A stretch of 64,000 bases of DNA from positions 62,001-126,000 of the forward strand of contig JNDT01002335.1 in NCBI GenBank assembly GCA_000697055.1, in the 5' to 3' direction. A program made the position numbers and the translations under genes. Below are positions 1 through 64,000 of this stretch, piece after piece. Origin of the DNA: Saksenaea vasiformis B4078. Lineage: Eukaryota > Mucoromycota > Mucoromycetes > Mucorales > Saksenaeaceae. Within the stretch, counting starts at the first letter, position 1. Every line of letters begins with the position of its first letter. The notes below the pieces were generated by a model. It saw only the letters and a program-made list of their open reading frames with translations, did not search any database and was not told the origin of the DNA.

Positions 1-2237
1 CAAAGATGCTGGGCGAAACAAGGTCCAACCATTCTCCAATCTCTTTCAACCGTGTTACCATTGGCTCGGGTACCTTACCCGATGGTTCAGGCCCCATGTT
101 AAGCAAGAAATTGCCACCCTTGGTAACAACATTGACGAGTTCGTGAACAAGCGATACCGATGAAGCGTACTGATCAGGTCGTGTCATATGATTGTAACTG
201 AGAATCAGGGGATAGTTAAAGCAAAGACCATCATTGGGGGGACTTTTTACCCAAAGGAAAAGGGATCGATGCCGCGCGTCGCTTCCCAAAATCTAGCAGT
301 GTCCTTTCAGTTAAGACCTACTCGGTCTCCTTTTTCCTACCTGGATGGAATATCATTGACTGTATCATACTCGACAGTTTGGAAATCGGAAACGCTGTTC
401 CCGCAGCGATCGTTAATTGCTACCTCACGTCCTGTCAATCGTGCATTATTGAAGTATTTTGATTGCCACACGGTTGAATTATTAATACCACCGATATCGC
501 ACCTACACATGTTCTAGTCGTATGTCTTGAGACTTCTTTTTTCTTTACCATAAAATCTCTGGCTGATAGCTGTCAATAAGTTCCAAAAATTGAGGAAGCT
601 GCAGCTCGTTGACAAAGTCTTGGATAGGAGGACTGCCGGTATAGTCAATCACCTTGTGCGTATAGGAGTTGTGTGGCGGGCCATGCCAACCCAGGTATGG
701 ATCGCTATAGCTTGGATGATACCATTCTGGCACAGAAACTTTACAAAGGATTAAAGAATTTCAATTCATCCTTGTACTTACAGTAGAGACCACGTCGCAA
801 ATGGGGGTAATGTTTTTTGGATGTGTCCATGAGTTGGCGGACAAAGTCTTGTTGGAAAAAATGCATAGTCGATCGATTGGTGACGCGGCTATCGAAAAGA
901 GCGATGCCATCATGATGTTTCGTTGTAAACACATAGTACTTTGCTCTGGCCGCATCAATCAAATCAAGCCATTGACGAGGATCAAACTCATCAAAGTGCC
1001 AGTCCTTCAAAAAATCGTCGTATTCCTTTGTCTCACCATAGGTGCTGCGGTGGTACTGGTAGGTAGGGCTGTTCACCTGGTTCAGTTGCCACCAGTACCA
1101 TTCGGCATACGACTTTCCCACTGGCGCCCAGGAAGGCACAGCATATAATCCCCAGTGAATAAAAATCCCGAATTTAGCTTGTTGGAGCCATCCAGGGGGC
1201 TCATGCCGCCGCAAAGATCTAAATCACATTTTGGGAAACGTTGTAAATAGGCGTGAGAACCAAAACCCCCAAAAATAAAACTAAAACTTTTTTTACGTTT
1301 CGTTTTCGCTGTAATCCGAGAGTCCGAGGAAGAGTGAGAAACTCTCCACCGTATTATCCACGCCATCGTCATAAACGTGCACAGTAATCGGTGTTTGTGC
1401 TGGCTCTTTTCGAAGGTTGCGGATGGACACATCTACTGTTTGCAAGTGGCCAGGAGCTATACGCGCAGCTCGACCGAATTCCTCTGTTCGGAGAAGAGGT
1501 CCTTTCACAGAAACCCGCACGTCTTTAGCCCAGATCGCGGCTGTATTGTGCAGTTGGACTTCAACCACCTGATCTTCATGCTTTCCCGTCCATCGTGTGG
1601 TGGCGCGTGCTTGGATGGTGCGGAGATCGGATGACCCTAGTAAAGTGATGGCAAAGACATGCAGCACTGGCCGGAAACTGCCAAGTGTATCGGTGTAGGG
1701 AAAAGTAAGGTGGGATAAGCGTTTGGACGGGTCGACAAGCACAGGCACCGAAAATAATAGGCCTGTCGCTCCCGTGCTCGTTCGACAAGGAAAGCTGTTG
1801 TATCGGTCTGCACGCTGCACTTGCCAGTCAGGAACTGTCAATGTGGTGGTGGTCTGCGATCCATCCTGATAAGTGACCACCATCTTGGTTGTCACAGGAC
1901 CATGACTAGCTGAGACAAGGAGGTACATCCCACCAATATGTTCGTATGGCAACGTGATGACTTGACCCCGTGTCATGGCATTATCAAACATCCGTTGGTC
2001 TGCGTTCGGGCTGGCACGCATTTCGAAAGGAACAGATCCAATTTTCAAAGACGTATCCAGTTGTTCACATACAAACCCATTATTGAGACCATCAAAATTG
2101 GCGTGCTGTCCGAACCCGCGGTTGTTGACAAATCTTGCAAGATCCAACGGAATAGTCGACGGAACGTAAGCTGTACATGTAGAACAGAGGTGTATCAATA
2201 GAATAAGAAAACACCATAACAGGAACCTATTGATCAT
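1..2237 (-). CDS. Secreted GH29 alpha-L-fucosidase, partial (3' end beyond left edge)
   Basis: Predicted to hydrolyse alpha-L-fucosyl residues from glycans outside the cell or in the secretory pathway. The protein starts at 2237 with a hydrophobic signal peptide (MINRFLLWCFLILLIHLC). An N-terminal domain of about 300 residues follows, then an intron (about 1215-1297) and the GH29 catalytic barrel: KFGIFIHWGLYAVPSW, TKHHDGIALF, GLY/SVPEWYHPSY, then ILW/CDIGG, which carries the expected nucleophile Asp, and VAINDRCG. The exon reaching the left edge encodes NVVTKGGNFLLNMGPEPSG, a typical GH29 block. At least five introns are needed. GH29 enzymes usually carry the extra beta domain after the barrel, so the large N-terminal domain is notable. 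The family call is firm; substrate linkage is not determined. The 3' end lies outside the window. Confidence 0.9.
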
Positions 2238-2338
2238 GGTGCATAAAGAAAATGACAGCCGTGCTTTGGTTTGCAGGACAGCTTATATACTCATATATGA
2301 GTAGTACACAATGTGACCGCATGAAAAAAAAAATCGCA

Positions 2339-2362
2339 CACACACACACACACACACACACA
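2339..2362. repeat. (CA)n microsatellite
   Basis: A run of about twelve CA dinucleotides lies in the upstream region of the fucosidase gene, between its start and the 3' end of the lipase gene. It is a simple sequence repeat. Confidence 0.95.
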
Positions 2363-2436
2363 TCATGGAAGCAAAAACATTTTTTTTTTCCTTTTGGGTA
2401 TGTACTTGAGTTACAAAGGCTTTTTTCTTCTTCTTT

Positions 2437-5400
2437 TTAGACGGGTTTTCCTTCCGGATCCTCTACACGTATGCTGGGTACCAGGGTTTCTTCTTCGTGC
2501 TTTCCCTTTTTACTTGACGACGGACGCATACAACCCTGTCGTACCTGCTGAAATGCATTCAGATAGGTGACCAACATGTGGTCTTCAAGGCATGTTTTTG
2601 ATATAAGCACTTCTTCTGAAATCAAGGCAGAACTCTTGTGCAACGTGAATGATTCATTGTCATTCTGCTGATTGCCTGATGAGGAGCCAAATAACGCAGG
2701 CTCCGACTGACTAGATGGAAGATTGGGTCTGGTGGAAGAAGGCGTTGTGCCAGACGACGCCCTTGGTCGTAGCGGATGTTCTGCTTTTGTTGGTTTTGGT
2801 TTACGTCGGAATTGATACACTTGACCAGGTATGTACAACAAAGGATAGCGTGGTTCGCTGGAATGGAAGATTTCTTCTCGTCGTGTCTGGATGATGTCAA
2901 AACAAGCACGCTTCAAAGCTTCATCGGAATTCACTTTGCTGGATCCTCCTAAACCATCGACAGCAATCACGGTGTCCATGATCAACTCTTTGGCACAGGT
3001 AGCTGTGCCATACGAAAGATGACCGACAAGATCATCATGACATACGAAACTGTCAATGTAATCCTTGTATTTCTCGGAAATATCAAGGGAGACGCTGGCA
3101 ACAGGAGCATAAGCATAGCAATGCACCTTGAAATCACTATTTCCCGAGAGTTGGCGAAGCTCCTCGATATGATCTGCAACCATCATCGTTAGTAACGCGG
3201 CCGTGCCAGCACCAAGGGAATGTCCGGTAATGATGAACGAGGAGATAGGACGCGTCTCAGATCTCGCTTGTTCGTGTACATAATGAAAGATTTGAGGAAT
3301 AATGCGCGTAAAGAACCACTGCGCCGACGCAAGCATGCCTGAATGGACAAGCCCGCCTTTCCACGGCCGGTACTCGCAGACAAGATCGGTAATGCAATCA
3401 TACAAACTCTAACAAATACATCCGATCAGACTATCGCCCTTTATCCACAACCATACGTTACCCATGTTCCACGGATACCAAGCACAACCGCTTCATGCAG
3501 ACGATCCACCGAGACAAAGTAACTAGGCTGAAATACTGCACCTTTTCGCAGACCATACTCATAGCCTAACAGATCTTCCTGTGGAATCTTCAGAAAACGC
3601 ACAATGGCCTCCTTGTTGGATCGCGTTTTCATCACGTCTATACAGCTGTTAGAGGCTATGCAAACGAAAAAAGAAAATACCTTTCAGGTACTTAGCATAG
3701 TCTCCTAGGTAGGAGAGTCCACGCCAGCCCTAAATAAACTAATCAATGCCTTTTTTTCACGTTAGCCTATCACGTTAACCTACGTAAGCAATAATTGCAT
3801 GACCTAAAAAGTAATATGCTTCGTCTACGAATTGGAGATCTGTGATCTTTTCAGCAGGAGGTGGCCTAACGTAGCACTAAAGAATCAGTGAATGTTTAAC
3901 AGCTTGTCAATGATTCAACTCACCGCGATGTATCTCCGTAAAACGTCTGCAAAAGGGATAGGGAGGACAGCAGTTGCATGCCTGTGATCTTGAACCCTTG
4001 ACCCTGTCATGTCGTCAGTGTACAGGTCATTCCATGACATAACTTACAAAAGCATTCGCCATTTTGACAACAGCACGAAGTAACGTGCGTGTCTGCGGGC
4101 TGACAACCAATCCGATCATACGATCCAGACTAGGGTGGGACAATGCAACTTCTTCAAACGATTCATTCATCCAACGAAAGGCGAAATTTTTATCCCCGAA
4201 ATTATGACTTCGTATGCTAGCCGTGTCGGACCCGTCTCTTTCCTTTGCCGTAGCGATACTTCGATTGTCGGTATCGAACTGTTCAAATCCGAAATGAGCC
4301 ATGTCGCCTTCGAAGCTTACTTTCCGTCGTGGACCATGTTCACCCGGTCGTCCCAACTCTCTCTGCAACTGTTGCTCAAAGGTGGAGTCGATGGATGATT
4401 CACTACGAACAGGATGGGCGCTGCTTCCAGGCGAAGAGGATAAATCTGGCCGGAATTCTGTCGGCGATTGAGCTTTTGGTATATCCTCCGCATAACCAGG
4501 ATGGGGCTCTACGGCGTCGTGGAAGTTATCCTGGCTGCGATTGCTTTGGTCAGAGTAAAAGGTGTAACTGGATAAATTGCTACTGCTCGTACTGCGCACG
4601 CTGGTGTTGCTATGCCTACTATGCTTGGATGCGATGGTACCTCGGTCGAGGCGGATGCTGGCAATGCTAGATGTATCAAACTCACCCGTACGATTAAAAG
4701 GTAGATAAACGGGCATAAGCTCCTCAGGGTGAGAGGCGGGGGGAGTCTGAAAGGTGTAGCGTACTCGGATTTGTATGGATCCGATATACGGGGTCATGGA
4801 ATTTTTACGATGGCTGGGATGCTGTGTATGATCATTTACATGCAAAGTGGGATCTGGTTGTACGCGGGTGTTATTGTTATTATTATTACTGAACTTGGGC
4901 ATGGTGGGCATGTGAGACTTTAGGAAATTATGGGGTAGCTGAATATGGGCTGGGAGGTATCGACGGATGTGGTACTCGTACATCGGCAGGAATCTTTTGG
5001 AAAGAATTTAACCACTAACATCCCTATGGACAGAAAACTTACGTAAGGAACACATCTTCCCGGCCTTTCAGCCTTGCAATCTTGAGCTTTGCTTTTCCAA
5101 TATGCTTTGTTTTAGAACGCCATCCCTTTCGTTTATCGTACAAATCAAACTAAATGAAACATTTTTTCCGTTAGTTTATGTTTGTTTCATCCACTTCTCC
5201 TTTTGATTACTTGCCTCGATTGTATCAAAGAGCTGATTGTGATATGAGACGGTAAATAGAAACCCTTCGTTCCAGTTGCCGTTGGCATCCTTGGAACGTG
5301 ACGAGTAATATTGCTGCGAACCCATCCGCAGACGCATAAGCGGCCGTTTGACATGAACGTCCGAATGCACATTTAACAGATCGATCTAACAAAAAAAAGA

Positions 5401-5693
5401 GAAGTTGTCAGCGCTTAGATCACCTAGAATGATGACCTTACTTGTAGCTTTCCAGATGGTAAAGTATTTGTCTGCAGAGCCTCCCGACGAGCCCATTCTT
5501 CTTTCATTTGTGCCAGATTTGGTAATGACAGCCTCCTCGATGGCCTCGTTGAAGTAGGAGGTGGCGCTGGCTGGGGTAGGAGCGTAGCAGCATGCTGTGG
5601 CGTCTGAAGAGCAATAGGAGATGGCGGTAGTGGCTTTTGCTGTGCCTGAGGAGGAATGGCAGACGATGTAGAAGAAGCGTACAGAGGAGCCAT
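2437..5693 (-). CDS. C2-domain class 3 lipase (sn1-specific diacylglycerol-lipase-like)
   Basis: A multi-exon gene read from ATG 5693 to the stop at 2437. The N-terminus is Pro/Ser-rich (MAPLYASSTSSAIPPQ), followed by a C2 domain (KLQV, then MRLRMGSQQYYSSRSKDANG, NEGFLFTVSYHNQLFDTI and FDLYDKRKGWRSKTKHIGKA). A Ser/Thr/Asn-rich low-complexity region spans about 4200-4900. The C-terminal alpha/beta-hydrolase has the nucleophile elbow GHSLGAG, a downstream candidate Asp (CHDDLVGHLS) and a candidate His (DHMLVTYLNAF). The splice at about 3405/3468 joins VLGIRGTW to SLYDCITDLVCEY, as in lipase_3 proteins. By family, it releases a fatty acid from the sn-1 position of diacylglycerol at membranes, with C2 as a calcium/lipid-binding module. 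Exons between 3640 and 4020 are small and their exact borders are uncertain. An in-frame upstream Met at 5846 is a less likely start. Confidence 0.82.
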
Positions 5694-7102
5694 GGTGTCG
5701 CTCTCCCTGTTGCTCGTGTGTGAAGAAGAAATTATTGAAATGAAAGAAAAGAAGAAACAAACGATCGCACGAGTGTGAAACAGAAGAGCAATAAGGGTCT
5801 TTGTTTTTTTTTTTTTCCTCTTGTCTATGCTGCAGTCTTGCCCCATAAAGCATACTCACGTGCTGAACGACCCATTTTTGCACAAAGACTCCCCCCGATG
5901 CTGAGCTCTTTCAGGTTCAGAGAACGCTCAGGCACGATGCACTGACGATACTGGCACGGTTTAGAAATGAAGGATTCAGTGGAACATAGCATCATCTCCG
6001 CCGAAGCAACGATCATCGGATAAAGAGCACGCTTCCTTATTCTATATCACACTATGTCATCATTGATTTGTGAACTAGTGTCTTTGTATGGAGCATATGT
6101 GCCTATTTTATTGCTACATACGTAACAAAGTCGCGAGATATCCACTATCGGTCTTCATTTTCTCGGTTGATAACCGAGGTCGTGTCACATTTCCTTATCG
6201 TCATCTGTCTCATGATAAGTATTTGGAAAAAAGAAAAAGGAAATCCTAAATGGTCGTCTTTGAGGTGAGTGGTGTCATTCTTATGAAATAGATTATGTAA
6301 CCCATTTTGAATGACCCCTTCATACCCCATTTTCACCTCCTGGGAATGATACCTCTAGATTGAATGATACAATCAAGCATCCCAAATGGTAATATAACCG
6401 AACGACAGACTATGATAACAACAGCCAACAAACAGGTACTGGTAAAGTGACGTTTGACATCATGAACTAGAAAGAACATTGTCGTCAACATGTGATTATA
6501 AAAGAGAGGGTATCATTTGCCAATGTGTTTAATCAACTTATCTATCTACAGCGAAACTGTGTGCATATCACTGATGGATCGGTTTTCTGTACATTTCTCA
6601 CACCAACAATTACGATTCTGGCGGCTATCGCATTGGGCACGCCTTAGATCTCCTGGCTGTATTCTCGCTTCAATAACTAATCCACCTTTCCAAAGCACGC
6701 TTCAAATGAATCATGCACTTATCAAGTGTCTTTCCCAAGTTAGGAGCCACTGTACTTTCTAAAACCCTGTTGTTATTTCAACAAATAACTTTACGACATC
6801 GCGGCATAGACGTCAGCTATAGGAACTGTGCATCCTACTTTAACACGTACAGCTCCTTCTATTTGCATCATGCTGGGTACCAGGGAAGGAAGGTACTGAA
6901 GTTCGTGAAAGCCGGCAATCAATCATCTACCTACCGGACAACGACTCTATACTCAGTTCACGGACGAAAACAATACGAGCTGGTGTTGGCACAGTGAAGA
7001 GAATCAAGTTACAATAGAAGTTCCTCGGTGCATTATCCCATCGAATTCAAACAGCGCCATTCCTAGGTATTAATTAATATCTAAGGGATAATTAGCAGAA
7101 GG
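5694..7102. other. Intergenic, no supported gene
   Basis: About 1.4 kb between the divergent lipase and MACPF-SEL1 genes. It holds only weak ORFs: 63 codons at 5825-6016 minus, ending near a GTGAGT donor that does not splice in phase to the lipase start, and 6713-6997 plus. Both are unrecognised. It probably contains the promoters of both genes. Confidence 0.5.
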
Positions 7103-9423
7103 ATGCCTCTTTCTTCCCTACCTTCAATGGCTCCTCATAGTACAAAGACATCAGCTTACTATAGGGTAGGTTCATTGCTTCCTTTACGCGTATCTGACAT
7201 TCTCAGAAGTTCAGCCCGGCTTTGACCGAGGATATTGTCGACGTTTGTAAACGAGGTGTTCATTATGGCCGAGTCTTTGCCGAACGTCCTGGACTAGAGC
7301 TCATACATGGAAACACCAGTATTCCAAAGCTTATCCATCAGTACTATCACGACCGACGCTTTGTAGAATATACATGTGTTAGAAACGTCGAAATAGATGA
7401 TTGTTTGTCTGGATTCCGTTTTGACGACAGCCTCCGCATGTCTCTATCCGAAAAGGATGCCTATGATATTGCCGCTGTAGCTCGTTATACTGTGCATAAA
7501 CACGATCAATCTTCTTCCACTGCACGTACACTTGATCAAAGGCCCGTTGAAGACTCGATGGCCACATATGTCGTTTCTTATATTCCTTGGGGAGAAGTAA
7601 GATAGTGACAGGTTAAGAAGGGACGGTGAAACTGAAGTAGTCTGTATTAGATACGTCTGTCATCCGATCATATCAAGCTAAATGGCGATTTCAGAAGAGC
7701 GATTCAAGTCGCTTTGAACGATACGAGTAACTCAGAAAAATACGAAGCGCTACAAGCAGCGTTTGACCGATTTGGCTATTACTACCCTTCACGTATTTCT
7801 CTCGGTAACATATCCGACCCCTTACGTATGTAATATGAGCCAACATTCTCTCTTTGTAGGTGGTCTACTTGCTTGTCGGCATGAGTACACAAGCTTGTCT
7901 AAGGGTGAAGACAGCGAGATTTATACTAGCGATGATGTGGTGAAAGATGTGGAACGAGTGCTAGGACATAAAGGCCTCTGGGAAATCCTAGGTAACGTGC
8001 GGAGTCTGACTTATAGTGGCTAAAATCTGACTTAGGTGGTACCCTCGAGGAAATTGATTTGGGAGGACTAGGAGCATGGAAAGAGACCATTAAGGTGGAA
8101 CCAGAGGTTATTGAGCTTAAGGATATGAGGCCAATGCACGACATCCTCGATGAAGAGGAACGTTTCCAAGTGAAAGAGATTTACCATAAGGCGATATGTG
8201 ATAACATGTGTGAGGAGACTGTAGATAAAATCTACGTTGGCGGTTGGGGGGTTGAAAACGGTAAAATGACTACATTGCATTATGGCATGGCAACTAATTA
8301 TGGAGTTGAATATATGCAAGACGACTGCGAAGATGGCTATAGTGACGCGGAGGAATATGAGTATGCAGATGAGTATGAAAATGACTACGAAGATGATTCG
8401 GAAGGTGTTTACGAAGATGACCCGGAAGACGTTTACGAGGATGACCAGCAGGATGTTTATGAGGATTACCAGGACGACGTTTACGAGGATGACTATAAAA
8501 ATGGCTGCGAAGATGGCCGTGATAATGGCTACAAAAACGATTCGGGAGTTGTTTACAAAGATGAGTATGAAAATGGTTGCGAAGATGGTCATGACAATGG
8601 TTATGGAGATGATCCCGAAAATGCTTACGAAGATGACAATGAAAATGACTCTGAAGATACCTACGAAAATCCGCACAAAGCAATCTATAAAAATGGGCAT
8701 GAAGATGCATACAGCGATAATGAGGATGAGAAGGGCACCTATCAAAGTGATATGAGCTGGGAAACGTACGACGACGACGATGATGATGATGTTGACAGCG
8801 GCTGCGATAATGGCTCGTGCAGACCTGCACGTAGTGCTAATAAGTATTGCTCTAAAGTGATCGAATGGTTAATAGATGCGGCAGATCAAAAGAACAACAT
8901 AACCGCGCAACGCAACCTTGGGTCTATGTACGCTGCTGGGTATGGGGTGGATCAAGATTACTCCAAGGCCATCGAATGGCTAACAAGAGCGGCAAATCAA
9001 AACGATAAGATTGCGCAGTATAGCCTAGGTTTCATGTATAAAAATGGAGAAGGTGTACTTCAAGACTTATCCAAAGGCATTGAATACTTAAGAAATGCTG
9101 CTGCCCAGGGATACACACCAGCGCAACGCGAGCTTGCAGATATATACATGTCTGGACTTGGCGTAGATATTAACTACTCCGAAGCCATACAATGGTTAAC
9201 AAAAGCAGGAAACCTAAACGACGAAATCGCGCAATGCAGTCTTGGTCTTATGTATAAGAACGGGAATATCGTAGAGCAAGATTACGACATAGCAAAAGAA
9301 TGGCTAGAAAAAGCTGCTGATCAGGGATGCATGCAAGCACAACGTGAGCTGGCAAATATGCCTTCGACTGGGCATTCTGTAGATATCAACTGCTCCAAAG
9401 AAGGTTTATCGGTATATCGCTAG
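7103..9423 (+). CDS. MACPF-like domain protein with acidic repeat linker and SEL1 repeats
   Basis: Five exons give an uninterrupted 708-residue frame: 7103-7165, 7207-7596, 7651-7804, 7860-7991 and 8036-9423, all with GT-AG borders in matching phase. Residues about 20-320 resemble the MACPF fold as found in fungal proteins: FDRFGYYYPSRISLGG corresponds to the family signature (Y-G-x-x-Y-x-x-x-I-x-L-G-G), and the block with GAWKETIKVEPEVIEL followed by MRPMHDIL resembles its usual C-terminal end. Residues about 340-505 are a strongly acidic, imperfectly repeated linker with a period of about 8 (DVYEDDxx). Residues about 505-700 hold SEL1 repeats (AQRNLGSMYAAGYGV, AQYSLGFMYKNGEGV, AQRELADIYMSGLGV, AQCSLGLMYKNGNIV). 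There is no signal peptide, so a cytosolic product is likely. SEL1 repeats bind proteins; whether this MACPF module forms pores is unknown. An additional upstream exon cannot be excluded. Confidence 0.78.
8309..8800 (+). repeat. Acidic coding repeat (24-bp period, degenerate)
   Basis: Inside the MACPF-SEL1 gene, repeated units of about 24 bp encode variants of D-V-Y-E-D-D-x-x and D-N-G-Y-x-x-D. Unit number and sequence drift along the tract, which suggests slippage or unequal crossing-over. The opposite strand gives long Ile/Val- or His-rich open frames that are only shadows of this repeat. Confidence 0.85.
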
Positions 9424-9912
9424 CATGTGTCATTACAATCAAGAGAGTAATACAGAAAATAAAAACCATTAGGAGATACTGAAGAAATAAATAAATGGCA
9501 AGGAAACAGCAGTTCAAATATATCTTAATTATTGATGTTGCGTGAAAAATATGATCAAGTCGGTTGAGATGATCAAGATGGTTCACATGGAATCACTATA
9601 CATACGTATTCACAATTGCTGTGAAGGTACATGTGCTTGTCGCGTATCTGCCTAGTTTCAGCTTGCGGGCGACGAGCTATCTGTTGTAAATTTGAGAGTC
9701 CGTTCTGGTCTCTACACTGAATCGCAGCGTCGGTCTGTGATCCGAAAAATAAACTTATGACGTTCGCGACAAGATATCAGTGCCTTCACAGTAAGATCAA
9801 ATTCAATCAAATAAAAAGTCCGACCAATGATTTTTCAAGATATGGGATTCAATAAAACTAATTTATCTCAACAGCAAAATAAGGAAAAAAGAGGTTTCTA
9901 TACATGTACAAT
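9424..9912. other. Intergenic between convergent genes
   Basis: About 490 bp separate the stop of the MACPF-SEL1 gene from the stop of the aldolase gene. It contains AT-rich sequence with AATAAA-like stretches near 9480-9495, compatible with 3' UTRs and polyadenylation. No gene is seen. Confidence 0.5.
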
Positions 9913-10104
9913 TTACAGAACGTTAACGTTGTTCAAGTCCTGGCAGGCCTTCTGCACACGAGCAATCATGGTCTTCTCAGCCTCACGGATGAAGACACGA
10001 GGATCATAGTACTTCTTGTTGGGCTTGTTGGCACCTTCGGGGTTACCAACCTGAGTCTGAAGATAGCCTTCGTTCTTCTTGTAGAAGTCACGAAGACCGA
10101 TCCA

Positions 10105-10143
<39 letters not shown>

Positions 10144-11321
10144 AACACCGTTGTCAACGGCAGTCTGGATCTCTTGCTCAGTGGAACCAGAGCCACCATG
10201 GAACACGAAGAACACGGGCTTGGTGTTCTTGGAGTTGAGCTTCTCGGTAACATAGGCCTGGTGCTTGGCCAAAAGTTCGGGATGAAGCTTGACGTTACCA
10301 GGAGCATAGACACCATGAACGTTACCGAAAGCAGCAGCAATAGAGAAGAGGTTGCTGACCTTGGAGAAGGCCTGGTAGATCTCCCAGATGTCTTCGGGCT
10401 GGGTGTAGAGGGAGGCGTTGTCGACACCTTCGTTGTTCACACCATCTTCCTCACCACCAGTGATACCGATTTCCATTTCCAACCAGCAGTTAATGGCAGC
10501 CATACGCTTAAGGTACTTGACACAGATTTCAATGTTTTCCTCCTTGGATTCTTCAGACAAATCCAACATGTGAGAAGAGAACAAAGGCTCACCGTGAGCC
10601 TTGAAGTATTCCTCATCGGCAGCAAGCATGCCATCGAACCAGGGAAGAAGCTTCTTGGCACAGTGGTCAGAGTGGATGACAACGGGGATACCGTAAGCCT
10701 TGGCAACAGTGCGAACGTACTGTAGTAGGGCAAAAAAAAAAATATTAGCCTATGCGAGACAAAAAATTAAATAAATCATGCTTACCTGAGCACCAGCAAC
10801 AGCACCAATGATAGAAGCTTCTTGGTTCTTGTTGCTCAAACCCTTACCGGCAACATAGGCGGAACCACCATTGGAGAACTGGATGATGATAGGAGACTTG
10901 ATATCGCGTGCAGCTTCAAGAGCAGCATTGATGGTGCTACCGATAAGATTTTAGTTTCGGGTCATTAAATTTTTTTGAACCCAGCGGAACCGCAACAGAC
11001 TAAAAACACTTTTTTTTGGATCCCGGTACACGGTGACCCTGGTCCCACTTATCATTGATGATCGATCAGATGATATTTTCCGCCGTTCTCCCATATTTTA
11101 CAGCCAGTTACAGAACAATTGCAATACCTGGTAGAAGTACAGTTGATAGCAGGGATAGCAAACTTGTGATCGCGAGCTATTTAAAAAAAGAAATACAGCG
11201 TGAATACATGCATACTTGTCAAAGATCTATGCATTGCGCGTAAAATCTTACCATATTCGAAGAGCTTAATAAGGTTGTTACCGGTAACAACACCAGCAGG
11301 AACAATATCGAGAATACCCAT
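9913..11321 (-). CDS. FBA1: Class II fructose-bisphosphate aldolase
   Basis: Cleaves fructose-1,6-bisphosphate to glyceraldehyde-3-phosphate and dihydroxyacetone phosphate in cytosolic glycolysis, and runs in reverse in gluconeogenesis. The start at 11321 encodes MGILDIVPAGVVTGNNLIKL. Introns lie at about 11178-11252, 10940-11129 and 10732-10785, and each splices in phase (FEYA/RDHKFAIPAINCTST, then TINAALEAARDIKSP, then GAQ/YVRTVAKAYG). Zinc and active-site blocks are visible: VIHSDHCAKKLLPW, NCWLEMEIGITGGEEDG, FGNVHGVYAPGNV, FVFHGGSGS and VVKMNVDTDTQWAYW. Total length is close to the fungal norm of about 360. The coding sequence is GC-richer than its surroundings, as expected for a highly expressed gene. 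Confidence 0.97.
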
Positions 11322-12657
11322 TGTGAAAAGAATTTAACTGAAAGAAAGTAATGAAATGCAAATCGGAAGACCGCCATTTATCTCAAAAAAAAAAGTTTAT
11401 TTTCCGGCTCGCACGGCTTGTGACCGATTACGCGTTACCGTCTTTCCCAAAAGCATGAATCTTTGACTGATCGTTATCAAACAATTAAAATCTCGCGTAA
11501 TACTAGCTGAAACGTCTCATATGCACGGATAAAACGGCCCTATTAATTGTTATCATTATTGTAATCCCATGGAACGGGACGTGCGTTGCACATACGTCAT
11601 CGTACGAAGGGGCACTCGAGGTCCACATGGAGGAAAGAACCATTATTGGATATCATCTTCCATTAGCTATTTAGCCGATCTACGGTGTCTCGGATAGGTT
11701 ATCAAAATTGAAGCACATTATGTCAATTCTAAACAGTCGTGTTCATTTGTCATCGGAAAAGGAAAGAGCTGCCGATGGGGGAATCGTCCACTTCCATTCC
11801 ATGCTCATTTGACTCGAGTACACTTACCATGAAATGTACCTGTTACCATAACAACAATATTCATGCTGTTTGATATCAGGGACTTAGTGACTCCTTCTAT
11901 TCGTACTTTTTCTTGAAATCTCCTTTCACATTCTGGTGGCGTGTTTTTGGAGTGATCTCTTCATCTGTGACACAGAAAATTTGACAGGCCACGGATCTTT
12001 GTCTTTGCAACAGCGAGAAATCTAGCATCACTTATATACACAGGAAGACTCTTAAAAGGATGAGATAAACGCGATGAGCATGCAAAATCGGCAGTTGTAG
12101 TTGATAGGTTATTTCATGTCTCGTATAGAGTCGTTGTTGCGCTAAAGTCGGTATTATTCGATCTCGAATGAGCCTTGACCTTTTAAGTTGGAAGATGATC
12201 AATCGCCTTGATTAAATAGTATCTTCAGTTGCGCAGGAAGAAGATAACCAAGTTTGATTGTGCAAAAGCAAAAAGAGGCTCAGTCCCTGACAATTTGCCG
12301 ACCGCACTGCTGGCGCCCAAGGTACTGGGAGTGTCCCGGGACTATGTAATGTACTCGTCCCTGTATCCGAAATAAATCTCTGTGTAACCAACCATACTGC
12401 TTATCAGCGTTGTCTGACAGTTTAAACAGCTGATGAATGATGTTGGGAGGAGTATTCACTCTGATAAGACAGATATCTCATCAGATCGACTTGATGCTTG
12501 AATGCTTCCCATTACCGACCCCCCCTCCTAAATCCATAAGACGGGAAGACGGACTTATAGATAGGGCGCAATCGCTCTACATATAATCAATGTATGCATA
12601 GCAAAGATCCAAGATCATCAGTGGTTGGCTAACACTGCTAGATAAATAAGTCGTATG
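11322..12657. other. Intergenic, upstream of aldolase
   Basis: About 1.3 kb with many stops in all frames and no recognisable gene. It must include the aldolase promoter. No clear regulatory element is called. Confidence 0.5.
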
Positions 12658-13445
12658 TCACAAAACATACGCAACGCGCGTTATTCTAAATTTCTGCTCG
12701 TGTTCAACATCCTTTATTGTAACGTTTTCTAAGAGTGTGAGCGTTAGCTGTCTTGTTCTCGGATCAAATGGCCTCTCGTGTTGTAAGTCTTTCTTTTCAT
12801 AGGTAGACTGATGTTTACTGATATCAACTTCAATGGTCCGTGAGAAATGGCGAGACAGCAAAAACTGGAAGTTCATTTTGTGGCAAATGTTTAGGAATCT
12901 GGTCGAGTGGCTGTAAGATTATATGGAAACACAAGGTCAACTTGTAGGGTGCCAGCAAAGAGAAAATGCCTTCACGTTGCGGGTATTGGAAACGGTAAAA
13001 GGGGGACGACACCACGAAGAAAACAGCATACATAGGAGCGGGATTCCGCCGCATTGATGACAATGAAGGATGTGCCGGTTGGGCAGCGCTATAGCAGGAA
13101 AGAAATTTGGCGTATTGGTATCATCGACAAGGGCAATTGGGAATATGTGACATGGATCAGAATCGACCAGGCTGTCACAGCTATACATAACATAAAAATT
13201 TCGTGATGTTGCGCTGCAGTAAGCCAAATAAAGCTATCTCTAGACGTAAGGGGGAAACTATCACAGCTATGCAAGATCTGGATCTAGCAATTCACAATTT
13301 GCATCACATATTCGAATGTGAGGCAGCAGACTGCAAAGCTCCGCATCCTGTGAAAAACAAGACAACAATGGCCGCTCAGTATTTTCTGCATAAACACGCA
13401 TTGATGCTGTGTGGAAACTACAACATTTCGTCTCTCAACAAGTAA
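12658..13445. other. Unrecognised ORF fragments, possibly a decayed element
   Basis: A 72-codon frame at 12658-12876 (minus) and an 80-codon frame at 13203-13445 (plus) look more coding-like than the surrounding sequence, as does a plus-strand stretch at about 13020-13200 that is broken by stops. None resembles a family I recognise. A degraded transposon or an orphan gene is possible. No complete gene model can be supported. Confidence 0.3.
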
Positions 13446-13711
13446 CGATCATCATTTTGAATAAGCAGAAAGGTCTTGTTTTTAAAAACTTTTTACTTCA
13501 GTCTTGTATATCTGTCTTATTACAATATGCAATGGTGGAGCTTTCTTTCTCTCTTTTGTAGATAACATGCTTTGAAAAAAAAATAGGTTGTTTGTGACAC
13601 ACTACCTCAGGCAGCATAACTTACGACTAGAAACGAGTCTTGTGATATTTAAGCCTGAATGGATGTTGAAAGAGTATCATTTTATCGAGAAAATCACTAT
13701 ATCAAGTATCA

Positions 13712-14666
<955 letters not shown>

Positions 14667-14801
14667 GATTTCGGTACGATGAGAAGTTAAACTACTGTAA
14701 AAGGACAATGTTTTCACAGAAAAGGGCGTAGAATAACCGGATCGTCACTGTTAGTAAGCTTAGATAACAAATTTAACGACTGATCCTTGCCTTTGGGGAA
14801 G

Positions 14802-15297
14802 TCAAAGGTGTGAAGAAGGGTGAAAAATGGTTGTCTTTTCAGTTTTTTTTTTTTGTGACGCACCATTCCAAAAATGGAAACTCCAACCTTCTCCCAAGCA
14901 GAAGACTTCGTTGATCGCAGTCAATAAATATTCCCGTAACTCACCTTGATATTGCCTCTCCAAACATGTTTCACTATATCCATTATCGATGTCATAACAG
15001 CAAGACGTTCTTTCATGATAAAAAAAATTGCCATTCATTTTTGAATGCGGCATCATCAGGCTGCATGTCGCCATCAAGGAGTTGCAGCGAATCGCCTGAT
15101 ACTTCAAGTTCTACTATCGACGACACCATGTTTTGATGGAAACAAATTAATACAGCACTGTCTATAACAAATGCGACACCCACCGTTGGATATGACTCGT
15201 TCTTACTTGGTCGCGACGCGTAATCTATCCCCGAGGTCTGGTAGGAGGACTTGACCCTAGCTTGTACGTTTAGTCCACCTAAATACCATGCAATCAT
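14802..15297 (-). pseudogene. Unrecognised ORF with a poly-T frame break
   Basis: Two overlapping minus-strand frames read as one protein-like sequence if the frame changes within the T8 run near 15020-15030: upstream AAFKNEWQFF, downstream YHERTSCCYDIDNGYSE. I recognise no family. The break suggests a decaying gene or transposon ORF, or a homopolymer error. It lies upstream of the E2 gene on the same strand. Confidence 0.3.
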
Positions 15298-16060
15298 ATT
15301 TACTTCATCAAGTCTCTGATTCTTCTACATTTTCATGCTACTACAGACTTACGAGCGACACGAGTAACACAGATGACAACGCGCTCACTGTTCACCCCTT
15401 CGATCGGATAAGTCGAAGTCCACAACGATGGCACTGCACGCGTCTTCGCTTGAACAGATGATTGGTTCGGCGATGAGATAGTGTTCTAACTCTTAAGAAA
15501 GGGATTGTTAAGGTATGCGGAGTGTTCTGCAGCTTGTTGACTGGACGCCCCGGAGAAGATAACCTATACAAAAACTTTCGTCAAACATCTCATAAGCTGA
15601 CGTCAAAGCACGCTGAGAGAAATCAGTGCTAAGCTTTATCTATTGCGATACTAGAGCAAGTTATCGCGATAATTTCTGCCTCAACAGAGGGAAATCGATG
15701 GAATGGATTGACTTTGGCCTTAGGTGCTCCATAGATCCTAGATCCAAGATGAAAGCAATCCTGGTACCTTCAGCCAGCGTTCTCCTTCCTCTGTCTAATA
15801 CAGTTCCACTTCTCCTTATAAGCGATCATATGTGCAGTTAAAAAAAACTACATTATTTTCCTGTTTGAAGGAAAACTCAAGTCTTTGCAGGAGACGACGT
15901 GATGTAACGAAGAGTTTGTGGCAGATTCTGGAAGTTCAGCTATTGATGGATTTCGGAGATACGGTTTCTTCACTCGAAACCACATGAGTTCTTTTTTTTT
16001 ATTGCCCTGCTTGATTCATGATACCGTTTAGTGAACGCATTTTTATGCTACTCTATGTAA
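15298..16060. other. No gene seen
   Basis: AT-rich sequence with only short frames. The 71-codon plus frame at 15626-15841 has no recognisable motif. Confidence 0.4.
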
Positions 16061-16187
16061 ATTTTGCGTCCATCAGGAGCCAGGTTTGCGCTAAGAAAGG
16101 GATGAAATATGCGGTTATCGGTATATAAATTGGCGATAATATAATATTCTACTTACATCAACTTGGTCTCCAGATGGACGCAAAAAA
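16061..16187. repeat. Short inverted repeat (about 22-bp arms)
   Basis: The left arm at 16061-16083 (core TTTTGCGTCCATC) is the reverse complement, with a few mismatches, of the right arm at 16163-16186 (core GATGGACGCAAAA). The spacer is about 80 bp. This could be a tiny MITE or one end of a larger element. The right arm contains the ATG of the small plus-strand ORF that follows. Confidence 0.6.
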
Positions 16188-16401
16188 TTATTTGAGCAGC
16201 ATAAAAATTCATCCACCGTTAGTAAATGGAAGATACTTTGATGCCAATTCGCTTGACCCCCGAAGGGTATTCTCAGCTCATGCTGGGATCGGCGCCGCAC
16301 CTTGGACTGGTGGGCCCGGTGGAGACTGCAAATGGCCATACGGCCGAGTTTTGATAGCAGTACAGAGGACTTGGGCGATGCAGCAACTGGCGAGGACTTG
16401 A
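16174..16401 (+). CDS. Hypothetical 75-residue ORF
   Basis: An ATG-initiated open frame encodes MDAKNYLSSIKIHPPLVNG and a Gly/Pro-rich middle (GIGAAPWTGGPGGDC). Its start lies inside an inverted repeat and the opposite strand is also open here, so it may be a transposon fragment or spurious. No function is proposed. Confidence 0.2.
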   Translation: MDAKNYLSSIKIHPPLVNGRYFDANSLDPRRVFSAHAGIGAAPWTGGPGGDCKWPYGRVLIAVQRTWAMQQLART

Positions 16402-16470
16402 GGATTGTAAGAATGAGCGACAACTGTGCATACAAATGAATATCATTTCATTTACCGAATGTGACAAGTA

Positions 16471-16885
16471 GGAGCTCACTCAGCCAAGGTGGTCCGAGGA
16501 GAGGTTTTGTAGGTTAAAATATAAACATGGAGAGTGAATGACCCCGTATACGTTTCGAAGAATTGACATCCTTACCGGGATGTTTTTTGTAAAGAACAGA
16601 GCCGAAGAAAAAAAAAGGAAATTCATGCGCCCCTTTAAATACAGATCACTTTGGGTGGAACTGTCTTTATCGTGAGACATTTTTATTGCTTCCGACGGGT
16701 CCCTGGGAATCCATCGCTGGAGTACATACAATGCAAGACTCTGGTTATCCAGGAGCGAACTATTCCTTGGATTAACGCAAAACGGCTTACCTTTCAGCAC
16801 AAAGACCCGTCACTTTCCAGTGCGAAAATTATTCGGCTTAAACGTAATGTAATGTTTATTTGACGCAAACGCATATTCAAAATTC
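16471..16885 (+). repeat. Dispersed repeat, copy A
   Basis: This segment aligns in the same orientation, with many mismatches and small indels, to 28478-28825. Shared landmarks include CCCTTTAAATAC, ACATTTTTA..GCTTCCGAC versus ACATTTTTACTCCTTCCGAC, TCACTTTCCAG, and TTATTCGGCTTAAAC versus TTATTCGACTTAAAC. It lies just downstream of RPC19. It has no long ORF and is probably a non-autonomous or degraded transposable element. Confidence 0.7.
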
Positions 16886-16926
16886 ATGATAAATTTACAA
16901 TGATTTCCTTGTACCTGATGGATTCT

Positions 16927-17566
16927 TTACACCAACTCGTCCCATATCTTGTAGTCCTTTTTGGCGAGTTCTTCCTCATATGCCTGACGGATACACGCAC
17001 ATAGATCATGCAAATCAGTCAATCCCTTGTTCAACGCTTCTACCGCTGTGGTATTATCTAGAAACAGATACCCAGTTTATTCGATCCATGAATCACCATC
17101 TTACGTTTCCTTACCAGAAGTCTGAATACGGAGGTTCATTTTGGCCTCGGAAGGATGGGGAATAGAATAACCGCAGAAGTCGACCTCAGGGCTGAACAAA
17201 TCCATGTTCAGCAACCTTCTTGTTTTATTCACTTTACTTACTTTTTGTTGATAATGTATCGGAGGGAGTTGCCTAGTGTGTGGTCTTCTTCTTTGAAACA
17301 GAATGTCATGGCTGTCTGGTCACCATTGCCACCTGCGATCTAGATAAACACGAGTTTAATGTCTGTCGACGATTATGGTCTTCCTATTCCTAGCGTTCGT
17401 GACAACTTACAATTTCCACCTTGTCAGCGCTAACTACGACTTCATTCTCGTCTTCTTCGACTTCCTCTCCCTCTTCGTCATTGTAATCTTCCTCAACGTC
17501 GTCCATGACATCATCCTCAATTCTGGGCGAGTTCGTTGGTGAGTCGTTGTCAGAGTTCGCTGCCAT
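16927..17566 (-). CDS. RPC19: RNA polymerase I/III shared subunit AC19
   Basis: Small alpha-like subunit that pairs with AC40 in RNA polymerases I and III in the nucleus. The start at 17566 encodes an acidic N-terminus ([19 protein letters not shown], then many Glu/Asp). The conserved RPB11/AC19 core follows: [37 protein letters not shown] and MNLRIQTS. It ends YKIWDELV. Four exons with in-phase splices are visible, with introns near 17342-17410, 17196-17242 and 17060-17114. The motif block [11 protein letters not shown] separates AC19 from Pol II RPB11. The length (about 130 residues) fits the family. Confidence 0.94.
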
Positions 17567-17880
17567 ATTTGCAGAAGAGATTTTGGCGTGCCAGGAGGAG
17601 AAGAGAATAGCATTTTTTCAGTGAGCGAACAACGTGACGGTCAACTCTTGAGGCTTGGACATCTTTCCCGCGCTCTTTGGGGGTACAGGCACGCGAGTAA
17701 GTAAGGTTGCGCTTCAATCCGTTTTATCAATTTTTTTTGAGAACCAAACGAGGGTAATCCACGAGATTAGGGGACATAGTATTGAGCGCGCGTTAAGCTC
17801 TTGTTCATTCATCAGGTTGATGGGTCAATTTTGGGTTTACCATTTGTGTTTCAGGTTCTGGTCTCGACCGAAGAAACTTA

Positions 17881-18027
17881 CTAGGGACACCCCAACGGGA
17901 CACTCCAGTCCCCCCAATCTGAGCGGATAATAAAATAGAAGTATCACTAGTTACCATAATCAGATGTAGTGTAGCACGGAAACGGTGAAGCGTCTCATAA
18001 TGTGAGTGTCCCGTAGTGGAGTGCCTT
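17881..18027. mobile_element. MITE-like hairpin element with GGGACAC terminal inverted repeats
   Basis: The left arm begins CTAGGGACACCCCAACGGGA. The right arm at 18002-18027 is its inverted, diverged counterpart, with about 20 of 27 positions matching. The interior is about 95 bp and non-coding. The same arm motif recurs at 27367 and 27681. Size and structure fit a miniature inverted-repeat transposable element; no target-site duplication was established. Confidence 0.6.
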
Positions 18028-18155
18028 GCAGCAGCAGAGGCAGATATACTACAGTCAGCATTATTTATAAGAATATTTGATAAAGAGAATAAGATAAGGA
18101 TTCCTTTACTGAACAAATCTGATAGGCACTATACTATAAGTCCTACTAGCCAAAT

Positions 18156-18329
18156 CACTATGGGGAAAAGGTACCGACAACTCATCTGTTTTCGTCATTT
18201 TCAGGTAAATAGTCGGAATCATTGTGTCAGTTTCAGGACATACTTGGCAGCAATGTGCTACACTGCAACGACTATCTACCTGAAAATGACAAAAACAGGT
18301 GGATTGTCGGGAACGCATTTCCCACAGTG
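18156..18329. repeat. Long perfect-like hairpin (about 60-bp arms)
   Basis: The left arm at 18156-18215 and right arm at 18270-18329 are reverse complements over most of their length: CACTATGGGG pairs with CCCACAGTG, TACCGACAACTCAT with GGATTGTCGGGAA, and CATTTTCAGGTA with TACCTGAAAATG. The loop is about 55 bp. It lies immediately downstream of the KDZ-like transposase remnant, so it may be a terminal or sub-terminal structure of that element, or an independent foldback MITE. Confidence 0.75.
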
Positions 18330-18369
18330 AATATTCAAATAATAAACTCTTTGTCTATCCAAAGTGTCC

Positions 18370-20616
18370 TTACATCATGTATCTACTACAGGATATCTGA
18401 AAGTCCCACAGCTCTGCGGCACTGACGCTACTACCAACACGACAAACACACAAATCGCCTGGTTCTTCGTCACTATCATCAGTAACTCGGCTACCGAGAT
18501 ACCAAGATGCAGCTATTTTCAACAAGGCATTGAAGGCATCGGCATCTGGTGAGGCTCGCGACTTTATATAGCCATTAGGTTGACCTACATATTACCTGTT
18601 ATAATTTATAATCGGTTATGTATATCAAGCTATACCTATGGCATGTTCCATTGCACGTGCACTGTACAAACGTGCTAGGCCAAACTTTCCGACGATTGCA
18701 GGTAGGTAAGTGGCGCGCGTAGTGCTGGCTGATGGTGTACAAGTTGTCGGACATTTCGTCGCTCAGCATAAACTCGTGCCACACTTGCAAGCGCCTGTAA
18801 ATTTAATCTTGAATGTTAGTAGTGCCTTCTATTCCCCAAATATAGTCACCTCTCTAGTCTTTAGATATCGGATGGTGGATCGTCATCGCTGGCAACGGAT
18901 ATATCCCGAGATAGAGCGATGCTACACGGTATGGCAAGGCTTGATAGGGAAGCCCAAATGCAATCATCCCTTCCAGATTTTCATACACAAGCGTGGGGAC
19001 AGCGTATAGAAGGAGATCGATCCAATCCACGGCACGAGCACTACTTGGATGTGCGAAGATATCTGTTCGCTTCAGTTATCTTACAATTACATCAATATAG
19101 CTGAGCTTACCGAAAAGTGCCTCATTCGGACCTAAAGGTAACAGTAGCATTGAACTAGTTACGGATCTTCCGATTGCAAGCTGCTGTGCATTGGATAGAG
19201 CGAAAGGGATGGTAGCATTCGCGTAACTCCCTTTTAACATTGCCCAGTTTTTCCTGGCAATATCTTGCCCTATAAAATGCATTTCATCTAGCCCGAAGAA
19301 AAAGGGTGCATGAAACGTTGCCAGCTCGGTAAACGGATTAGAAGCGGTAATACCGAGGTCCTAGCTGCTCTTTAGATATCCAGCAGCAGCATTCTTGTGT
19401 TAGTCTTACCGAATGCTCCCGTTTGAATTCTGAAGCGCTTCTTTCTTCATCCAATGCTTCGCTACCAAGAAAATGTTGACCATACCCTAATCCTTTCGGA
19501 TTAATCCGAGAGACCGACGACACATGGCAGATACGGCATCCATGTCGAGAGTTGTGTCTGGTATGATGTATCAAGTCGGCAGCGCCGGGGATGTCACCGG
19601 AAGCAAGTAGAAGATGCACACGGAGATGAATGTCTTCCTCACCTTTCAATTTCACGATCATACCCTCAGTTGAAAGCCATCGAAGTTCATCCATCAGCGG
19701 TGACAGAAAGGAATGCAGGTCTTTCAGCTTTAACGGCCCTGGTATAATTGCCACCTGCAGCGTGTTCTTTAGCTTATACCTAAATGAACGTAGTTAGTTC
19801 AATTGTTATGACCTCCTCAACCTGTTACCTTTCAGTCTTTAGCAAATTCAGAACTATCAGGTGTATCACCGTCATAGCAATTGAAGAGCTGCGTGAATGG
19901 CGAAAGGGTGGAAAGCCATCCACAAAAAGGGCAAGAGCGGTGTCAAATTCACCAAGAAAGAGATGCTCATATTCCTGGAATATGCTTCCATCGAATATAT
20001 CTGTGAGTGTATTTGCTTTTACGTGTGCATACATCTTGCGAAACATCGAGCGGTGATCAGCACTCATAAGCATTGATGCCAATAATTCACCTAACGACAG
20101 ATATTGCATCGTGGTAACTGGTCGTAGGAAGCCCCCTTTTTGTATCACGAGGCATGGCAATGAAGACATTCTGTCTCACCATCGTCGAATAGTTTGCATC
20201 CGTTTCTGCACACATCATAGGCACGGTTATTCACTGGAAACGCTTGCATCATTTTCTTGTTCGACAGGTACACAGAATCTAAAGGATGCAATAGTGAAAA
20301 TGTGGAGAATAGCGAAAATGTAAAGATAGACATATTATAACTTACAAGACGTTTCCCTTCCCCTCCACTGCTTGCAGAAATTTGTTATCTGTTCCTGTGC
20401 TTCTCTCAAAATGTTATGTCTTTGTGTGATGTTGTTAAGACGAATGTTCCAACGGTCTTTATCGCTTATACTCGGCAAATCTGAATTATCGACCACGCTG
20501 CTACAGTCTGGATCGTTGTGGACGCTTTCGCTTTGCGCTTGATTCAAGTGATTGAAATCGTAGTCGAAGTCGTAATTTATATCGATGGGCGCGACATCAC
20601 GGTTAATCTCGCGCAT
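18370..20616 (-). pseudogene. KDZ/Tnp2-like transposase remnant
   Basis: Minus-strand exon-like blocks together resemble fungal KDZ (Kyakuja-Dileera-Zisupton)/Tnp2 transposases: an N-terminal region (start 20616), RAYDVCRNGCKLFDD, then DIFDGSIFQEYEHL, TALALFVDGFPPF, MAIIPGPLKLKDLHSFLSPL and VHLLLASGDIPGAADLIHHT with HGCRIC, followed by EMHFIGQDIARKNW, SARAVDWIDLLLYAVPTLV and a shifted-frame block ending ARAMEHAIG, matching the family's SMERTIG-like motif. The tail includes ASWYLGSRVTDDSDEE. Introns explain some frame changes, but the HYARHLPT/LPAIVGKFG region needs a real frameshift, so the copy is probably dead. Confidence 0.7.
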
Positions 20617-23600
20617 TACCGCATCTTCTCCATCAACACAGCTTTGTCGGGAATGATTGGAACTGCTTCAGTTTACACAAGCGCCGTCAACATGACCCTC
20701 TTATAAATCGGCAGAGCTTCTTTCGTTCTGCACTCGCGTGTATCTAACACTGAACAAAACTCTTCATGTTCTAGTTTCGCCTCGATATAGTACGCGTTTG
20801 CAGAATCGGTATTGTGACGAGTAAGTTCAGAGATACACTATGGCGGTTGTCAACGAGATACTGGAGCCCATATCGGAGTTATTATTAAGAGTTCATCTCA
20901 ATGTCTAAAGGACAGGAACAGGGACAACGTCTTTAATCATTTCCTGAAGAATAGCGCTCAGTCTCACGTACTATCGTGTCGCCCAACTAAACGAGGATGA
21001 TCAAGTTCTTCAGATCGTCCAAAAGTTTGAGTGAATGCTGCGTACCATAACGATGCTCGATTTTTTGCTCAGTAGCACGTATCGATCTAGGAATCCCAGC
21101 GCGTGAACCCATGATCAATGGTAATTCCTTTTACGCGGCCGTCCAGTCTATGACAAACGTCAGGAAAACCTACCTTTTTCTATTTCTTTTTGTGAACTCT
21201 TCTCACTCTAGCATCTGCTTTATGGCTTCCGGCTCCAGAAAGGCCAGCGTAGTCAATAATGCACATGCTCATTTTTTTTAGCTGTACACGTCAAAGAAGC
21301 GAGCAAATCTAACGAGACAACTAAAAGGTAAGGATAACAGGTATTTTATTTGTGTTAGCGCTTACCTTGCGTGTCACCATCATTAGCTGGCACTTTCTGT
21401 AGGATAGCTGGCTTGTGCGTCTCTCTCAACGTGGACGGCAATTTCTGAAACCTTGAGGGATTGTGCTAATCCCGTAAGTATCCGAATTTTCGGAGAAAGA
21501 TCATATCTTCCGGCGAGAGATCAACTACTACATATCGGGCACTGTGACGGATTTCCTTGGCGAAGAGAAGTATGGGTTACGGACTTTGAGAGGAAAGCTT
21601 TGGAACGAGCTATGTTGTGTACCACAATTCGTATTCAGCACCAAAAAAATGAATACCGGTTGGCGGAGTAACCACCAAAGAAGATGTTACATCTGGATGT
21701 CGGCAGTTGTTGGTCGACCATTGTTTCTCAGATTTTAAAGAGTGACAATGTCCGGAGCCAGATTAGAAGGACGGGTGTAATATTAAAAAGACTAGAGTGG
21801 AAATTCCCTTGATTGGTGATTTGATGTTCTAGGAAGATTGTTACAGCACATGCTTTCAATAATACAAACCATACGTGGTGGAAGGCGCGCCGAATGCTTC
21901 TATGAGGGGCTTCGCGAGGTCCAAACCTAAGCAATGCGCCACTGATAAATCAGATGTCGCATTTTCCCAGGGTGACTAGGGCGTTTTTGAACCATATATA
22001 AGCGTCGCTGCGTTTCGATATTTGCCTTCTCTTATCACAGCTATGTGAAACGTTTATTAAAAAAGAAATGAAAATTGAAGAGGGAAAAGGCGCTATTGTC
22101 GACAAGTATCGCAAACTCAAAATGCTGATTACGACAGCAACTTCGCTTTCAAGGTGTGGGAAGATGAAAAGGACATTCGCCAGTTCAGACATGTCAACCA
22201 TACGTTACACCGATGCATGAGTCTTCGTCTCACTGATATTGCGGCATGTGTCTTTAATACAGGAGAATTTCGCGAAGGTCACGGATGCAGCTTCTAGATC
22301 GAAAGGATCAATCCACTGTTCAAGTATCTTGGCGCATGTTCCAAGATTGGCTCCTCATAATTAGGAAAGAAGGAAGACACAATGATCGCATGGTGGATAC
22401 ACGTTTCAATACATTTACTCCCTTTTTGTTGTTTTATTTGACGATCAAGGAGCGAAGAGAGGGCCATCAAAAATCGGGACAACCAGCAGATACTGGTGTT
22501 TGGAGCAGCAGTACCCCAAGCGGATACGCTGATGGCGTGCCAAGAATAAAGAGAGCATACTGATGGAACCATCTCCTGCTTTTGACGAAGAAGATGTAGA
22601 TCACAACCTTGGTGACCCTTGGAAGTTGATGGATATGATGACGACTGTCAGTTTGAATGCTGAATCGAGATCCAAGCAGGACACCAGGTTTATCACTACT
22701 GAAGGTTTGGTCTTTTTTTTGGAATTCAAACGGATTGGGTTCCGCTACACGCACGGGAGGGATTACGGTGCGCCAGTGGGGTGCGCGTAGCCAAACCCAA
22801 ACGGATCACGAATCGCATGACGTTATCAAAGATGACATTGAATCAATGTGGCCGTAAGTGGCAGGGAGGATGGTCAGATTTTCCAGAACGCCCAAAAGTT
22901 GAGTAAATGTTGTATATTCGCGCATCACGCATCATCTATTTAGAAACGTCTGTACTGTTCAGCAGCAAGCATTTCAATCAATCATACTTCTTAGAACACT
23001 GGGTGTCAATCGGATATTGTCACCTTTCGGGTCGGGAAGCAATTTCGTATTTATAAAAATTTCTGATCATCTGCCAATGGATCTAGTGTCAGTACCTAAA
23101 TGTCACGAGTACCGGTCCGCCATCAGCTGTGATATCGGGTAGAAATAAAGTAATCAAACAGCGAACAAATAACAGTGATAGTGATCGATCTCTTCTAAAT
23201 GTCCGAGTTCTATCCTATTTATACGTAATAATTGGGATGGTTGCGCAAGACCTGTCCTTTGGTATGTCTTGGTATGTCTTGGTATTCCTGTTCCCGATAT
23301 TCTTTTCTAGGATTATCTAAATCCAGTGGGAATACCGTTGTACCTGAACTTCAATTTGATCCGAGACATTGATACTAATTATAGGTCGATCCTCTGAGTT
23401 TATTTCATTATGGTCACTGCGGACAGGGTTGTCATTACAAGGCGTATCTACCTGTACCAGGTAAAGCTGCTTTATATCACTATCCCTTGTAACTGCTTCA
23501 AAGAAAAATGGTTTCTTGGGGACACAGGTTTCTGCAGATTCAGTTCCCTGATTGATTCTTATGAATGCTTTGTAGCAACTGCCTGGGGGTGCCCAAATGT

Positions 23601-24661
23601 TGGGTTCCTGTGTGTAGTCCGTGTAATATCACCGGGATGACTACTATGAAGCATTCTTAATTGATCCTATATTTTCCTTATGCGCTGCAATTTACCTGAA
23701 TGACAGCTCAGCATTGCATTAACGTCGCGAGCAGCATCTGTCTGGAGATGACCCTCGAGTTTGCAGCTATTCCGATCGGAAACGTATCATTCTGTAGCAC
23801 AGAAGGCTTTGATCATAAGCAACAGACGTCAGGCTCTCCAATAAGAAGGGATATTGAAGCCTTAATAAGTTACAGTTTCCCCCAAAAAAAGGTCTGTACC
23901 AGTGTGCCACAAAAAACAAACAAAAGGTCCGGTCATTTGCAATGCGATCCATCTTGAGGCCTATGTAAGATCTATGTCAGTTCAATCTGCACAGTGCTCA
24001 ATTAATTACTTACCTTTTTATATCACTCAGAATCGAAGATTTAGATGACTGGTCACTTGCCCAGAAACACAGAGTCTCTATCAAGAGCAATAGTGCCGCT
24101 GGCACCCAGCAGAGATTTCTCCGAAGCTATGCAATACGGCAACGGTATGCTATTTCGTGACCTGCCTCGAGTAATGCGCCTAGATGGCGTGTGCTCATTA
24201 CGGAATAATAAATACATCATTTCTAGGAGTACATGCAGCTTGCTTGCTTTTCCACTTTGTTCCAAATGTTTACAGTTGGAGTATTTTTGTTTCATTCAGG
24301 GATGACCAACGCCCAGAAATCACCGCAGAAAGTCAATGGAAATAATGATAATGATAATAATGATTCTGCCTCTATTGATAGGACTTTTTGGAATGTATTA
24401 ACCGCAGATCATTCTCTTCTGTGCAGGAATTCATGTTTGCTCGCGGGTAATGCATCACATCGGATAGATGCGCTCGGTCATTGTCTATTTAAGGTACATT
24501 CTCATGGACCCTAATACATGAAAGAATACAAATATTTATAAATTAGTGGCAAATCCCGTGCATTAACATGTGCAGGGCTGACGCACTTGTAACAATGAAA
24601 AATGATGAAAATTTATACAGAGTGATGGTACGGATAAAAAAATACAGGGGTTTCTTTTGGT
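20617..24661. other. Degenerate, repeat-derived region without an intact gene
   Basis: About 4 kb with short broken frames on both strands and no supported gene. Two segments, 20990-21070 and 22860-22930 (plus), look like diverged copies of one another and translate to DDQVLQIVQKFE versus EDGQIFQNAQKLS. The plus frame at 22563-22790 is open but unrecognised. The stretch probably consists of old transposon-related sequence. Its right end includes the 3' flank of the SUR7-like gene. Confidence 0.45.
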
Positions 24662-26205
24662 TTAGGAGGATGAGGAGGGCTGCAGGTAGGCACCAATGCG
24701 CTGATCTGTAATGACTTTGTTGTTCAAAGGATGATGCAGCAGTGTTTCGGACCGTGAAGCCGAGGGATTGACATGTCTACGGTCTAGTTCATGTCCACTA
24801 CTACGTCTAGAAGATGCTGAGGGGTACGTTCCGTTACTGACTCCAGAAGAGGATGCGTCAATGAATGAATAGTTTGTGTTGTTGTTACATGAGTGCTGGC
24901 TCACTGGCGAGGTCGGAATATCGTACTCGTCCGTGGTGTAAAGTGAAGAGGAAGTGCGCGAATTTCGTAACACATCATTTGCACCAAATGTATTTCCTGA
25001 ACCATGACTATTTGGTCTTGGTCTATGCGTGCGAGCAAATGGTAATGTTGGCGGTACAAGGTCGTCTTCTTGGTCTCGTAAATTTTGGTATTGCTGTTGT
25101 TGGTCGTACAAGTGCATTGTGTTCTGGACTCCGTTCAAACTACGTCTGAATGGGCCCCGACTCGAGTTTTTCGCGGCGCGTTCCGTGGTCGGTTTTATTA
25201 TCATGCGTGAGCTCCGATCGTGGATAGGCGGTGGATTTAATGATGCGGCTGGTGCATTCATCATGGCCATCGCGTCCTGCCATGCAGTAAACGAGTCAAC
25301 GCTAGATACAGGCAAGGAAGAGGAAGTGGTAGTTTTGGATCGGTGGAACACAGATAAAGGATTGTCTGTGCTTTTTTCTTCTATTGTGGTATCGTCATCG
25401 TTGTTCTTCTGTACAATGTTGCCACGATAGGCTGCCAAGAACCATAATACTCCGCCAAAAGTTGAGAGGCTGATGGCGATAGCTAGCAAGATTACTTCAA
25501 GTCCTGGCGTTATGTCTCCGCATCGAATGCTGCCGGATTCCTGAATAGTGTGGCACGCTTCAATTAAACTCTGATGATAATTGTTGTACGTCCATCCAAA
25601 TGCCAAGGCTACGACAGCGGCGCTTAAGAAGGCAAAAATTGAACTAAGCCATCCTAAAAGTTGCTTTCTGGTAGAGTTGGCGGCTACACTGAGAAAGACC
25701 GCGATGCCGGCCAGGGCGGTGGCGAGGATAAGCGGAATAACGCGTATCAGGGACGAAGAGGTTTGTGGCTGATTTAATTCGTTTCGAACGGTGGTTGTAT
25801 TTTGTGACACTAGGGTAAATATTTGGTTTGCCTCTTCAAGAAAAGATGAGTAAAAAAAAAAAAAATGCAAAATAGGATAAAATCATGGGGACAGAAAAAG
25901 AAATAATTACCAGGTTCATACGTTAAATGAGTATGTGTGCAAGTGCAATTTTGAGCATACATAAAACAATGGCGCCATAGACCAATAGCTACTGAATCAG
26001 GTAGAACCTCGCGGCTCGAGATATTCTGATGTATATTGACTGTAAAGAAATTCATTGTGTCGTGAAAGGAACAGTCCTCGATTTTTTCATTTGTTTCTGT
26101 CCAAATAGCAGCTATCGCCAGGACACCCAAAGTAAGTAGTAGGGTCCTAAGAACAGGAAGAAAAACCTTATGAACAAATAAACTATATGTATGTTGCGTC
26201 GACAT
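24662..26205 (-). CDS. SUR7/PalI-family four-helix membrane protein
   Basis: Two exons, 26205 to about 25910 and about 25832 to 24662, splice in phase as TYEP/EANQIF. The first hydrophobic helix (VFLPVLRTLLLTLGVLAI) precedes an extracytoplasmic loop with the family's claudin-like block GLWRHCFMYAQNCTC. Three further helices follow (VIPLILATALAGIAVFLS, WLSSIFAFLSAAVVALAFGW, ILLAIAISLSTFGGVLWFLA). The roughly 220-residue C-terminal tail is cytosolic, Ser/Asn-rich and low in complexity. SUR7/PalI proteins act in plasma-membrane domains (eisosome/MCC) or in pH signalling; which applies here cannot be told from sequence. Confidence 0.8.
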
Positions 26206-26397
26206 GTGAAAAAAGAAAGGGAAGCAGAGTGGGGAGAAAGAGAAAAAGAAAGATAGTTTTGGTTCTGTTCAGACAATATAACTTTCTAACAAATTGCTTG
26301 GATGATTTTACAACTCCGATGATCAACACAAAAAAGGTTTACCTCGTACAACCATTAATGTTACACTAAGAGAAGTCTATTTCCCGCCCGTTCGTTT

Positions 26398-26946
26398 TTA
26401 GTTTGTTTTTGGCATGAGCTTTTTAAATTCAACGACGTCAATGAAACCATCTCGATTGGTATCTGCGTCCTCCATCATGTCCTTAATTTCGGCATCTGTC
26501 ACTTTCTCTCCTAACTTCCCCATCACCTCTCGGAGTTCATCTTCGCTAATAAGTCCGTCATTATTCTTGTCAAATGCTCGGAAGACCTGCACGAGTTCAT
26601 CATCTTCGTGATAGCTTAGATGCTTTCTCACAGACAGAGATGGGTGTGTCTTCCATTGGCGTACTTTCGGTGGTAATGGGGGCGCGCTATTAGACATGAT
26701 GGCTGCAAACTCATTGAAATCGACATTATCCCGATTGCCATGGGCAACTGGAATGTCATTAACACCCAAGCTTTTCAGTATATTTGCGAGGTCTGTTCTC
26801 GAAATGAGACCGTCGCCATTACGGTCGTATAAACGAAAGGCTACCTCAAAGGGAGAAAGTGTCAAAACATTTACCGGGGTATTCCTTGTTTTACCTTCTT
26901 TCAATGTGGCAAGTTCTTCTGGTGTAACATTCTGGGTGGTGGCCAT
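26398..26946 (-). CDS. Calmodulin-like EF-hand protein (182 aa)
   Basis: A single-exon gene with three canonical EF-hand loops, DRNGDGLISRTD, DKNNDGLISEDE and DTNRDGFIDVVE, each with acidic residues at positions 1, 3, 5 and 12. A fourth, degenerate hand lies between the first two (VDFNEFAAIM remains of its second helix). The N-terminus MATTQNVTPEELATLKEG precedes EF1, and a linker of about 30 residues (PPLPPKVRQWKTHPSLS) separates the lobes, longer than in calmodulin. It is predicted to be a cytosolic calcium sensor; the target is unknown. It is distinct from authentic calmodulin in sequence and length. Confidence 0.88.
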   Translation of the reverse strand: MATTQNVTPEELATLKEGKTRNTPVNVLTLSPFEVAFRLYDRNGDGLISRTDLANILKSLGVNDIPVAHGNRDNVDFNEFAAIMSNSAPPLPPKVRQWKTHPSLSVRKHLSYHEDDELVQVFRAFDKNNDGLISEDELREVMGKLGEKVTDAEIKDMMEDADTNRDGFIDVVEFKKLMPKTN

Positions 26947-27366
26947 GGTAAGGGTTTAAAGAAAGGAAATTGCAGTAAGAAGTCGGTTTTTACTGGGTTG
27001 GGAAATTCAGCAGTCATGCTCGCGTCGAGAAAAAGCCGGCGGAGACATACTGTCTTACCAGAAATGCATGTCATTAGCGAACTACAAAAAGGGAAATCCA
27101 TTTGGGGTCAGTTTGGCCAGCGAACTATTTCATTTGCCGCAGTTGATCATTATCAGTTGAGGTACTGAACCACTCCCTCGCCCTACTACCTCTGAATGCT
27201 TGCCACCCTTTGTTCGACGTATATTGCTCTATTAAGAATCGACGGTTGTTCATACTCATTGTATCTATGCTTCTGGACAATGCAACACTATCAAACCGTA
27301 TAAAAACGTGCCAGTCTACCAATTATCTGGCATTAAGGTATGGATGACTTTCCGACCTGGAAATCA
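26947..27366. other. Intergenic
   Basis: Upstream region of the EF-hand gene. Short frames at 26901-27101 and 27125-27322 on the minus strand have no recognisable content. Confidence 0.4.
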
Positions 27367-27708
27367 CTTGGGACGTTCCAACGGGAAACCCCATCACGCG
27401 GGTTTTATGCAATAAACGCTCGGTATTTCGTAATATTTCCATCATTTAAAACAATCTGAAGTCATATTAACCAGTTATTTTCAACATATTTCGCTGTTCC
27501 TAAAGATATTCTATTTGGTAAGGCCTCTGCTTTGTGTATCCTGTCATCCAAGACATATTGTGTTTTTGAAACGCTCTCACCTTCAAGTCTTCCGAATTCT
27601 AGCCTCGATCGTTTGTAGCGCTCCAGCAACACTATCAGTTTTCAGAAAGAAACACGGAGAAGCTCTTTGATTTTGAGAAGCTGGGGTGTCCTCTTAAAGT
27701 GTCCCTAG
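27367..27708. mobile_element. MITE-like element, same terminal-repeat family as 17881-18027
   Basis: The left end CTTGGGACGTTCCAACGGGA and the inverse of the right end, CTAGGGACACTTTAAGAGGA (27681-27708), match at roughly two thirds of positions. The right end shares its first 10 bases with the left arm of the 17881 element. The interior is AT-rich and non-coding. The size (342 bp) fits a MITE. Confidence 0.5.
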
Positions 27709-28477
27709 AAATACACTTTTGACTTTGGAGAGTTCGCGTGCTGATTACAATCCTTTATGACAGCCCGTTGTAGCTCGTTTTATCTTTATCTGCTTTGAGT
27801 CGCCTCGTCCTATGTCTTCTTGAAGGGAGCTGTAACACATGTTTCTGGCTAAGATATCTGTGGATCTTCCTCATCAACAATTTGCGAGTGTTTTACCTCA
27901 CATAACCATACCATCAATGAGCTAACATATTCCCATAGAGATGCAAATTCTGGCCTTCTTTGAAAGCGGTTTTTACACACAGCCACTTCATGACAGGCCT
28001 CGAGAGCTGCTAATATTTCAATAGAGTTCTGGTTAGCACCCTGACCGATCCTGTTAATCTGTTGCTAAATTCAAAACGTTTTGTTATCCTACTGCAAGGT
28101 TTAGTTACAAGATTGCAAAGGAGAAGCAATCATGTTCCCTTGTTAGTAAATTTCTTCGGTCTCAGCGCGCTGCTCCTTGCACATCAAATACATGTTGCTA
28201 TCGGGAATGGACATTGTCCAATGGTGAGCCGTTGTACCTACATGATTCGCAATGGGCAAAATGTCCGGTATATACTGAATCATACATACAATGGACGTGC
28301 ACGAGGCGTAGCTTCAATTTACGACATATTTCGAATGATGCATACTTGTATCGATCTGCGGTGAAGTTCGTCATTGACAAGAGCCCAAACATCCTTCTGG
28401 GATGATTGAAGCTCAATTGATGTGCGAAAGCGAGACTACGTACTCTCTCTAATTACCAGGGTGGTGAGCATGAGGGG
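27709..28477. other. No gene seen
   Basis: Spacer between the MITE-like element and repeat copy B. Open frames at 28062-28364 (plus) and 28198-28416 (minus) overlap on opposite strands and show no recognisable domain. Confidence 0.35.
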
Positions 28478-28825
28478 AAGCTCATCATAGCTGAGAGGGT
28501 CCGGGATAAAGGCCATGCAGGCTAAACGGTTGACATAAAAACATGAGTAATACTGTATGTATATAAATTGACATTCTGAAAAACAGAGCCAAAGAATTTA
28601 AAAATGATTCATGCATCCCTTTAAATACGGATCATTCTGGATAAAACTATCCGGATCTCTAGACATTTTTACTCCTTCCGACATGTTACCGAGAAACCGT
28701 CACTGGAGCACCTCAATGAAAAACCCTGGTCATCTAGCACAAAGATTCTCATCACTTTCCAGCGCGAAACTTATTCGACTTAAACATTTATTAGATGCAA
28801 AAACTCATTTAAAATTCAGTGTTTC
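28478..28825 (+). repeat. Dispersed repeat, copy B
   Basis: Diverged same-orientation copy of the repeat at 16471-16885. Upstream shared text includes GAGGGTCCGGGA versus GTGGTCCGAGGA and a matching GTTAAAA/GCTAAAC stretch, and both copies keep the CCCTTTAAATAC and CACTTTCCAG landmarks. It lies just downstream of the small EF-hand gene. Confidence 0.7.
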
Positions 28826-28909
28826 TGTTGGTAGCATACGTGCAGTTGTTCATAATACATATTTACATAGGGAAGGAGAGAAGGAGAGAGAAGGAATCGC
28901 CTTAGGTTT

Positions 28910-29323
28910 TTACTTCATCCTGTGAAGTAGCTTCTTTAAATGATGACCTGCTTTCTTCTTTTGTTTTGCTGGTCGATAACCCATCATTCGTAAAAATTCA
29001 TCAAAGGTGACGACACCGTCTTTGTTTTCATCCACTTCGGCAATAATTTCTCGAGATTCTGCCAAGGAAATAGGTTCACCAAGTTGCTGCATCATTGATT
29101 GAAGCTCCGTTGGGTCGATCACCCCGTTGCCATCGAAATCAAACGCTTGGAAAGCCTCCCATAACTCTTGGCGATGTTCCGCATCTCTTTCCACCTTCTG
29201 ATTACCTTTTTTAGTCTCTTCAAATAATTATGAGTTTTTTTTTTTGATTCTTACCGACACCGCAGCTTTGTTTTTCCGACGAAGTATGCCAAATAGATGC
29301 GGGCGTTTGATATTGGAAGTCAT
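28910..29323 (-). CDS. Small two-EF-hand protein
   Basis: Two exons: 29323 to about 29255 (MTSNIKRPHLFGILRRKNKA) and about 29214 to 28910, in phase if the acceptor is the second AG (…GAAGAG). Exon 2 encodes two canonical EF loops, DFDGNGVIDPTE and DENKDGVVTFDE, in one paired lobe, and a basic C-terminal tail (KQKKKAGHHLKKLLHRMK). The product is about 120 residues, shorter than calmodulin or centrin, and has a basic N-terminus. A calcium sensor with one lobe is predicted; membrane or target binding through the basic tail is inference. Confidence 0.82.
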
Positions 29324-29582
29324 GCTGTTGTGCGCGAATAAGGATGAGAGAAAAAAAAGGCATTGAAGAAATAAAAAAAAATCTCCCTCTTTTTGTATTT
29401 TTCATGCAAACGCCACATAAAACATATGCCATGTGCTTTTTACTTGTCAATAGAACAATTAAAGTTTCTCAGCCATAAGGAGAAATCGGGGCTCAGACCG
29501 GATGAGCCACAGGTAGCATGACGTACAAGACAACTTTCTTTGTCGATCACCTGAATCGAGAGGAAAAAAAGAAGCTTATATT

Positions 29583-30464
29583 TTATTTTCTCTGTTTTTG
29601 GGCAAGGAAATCAGTGAATTCCTGGTAGGGGCCCTTGATGAATTCGGTCTCGGTCCATAGATCAGGTGTCAGAAAACCATAGGTATTGCCGATAGCAGCA
29701 AAAGTAGCCTTAACGAAATTACCGAGTGTACGAGTGGAACCACGGGAAGTCGTGTAACAGTCAGTGATACCAGCCAGTTGCAGAACTTTCTTCGATGTTG
29801 GGGCAGCAACAAGACCTGTACCTCGAGGCGCAGGTACAAGGCGACAAAGAGTAGAACCACATTTGCCAGTCACCTTACAAGGCACGGTGTGGGGTTCGCC
29901 AAGAGCGGATCCCCAGTAACCACGACGAACAGGAATGACGGAAAGTTTGGCCAAGATAATAGCGCCACGAATGGCTGTGGCCACTTCCTTTGAACATTTA
30001 ACACCTAGTCCTACATGGCCATCGAAATCACCAACGACAACAAAGGCCTTGAAACGAGTCCGTTGACCAGCACGAGTCTGCTTTTGGACAGGCATGATCT
30101 TCATGACTTCATCCTTGAGCTTAGGCAGGAAGTAATCCACGATCTGGTACTCCTTGACTGGAAGCGAAAAGAGGTAGATCTCTTCTATGCTTTTGATCTT
30201 GCCAGCTTTCACAAGTCGTCCAAGCTTCGTCATGGGAACCCTAACATGAATGGTTGGTGGGATTCATCATGGCTGCAAACGAACTTATTTACCATTCTTT
30301 CTTGTCTTCACCACGACGTCCACGTCCACCGCGGCCCCCACGACCACGGCTACCGCGTCCACGTCCAAATCCACCACGTCCTACAAGGTGACAGCGATAA
30401 GCGTTGGGCGTCGGCGATTTATTGATAAGATGAACTTACTATCGGCCGTTACAGAGTCAGCCAT
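29583..30464 (-). CDS. RPS2: 40S ribosomal protein uS5 (RPS2)
   Basis: Structural protein of the small ribosomal subunit near the decoding/mRNA-entry site. It has three exons: a short first exon (MADSVTAD), a Gly/Arg-rich RGG exon ([19 protein letters not shown]) and the conserved body beginning [20 protein letters not shown]. Typical blocks are [57 protein letters not shown] and [20 protein letters not shown]. It ends [11 protein letters not shown]. Splices are in phase (EW/VPMTK). The early short exon is usual for fungal ribosomal protein genes. Confidence 0.97.
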
Positions 30465-31340
30465 ATGCTACGTTCGTTTGCGAAATGAGTCAGTCCAACC
30501 ATGTTTTCCATCCATCTCTTAGCGTCATCCATCATCCGATAGCTTACATAAAACTTTGGATTGAATAGATAGATTCAAAGAGGAGGAATTCATAGGGGTG
30601 CCGGGCCTCCCGCCATAATGTAGGATCGTCGTGTCCCCCCAACTCTTCTCTTCACTTGATAGATTAGGTGGTTCGGTTTGATTTAAAAAACCGCCGGTTT
30701 CAAAACGATCGAGTCGGCTCGATCCGTTCGGCGGGATTGTCCCACTTGTTTCACAATAAAGATGCCCAACCCAAAAAAAGAGATTAGCATGGAAAAGGGC
30801 GCCCCAAACTAAAAGAAGAAGAAGAAATGGACAGGTTGTGGTGGTTGCATTTGTGAAACTCACTCTTCCTGGGAATGAAGAGAAGTCTGACCGGCTTGGA
30901 ACAGAACATAGGTTCTGCTGTCAAAAAGAAAAAGCAGGGAGTATCCTATGATTTTCATTTCTGACTGGATCCGTTGACAGAGCACACGTTTAAGTAATAA
31001 CGTGTTATCGACCAGCACCGTATTCCACACCCTTCCGTTGTTTCGCCGATCCCTTCTTTTTTTGTTTTAAGGTTTGAGGAACAAACGTGGAATCCTTCCA
31101 TCAAAGCCTGTTGTTGTACACAAGCCAAATTGTGAGACCGAGATCTATGATGTAATTTATTCGGATTAAACAAAGCTAAGAAGGAAAGGATAAATCTGTT
31201 CACAATAATAGATCTGTCATGTAGCGAGCAGTTAACCAAAATTCCTTCGGGCTGGTATGAGCTTATTAATAGTATCGCTTGTTGATGCAGATTCTTCTTT
31301 TTTTTTTTGTGTTGTTTTGTTTTGAATGAAAAAGGGGCAT
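30465..31340. other. Intergenic, RPS2 upstream / CDK downstream
   Basis: About 880 bp. A 112-codon minus frame at 30525-30863 opens with a GTG rather than an ATG and overlaps the likely RPS2 promoter/5' leader, so it is not called. Nothing else is recognised. Confidence 0.5.
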
Positions 31341-32874
31341 TTAGAGACTGAGGATAGATCGATCATCATAGAAAAATGGATGCCTTGCAGCCTATCCAGA
31401 TAAAAATGGGTCATTATCGACATGTAGAGGGAGGGAGGAGGATATTACCTTTTTTGCAGAAATGCGCTGTGATGGATCATATGCGATCATGGACTATAAA
31501 AAAAACAAGTGTCGGGGGATCAGGTAAGCTTGGCATCCTGAAAAGTCAAACTTACTTCGAGTAATTCATAGGCTGAATCATCCACTTCCAGGTAGTGAGG
31601 CCATGATCGAAATTTCTCTTTAAAGGATATTTGTTTCCATGCTATAAAGAAAAAGATTCAGTTTTTTCCATTCACGGTTTCATGGCGTGTGACAAGTACA
31701 GGGGAAATCCGGATTGTAATCGGGTAATGTGGATACGCCTGGCCATCGATCTTCACTCGGTGTTCCTAGAATTCTAATGCAAAAAGAAACATATGAATAT
31801 GTGGGTGGATGTAGTTTCTTCTATTTCTTTTTACCGAAAGATACAAAATAATTCGCCAATTTGTGTACGTCCAGGAAAGAGGGCTTGTAGGGTCATCATT
31901 TCTGCAAAAATGCAACCCACACTCCACATATCCACACCGGTTGAATAATGAGGACTACCAAGTAAGATTTCTGGTGCTCGGTACCAAAGCGTAACAACCT
32001 AGGAGGGAAGCACGTTTAGCCAGTAGGCTGTTTCCCATTTGTTTCATGTTTTTGATTTTCTTACCTGATTTGTATATGTTCTCATTGGGACCCCAAATGC
32101 CCTTGACAATCCAAAATCAGCAATGGTTAGTTTTCCATTGCGATCGATTAATAGATTCTGTGGTTTGAGGTCTCGATGAAGGATTCTGTGTGAGTGGAGA
32201 TATGCCATGCCATTTAAGAATTGATGCATGAAACTCTAAATAATTTTTGATGAGCGTTGAAATTTCATTGGATTCATTTTACTTTAAGATGTTTCAGTGT
32301 CAAGCCAGGTCGTCCAAGTTTCTTCATATATTTCAATAAATCCTGCAAAAACACGAATTCTTTTAACCCCACACATTTTACAAATAGCCATGGAGTGTAC
32401 CATATCGAGATATTCGAAAACCAGATAGACAGTGGCATCTTTTTGTATTAGATCCAACAGCCTAAATCCCATCGACATAAATCATTCACCTCACGTAAAA
32501 AATAAAAAAATAAAAAAAAATAAAAATAAAAGGTTGTAAACTTACTTGACTACGTTCCGATGGTTGACTTCTTTTAACAAGGCGATTTCACGTACAGTAG
32601 TGATGGGGATGCCTTGATCATAATGTAATGGTACTCGTTTAAGCGCAACCAGCCGGTTACTTCCTTTCTGGTAAGCTTTATAGACAACTCCATAGGTACC
32701 CTCGCCGATTTTGCTTAGTTTGTCGTAATCAGCTAAATCATCCGGAACAGCATGCTTTTCTTTTTCATGTTTTGCTTCGGACTGAGAGCGTTCATTGTGT
32801 CTTTCTTTCAGGGGTTCACGGTCATCGGCACGTTTTAGCGTCTTTTGACTTGAAGCTGGTATATTTTCAGTCAT
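31341..32874 (-). CDS. Cyclin-dependent kinase with PITTVRE helix
   Basis: A Ser/Thr kinase of the CDK1/2-like group, read over about nine exons from 32874 to the TAA at 31341. After a charged N-terminal extension of about 50 residues come the Gly loop [12 protein letters not shown], the catalytic Lys (VALKRVPL), the cyclin-binding helix [15 protein letters not shown] (PSTAIRE position), [29 protein letters not shown] (T-loop) and [15 protein letters not shown]. Downstream are [44 protein letters not shown] and a short tail. Catalytic Lys, Asp and DFG are intact and the activating Thr is present. The divergent helix suggests a specialised cyclin partner. One donor (near 31710) is GTACTTGT, weaker than the others. 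Confidence 0.92.
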
Positions 32875-33774
32875 GGTAGTGTGTGTATGCCGGTGTGCAT
32901 ATGGAGGAAATTCAAGGGGACAAGCTTGCGCGTTGCCTTTTTTTTTTCCTTTCCTTTTTTTTTTTTTTTTTGCGCGACAGGCGGATATGAATTATTGGCG
33001 CGCGCGGCGCGCTGCGTGAATTTTCAGCCGCGTCGACCAGGTCACAGATGTGTGTACCGAACACACAGACGCTCCTCTCTCTCTTTGGATTTTTTTTTCC
33101 CTTTGTTTCCTTTACGCGACAACCATCAGATATATAAAATTCATGTGCACGTATCAGTTTATAGTTGCCAAAGATAAAAGAACGCGTTCCTTATCGAAAA
33201 GTTCAGTCTATCTATCAATGCGTTGATAATGCAAGGTCGTCCTACTCTTTAATGAAAAAGAAGCAAGTTATATGGACCATAGGAAGAATTATCATGCCCT
33301 TGGTATAACAAAAAGAGTGATTTATTTTCATTCAAGTGAAATCCACCTAGTTACTGAGAATGAATTGGATCGAGGAAAAGAATGCGATCACACTTTCGAG
33401 ATGGATAGCGAGTAAACGAAGCACTTATATCATGCAGTGCAGGTCTCCTTTAACTTTCAGCAGGGGATATATTAACTAACAATGTCAAGTTTAGAAAGAG
33501 ACTGCTGAATAGCTCAAATCAACAAGAAAGGTTCACCCAATCTGTTCGTCGTAGCTATCCTCAGAAAGATCTACCTTCTAAAAAAGGTAAGACCATGATT
33601 TAAAAAAGTGTATGAAAACATCGAATTCACGAAAGAAAGAAAGAAAGAGATGCTTTTTCATCAAAAATGGCTCGACGGTTCCATCGGTTTTTAAAAAAAA
33701 AGATTCGTATGTTTAATTTACAAAAGAATATGTATATATATGTATAGATAGGACTCAGCACGTACTCCTTTCCC
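32875..33774. other. Intergenic, CDK promoter side
   Basis: About 900 bp with long pyrimidine/T tracts (32938-32971), a GC-rich palindromic patch (GGCGCGCGCGGCGCGC, near 32998-33013) and a TATATAAAA at 33131 on the plus strand. No coding sequence is supported. Confidence 0.5.
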
Positions 33775-35090
33775 TTATCGTCTATTGCGGCCGTCGTCGT
33801 CAGACTCATGAAGGTCGGTTAATCCTAGTGACTCCTCATTCTCCAACAGTTCTGCTTCAGTCATCAACAATCTTTCATCTTCTTCACCATAGGGAGTATA
33901 ATGATCCATTTCATCAGCGCCTGCGCCTCGTGCAATAGAGTCCAGCAGATAGACACCTGCGAAAATAATGACAAATCCACAAATCAAAGAAACAACGTTC
34001 ACCGGATTATCCGTATTAAAGCCCTGATACAGGATAGCCGAAGCTGCAATGGTGGCGGAGGTAAAAGATACAAAATAGATCGGATTGACACTACAACGTT
34101 TTCTCTTCCCCTTGAGTTAACTGCAAATGAAGGGGATGAGTGTACTTACACGTTGGTGGAGAATTGCTCTAGTGCCTTGTTAAAATAGTTCATCTGCGTA
34201 ACAATGCAGATCGCCACCACTACTGCAAAGACATAGGTGGAAGTATGTTTAAATTGATTCTTGCCCGCAAACGTCAATTTAAGCGCAATGCCGAATGCCT
34301 TGATAGCCATCACTGAGACGGAGCCCACTAAAGAGCAGATAGATACGTAGACAAATGGATTGGTTTTGCCATATTTGGGCACAATGCTGTAAATCATTAC
34401 AAAACTGACGATAGCCACAATAATACAATAGGAGACAAACGCTGGTTGTAGTGCATAAAACAAAAGTTCGTCAATGGAGGTCACTTCTCTGTCTTCTGGT
34501 GCGTGCAAAACAACGATCAGAGCGCCTACGACCGAAAGCAAACAACCGATTTTACCGATCGCACCGAGACTCTCTTTTAAAAAGACAGATGCAAAAATCG
34601 CGCTGGGAAAGCAAGAAAAGGAAAAAAAAAGAAAAGAAAACATAGATGAATATACAGAACGCGTTCTTCTTTTATCACATGTTAAGTATATATACCCAAG
34701 GATCACACTCAGTGCACCTAATGGTGTGACTAGGATGGGTGGTGCAAATGAATAGGCTGAGAAATTGAGAATCTCACCTATAGCCACTAAAAGGATGTTA
34801 AAATTGGGCACTGGCATGATAATGACTACAAGCATGTTAAAACTTACTTGTACCCATCCCAGCCCACCATGTCCAATTTTTGAGATAATGATGTTTTCCG
34901 TCTACTGCGGAGGTGCCTGAAGCAACGAATGTGACTTTTTTGGTTTACCGATCTTGTGTCAAATAAGTTCAGGCTTACCATGGTTACGTCTTGCATTCAT
35001 AAGACCCTTTTTAGTGACAATAAAAGAAAGGCCAATGAAAACACTTGAACTCATGGCAAGAATAAGTCCAATATATTTCTCTTGAAGCAT
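33775..35090 (-). CDS. NIPA-family magnesium transporter
   Basis: Multi-pass membrane protein of the NIPA (DUF803) family, which moves Mg2+ across membranes. It starts at 35090 with MLQEKYIGLILAMSSSVFIG and FIVTKKGLMNARR, the hallmark first helix. Then come WTWWAGMGTM, GEILNFSAYSFAPPILVTPL, GALSVILG, FLKESLGAIGKIGCLLSVVG, LHAPEDREV, a long central set of helices, QMNYFNKALEQFSTNV, NPIYFVSFTSATI and GFVIIFAGVYLLD. The tail is acidic (DEMDHYTPYGEEDERLL). About five exons with in-phase borders are visible, and eight to nine helices are predicted. The family call is strong; substrate and compartment (plasma membrane or endosome) are by homology. Confidence 0.92.
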
Positions 35091-36084
35091 AATGAAGAAG
35101 GAATGACTTGCGTGAAATGAAAGTAAACTTCGCGGGAAAAAAAAGGGAGGAAAAAAGGGTATAGGAAGACAAAGAGAGAAGAAGGGAAAAGAGGGAAAAT
35201 CACAAGGAAAATGAAAATGAGGGTAAATAAGGGGGGGAGAGAACTATTGAAGAAAGAGCAAAAAAGTTGCATCTTTCAATTGTTGAAAGGATAGCAAGTT
35301 GGTAGTGGATCAATTTGTACGACATCGGGTTTTATTTGGATGCATTGTTGAAATACAACGCGACTTGAAAATCAAAGTACTATGTAAAGATTGAAACAAA
35401 ATTCATAACATTCATCGTACCAGACAACCCACCTTTTAAGTAAGTAGATGGTCTGTATCATTGACTTGCAGAAAAAGCACAGATCTCAAAAATTGGTTTG
35501 ACTTATATTGATGCATGCGTGACCTCCCACTTAGGTTGTCTCCTGTTCCCACGCATTCCCAATACTTTTACATTGGACATAGATAGTTAAGCTTTTCTTT
35601 TTGTAAAATGATTCAATGGCTAGCTGTTTCGCTCACTATAAAAAAAATATACCTACAGTACGTACTTGATGTCACCATGACAATGGCCTCGTAGGAAACA
35701 GGCAACCGACAAATAGAAGTGCATTGCAGTAAAAAGAGCGATTTCATAGAGTCTATAAATGGAACTACTTTGCAGTGCATACTTTATGGTTCTGAGCAAA
35801 TCGTGAAAGTTCCAGATGCAGTTTTGCTGTTGTCTTGTTATCTGTATTACGACGAGATCAAGGTACTTGTGTGGAGAAACAAAAATATTTAAAAATAGAT
35901 ACTCGCTTCATCATTTTTCCGATCGGACAAAAAAAATGGGTTACATGTTAACAAAAAGTGATATATTTCATAGTGTTTCTTTACAGGCTACCTCACAGAG
36001 GGAAAAGCAAAAACGGAAAATAAATGGGATCTAAATTATGATACATGGAAAGTTGACGTATAAAATGGAAGGAGAATAAAGAAG
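35091..36084. other. Intergenic
   Basis: About 1 kb of AT-rich sequence between the NIPA gene start and the small zinc-knuckle gene. It contains a purine-rich stretch (35125-35245) and no supported gene. Confidence 0.5.
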
Positions 36085-36438
36085 TTAACAAGGACAAAAG
36101 TCAGTTGAATGAGGACCGGCACAATTGGAACATTGTTTCGTGCGAAAGTTATCTTCGGCAGGTGGAGAAGATTGTAAACCAAAGAGGGAGAAATGGAGAG
36201 TAGGCATGAGGTTTGGTCGAGGGAAATTGCTCAGGATGGAGCTTTCAGTAACAACATCGGGACCATTTGGTTGATAATCGGTTGTCTTGACTTGAGGGTG
36301 AGGACGTGCTGTTGTAGTAGAGAAAGGTTGTCGTTTAAGGACGGTAGAGATAGGACCGATACTCTTGCGAATACGATCAGGTTTTGAGGTGGAAGTGAAA
36401 AGTGAGCCAAACAATGGAAAGCTACCAAGGATCGTCAT
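36085..36438 (-). CDS. Small protein with C-terminal CCHC zinc knuckle
   Basis: A single-exon frame. I take the ATG at 36438 (MTILGSFPLFGSLFTSTS, 117 residues) because the in-frame ATG at 36522 lies upstream of a TATATATA box (about 36497-36504) and would be too close to the promoter. The C-terminus CSNCAGPHSTDFCPC matches a CX2CX3HX4C zinc knuckle. The N-terminus is rich in Ser/Thr/Arg/Lys with few acids and could be a mitochondrial presequence (inference). The rest is low-complexity Pro/Thr/Ser-rich. No family was recognised. Confidence 0.55.
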   Translation of the reverse strand: MTILGSFPLFGSLFTSTSKPDRIRKSIGPISTVLKRQPFSTTTARPHPQVKTTDYQPNGPDVVTESSILSNFPRPNLMPTLHFSLFGLQSSPPAEDNFRTKQCSNCAGPHSTDFCPC

Positions 36439-37239
36439 CTGATAAAACGTGCGTCTGTGTTGTAAAGAAAAAGTGGCGCAACAAAAAATCACTTCCCTAT
36501 ATATATGTCTCCCTGAAGCCACAGTAGTTATCTCCTATCGCATATTTCTTACTTTCGGGCCTCTTTTATCCGTCCCCACCCGGTATGATTCATACTGTTC
36601 CGTAGGCTTGCCTCTACTCTACAAAAGCCATTCCTCCTTTTCGCTTTTTATTCCTAAATCATTTTCATCATTTTGCGCTCTTTATATACTTTTTGTTTCC
36701 TTGGCTTCTTCCCTTCCCCAACAAAATTTGAATTCACACTTCAATTCAAGAAGTGTCTGTGGGGAAATTATTTAACCGTCGTCGGACTTTCCTTATCGTG
36801 CTCAGCCAAAAAAAAAAAAAACAACGTTTGCCGTTGCTTTAAACGGCTCACGCGCCGAATCACTAGAGAAATTTCTATTGTTGTGTTTAGGGTTTCATTT
36901 GTATGAATTATTATTGCACAAAAGAGAATTCATCATGGATAGTAACGTTTACTGTTTATCGCCCTTAGTACAACGCGTTCCTTCTAGAGTCAACTTTTTC
37001 GTTTCTTTTGGATCGGTTGAAAGCTCGCTTTTTTCTACATAATGATGCATTGGGCAGACTGCGAGCGCATGGGGCAGCTGGGGGAACCCTGTGATTTTAC
37101 ATGATGTATTTTCCAATGAGGGGTAACGCCAATTACCTATTCTTGGCAGAAATGGCCCGAAATCTTTGTATTGACATTTTTACTGTACACAATGGGTAGC
37201 GCTCTACATGACTATATCTCTCTTTTTCTTTTTTTTTGT
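36439..37239. other. Intergenic
   Basis: About 800 bp between the zinc-knuckle gene and the phospholipase D 3' end. Only short T-rich frames; no gene is called. Confidence 0.5.
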
Positions 37240-40200
37240 TTAGGTATAAAGTTCCTGAGTCAGGTTACTGATAAAGGGAATCGATTCTTCAGCCAAATCA
37301 ACGTTCTCCAAGAATTTATAAGGAAATTCAACCAGATGGCCACGGATACGGCCCAGGTTTTCGCGAATTTCATCCACAGACATATTGGGATCGTGAACGT
37401 GACCAATGTCCACTTCATTGGGATCAGGGTAAAATGCCTTGTACTCTTCCCAGTTGGTCACTAAGGAAAACAGTGTTAATCATGCGAAACCGAACGTTTC
37501 TTTTTTGTGTTTTGTTTACCTGTGTCATCGGGCACACAATGGAACACTTCGCGGAATGCTTCAGTGTTTGTCTTGGCAACCTCATTCCAGTAAGCCAAGG
37601 TCTCATCATCCAAAGGATCCATCACCTTTTCGTCATCTTCCGCATCTGTGCTCTCCTCCTGTGGCACAGGAAGAGGCAACATAGCAGCTGTCACTTCGTC
37701 AGTGGGTCTGTCAGGGAGCAATCCCAAATGTTCCTTCCACAATTGTCGACGCAACGTGGCAGCAAATCGGCTCGCCTCGTACTATGAAATGATTGTTAGA
37801 ACAGAAGAGGAAGTGAGCAAAAACATACATAGCGACCGTTCATTCTGGAGGGAATCCAGTCCTGATCCTCGACCAACAAGGCAATTTCCGAGTCACGATC
37901 GCCACACTGCGAACGGTCGTTTAGGTTGGCAGAACCCATAATCACAGTCTTGTCTAAATAACGAGATAAATACATTGGCATAAAAGGAAAGAAGGAAGTT
38001 TTTACCATCAGCAATCAAAAGCTTGGCGTGAATGTAGAGTTCTTCTGAAACGTAGTCGCTTGCTTCCTCCTTTTCAGCTTCTTCGTCACGAGGTTGAGAT
38101 TTCTCGGTATCACCAACCCAGGGTTCAGATTCCAAATCACCACCTTCCATGGCATCCTGAGCAATGGAGTCGGAGGCAAGACCTTCGTTGCCTTCGGTCA
38201 GTTCCTCCATCTTTCTGCGGTACGCCTCGCGCAATTCCTCTGCTTCTTCTTCCGTAGGGACACGGCCGTATTCCACTTCGTCCTCGGCATTGGCTGCACC
38301 AGCTGTGCCTTCGACGAAATCGGGGTTACCGACGTGTTTGACAAACTGTGCTCGCTGAGGCTCTTCCGATTGGCCTGCGGCGGCAAGTTGCTGATCCTTC
38401 AAAGAAAAGCCGGCGGCCTCAGCAAGGATCTCTTCCATACGGCTACGGTTGATACGGTCATAGCTTCTCAAACTGTAGAATCGAATGTACTCGTTGGGAT
38501 CAATACCGGCTGCCTCAAGTCGCTTAACGATGCTGTTGTTGCCACGACAGATAGACATGTACTGGAAGTGCATCACCAAACGTGCTGTGGCGGCTTCCTT
38601 GGTGCTGAGATCGGCAGGGAACGCAGGCATCAAGGGCATCATCACAATGACCTTGAACTTGGTCTGTTCTTCATGCGCACGGATAATACGCTTGACAATA
38701 GCAGTACCAATTTGGTTCTTCAAAATGTAATCCTTGTCATCCTCCACAGCCGTAACTGATTGCAAAAAGAATGAGCTGAATGCAATCAAATAAAGGCCAA
38801 AAGCTTACTGAAGAACTGGTTCTCGATGTAAATATAGTGGTCGGCACCATAAATAGTAGCAATATATGCATTTTGGATGGAATTCTGTGGTTTGCCTTGC
38901 ATGTGAGTTCACGAAGCTCATGCATACACACAAAAAATTTTTCTTTACCTCTGTCTCGATATCCAAACTCCATTCGCCACTGGAACGGAGAATCTGGGCA
39001 CGGCAAGTTCCGTTGACACCGCGAGTGCCGTGTCTAAACTGACAACGCTTGACACAAGCATGTCCTTCTTCATGTTCGATTTCGTCGACCATAGGCACGT
39101 TGAAGCGTTGGTTGTGGCTGTAGCCACCCACAGGAGGTTGCAAGAACTCAACCTTTTCCTTCTTCATTGCCTTGGAGTGCTTGACGAAGTTCCAGCGTTC
39201 ACAGAAATGACGAGCCACATCCAGAACTGGACCTCCAATCTAAAATAGGGGTGGTTCATTTAGAATGTACTCATTTGGGTCACGTTGAACAAAATATATA
39301 TATATCTTGTACGTACCACACACAAAGACATGTCGTGCCATGGCATTCTGGGAACAACAGTCTTGTCGATGAGACGCATATCCCAATTTTTCACTGAGAA
39401 AAAAGAAGAAATGGTGTCAGTAAACGACTTATACTATATAACCCACGGTTCCCTTACCGTCTTCGAAATCACGCACGCGGGCGTCACTATAGTCCTGACC
39501 TTGAAGTGTGTTAAAATTCCGATGACCGTCGGGTAGTACCACCTACCAGGAAACAATTCCATGCTTGGATCCTTTGCATGGAAATCAGCCAATCGGTGAG
39601 CATGCGTATCCCAGCGACTAATCAAAAAATAAAAAAGAGAAGACAGGGTCTGTTCATCAGTTTTCAAAGTGGATAGAGGAGTGTCACTACTACTTTACCC
39701 GAAGCAAAGATCAATACCACCGAGGAAAGCAATACGGTTGTCGACAACGACAAACTTTTCGTGATGTGACCAGAAGAATGTGCCACCGATGGCATGGTCG
39801 GGATGGCGCTGAACTATAAAAAACAAAATCCGATAAATAACCAAAGAAGGTTTTTGTTTTTTATTTATTTTTAATACCACTTACCAACAATATTGTCATG
39901 CAGAGCTTGTAACGTGTGTTTGGTATGAGCACTATCCAAGGTCAAGGCCATCTCCACTTCCTATTACAACACGTGAATTTCTTTTCTTTTTTTTGTGCCA
40001 GCTTGGCTTAGTGTATACCTTGTACACCACAATGTAAATTTTCACACCCTGTTCGGCTTTGCGCTTCAACAACGCGTCGACACGGTATTCAGGATATTTG
40101 GCGGGAGGACGGCGCAGATACTATAGTAAGTATGGATCAATAGGTGCATAATATTCTTTCGTTTCTACGACTTACCAACTCGGGAGTCTAGTAATCATGA

Positions 40201-40559
40201 TTAGCGATTACGTACGACGTTAGAAAAAAAAATGAAGGAGGACGGTTTTCCTTACCAACCACCAATCCTCAATGAAGATACATTCTGTTGCGTTTTCAAT
40301 CGCCTCGGAGACGGCCCTAACAACAACCAGTACAAGTTATATATACAGCTGGAGATGATGATATTCCTATGATATACCAGCAGTAGTCTTGTCCATCAAC
40401 GAAGTATTTAACTTGCGCGCCATGACGGACAGGTGCAAATGAATCATAACGGTGATGTTCCTTGACAAATTTCTCCTCACGTTGTTCCTCCTCCTCGCTG
40501 CTAGTGAACATCTCGGAGAACTCCTCCGTTACCTTGCTTGCCAAATTTGTAAGAAACAT
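37240..40559 (-). CDS. Phospholipase D, two HKD motifs
   Basis: Hydrolyses phosphatidylcholine to phosphatidate and choline at membranes. Multi-exon gene from ATG 40559 ([18 protein letters not shown]) to stop 37240. Visible in order: [54 protein letters not shown]1 [33 protein letters not shown] with [45 protein letters not shown] and HKD2 [19 protein letters not shown] with [15 protein letters not shown]. No PX or PH domain is seen before the catalytic core. About 120 acidic residues ([16 protein letters not shown]) lie between the RFYSLRSYD block and HKD2, probably a surface loop. It ends with an alpha-helical C-terminal region (NLTQELYT). Confidence 0.93.
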
Positions 40560-40836
40560 GTTTGGTGTATGAAGATAGAAGGAAAAAAAAAAGACACTAC
40601 TGAAGCACTAACACGCTGTTTTATATACACTATCTCCCCTTTTTTTTTTTTAGTTCGTGTAACTCTTGCCGTTGACAAACTTGCCGCATCCAGTCATTTC
40701 TCCGAAAAGAAAAAAAAGAAAGTGCCTTTTTGCCATGGGCTGTGTGCGTGTATAGGTTTTAATGAAAAATAAAAATGCGTAGAGATTACTTTCTCTTTTT
40801 CTTTTTTTAAAAAAACAACAGGAAAACAAATGCATT

Positions 40837-43205
40837 CTACAACTCCTCGTCACTATCTTCTTCTTCTTCTTCGTCGTGCATTTCCTCATCCTATTTAAAT
40901 GAAACATGTCAAAAAAATGCACCGTTCCGACAGCTCCGGATATGTGTTACCTCATCATCATCATCATCAATGTGGTCCGCTAGATCCATAAATTCTTCTT
41001 CTTCATCACTCAAGTACTCTCCCGCGTCATCTGAATCCACTTCTTCTGCAGCGGCTGCTTCATCGTCTGAATCCTGTTCAACATAGACATTCAGCGCAGA
41101 TGGTCCTTCGAACTCCTTCACAGTTTGTGATGCTCGTGTCTGGATCTGAGTTTGCACCATCTCCAATTGACCCCGCAATGATAAAAGCTTAGGGAACACC
41201 GTATGGCGTGCATCGAGCGCTTGATAAAAGTTGGACAGCTTACCGACCAAGTCCGGAACAGTCATCAAATAAGTGCTATGGATATATAAAATAGATCGAA
41301 CCCAGCTCAGCATATCCAAAGCACGACCAGGCTTTTCCTGAAATCGAGTGATCAGTTGCTGCAGCAACGGGATCACGCACGTGGTTGGTAACCGTTTCAC
41401 CGTACTATTGATCACTTCGGGTTTGTTATGCAAAAGACAGGTTTCCAAAAGTTGGATATCGTTGGAATGAAGTGCTTGCATAAGCACTTGCTGCAAAGAG
41501 CCTGCCGAAGGGATCGACAAGTTTCTTCTTTGTTTTCTGCTTTCATTGGTCACGGGTCCATCCTCTACGTTCATTTCCTGAAGCTTCTGCTCAATGGATG
41601 GCTCCGCACTCGCCTCGGCATCCGCCTCCGCAGCCATCGACGGTGCCTTCATTGTAAAATCTGTACTTGCAAGCACTGTGACATGTCGCTCGTTGTACGC
41701 CTTTCGCGTCGTTCTCTATGTCAAGGTAGCAGGTAAGTAATCTTTCCACTAGGGTAAAAGCAAAAAACGTACCAGATTGGCTGCTGCCACAGAAGCTTCG
41801 TCAATCAAAAGGTTGGACATAGGTTGCCGTGTCAGTGTAATATCATCTAACATGGAGCCTGTCTCTGCATTCACATACGGCTACCCAGTTCAAAATAGAG
41901 CATGAGTTCACTGTGAATACAGTATTGATTTGTCACCAACTTACGACAACTTCAAACATCGGTTTCACACTAGATCCACGTGCAATCATAATCGATTTCC
42001 CTTCATTATCAACCACAAATCGTGCAGAGAGGATAGGAATGACCGTTTGCTCAGACTGAGCGGAGAGCACCTTCACCGTTGCATCGGCGGTTCTAGTCAT
42101 CGATCGAATCATCTTTCGTCGTGATCCTCCCGATGTGGTTGATGCTGGCGATGCCGCATTCTGCCAAATAGCCACCAATCCGTCTTGTGATACGGCCAAT
42201 GCTGATGTCTCTGTTGCAGAAAAATCGAGATGGGCTGCATTATTTTCGAGTGTCAAAGCGGTCAAGTTGTTTGTGTTGTTGTTATCTGTACGAGCGTCCC
42301 ATACATTGACGTAACGATCATCTTCTGCAATAGACATTAACACATCATCCTGTTGTGAAAATGCAAGCTCTGTGATAACGCTAGCATGTCCCATAAATTT
42401 CTACAAAAATTTCATAGCACTGTGAATCATCCGCAATGTGTCAGTATTTCCTCCTTTCTTACCTTGACCACTTGATGCGTTGTCAAATCCCACAAACTGA
42501 TGGTGTGGCCCGCCACTGCTAGTTTTTTTCCATCATGGCTCAATTTTAATGTATGTACGTGCTTTACATCCGCTTTCCATTTCCTAGTTTTGAGCTTTAG
42601 TCAGATATCATCCCATGTAACACCAAAACATTACCTTGTTTCTTTCCCTTCTTCGATATTCCATTCAACAATATAATTATCCTCAGAAACTGAATACCCC
42701 TTGACACCTGTCTTGTGAATCACGAAACCTGTGACAGGCATCGTATGTGCCCCTGACAGGCGTCGGACAATAGCACCATGGACCAGCGAGTACAACACAA
42801 CCGCTCCCGTATGCGTACCAAGTGCCACCACCTTTGTCAATGTCGATGACTTTCGCTTCTTGTTCACTTTATTGTCGATCGTCTACATCGGGGTTCAATG
42901 CTCACGCCCTTTTTTGATTATTATTATTTTACCTGGCCGAGGTCGCCCGAATCAATAATATTACCCCAAGTTAAGCTTGTGAATTGTTCTTTGTTTTCCG
43001 ATGCGTAATCGTTATTTACAGTACCCGATCGTACGTTGAAAATGCGCAGCCGATGGCGATCAATACCATGCGAAACGATCGCAAAGTGATCTGCCGCTGC
43101 AGTTGTGTCGAATCCTGAGAGAAGAATGCCAGCTGCAGCTGCCGTAGTCGCCGCAGTAGTCGTCACTGAGGTATCAGGGTTTGGTTTAAACTGATTACGT
43201 CCCAT
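40837..43205 (-). CDS. UTP5: U3 snoRNP / small-subunit processome protein UTP5 (WDR43)
   Basis: Component of the t-UTP (UtpA) subcomplex that links Pol I transcription with early 18S pre-rRNA processing in the nucleolus. The start at 43205 is MGRNQFKPNPDTSV. WD repeats follow (HFAIVSHGIDRHRLRIFNVR, VVALGTHTGAVVLYSLVHGA, SVSEDNYIVEWNI, LAVAGHTISLWDL, MSIAEDDRYVNVWDARTD). Then comes the UTP12 domain: VLMQALHSNDIQLLETCLLH, NSTVKRLPTTCVIPLLQQLI, ALDMLSWVRSILYIHSTYLM and LRGQLEMVQTQI. The C-terminus is strongly acidic (EEEEFMDLADHIDDDDDE, then EEEEEDSDEEL at 40837). About eight exons. The single UTP12 domain and overall layout fit UTP5/WDR43 better than UTP12 or UTP13. Confidence 0.9.
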
Positions 43206-43401
43206 GGTCTATATCGTTTCTATTTAGTGCTCGCGTCCTCGAACACCAAGGCAAAAAAAAAGTTTCCACACTCGGAAGGACTGTTAAGTGACTGCTACAG
43301 ACCCCCACGGGACCAAAGTCCGGAGGGGCCGAGTGGCGAATTAATTATGTCACAAACTTTTATTCGGTCATTGAAATCGAAATGTGACCATTTTTCTTTA
43401 T

Positions 43402-44652
43402 TTATCTTTGTGTTGCCAAATTCGTATTGGGAAACACTTCTTCTTTGCTCCAAGCATATTCCATAGCATCAAAATACTTCTTTATCTCCAGAAACTTTTC
43501 AGGCGAGCATCCTTCACAGCTTTGGAACTCTTGCAGGAAGTTTTGCATTCTCTGTTCCAAGACTGTTTTCTGTGACGCGAAATCCAATGTGCCATCTTCC
43601 GTGTTTTGAACTGGAACAGTTGATGTCACATGTGAGTAAGTAGACACTATTAACAGCATTACGAGTTAGAAGCTGTATGCAAGTAGTTTTCTACAATACC
43701 TTGAAGGACGTTTAGGTTGAGATTGGCACGCCGGAGGAGGTACATATGTTTGCATGCTACTTGGCGCCAGACGGAGTCTCTGCAGGTGCATGCTGTCATG
43801 TTCGAATTTTCGACAGAAATATTATATGCTACGCCCTCCTGTGTGAATGATCTGACAGTATGACCCGAGACCATATCGTCAACTACAGCGCTAGGTATCT
43901 GGGCAGCTGCAATCTCTCGTCGTCTTCTCTCTCTTTCTGCGGGTCCCATTCTTCCGACATTTGCGCTTACGCGTGCTGTGGTCGTCTTGAAGTCAAATTC
44001 CACATCATGCGTCAAGATATAGATCAAGCGATCTACTCTTCTGTTGCGTTTTCTTCCAAGGTATGTCGACTTGAGTTGATTGTGCCAGCTTTCCACGTAG
44101 TTGTTGGTTTCCATGTTGGTAAAGACTTGCGGTTGGAATGCTACACACCAGTTCTTAATCTTCGTCAAATTATTGCGAGAAAGATGTGTGTTGCTGATTA
44201 TCTGCAATAAACTTTGCCCTTTATTCCATGGCACACGAAGGATCCCGTTCTCACATTAGCAACTTCAAGGGAGTAATAATTTGTCGGTGCGCTTTTTTAT
44301 TTTCCGGTTACAGCGCCAGCTCATTTGCGGATATGTTTCATCCATGCACAAGCCACATGGAACAAATACAATGAGGGTGATGGGTGTTTGGGAAGGCGAT
44401 TGAGATGACTGTGTACTTGGCGATGCTGCAATCAATCATCATCATCTTTGTGAACGATTCAAGGTCGTAGAGATCCCTCAGGAACGTCAGCCGTTGCATC
44501 AAGGGTTGTGTCTGTCGTATTCCGACATCCTTTTCAGTCATTGTCAGAGGCATTGCCATCCAATAATTGCTAACTGCCGTAAATATGATTCTGATTTCTA
44601 CCGCGGGATTAGTTTGAGCACAGACTGTGTTGCTTGTTTCTTTATCTATCAA
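43402..44652 (-). pseudogene. MULE-like transposase remnant with SWIM zinc finger
   Basis: The upstream part (44652-44338) contains TEKDVGIRQTQPLMQRL and FTKMMMIDCSIAKYTVI with AFPNTHHPHCI, resembling the catalytic-domain region of Mutator-like/FAR1-type transposases. After a stop-containing stretch (44240-44337), 44234-43659 encodes NNYVESWHNQLKSTYLGRKR and a SWIM zinc finger CTCRDSVWRQVACKH (CxCxnCxH), a usual C-terminal feature of this group. 43659-43402 adds a helical tail. The stops between the blocks and the frame change after HCI indicate a decayed copy, although an unrecognised intron could explain part of the gap. It lies next to the UTP5 start and opposite in orientation to the Fanzor-type gene. 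Confidence 0.68.
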
Positions 44653-45284
44653 TCCTACTGATCCTTCATCTATAAATGAGTTTTGGTTTTTTTTTTTGCA
44701 GCCTTTTTTCGTGAGTTGTTCTTCAAAATATGGAGGGCTGATACATGTTTTGAGCGATTAGGTATTTTTTAAGTAGTTGCACAATAAGCTATCTTGTTTT
44801 GAATCCCGAATAAAAGTGAGCGACATAAGAGTGCGTCAAAAGCAGCATCTGCAAAAAAGTCTAGACACTTACAGTGAATGAAAAAGATGGATACGCTGTT
44901 GTTTATGTACGGTCTGAACGTTATCTCGTGCCTTTTCAAAACAAGTAACTCTCAGGGAGCTCGCGTCCAACGTTCTTGTTGCCATTTGAATGAACTACGT
45001 CCATCTTGACTACGTCCACCTCCTTGATCCCGGATATGCTGCTTCTTCCTGTGGCAGTAAAACAAAGAATAAGTTGCGCACACGTGACTAGTTTATCTGC
45101 GAAACAGGATCATGACCTGATTGAACATTGTAGTAGAAGAACAAAGAAACGTCATGATTAATTTTGAATGACGACAATAAAAACACATAATGACCATATT
45201 CCAAACAGCCTTCTACGTCTCTGCCCTCCTATCCATTTTTACTTATTTTTATGGAACCTATTGTCGAGGAAGAAGAAGGAGTGG
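44653..45284. other. Transposon-island spacer
   Basis: About 630 bp upstream of the MULE-like remnant with no recognisable coding sequence. It may include the N-terminal part of that gene in degraded form. Confidence 0.4.
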
Positions 45285-45983
45285 GCCCACCCGCGGGTGC
45301 CGATATTTTGGAGGTACCCCTATAAAAGGAAGGTCGTGATGAGAGCTTATTGTCACTATTTTCCACGTAAGTAAAAATTACTTCCTTGAAATTGTGAGTT
45401 TTCATATAGGAAGAAACTATGTCAGTCTGATAGTACTCTTATCACTGACACCTTAAAAGTGCTAGAGGTACCTGCTAGAGATACCCGCTAGAGGTACCTG
45501 CTGAAGGCAGTCAAGGAACAAGTATTTGTAATAACCTTCCTTCCAGCACATTTTAATGTATAGCCTTATCTGATAATTATAAGCATATTTAACCAGCATC
45601 TGATTAGTTGGTTTATATAGCATTATGTATCAAGTTGTTTAGCAGTACGTATAATTCGCTATTTTGTCCTCACTCCAATTCTTGTGTGACTCTCTCTAAT
45701 TCTGTCTTTTCAGACACCAACTAATGTCGAGCTTTCCAACATTGTAGACACCAGCTTCATCTCGTGGAAATGGCACAACTACTTTGGCATTTCCTTCAGG
45801 ATAATGAGGAAGAGTTTGGAGCGATTGGAAAGACATGATGAAGAAGATTCTCGAATAATAAGTGAATAGTAGAAGTAGTGCAAAATTCACACAGAAATTC
45901 GCGTTTTATACGGGCAGTATTTCCTTTTTTGGGGTACCTCCAGGGGGTACCTCCAATTTACCACCATCCCCCACCCGCACAAC
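45285..45983. mobile_element. Inverted-repeat-bounded element upstream of the Fanzor-type gene
   Basis: The left end (about 45285-45322) reads GTGGGCCCACCCGCGGG and GGAGGTACCCC. The right end (about 45933-45983) reads GGGGTACCTCC twice and then CCCCCACCCGCAC, an inverted and slightly expanded version. The interior has a 13-bp tandem repeat carrying the same GGTACC core and a short minus-strand ORF (45696-45890, MNFALLLLFTYYSRIF). The arrangement suggests a non-autonomous DNA transposon or paired ends of two nested elements. The terminal repeats are GC-rich in an AT-rich setting. Confidence 0.5.
45461..45506 (+). repeat. 13-bp tandem repeat, about 3.5 copies
   Basis: Units are GCTAGAGGTACCT, GCTAGAGATACCC and GCTAGAGGTACCT, followed by a partial GCTGAAGG. 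The GGTACC core is the same as in the flanking inverted repeats, so the array may be a subterminal binding site for a transposase. Confidence 0.8.
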
Positions 45984-46147
45984 GGCAGAGGCAACGCTAC
46001 AGGCACTCGATTTTGCCACGGGATCGAGGACGCTTCCAACAGGTTACAAGAAAAATAAAAGTATCCAATTTTCTCAGGCCACAGTTTGGCCATCTAAGGG
46101 TGAGTCAAACTACGATACATCCATTGCTTAATCATATATTTCATGTA

Positions 46148-49132
46148 GCAACGTTTCCGGCATATTGCCGAGCAATATCACGTCCTTCGACGTGACGCTT
46201 TGAACCTGGCAAACCTACACGTCCGTCGCTGGGCGGAAGAGGGACACGACCACGGAAACTTGCACATTTCCACCAATTGCTACTCGAGAATTTTGGAGAG
46301 CGGCATTCAGATTTGTTCAGTACAGGCCCTTACACATCAACACCACCCAAACCGTAAGTGTGTACATGCAGGGAGGTGGTCAAGTATCCATGCCTTTATT
46401 TTGTAGCCATCATGGGAACGAAGCCTTTGGACCACGGCGATTGATCACTTCAAGCCGTTGCGGAAGGACGAACATGGTGGATGTAAGTTAGCATTGATCG
46501 ATTGAAAATGCATGACACTAATCTCGGCATAATAGATCTGTACGCTATCGAAAAGATCGAGGAATTTTTCATCGAGATGCCTGATCCATTTGCAATCAAC
46601 ACAATACAAAGTATGAGATAGTCTTCCAATGATTATAGATCTAACATGCCCATAGATGTTCGCAGGCACCTCGTGAATAATGTCTCGACATATTTGCGAT
46701 ATGTATGGTTGGCCTATTTTCGCGCTTTGAAAGAGCGCCATCAAGGCTTCTTACCTGGGGGAGGACCCGCGGCTCATGGTACGAAACAAGTTCGAATAAA
46801 TCTCACTAACAATGGTTCTTCTAGCTCGATTCGCCATTACTCGTATCACAAATCATGAACCACTAGAGGACCATCACTGGCAAGACATGCCTTTCAGAGG
46901 CGAACTGCTGACTTTTTTTGAGTAAATACCTTGTGATTAATTTCATTGTTAATCATATCGACTGTCACAATCTGTACCAGACTCACCTCGGTGATATCCT
47001 GATTGACGAGGTCGATCCAGAGGATGAAGGAACCCATCCATTTTTTCCAAGGATTGTGAAATACATGTGCGAGTTGTATCCGTACACAGTTCAATATGAC
47101 GGTAGCCGTTGGTCACTTCTGCCTATTGCAACACGTCAAGTCGGTTACTTTCCAATTACGGGAAGGGGCCTATGGAAAATCCTACGTGATGCCTTCCTTG
47201 CGAACGATGCTGTTCCTCCACTGTTTATGGTAAGTGAGCCTATCCTGCTTTTAAGTCGTCATGTACATTAAATGCTCTGATTCTAGCGTGAGAATCCAAG
47301 ACAGAGACAACTACGGTATTGCAGTCTCAAAGAATTTGACGCTCTTTGTCGAGATCCCGTCTGGCGAGAAAATTTTTGGGAACAACTATTTAACATCGAC
47401 AAGTGTCAGAAAAATCGCTGGCGGTGGAATAATGAACGTAGGTCGCTGTGCTTCCGAACTGCTGCTAATTAATTTATATTCTAGCTGTCGTTAATGCTGA
47501 ACGTACTGCTCTTGAATTTGCTTACTATTTTGAAACGGATGGTGTAGGCGCATCTGTGGTATTCGAGTGTCGCAAACACGGTAGGAGGAAAATGGCATGC
47601 TTCTTCCTGTCCTCATACTTTTTTAAGAACGTTTTCCCTCCTCCCAAAGGGATTTTCGGCTCCTACCCCGGAACATAGACCTTGGCTCATGGACGAAGGG
47701 TATTTATCATCTTAACAAGGAACCGACAGGTCTGGTACAGGAGCGTCTCGCAGGATCAAGGATCGTGGGACTTGACCCGGGCATACGATCGTTGTTCAGC
47801 GCGGTGGACACCAACGAGCCACTTGTAACTCGAGAGCTGCGCAATGCTCACACAGCCACAATTAGCAACAATGAATACCAGTAAGTCCACTTTGCCATAT
47901 GATGATCGATGATCATTAATAGGTCTTTAAGGCTCCGATCCATGTTTTCGTGGGCCAAGCAAACGGAATTAAAATCACGTCGGGATGCATCCATGCAACA
48001 ATATTACGACGAAATTGCGGAGAACCCGCCTACAGTCGCAACCACAATGGAGTTCAGAAGATATATACAAACAATCAGTAATATACATCGACCGTAAGTA
48101 TAACATTTATTTGAGAATATTCAACGATGCTAAAGTGGTCACTAGCATGCACAACTTTAATTGTTCTTATCGCCATCGTGAAAATCGGATGCTCTTGTAC
48201 TCTGCACGGCGTAGTACGTTAAATGTACTGGCTGACAGGGTAGTTACGGGTTCGCCCCGAGACGTAAGTGGCAACATCTCTAATTATAGATCTAATGTCT
48301 ATGTTTCGGATAGGATTTGATCCAACCACATTATAAATCTACAAGATCAAAAAGGAAGCGCCGGCGGCGGCGGTTAAGAGAAAATATTCACCAACAACAG
48401 CAGCAGCCGACCATCGTTGCAAACGGTGATGCTGATTTGAAGCCTACAATGAGGGGTCTCGGTCCGTTACCAGTGAAGGTATATGTTACATACTTTCCAT
48501 TCGGATAATGCTAACTTAAAAACACATGCTAGCAATTCCGGAAAATACTCGCGCAGAGTCCCTTGTTATACTAATAGACGAATATAACACTTCAAAAGTG
48601 TGCTCCAGCTGTGACAATGACACGCAGCAGTTTGTGACGCCCACTTCACGGTGCCAGCACAACTAAGTCACTGGTTTTTGCAAGCTCATACCAATTAACA
48701 TTGTGTATCCTTAGAACGAAGTTGCTCCGTCGTCCGAGCGACGATCGTCGCAAAAGATACTGTTTGAATGAAGAAAATGTCATATTGCAAAGGACTTCGC
48801 AATGCCCTGAGTTGCAACCATTACGTGAGGATCAGATCATACCGAAAGCAAGCTTCATTAACAGCATTCATGATAGCTTTGAACGATTTCCGATGCCAGG
48901 TCTATCCAATTAAATTGTGCAACCAACATCAGTTGGGAGGCGCTGGCATGGAACTTGAAGAACAAGGCCACTGGTATGTAATTCCTGTGTGAAAGTATGA
49001 AGCTAAGATTTTCTTTAATTTTGGAATCGCGATATCAATGCGGGCAGAAACATGCGGCGGATTCTGGTCGCATGCATGGAAGGTGACATGCAATTGCAGA
49101 CAAGGCCCGCTGCATTACGTCGTCCACAATAG
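46148..49132 (+). pseudogene. Fanzor-type RNA-guided nuclease (eukaryotic TnpB homologue), probably decaying
   Basis: Multi-exon, plus strand. N-terminal helices: RFRHIAEQYHVLRRDALNLA, EFWRAAFRFVQYRP, SWERSLWTTAIDHFKPL, YLYAIEKIEEFFIEMPDPFA. Mid-region: IVKYMCELYPYTVQYDGSRW and ALEFAYYFETDGVGASVVFE. RuvC-I: IVGLDPGIRSLFSAVDTN (Asp codon 47774). Bridge-like basic exons: RSMFSWAKQTELKSRRDA and KRKRRRRRLRENI. RuvC-II: VILIDEYNTSKVCSSC (Glu codon 48580) with the first zinc-finger CxxC. RuvC-III: WNRDINAGRNM (Asp codon 49031), and a tail with TRPAALRRP. Most introns are 45-110 bp with good GT-AG borders, e.g. 47580-47691 (acceptor ...ACATAG). Frame breaks that splicing does not explain lie near 46255-46285, 46910-46985 and 48555-48575. 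The second zinc-finger cysteine pair is not clear. The first exon is uncertain (somewhere in 45860-46100). Confidence 0.8.
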
Positions 49133-49463
49133 CAGCAACAACAACAAGAACCTGCACCCCTTGGTGGTGCTAGGTCGTAAGGAACGGCCAACTAGCCTCT
49201 CGTTAGGCACTGGGAGAGCTTCGTAAGTACCATTTCAAATGTTTGTGACGACATTCTTATTTTCTTTGTGGCTTAGGGCCCTTCCAACCCATTCTGAGAT
49301 GCAAATCGGGAAACATGTTTCGCGTTCCTTTTCTCCTTTTTCTTCTTTTTCTTCTTTTTCCATTTTTACCGTAGATTAAGGTCGGAACGTTGTGTATACC
49401 TTTCTATTATATTCTTATCCGGTAAAACCAAGGGAAAATAGCTAAATCGCAGAGTTTTATACC
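49133..49463. other. 3' flank of the Fanzor-type gene
   Basis: About 330 bp between the nuclease stop and the APC5 stop. It holds CAG-repeat-like sequence just past the stop, a patch AGGGCCCTTCCAACCC near 49277-49292 and a long pyrimidine tract (49328-49371). In TnpB and Fanzor loci the guide RNA comes from this end, but no RNA fold could be computed here. Confidence 0.4.
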
Positions 49464-52400
49464 TTAACTTTCGGAGATTTCTTGTTCTTCTAGACGGCGG
49501 TTCTGGATAATATCTCTGAGTCCGGAAGCCTTCTGAAATTGTCGGAAATTATTCATATTTTGATAGCCTAATCATGCAAAGAACGCTGTCAGATGGTTTT
49601 TTTTCTTTTTTTTTCTTTTTTCCTTTTAACAATGATTTTTCCCTAACCTACGACTGCCTTGGTTACGTAGTGTAAAGCGTTTTCTAATTGATGATCTTCA
49701 TTCAGTGCTTTAGCGTAGACGAGATAGAGTTCCAATTGCAGTGGTACAGATCCCAGTCCTAAAATCTACGGAAAAGCGGTGTCAGTACCCTTTACGTTCT
49801 TGTTTTGTGTTCCGCGGTACTTTTGGGAAATTGGTTTCCAGCATAGATATCGCTTCCGCCGTTTCTTCCGGCGACTGTAATTGGATCTTCGCTTCTGCCA
49901 TTTTTAGGATACTTGCAAAGTAATGAGGAGCATCTGCTATCTTTCGACACAGGTTGAGCGCTTCACGAAGCATAGGGATAGCCGATTCTGGATCGCCATC
50001 CTCCTAATTAATTTACCCTCTATTAGCATCGCATGTTAAAGTACTCTAGGCTTGTTTACCAAGTACACATGCGCTTGTGCCACGGCATTATCTGCTAATG
50101 CCAATTTATGTCCTTTTGCCTGTAAGATACTGTGTGCCTCCTCAAGGATCCGTATACACTAGTTTCTTTGTAAAAAAAAATCGAACCACTATAGCTTTCA
50201 TTACCTCGGCGGGTTCATCTTGTTCATATAGCTCAATCGCTTGCTGATGCAGAGTGTAGAATAATTGTTCTACATCTTCTGGATCTGTCAATGCCAGCGC
50301 TTCCTCTTGGCCTCTTCCTTTCGCTTCCATACTGGTTATCCTAGTCAAAGGTTAACTCAAGACATCGTTTCTTCATAGAATATTACCCAGCACGGTGCAT
50401 CTGCCGTTTTATTCTAGCAAGTGCTTGTTTCCATCCGAGAGCCACTTGACAAAGTTCAGGATGCTTCTTTTTAAAAATTGCCAATGCGTCCAAAGCCATC
50501 TGGTAATTTCCACTAGCGGCAAGCTTAAAGATAGACACGTCAGTATTTTCCAGTTGGCGGCACCCTATTACCTTCTCTGCGGCAAGGATACACGATTTCT
50601 CAACCACATCCAAGGTACCTTCTTCTGTTGCTAATGCCATTTCCATGTAGACGTTTGAAAGTTCATCATTACCTAAACACAACCACGCATCAGAAGGACG
50701 GTATAGATAAAATAGTAGTAATTCTACCGTATTGCCGAAAAATCAATGCTTTCGTAAGGTGTTGTGTTTGAGTAAGGGAATTCACATCATGGACGGTGCT
50801 CTGGACTGTACTCCTTGCAATGGCATCGAGTACAGCATCCGGTCGATCACCCTAGAATCATGGCTAATTAGGTCCACGAAAGGAAAGGTTTCACCCTACA
50901 CATCGGATCATATCTTGCGCTTGGGATATCTTGTGCAAACTTTGCAGGTAAATGACGTTGGACTCCTCTGTAGTCTCATCACTAGCTATGTAAGGAGGAT
51001 CTTCGATGCTGGATCCTACGCCTTTAATAAATCTACTCCAACTAAAATAGAAAGAGATTTATCAACAGACCAACAATCCTTTTTTTTTTTTACCTCAACA
51101 CTTCGTTGACACAGTTTTGGTCTCTCGCTTCACGTGCAACCTCTAACGCCTCATTAAAAGCCTAAATCATTTGTAAGAGGGTACGAACTTTACGCTAATT
51201 AGTCATTACCATTTGTGCTTGCTGCAAGTGCCCAAGCTTTGTTTCGAGGATACCTAGATGAAGAAGTACATACTGGTACATCGGCCTGGGAAGTTTCAGT
51301 ACAGGTGAAAAGAGAAATCTCATGGCTACATACACTTCTTGATCCGACAGGCAGTAATCAAAGAACCGATGGAGACTGGCCAAGGCGCCTTCATACTCGT
51401 TTGTGCGGATGTAATTGACAAATCTAATAGGACACATAATAAGTACAGTGCCGCAGTAAGTAAGATTCTGCATGATCTTACCGTAGCTGATGGATCTTAG
51501 CTAGTTCTGGAGCATGCCGTTGGATAAGGTTTAGATAATTATCTAAAAGTGCTGGTGCTATGTCGCTGTCTCCTGTCTCTGAATGCGAAAATTTAGGTTA
51601 TTATCAAGGCGAGAAAAAAAAGTAAGGGTAACCCACTTTCAATCGTTTCTACTTGTGAATTAAGCACGTGTTCTAATCGATGCCATGATAGCCATCCAGG
51701 TTCTTTATCTTGCTGAGAATCCAACGTGATTTCGGTGGTTTGTGGTAAGCGACGTTTGGATGGGATCTTCACGGGTACAGGTGTTAATTGCTGTTCTTCT
51801 GCTTTACCGTCCACGTAAGCACGGTAGATCTCAAATAGCCGAGAAGTTTGTTCAAAACTTGATCGGAGATATTCGATTCGGCATCGCCGCACAAACTCGT
51901 TAAAGATACCATGTTTGTCCTAAGGATTTGTGAATTGTATATCTTTGCGTAACAACGGAACCCACCATGATGAGCCTTTCCATTTCTGTATCCTTTAATA
52001 AAAGATGCGTGAGGATAATCTAATAGCCTATAGAAACCGACAAACTTTCTTTTTTACCTCGCCCTCACCCTCTTCGATCACACTAATGAGTACTGTGTAG
52101 CATTAAAGAAAGGGGGTTTTGGGAGCCGTTAGGATCAATTACGCAAACGTGATTCAATGATACTTGCGAAGAAAGAATTCGTGCAGATGATCTGGCGTTT
52201 GTATTTTTTGAGTCTGTAGTAAAAGAAAAGTAAGCGCCAATGGCGTCTATAATATAGGAATGATAAAACGTACGCGTTCCTCGAGTGAACGAAGCACTGC
52301 AGGATCGCCAAACTCACTTAGCGATTCACATAGTTCTGTTAGAGTAGGCTCAGGTTGGACATTACTGTCCTAACATTGACGATCAGCCGAGACCCAATAC

Positions 52401-52646
52401 TACTTTTTTTTTCTTTGTGGAACTGACCAAGATCTTGTCCGTTAAGAAAATGGCCATTTGGTGATTGACTTCAGGACTAAATTCGAAACGACAAAATAGC
52501 ACTATTAATTGTAAAAGCACGATCTTGTAAGGTGTAATGTAATTCGTCCATAGAATGCTTCTTGCGGGAGTTGCGTGCATAGCGCGGATGAGTAGTAGTA
52601 GTAGTAGTAGTGACACAGTGGAAGGCGAACCAACAACGGCGTTCAT
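49464..52646 (-). CDS. APC5: Anaphase-promoting complex subunit 5
   Basis: TPR-rich scaffold subunit of the APC/C ubiquitin ligase in the nucleus. From ATG 52646 the N-terminus includes a codon-repeat-encoded Leu run, then NYITPYKIVLLQLIVLFC, matching the N-terminal VTPYKI block of APC5, and FSPEVNHQMAIFLTDKIL. Middle: FNEFVRRCRIEYLRSSFEQT. The diagnostic TPR block follows: FVNYIRTNEYEGALASLHRF with FDYCLSD, then YQYVLLHLGILETKLGHLQQ with AFNEALEVARDQNCVNEV. Later TPRs include MEMALATEEGTLDVVEKSCI, MALDALAIFKKKHPELCQ, ALADNAVAQAHVYLEDGD and LELYLVYAKALNEDHQLENA. It ends LRDIIQNRRLEEQEISES. More than ten exons. A second in-frame Met (MHATPARSIL) could be the true start. Confidence 0.88.
52593..52611. 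repeat. Trinucleotide repeat (GTA/TAC)n in APC5 exon 1
   Basis: Six to seven GTA units on the plus strand encode the Leu run (CTA/CTC codons) near the APC5 N-terminus. If the second Met is the true start, the repeat is in the 5' leader instead. Confidence 0.85.
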
Positions 52647-52918
52647 ACCTTAAACAGGTAAATGAGATTTATATCCCGCCATCGAGAACCCAACAGCTCC
52701 GTAATCCAGTGTTTCTCCGTAGAGAGAGAGATGTTCTTTTTTTTTTATTTTTTTTTATTTTTTATTTTTTTTCGTGTAGATGCATTGATTCTTATGTCAT
52801 GCAAAAAAGCGGAGAGACAAAAAAAAAGAAGAAGGTGATGGAAGGGGAATTTTGCGATTTGAGAAAAAGAAAAGGGAACAAAGAGGTATGATGAATGTAC
52901 ATGAGAAAAGAGGAGATT

Positions 52919-53239
52919 TTACGATGGTTTAGTACATGGTGGACAAGACAGAGTATGACCAGCATCTGATAGTCTATAAAGACCATGTTCTTTGCATTTA
53001 CGAAAACATCTATCGCAATAATCTTCTGGATCCGTCGTTAAAGCTCTGTGACAGTAAGGACAGTTTCGTCGACATTGATCACATTGCCAACCAGATGTGA
53101 GGACCCGCCCACATCCACAAGTTGTCTCCATGAATTGATCATAGTCTTCATCGTCGTCTTCTGATTGGAACATCAAAGGATAGATAGTACGTTGATTGGG
53201 AAATAATGTTGCATAGTGTGAATTCAGAAGGACCGGCAT
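52919..53239 (-). CDS. Small cysteine-rich, zinc-binding-like protein (106 aa)
   Basis: The start ATG at 53239 encodes MPVLLNSHYATLFPNQRT. The open frame extends upstream to 53317 only from a TTG codon, and a TATAAATT lies about 60 bp upstream of 53239, which supports that start. An acidic stretch (SEDDDEDYDQFMETT) precedes a dense Cys/His array: CGCGRVLTSGWQCDQC, CPYCHRALTTDPEDYCDRC and CKEHG, ending CPPCTKPS. The spacing suggests two or more zinc sites (ribbon- or RING-like), but no named family is recognised. Single exon, between APC5 and a transposon-poor spacer. Confidence 0.62.
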   Translation of the reverse strand: MPVLLNSHYATLFPNQRTIYPLMFQSEDDDEDYDQFMETTCGCGRVLTSGWQCDQCRRNCPYCHRALTTDPEDYCDRCFRKCKEHGLYRLSDAGHTLSCPPCTKPS

Positions 53240-53562
53240 TACATTGGAAAATGAAAGGATAGAGCCGTGGGAAAGCTGTGTTGTCTCCTCCAATTTATAA
53301 GAAAAACGTGCGCGCAAAAAAGAAAGACGAAAAAAAAAACGTTTATTTTTTATTTTGGTTCTCAGCGATAATCGCTTTTAAATGAGCATACTGCCGATTG
53401 AGACGCATGACGTATTACTTTCCCGGGTATGAAAAAAGTTCCATGCGTATAACCATTAATCATCAATGCTAACATACTATTTCGGAAATTTTCGCTCGTC
53501 GATCAGATTACAGAAGTATGCGTCTCTACAACCAATGATCATAAAAGAAAGATAAAAAAGAA

Positions 53563-53597
<35 letters not shown>

Positions 53598-54294
53598 CTT
53601 TCTCTATAGAAAGATAAACCGTACTGGGTTAGTCATCAATGTAAAGTTTATTATTCTTCTTTAAACTATTGTTCTTTTATCTCGTGTAGTGTTACTTTGT
53701 TTATACATTGTCAAATCGACCCCACTTGTTAGCTTGCCCAAATTTCCCAGACCTAAAAATCTATCTCATGACTGTGTAAGCTAAATTGAATCCGTTTCTT
53801 ATTGGACATGTTCCAAATACCTAGTTACCGCTTACATAATATTTAGAAGGGTCCTGCTAAAAAGCCATGCTTTCTCCTTCTTCTATCGTAATTCGTTTCA
53901 CAAAGAAGTCTGAATAACCAAATCATCTTAGAAATAAATAGATCAACAGTAACTTTGTATTCATCTACAGGTCATTGGAGTACAGTTGATCCATTGGTGA
54001 AGAGGTTTGTCTGCATCTCGATTCCTTTGATGGCTAAACTGAGGTTTCACCTCGGCACCTCAACCGGACTCAAATCGGAAATCTCACGTGCATTCAGAAG
54101 TAAGATCAAATTTTTACGATCTTCCATGGAAACCTCGTTGCAGCGTGTTTGTACCTGTTGGATTACCAAGAATCTCAAATTACCTGCATATCTTTGATTG
54201 ATGCATGTACTCAAACTATACTTGAAAAGTCAATTTAGCTGATGTTTTTTGACTTTGAAATCAATAAATTTTTCTATCTATTGAAAACTTTCTT

Positions 54295-54328
<34 letters not shown>

Positions 54329-54393
54329 TATATTTTTCATCTCTCTTTTCCTTTCAAGTATAAGAAATAAAAAAAATGACATTGTTAAGTAAA
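53240..54393. other. Intergenic with (CT)n microsatellites
   Basis: Contains a (CT)n tract at about 53568-53594 and another at about 54294-54331. The plus-strand frame at 53955-54197 begins at TTG and follows an AG acceptor-like site; it could be an orphan exon but has no recognisable content. Confidence 0.5.
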
Positions 54394-54711
54394 TTAAGTT
54401 ATAAGGTTGAATTTGTTTGTTAAGAAAAAGAGAGAGAAAATGCCGCCCTTGTGAGAACTGCGCAAAACAAATGTTGTGACCATGAAATGGACCAATGATC
54501 GATAACGACGAAAACGTGGCTTCTGGTGCGTAACCTGAAATTGATGTAACCCGTTTATCCAACGCATGGGAAGTTTGGCTGGACCACGATCCAAAGCCGT
54601 ACTACCACCATCCGTATTTCTGGAATCTGCATCATTTGGGCTGCGTTTTGTTCTTGGCAATAACTGAGCCACTGTACTTCGGCCCTTTTTGGCTAAAAAA
54701 GGAAAAAACAC
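54394..54711 (-). other. Coding-like minus-strand segment without a start codon
   Basis: Reads AKKGRSTVAQLLPRTKRSPN, MRWINGLHQFQVTHQKPRFR and LVHFMVTTFVLRSSHKGG. It opens after TTTTTTCCTTTTTTAG, which looks like a 3' splice site, yet only about 90 bp separate it from the divergent ATG at 54804 and that spacer has no upstream exon. It may start at the internal Met (MRWING). Unrecognised. Confidence 0.25.
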
Positions 54712-54803
54712 TACTCAGCCAAAAGAAAACTTGAATAAAAATAAAAAGAAGAACAACTTCAACAAACAGCAAAAACGAAAAGAAAAAAAAAAGACACTAT
54801 AGT

Positions 54804-55289
54804 ATGACTACCAAACTTCAAAAGCATTCTATTACAACGTCAGACGCTGATGCACCACCGGCCTATGAAGACGTCGTAGGTAGTTCTCGAACAGAAACTC
54901 CATTACCGGCACACGAAGATCCTACTCTTCGCTCTCCTCCTCATCCTCAAACTCAAAATGAAAAACGTTCTCTTATCCAACTTCTTGGAGAATGCTGTAT
55001 CGATCATATACATTCAGTCATGGAACACAAATACTACAAACGTGAAAAGCCAAGTCTGATCACTGCATTATACATGAGCCTCTTCCAATCCTATCAAGAA
55101 TCTCACCCAGACAGTGCCATTGGAGCGCGCACACCCTCTTCTCGGGGTAACCGACAAGATGAATGCCCTTGCTTTGTTTGCCAAAGAAATTCTCATATAG
55201 CCAACTGCACTCGCAATCACCACCATCACGACCGTCATCATAACCCTAAGCAACGTGGTTGTGGAACACGAAGATGTAGAGGTCTTTAA
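54804..55289 (+). CDS. PPxY-motif small protein with Cys/His/Arg-rich tail (161 aa)
   Basis: Single-exon ORF (MTTKLQKHSITTSDADAPPA) with an N-terminal DAPPAYEDV motif, a PPxY ligand for WW domains such as those of Nedd4/Rsp5 ubiquitin ligases. A central helical region follows (IQLLGECCIDHIHSVMEHKY, LITALYMSLFQSYQ). The C-terminus is Cys/His/Arg-rich (CPCFVCQRNSHIANCTRNHH then RGCGTRRCRGL). It resembles the protein at 57701-58240 in layout (PPxY near the N-terminus, helical centre, basic Arg-rich end). Function is not recognised; an adaptor for ubiquitin ligation is inference from the motif. Confidence 0.6.
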   Translation: MTTKLQKHSITTSDADAPPAYEDVVGSSRTETPLPAHEDPTLRSPPHPQTQNEKRSLIQLLGECCIDHIHSVMEHKYYKREKPSLITALYMSLFQSYQESHPDSAIGARTPSSRGNRQDECPCFVCQRNSHIANCTRNHHHHDRHHNPKQRGCGTRRCRGL

Positions 55290-57700
55290 ACCGCTTCCTC
55301 CTTTTGGCTTCTTTGTACTATATTTTTCCTACACCCTCCCCGTAAATAACAGCCATCGGTGTACTCCGATACATGTGCACATTCAAATATGCAGTACATT
55401 TCCCCCATTATATATTTGTACCACCACTAAATAAACCTTTTCTTTTTCTTAAAACCGTCAATCATCCAGTTGGCACTAGCCGGTGTATTGTGCATGATCA
55501 ATGCGCAAAACGCGCATATTTCATTCCTTCCTTAGCACAAACCTGGCTCTTGATGGACGCAGAATTTACGTAGAGTGGTGTAAAGATGCATTCAATAAAT
55601 AGTACATACTGGAGCAACACTATGCACGTTCATCTGCCAAGCATCTTGTCCAAACTTGACAACCATCATGAGATGTTTGTGTCGACGCGACGACAGTACG
55701 ATTTCTAACCTGTCCTAACTTCCTGATAGAGGATAAGCCTTTGTTAAGCACTATCTTCGACTTGGAACACGGTTTCACCATACATCCACCTCTTTACTGT
55801 GTCGATCACCTGACGACCCTACAGGCGATGTAGTGACGCGCTCTTATATCATTCTCACACTCTCCGAGTGGGATAGCAAACAAGACATATCTGGTGAACT
55901 CGCTCCACTTTTTAGCTGATTGTTATCATCGGCAATGGTAAATTGAATAATTGCTTGAAAGAAGTTGCAAGGTTGTACTCTGTGTCCATCACAAAGGCCG
56001 ATGGATCTGTGAATCTGACAGTTTTGTCGTCACTTACTCCCTAGTTTGCATCCTAGGTCCTTTATTTAATTATCAAGTGAAAAAAAAAGAGAAGAAAAGA
56101 AAAGAATGCATTCCATTATTGGTGGAGAAGATAGAGTCCAAATAGGTATCGTCAAGGTACCTGAAAAATGCCTGCAGATACTTTTCATGGTTGGATTAGG
56201 CGGGCAATGTTACGTGGAGTATGCACAAAAAGATTCCAGCAAGGGTGTACATAAACTTGCCTTTGCTCACATGTGCGTTAGGTTTCCGTTAGAATATCAG
56301 GTAACTTGCATGAACTTTGCCATTGATATATACAAATCCTAGCCTAATAGCATGTATAATAATAGCGGTAATAGGGTTGGTAACGCTTCAAACTATGTTT
56401 ATTTGCCGCAGAAGTGTGTCCCTCCCCTCCGAATGGCAAAATCTACAATCACACATGCTGGGGCCTCAGAACCTATGCTTAGGAAAAATAAGAGGACATA
56501 TGCGTTCATGCGTATCTATGTACATGTGTGTGTGTCTGACTATGTGTATGCGTGTGTATGTATGTGTACATGTATTGATAACGCAGCTAAGAATATGAAG
56601 ATAGTTCGTCTTTTTCTGTAAAACACGAATGGATTTTGTGGAGTGGGAAGTTGCATAATTGGAAAAGAGTATCTGTTTCTTACAAGACCATTTCATGCAA
56701 AAAGGGCCTTACTTCAAGGCAGAACCGCTGTCTTGTTAACGTATAGTGGTATTTCGCTATCAGTGTGCCATGTCATTTACCCATAATGGCAAAGTAGCCT
56801 CATTATCCATTCGTTTCTTAATTTCTTTATCTCCTTCTCTTTTCCCACATATTGCGAAAGATAGGTCTCACGCCATCTACAGTGCTGCATCGACCTATTT
56901 CGTAGCTTACCATACCTTGGTCTATGATGAATTATACCTTTTTTCTATAATTGGCTATTTTACACAACGTGGAACAATGAGTTTGCGCAATAATGCACAC
57001 TATCTACGGCAGTATTACATTGCTGCAACTGTTTATGTGGTATGGTATCTCTATTTCGTCACTCGCCTTTGGGTCATAGCGCAACCATTCATATCCGCTC
57101 TTTATGGAGCCAGCATACAACCAAGCTTTTTGCTGTTCTAATTTATCCAGTTTTCTGCGCGTCGTAATCACGACATCAATAGATCTTTCGAGCTTCTGAA
57201 GTAAACAAAAGGTCACATACAGCATTTAGCGTGAGAGCTTTTTCCAAAGCGACGGTGGACAGTCTTATGCAGCGCAAAATAATGACCTTCTCAGTTTTCC
57301 CTGTGTATTCCTGGTACATTTACCCTGCATGAGACCACAACTGCTCCTGGAGTGATCATAACCTAGACAACAATCGTCGTAAGCTGCGCAATTGTTCTCG
57401 CAAAGCCTTGGTCGTAGTTACTTTCTCATGATTTCTGAGGATAAGAGGGCACTCATCATTTGGTCGTGGGGTTACTACCAATTCCCTGTGATCTCATTTT
57501 CTTCCTTCTCAAGAATTAAATGCAGAGTTGAATGGATGAACTTCAAACACCACACGAGGAGAGAATTAACTGTGACGAAACTTCTATTGGTACCCTTCCA
57601 TGTTCGATCATGGGAGACCTTCGGCTCTTCTGTCCAAAAAAGGAACCAGCTTACCATCATAAAAGCCCTTTCTGCAGAGACACTTCCTTTTACACTCACC
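55290..57700. other. Degenerate intergenic region
   Basis: About 2.4 kb between the two PPxY genes. Broken plus-strand frames at 55600-55920 and a coding-like minus frame at 57004-57225 (KLERSIDVVITTRRKLDKLE) suggest decayed genes. A (TG)n-rich microsatellite lies at 56520-56575. No intact gene is supported. Confidence 0.45.
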
Positions 57701-58240
57701 ATGTCTACACACAAACCCCCAGCTCTTGATTCTCATGAATTTATTAGAATGGCACCACCGACGTATGATGAAGCCATGATTGGTAGGCCAGCATCAACAA
57801 CAGAGGCAATGCCTGGTCACAGCTCGTTACGGTACTATTTCTGTGATGGCAGTCTTTATCATGAAGATCCTGTACTCGCAGACTCAGCATGTCCTCCATA
57901 CGAAAACACAGCTCCTACCAGCAACAGACCATCACGGATTGCGGTTTACTCATTAACCAGTAATGGTTGTAACCGCTACCCAGATATCCCATACAATAAC
58001 ATTTCAGCAGTGATGAACGCTGTCTGCAGGACCTGCTTAGATGAAATCCATTGCCAAATGCGTCCTTCTTCCCCTCGGCAACAACAGCAAGCAAGCATGT
58101 CATCTTTGATATGTAAAATACGACGTCGATTTAACCAAGGACTGAAAAGTCATACAAAACAAACGGCCGAACAAAGTGACTCTTCTTCATTGGACCATAA
58201 GCGCTGGCGCTGGGGAAATTATAGATGCCGTAGGCGTTGA
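57701..58240 (+). CDS. PPxY-motif small protein (179 aa)
   Basis: I choose the ATG at 57701 (MSTHKPPALDSHEFIRMAPP); the frame is open upstream to 57392, but that part has no clear start context. It contains MAPPTYDEAM and CPPYENTA, two proline-tyrosine motifs of which the first is a canonical PPxY. A helical Cys-containing block (ISAVMNAVCRTCLDEIHCQM), a Gln-rich stretch and a basic, Trp/Arg-rich end (HKRWRWGNYRCRRR) follow. It is similar in layout to the protein at 54804-55289. A role as a WW-domain/Rsp5 adaptor is only inferred. Confidence 0.6.
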   Translation: MSTHKPPALDSHEFIRMAPPTYDEAMIGRPASTTEAMPGHSSLRYYFCDGSLYHEDPVLADSACPPYENTAPTSNRPSRIAVYSLTSNGCNRYPDIPYNNISAVMNAVCRTCLDEIHCQMRPSSPRQQQQASMSSLICKIRRRFNQGLKSHTKQTAEQSDSSSLDHKRWRWGNYRCRRR

Positions 58241-59871
58241 AATACAGAAATCCACATAGTCCATTGTCCTACCAAGCTTGCAGCGCTCCATAAATTACTT
58301 CTTTAACCACGAGAAAGCCTATACTCCTTCTTGTCTGCCAGACAGATATTTTCTTTTTGTTTATTCAGGGAATAAAACAGGGTATATACGACGATGTTTC
58401 TTTTGATAAAAGTGTGAGCAAATCCCTACTCGTGAATCGTGAAACATGGCCAAGGCTAAGCCGTATCAGGAAGGAACCGTGATGGAATGCGAAACAGACA
58501 AACGTTCCTTTATCATTGTTCCTTGGGAAACTGCCCCTGTAACGACTTTCAAATGGACTGTCGTGTTACCTTGTTTACCTTCTATTTTTGGATCTATCCT
58601 TCTTAGAGATTAAGGTTACAGGGGGTACCTTCCCGCTGGCGGCTATTCGTCCATCGGCGATCTGCATGTGAAAGGATCGTCGCCTTTGTCGGAGAAATGT
58701 GCCGCCCTGAACCATCACCACAGCTAGTACAAAACCAGAAAAATGATAGCATGGAATATTCCACTTGAAAGAAGAATCGTTCTGCAGACGCAATACACGT
58801 GTATGTTTAATAGCAGAGCTTTCCAGTCTGTATGACAACCATGATTGTTGTGGTACCGTTCCTCTCCACACAACATACACATGACTAATATTCATCTTGC
58901 TTGTGCGCAACTGCATCCCACCACATCAATTTGGAAAAAAATAAACCAATCACAAGCAAAATGTGTCAATGCTATCGTGCATTCAAAAAAAAGAAACCTT
59001 AGCAAACCCGAAACTTGTTCCTTAAAGACACATCATGGTATCTGCCTGCAGCCGCCTGAGAAACGCATGTTTTTCTAGCCATTTTACTCGTTACTTCTAC
59101 TGACCACAATTAAAAGCTGTACGTGGTTCACCTGTTGTGATACCAGATCAATCCGTTCAGAATCCATACAGCTCTCATGTGAGCATCTATGCTCATGTAC
59201 TGCGGCTGAAGTCTTCAACCATTCGTCTACTGCTCAGGCGGCTGAGAAAAATTGTGTGTACCTTCCTATAGATGAAGAAGCCCAAACACTTGTTGGCTAG
59301 TGGAATGATTATCTTGAACATCATCCTTATAGTTCATCGTTTGTCTATCGGTACCGATATCGGGTTTTTCGGTTTGGTTCGGTGGATAAACTGGTGATAT
59401 AGGGCACCGTATCATTCGAAGACCTAGTCAAGAAGATGTACCCCTATAAAAAACGTTCTAGCAACATGTGTACTATTCATCAATACTTCATACATATGCA
59501 AATATATCCCTTATGAACGGTATTAAGATAAAAAAAAAGATCTCGCGTCTTTATCTTATTGTTGCAACTCATTCACAGAGCATCTTTGGCACTTTATACC
59601 AGAGGTATGGCTCAGCGGAATAAACAACGCCTAGTCTTCAGAGAACAGGTCCTCACTTGTACCTCCTTTGAACGCAATGGGTCATTCTGTTTGCTCGATA
59701 GAATTGTGAATCAGTGCATCAAGATGCTATGCCAATTCCCGTAACGTTTCCTCCCGGAATTTGAAAAACCAGATATCGCACGTGACACGTTTTGCTGAGG
59801 AGTGAGTGGCAAGCGTCTCCTGAACGCTTGCTCTCGTCCTATCCCTATTGACGTTGCTTCCTAAGGAAGAT
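58241..59871. other. Intergenic with weak coding-like segments
   Basis: A plus-strand 55-codon frame from 58446 (MAKAKPYQEGTVMECETDKR), a plus-strand stretch near 59139-59300 (SIQLSCEHLCSCTAAEVFNH) and a minus-strand 113-codon ORF with an ATG at 58916 (58575-58916) compete. None is recognised and no complete gene can be assembled. The PP2A-A promoter must lie at the right end. Confidence 0.35.
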
Positions 59872-62459
59872 ATGGAAACTGATCAAGCCGCACCGAAAAA
59901 ATTTAACCAAGTATCCCAAAGTACCTCAGATAACTCATCTGTGATTGCCATAACGTCATCATCAACAACGACAACAGAAGGACAGATGGATGTAGCATCG
60001 TCTGTAGCAGATACATACACGAATCCTGAGCGGAGTAATCAGAGCACGGCTGGTACTATTCCCAGTACTGGCAGCCTTGAATCGACAGCTAGAACAAGTG
60101 AAGAACAAGAACTGTATCCTATTGCTGTGCTTGTAGATGAGCTGAAAAATGAGGATGTCCAACTTCGTTTGAATGCTATTCGGAATCTGGGTACCATTGC
60201 CATGGCCCTAGGCTCGCAGAGAACACGAGATGAGCTTATACCCTTTTTGAATGGTAAATAGTCGAAAATGTGAGAAACGACGCGACCTGATGGCCCCATG
60301 CGTTTTCCAACAGATTCCATTGATGATGAAGACGAGGTACTTTTAGCGGTTGCAGATGAGCTTGCTGGTTTCGCGGAATACGTTGGTGGTCCAGAATATG
60401 CTCATTATCTACTGGGACCCTTGGAGAACTTGTCTGCGGTAGAGGAGGTGCTCGTGAGAGACAAGGTAAAAAAAAAAAAAGAACTGGCTAGATCGAGAAA
60501 ACAAGCGAGACAAACGCTGATGTGTCTTTTCTTTTTTCCTTCCCTATGAAGGCAGTTGAATCATTATGCAAAATCGTTGTCTTGCTAAATGCTTCGCAAA
60601 TTGAGCACTATTTTATCCCCTTACTTAGCCGTCTGTCGAGCGGGGAATGGTTCACAAGCCGCATTTCGGCAACTGGATTATATGCTGCTGCCTACCCCAA
60701 GTGCACCGTAGAACAACAAGCAGAACTGAGAAGGTATGCGATCATACAACTCATCCATCCATGCTTATGGTAGTGCAGCATGTTCGCGCAGCTTATACAA
60801 GATGATACACCCATGGTTCGACGTGCCGCTGCAAAGGGATTAGGGGTTCGTTGCAAATGACTGATCCCAGACTGAAAGCCGCTCATCACAAACATATAAT
60901 AGAGCTTTGCAAAGCAACTGACAAAGGAGCAGCTACTAAACCACATGTTGCCTCTCTTCATCAAGTTGGCTAATGATGATCAGGACACGGTGCGATTGCT
61001 GACAGTTGAAGATCTGGTGCAAATTTCTAGCATGCTGACCCAAGAAGAATGCAGACAGTACCTGTTACCTACATTGAAGTCGCTAGGACAGGATAGGTCA
61101 TGGAGAGTACGATGTATGGCAGCATCCCACTTTGCAGAGGTAAGGAAAAAAAAGGGGAAGAAGGCTGAAGATGATTGGTGCTGATGCATTGGCTATGTGT
61201 ATAGCTATGTCAAGCAGTGGGTGAGACCATTATCCGAGAGGAGATGGTTTCGTTGTTTGTAAGTCTTATTAAGGACAGCGAAGGAGAAGTAAAGATGACC
61301 ACCGTTGGCCAAGCATCAGGTAAATTCATTAATAGAAATGGCTCTCTAGCTAGTGTTACCATGTAATGTTTAACTTTTTCATATTTAGCATTTGCAAAGA
61401 CCATTGATGAAGTTACAGTTGTCGATAAACTACTTCCTTGCGTAAAAGATTTGGTTATCGACACAAATCAACATGTTCGTGCAGCAGTGGCAACAAATAT
61501 CAGCGCACTGGCCCCTATCATTGGCCAAGACCTGTACGTATCTGTATTACGTGTTTATCTGCTTATCTAACATGGCTTTCCAAAGTACGATAGAATATCT
61601 CTTGCCTTTGTTTCTTCAGCTGTTGAAGGATGACTTCCCGGATGTGCGACTTAATATCATTTCCAAATTGGAAAGTGTCAATCAAGGTATGGAAGGCAGG
61701 AAATGAATTACCTACGTTGCTGACGAACTGGTACCTTGTGTTGTAGTGATCGGCATCGAGCGCCTATCCCAGTCACTTCTCCCTGCTATTGTCGAGCTCG
61801 CAGAAGACAAGCAGTGGCGAGTCAGATTAGCCATTATAGAATACATACCGCTGCTCGCGTCGCAACTTGGTGTCGGCTTTTTTGACGAGAAGCTTTTGAA
61901 TTTGTGCATGTCCTGGCTAGGTGATGCTGTCTTCTCTATTCGTGATGCAGCAACAACAAACCTTAAGCAATTGGTCGAAATCTTCGGTTGCGATTGGGCA
62001 AAAGACACAGTTATACCGCAAGTCATGGAGATGGCGCGTAACGATAACTATCTCTACCGCATGACAACGCTATTTGCACTTACGGTAAAACAAAATAGCT
62101 GACACTACCCATTGATTGACTTGCTGAATGTTCTCGATAGACAATGGCTGTTTCTCTTTCTTCCGACATTCTGAAGGACAATGTTCTTCCTACTGTGCTT
62201 GCTCTCAAAGATGATCCTATTCCTAACGTCCGCTTCAATGTTGCAAAGTCGCTCGAAGTGTTGACACCCATACTCAGAAAGAATCCTGCTACAACGGCGC
62301 TCATCTCTTCTCAGGTCACACCAGCTCTTCAGAAATTAGGCGGCGATGAAGACGTAGACGTAAAGTGGTTTGCAGAAAGGGCGTTGTTATCTGGTAAGTT
62401 GCATAAATCCACCCTTTCTTGTTGTGTGTCCAATATTTATTTATACTCTAGTTCAATAA
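59872..62459 (+). CDS. TPD3: Protein phosphatase 2A scaffold subunit A (PR65), HEAT repeats
   Basis: Scaffold that holds the PP2A catalytic C and regulatory B subunits. The ATG at 59872 ([10 protein letters not shown]) opens a Ser/Thr-rich N-terminal extension of about 80 residues, longer than in animal PR65. HEAT repeats follow across about twelve exons: [20 protein letters not shown] with [144 protein letters not shown] and [20 protein letters not shown]. The C-terminus [15 protein letters not shown] is diagnostic; a last intron gives an end at 62459 (…LLSVQ). An unspliced reading would extend to 62521 but departs from the family. Confidence 0.94.
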
Positions 62460-64000
62460 ATTCCTTGCTTAATTGCAATCCAATCGTTTCGTCTATGGGC
62501 CGTAAATCCACGAGCCGCTGATGCTTGCGAAACGTAGTTGTCCTTATTAGATCGTAGCTTTATCCAAACCAGAACCTTTTTCTTCCTATTCTACATTTAC
62601 CAGAACCAAGTTTGTACTGACTGTTCTAGCGATAAGAGAACATTTTGCAAACTAAACCAAGCGTGTCTGTCATCCAAACAAAAAAGCTTAAGCTATGTAA
62701 GCGCATAGTTGCTCTTGTTTGCCGCATGTCCTATTTTGAGACTAGAGATAGAAAAGCTCAAACCACGATGTGCACTCTATCGGTTGCATTTCCTTGCATC
62801 TGACTTGTAAAACCTGGCGCACGCTCCCAACACGTGCAAGATGATTTTAGGTGATTTATCTTTGGGCCAAGTTTGGAAACAGGCCTGGCATCTCGAAAGT
62901 ATCATGGCAACCTGAGCTTCCGTAATGGTTTGAAACGACTAAATGCAGCAGAATTCAATGACATATGTCGGCTGTCAGGGCTTTTGGCACGGTTTGAGAC
63001 CTACTCTCAACGAAAGGGATTGATCTTCTTACGATTGCTGCATAAACTCCTGCGGAACAAATGAAACTGCTTGGATTCATGGATGGATAGCAATGGCTTT
63101 GCATACGGTGGCGTTTCAGTGATCTAATTAGATAAGGGTGCATCGACTGAAGAGAAGCATACTGAATAAAATGAAGAGAAAGCGGATATTGACCCTTTGT
63201 TTCAATAAAAAGTCTATCTATGAATTTTGCTCAATGATGATGAATTCGCTGGCCTGATATGAAATTGACGAAATGACTCAGGGTCAAGGCACGGTAAAGC
63301 TCAAACAAACAAAAAAAAATTCCCATGAAACTTCTACAAGAAGCGTGACTCATACTTACGCCGTACATTGTAGCAAAGCATACTTGTTAGAAGTCATACT
63401 GCTATTACATCACATAAAAGGCTACACTTGATACAAGACACCAGAAATTGTGTGATCACTTCGTGTCTTCGGAGTTGCCAGGAAATTTGTGCCTTGGCTT
63501 GTTCTGTGATGTATTCAATGTTATTGGCCAGCGCAAAAAGGCTTGTGCTTCACTTAAGTTTGCACAATCGGTGGGTTTGGCCCTTCCAAGTCGTGCTTTT
63601 ATTCTCAGAAAATATAAAAAGAAAACTGATCTCTATTCTATCCCTTTAATACCTTTCATGGCGAGCATGGTCTCTTTTCTCTTGCACAGGGTTGGGATAA
63701 TGTTGAAAAAATTGAAAACAGATAAGAAAAAAATCCATAAATCTAAAAATCGCTTCGTCATCCGGGGTTGGGAGCCTACATCCTCAGTCTTCGTTCAGGC
63801 AACTGGCCGATTTTCAATCGACGCAAAATTACGTACACAACAAATCATCCAATCACGTTTAATAACGTGAGTGTGGGGTGCAAGTTACTGAGGCCCCAAC
63901 GAGTGAATCTTCCCTTTTTTTCTTTTTTCTATGGAAACTTTGAATCTATGACTGACATAACCGAAATTCCACCAATGATGAACGGGTAAGAGGCAAATGA
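62460..64000. other. Right-edge region without a recognised gene
   Basis: About 1.5 kb. Plus-strand frames at 62873-63064 and 63448-63870 and a minus frame at 62955-63143 are open but show no recognisable domain. The sequence near 63680-63860 is somewhat coding-like. A gene entering from the right edge cannot be excluded. Confidence 0.4.

Follow-up and report, generated by a model that had tools for sequence, protein, structure and literature searches.

The locus lies in a 64,000-nucleotide stretch of the genome of the fungus Saksenaea vasiformis B4078 (contig JNDT01002335.1, positions 62,001 to 126,000 of the forward strand; hereafter the window), and consists of a transposon copy with fragments of a transposase gene on the minus strand of its left half and an intron-rich gene of the Fanzor1 type on the plus strand of its right half. 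In window coordinates, its features are as follows:

43336..49287, plus strand (oriented by the Fanzor gene): whole transposon copy of the Fz-I subfamily, with a later nested insertion, delimited by copy comparison
43659..44255, minus strand: C-terminal part of a MULE-type transposase (E region and SWIM zinc finger, CxC...CxH), an open frame
44338..44757, minus strand: next upstream transposase piece, part of the MULE catalytic domain, with a sub-threshold match to Pfam MULE (E 0.075; 13.9 bits against a cut-off of 27.6)
45251..45294, plus strand: start of the first coding exon of the Fanzor gene (MEPIVEEEEGVGPP...), continuous with the exon remainder in copies without the nested element
45295..45969, no strand given: nested 675-bp non-autonomous DNA transposon in Fanzor exon 1; the other copies compared lack it at this place, and it occurs alone elsewhere
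45970..49177, plus strand: Fanzor1 gene body of 17 exons, modelled from pN/pS frames (19 loci), splice sites and the homologous exons of locus L053; broken in the window
about 45970-46099, 46149-46353, 46407-46482, 46536-46611, 46656-46778 and 46825-46921, plus strand: exons 1-6 of the gene body
about 46981-47229, 47287-47438, 47486-47581, 47650-47880, 47923-48094 and 48147-48267, plus strand: exons 7-12
about 48314-48479, 48534-48662, 48715-48824, 48865-48973 and 49019-49177, plus strand: exons 13-17
47774..47776, plus strand: RuvC-I Asp (D75), invariant in four lineages of the genome
48580..48582, plus strand: RuvC-II Glu (E277), followed by CSSC of the zinc ribbon; invariant in the four lineages and aligned with PpFz1 and SpuFz1
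49031..49033, plus strand: RuvC-III Asp (D380, in WNRD); invariant in the four lineages and aligned with PpFz1 and SpuFz1
49178..49210, plus strand: conserved block that starts at the stop codon, a candidate omegaRNA core, 31 of 33 positions identical to the sister subfamily
49211..49287, plus strand: right end of the element, with an intron-like GT...AG stretch, an inverted-repeat motif (GTGRCTTAG) and the terminal GGCCCTTCC; host flank (the predicted guide) comes next

The RuvC D/E/D motifs that the initial annotation had described were located directly in the sequence letters, on the plus strand and in order, with GLDPGIRSLF at 47768-47797, ILIDEYNTSKVCSSC at 48568-48612 and WNRDINAGRNM at 49022-49054 carrying the three catalytic codons listed above. 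The gene around them was also correctly recognized as intron-rich: in 15 of the 17 modelled exons, pN/pS was 0.41 or less in the predicted frame, so the motif-bearing gene exceeds chance. Over all exons we counted 338 synonymous and 288 nonsynonymous differences relative to 19 other genomic loci (pN/pS 0.25), and only the exons at 47287-47438 and 48147-48267 were exceptional (1.07 and 0.87, respectively). These 19 loci were aligned from 30; some of them represent a single copy that is split between two contigs, and each exon is covered by part of the set. All three frames were scored, and where two were open the lower ratio was chosen, which favours a reading of selection. The Fanzor exons were under purifying selection. 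In this model, the boundaries of introns 4, 6 and 8 are accurate to a few bases. The gene had originally been taken to start at 46148, which is wrong, as the first coding exon opens at the ATG at 45251-45253 and is split by the nested element; the Fanzor protein of a sister subfamily begins similarly, with MEPLAEEGPP. Near the C terminus, a CAG/CAA repeat at 49137-49142 varies in length between copies from -6 to +57 in three-base steps, that is, as a glutamine-rich tail of variable length.

The Fanzor identity proposed earlier is borne out, and relationship in sequence to the solved proteins PpFz1, SpuFz1 and GtFz1 places the protein in the Fanzor1 type. The relatives in this comparison were PDB chains and loci of the same genome. 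On its own, the joined window product matched Parasitella parasitica Fanzor1 weakly (E 0.005, or 0.009 with a shortened version). A two-sequence profile built from the window lineage and its sister found PpFz1 as its best match among solved chains (E 1.1e-5), followed by a non-Fanzor chain at 0.31 and SpuFz1 at 0.38, and with two more lineages of the same genome added the four-lineage profile had SpuFz1 (5e-12), PpFz1 (2e-8) and GtFz1 (4e-5) as its top three. The Pfam TNB profile matched the joined window product below its cut-off (E 1.5e-4; 22.2 bits against 26.3). This weak TNB score is the one observation in favour of a TnpB-like protein other than Fanzor1, for example a Fanzor2 in an IS607-type element or another RuvC enzyme, which we consider very unlikely given that the best solved matches are Fanzor1 proteins. 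The RuvC-I Asp was aligned with that of PpFz1 at low score (1.1 and 7.4 bits) and was not cleanly aligned with SpuFz1, and the RuvC-I exon searched alone against the PDB found no match. Of the published Fanzor1 pattern D-X(125,275)-[TS][TS]XX-[C4 zinc finger]-X(5,50)-RD, the D, TSKV, the first CxxC and the RD are in place, with about 205 residues between D and TS in the window lineage. Of the embedded zinc finger of the initial annotation, only the first CxxC is clear; the second pair of cysteines lacks clean CxxC spacing.

Elsewhere in the genome, the TNB domain of TnpB/Fanzor matches at least 137 places (150 of 388 candidates scored), and at least five other Fanzor-like lineages were distinguished by eye among 14 further loci (L039/L040, L041/L042/L051, L044, L045-L048 and L049/L052), with L039 and L040 holding long intronless frames of 772 and 452 amino acids. 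Near the element, an open reading frame encodes ribosomal protein uS5 of the eukaryotic type (E 1e-113), and minus-strand frames at 49782-50742, which begin some 500 bp past the element, may belong to a helical-repeat gene, perhaps alpha-SNAP. The Fanzor relatives and the style of the introns point to a fungal host, probably of Mucoromycota.

That the gene is carried by a transposon, as the initial annotation supposed, was confirmed by comparison of copies across the 38.7 Mb and 666 contigs of the genome; the carrier is a MULE/MuDR-type element, a repeat unit with 9-bp duplications. The right half of the element matches at least 30 other places in the genome (40 of 80 candidates scored; some are halves of one copy). 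Among the six copies that reach the right end, homology stops at 49284-49287 in five and at 49259 in one, and in 16 of 20 other places with a right end the match comes within 3 nt of it. At the left, the boundary is ragged from copy to copy. In ten longer copies, left homology starts at 43336-43370 in six and at 43894-43924 in three, one being cut by its contig, and a single fixed left end was ruled out because the copies on contigs C445, C535 and C555 differ in the left part beyond about 43900. By eye, the terminal inverted repeats amount to a short common TWAGTCACAAA-like motif only.

Reading 18 left ends and 33 right ends by eye, the window included, we found an exact 9-bp target duplication around the whole unit in C538, where both ends lie in one contig, and exact 9-bp duplications in five cross-contig pairs (C492/C491, C413/C412, C244/C243, C284/C323 and C298/C56), with C645/C575 as a near match. 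We interpret each pair as one copy broken across contigs, and the contig numbers are consecutive in the first three. In most left flanks read, a CC stands directly ahead of a duplication that begins with AA, by eye and with an ambiguous register, which is a hint of a C-rich TAM. No matching target duplication was seen for the window, C272 or C233, nor for the sister elements C525 and C456, both ends of which were read. The 9-mer in the right flank of the window copy, AACCCATTC, is identical to the 9-mer in the left flank of the copy on C303, and the window copy is thus possibly a chimera, formed in assembly or by ectopic recombination.

The left half of the element carries the MULE-type transposase fragment, which is divergent and was matched weakly. 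In its 597-nt open frame, pN/pS was 0.20, compared with 1.54 and 1.79 in the other frames (14 rows including the window); the transposase frame was under purifying selection. The SWIM match is below the cut-off in the window (E 0.01) and above it in the C445 copy (E 3e-4); no SWIM was found in the C645 copy, whose equivalent MULE piece had no Pfam match. A genome search with Pfam MULE matched 48 places, none of them inside the window copy or six other full-length copies, and the first catalytic Asp of the transposase was not found by eye in the copies examined, so that all copies seen may be defective. At L049 (C531), L004 (C599) and L052 (C666), a Fanzor/TnpB-like lineage distant from the first is arranged convergently with a MULE transposase. 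In C531 and C599 the MULE match is about 273 bp from the Fanzor/TnpB-like gene, and a 3.2-kb stretch covering both genes is 97% identical between these loci; C666 is 87% identical over 1.7 kb.

The initial annotation had read the locus as a fungal Fanzor gene. The window copy, however, has decayed, as one of a large family of repeats, and is not a working nuclease gene. Its Fanzor gene is a pseudogene: exon 1 is interrupted by the nested element, two splice sites are lost and exons differ in length by a single base at three points. The length differences lie near 46262, 48556 and 48964, and each is absent in 12 of 12 other copies that cover the site. The lost donor at 48663 and the lost acceptor at 49018, just upstream of the RuvC-III exon, are likewise intact in all 12 others, in a comparison in which some intron coordinates were off by 1-2 bases. 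Uniform entries at introns 4 and 8, which are coordinate artefacts, and a 'stop' in the last exon of the window, a probable gap artefact, were excluded from these counts. The nested element has imperfect terminal inverted repeats with GGGGTACCTCCA-type ends and its own 9-nt duplication (45286-45294 and 45970-45978); other full or partial copies of it occur in C333, C638, C637, C88, C233, C627, C169 and other contigs. Under the same lesion model, none of the six full-length copies besides the window was intact, and the partial copies L024, L026, L027 and L028 were lesion-free over the five to six exons that they hold.

Two other accounts of these lesions were weighed. That the host has adopted the gene as a working Fanzor, read with unusual splicing or frameshifting, would fit with the retention of all three catalytic residues and of the conserved post-stop block, but exon 1 is split by the nested element, and 12 of 12 copies stand against the window at each of the three private length differences and two lost splice sites. 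A working window gene is rejected on these grounds, and we regard host adoption as hardly credible. The lesions might instead be assembly or sequencing errors, the window joining two different copies of a collapsed repeat. The flanks of the window do not match as a duplication, the right one is shared with C303 as described above and numerous contigs end within the element, which speaks for such an error. Against this, the lesions are scattered from 45295 to 49018 and include base substitutions at splice sites, the nested element is present whole with its own duplication and the six other full-length copies are likewise damaged by the same model. On balance we judge assembly error improbable, and real decay of the window copy remains our reading.

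In an element of the sister subfamily, L053 (C537), 652 nt of the left half are common with the window at 96% identity, whereas its Fanzor protein is 58% identical to that of the window over the aligned part. Since part of the left half is 96% identical while the Fanzor halves are strongly diverged, the existence of two subfamilies with a like transposase half suggests module exchange. In a global alignment of the last part of the two Fanzor genes, identity is 56-67% in eight exons and 33-50% in seven introns.

The 33 nt that begin at the stop codon form the best conserved of 1,529 overlapping 33-nt windows in the alignment of the window copy with its sister. The block contains a GCCT-CTCGTT-AGGC hairpin (by eye) and occurs at 44 places in the genome with three or fewer mismatches, compared with none for a reversed control. 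A third variant, three mismatches off, is identical at four places (C319:528, C382:1886, C420:24780 and C662:65080). Within the window subfamily, the stretch 49181-49223 has 2 differences in 516 cells, compared with 216 in 9,128 for introns, although several further 43-nt stretches are equally invariable. The block is the likely core of a putative omegaRNA. RNA from the stop codon to the right end folded no better than shuffles (z 0.13), and no Rfam family matched. A candidate omegaRNA stem, in which GGAACGGCC would pair with the terminal GGCCCTTCC, was dropped, since the sister subfamily does not retain this pairing and the fold as a whole does not outdo shuffles.

It is conceivable that the block serves the end of the element as a binding site for the transposase or as a replication signal, rather than as the scaffold of a guide RNA. 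Its place near the right end, the inverted-repeat motifs close by and its unremarkable folding energy speak for this. However, no second match to the block with three or fewer mismatches exists on either strand of the window element, so the block is not an inverted-repeat unit, and it is better conserved than the inverted-repeat stretch 3' of it (2 of 43 columns variable in 49181-49223, compared with 11 of 53 in 49224-49276). It also begins at the stop codon and so falls in the stretch, from there to the right inverted repeat, in which the accessible text of PMC10432273 reports an omegaRNA region for Spizellomyces. We therefore think an end signal unlikely, though by a smaller measure than the other alternatives, and retain the block as a candidate omegaRNA core.

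In both subfamilies, a GT...AG stretch separates the block from the terminal 8-9 nt of the element. The donor-like GT is present in 17 of 18 aligned rows (all but C666), and the AG is lost in the window-subfamily copy L023. The AG falls within the inverted-repeat motif and may be kept for a reason other than splicing. The 18 rows comprise 12 of the 17 short loci L054-L070 as sister rows, which with C602 make 13 L-loci, plus the window and four window copies; L056, L065, L069 and L070 were left out as shortened, diverging early or duplicating another pattern.

We conclude, with a probability of roughly 0.87, that the window holds a decayed Fanzor1 gene copy in a eukaryotic MULE/MuDR-type DNA transposon, in working copies of which the transposase would move the element and Fanzor, with an omegaRNA, would recut the donor site. 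In such copies, the left-hand minus-strand transposase presumably mobilizes the element and yields the 9-bp target duplications, and transcription of the right-hand plus-strand Fanzor gene would run past the stop codon as far as the right end of the element. By analogy with published Fanzor and TnpB, the conserved RNA block would then act as the omegaRNA scaffold and the adjoining host DNA as the guide. The guide-loaded nuclease could cut the empty donor site after excision, and repair would copy the element back. The window copy itself is a relic, capable of none of these steps. It is possible, although we would not favour it at present, that a self-contained element is made up of two divergently encoded genes, for a MULE transposase and the Fanzor1 guide nuclease, that its transposase half has been joined to at least two diverged Fanzor modules with one RNA core and that the nuclease recuts the empty donor site, which the DDE transposase leaves, as TnpB does for TnpA. 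In a bolder extension of this idea, the GT...AG stretch would be a real intron, whose removal would splice the host-derived guide onto the scaffold.

Bacterial TnpB proteins of IS200/IS605 and IS607 elements have a RuvC D/E/D set with an inserted zinc ribbon and take their guide from the right end of the element. Unlike these, the window gene is eukaryotic, intron-rich and carried by a DDE-type MULE element rather than a TnpA element. The initial annotation had called the locus the best candidate for an unusual system, which is overstated, since an association of Fanzor1 with MuDR-type elements in Mucorales was published in 2013. In the accessible text of that paper (Bao and Jurka 2013, PMC3627910), Rhizopus, Phycomyces and Mucor have MuDR-type elements that carry Fanzor1 and show 9-bp duplications, these elements are said to encode no MuDR transposase, and Fanzor1 elements are reported to reach high copy number elsewhere, with about 150 in a red alga. 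The window unit resembles ROr-4, PBl-3 and MCi-4 of that paper in its Fanzor1 protein, MuDR-type element, 9-bp target duplications and type of fungal host; it differs from them, by their descriptions there, in having a MULE-type transposase fragment and in that two diverged Fanzor genes share one left half. With PpFz1 (PDB 9cf0-9cf3; accessible text of PMC11423790), the best solved match of the window lineage, it shares aligned LIDE-TS-C and WNRD motifs, although the similarity is low (E 1.1e-5 with the two-sequence profile). It is like SpuFz1 (PDB 8gkh and others) in its RuvC domain, in its many full, partial and ghost copies and in a conserved RNA region between the stop codon and the right inverted repeat, and unlike the Spu-1 elements, which are reported without a transposase between their inverted repeats, as far as the accessible text of PMC10432273 describes them.

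In the open-licence literature, we found no paper on the transposase linkage and its combination with diverged Fanzor genes, which extends the association of Bao and Jurka (2013). For the role of Fanzor in eukaryotic transposons, this genome provides a natural comparison. It has many copies of an element with a DDE-type transposase, in which Fanzor was under past selection, a candidate RNA core is kept and 9-bp duplications define the donor sites and so predict the guides. With so many copies and a second MULE-linked Fanzor lineage in the same genome, the idea that the nuclease recuts donor sites becomes testable outside TnpA-type elements.
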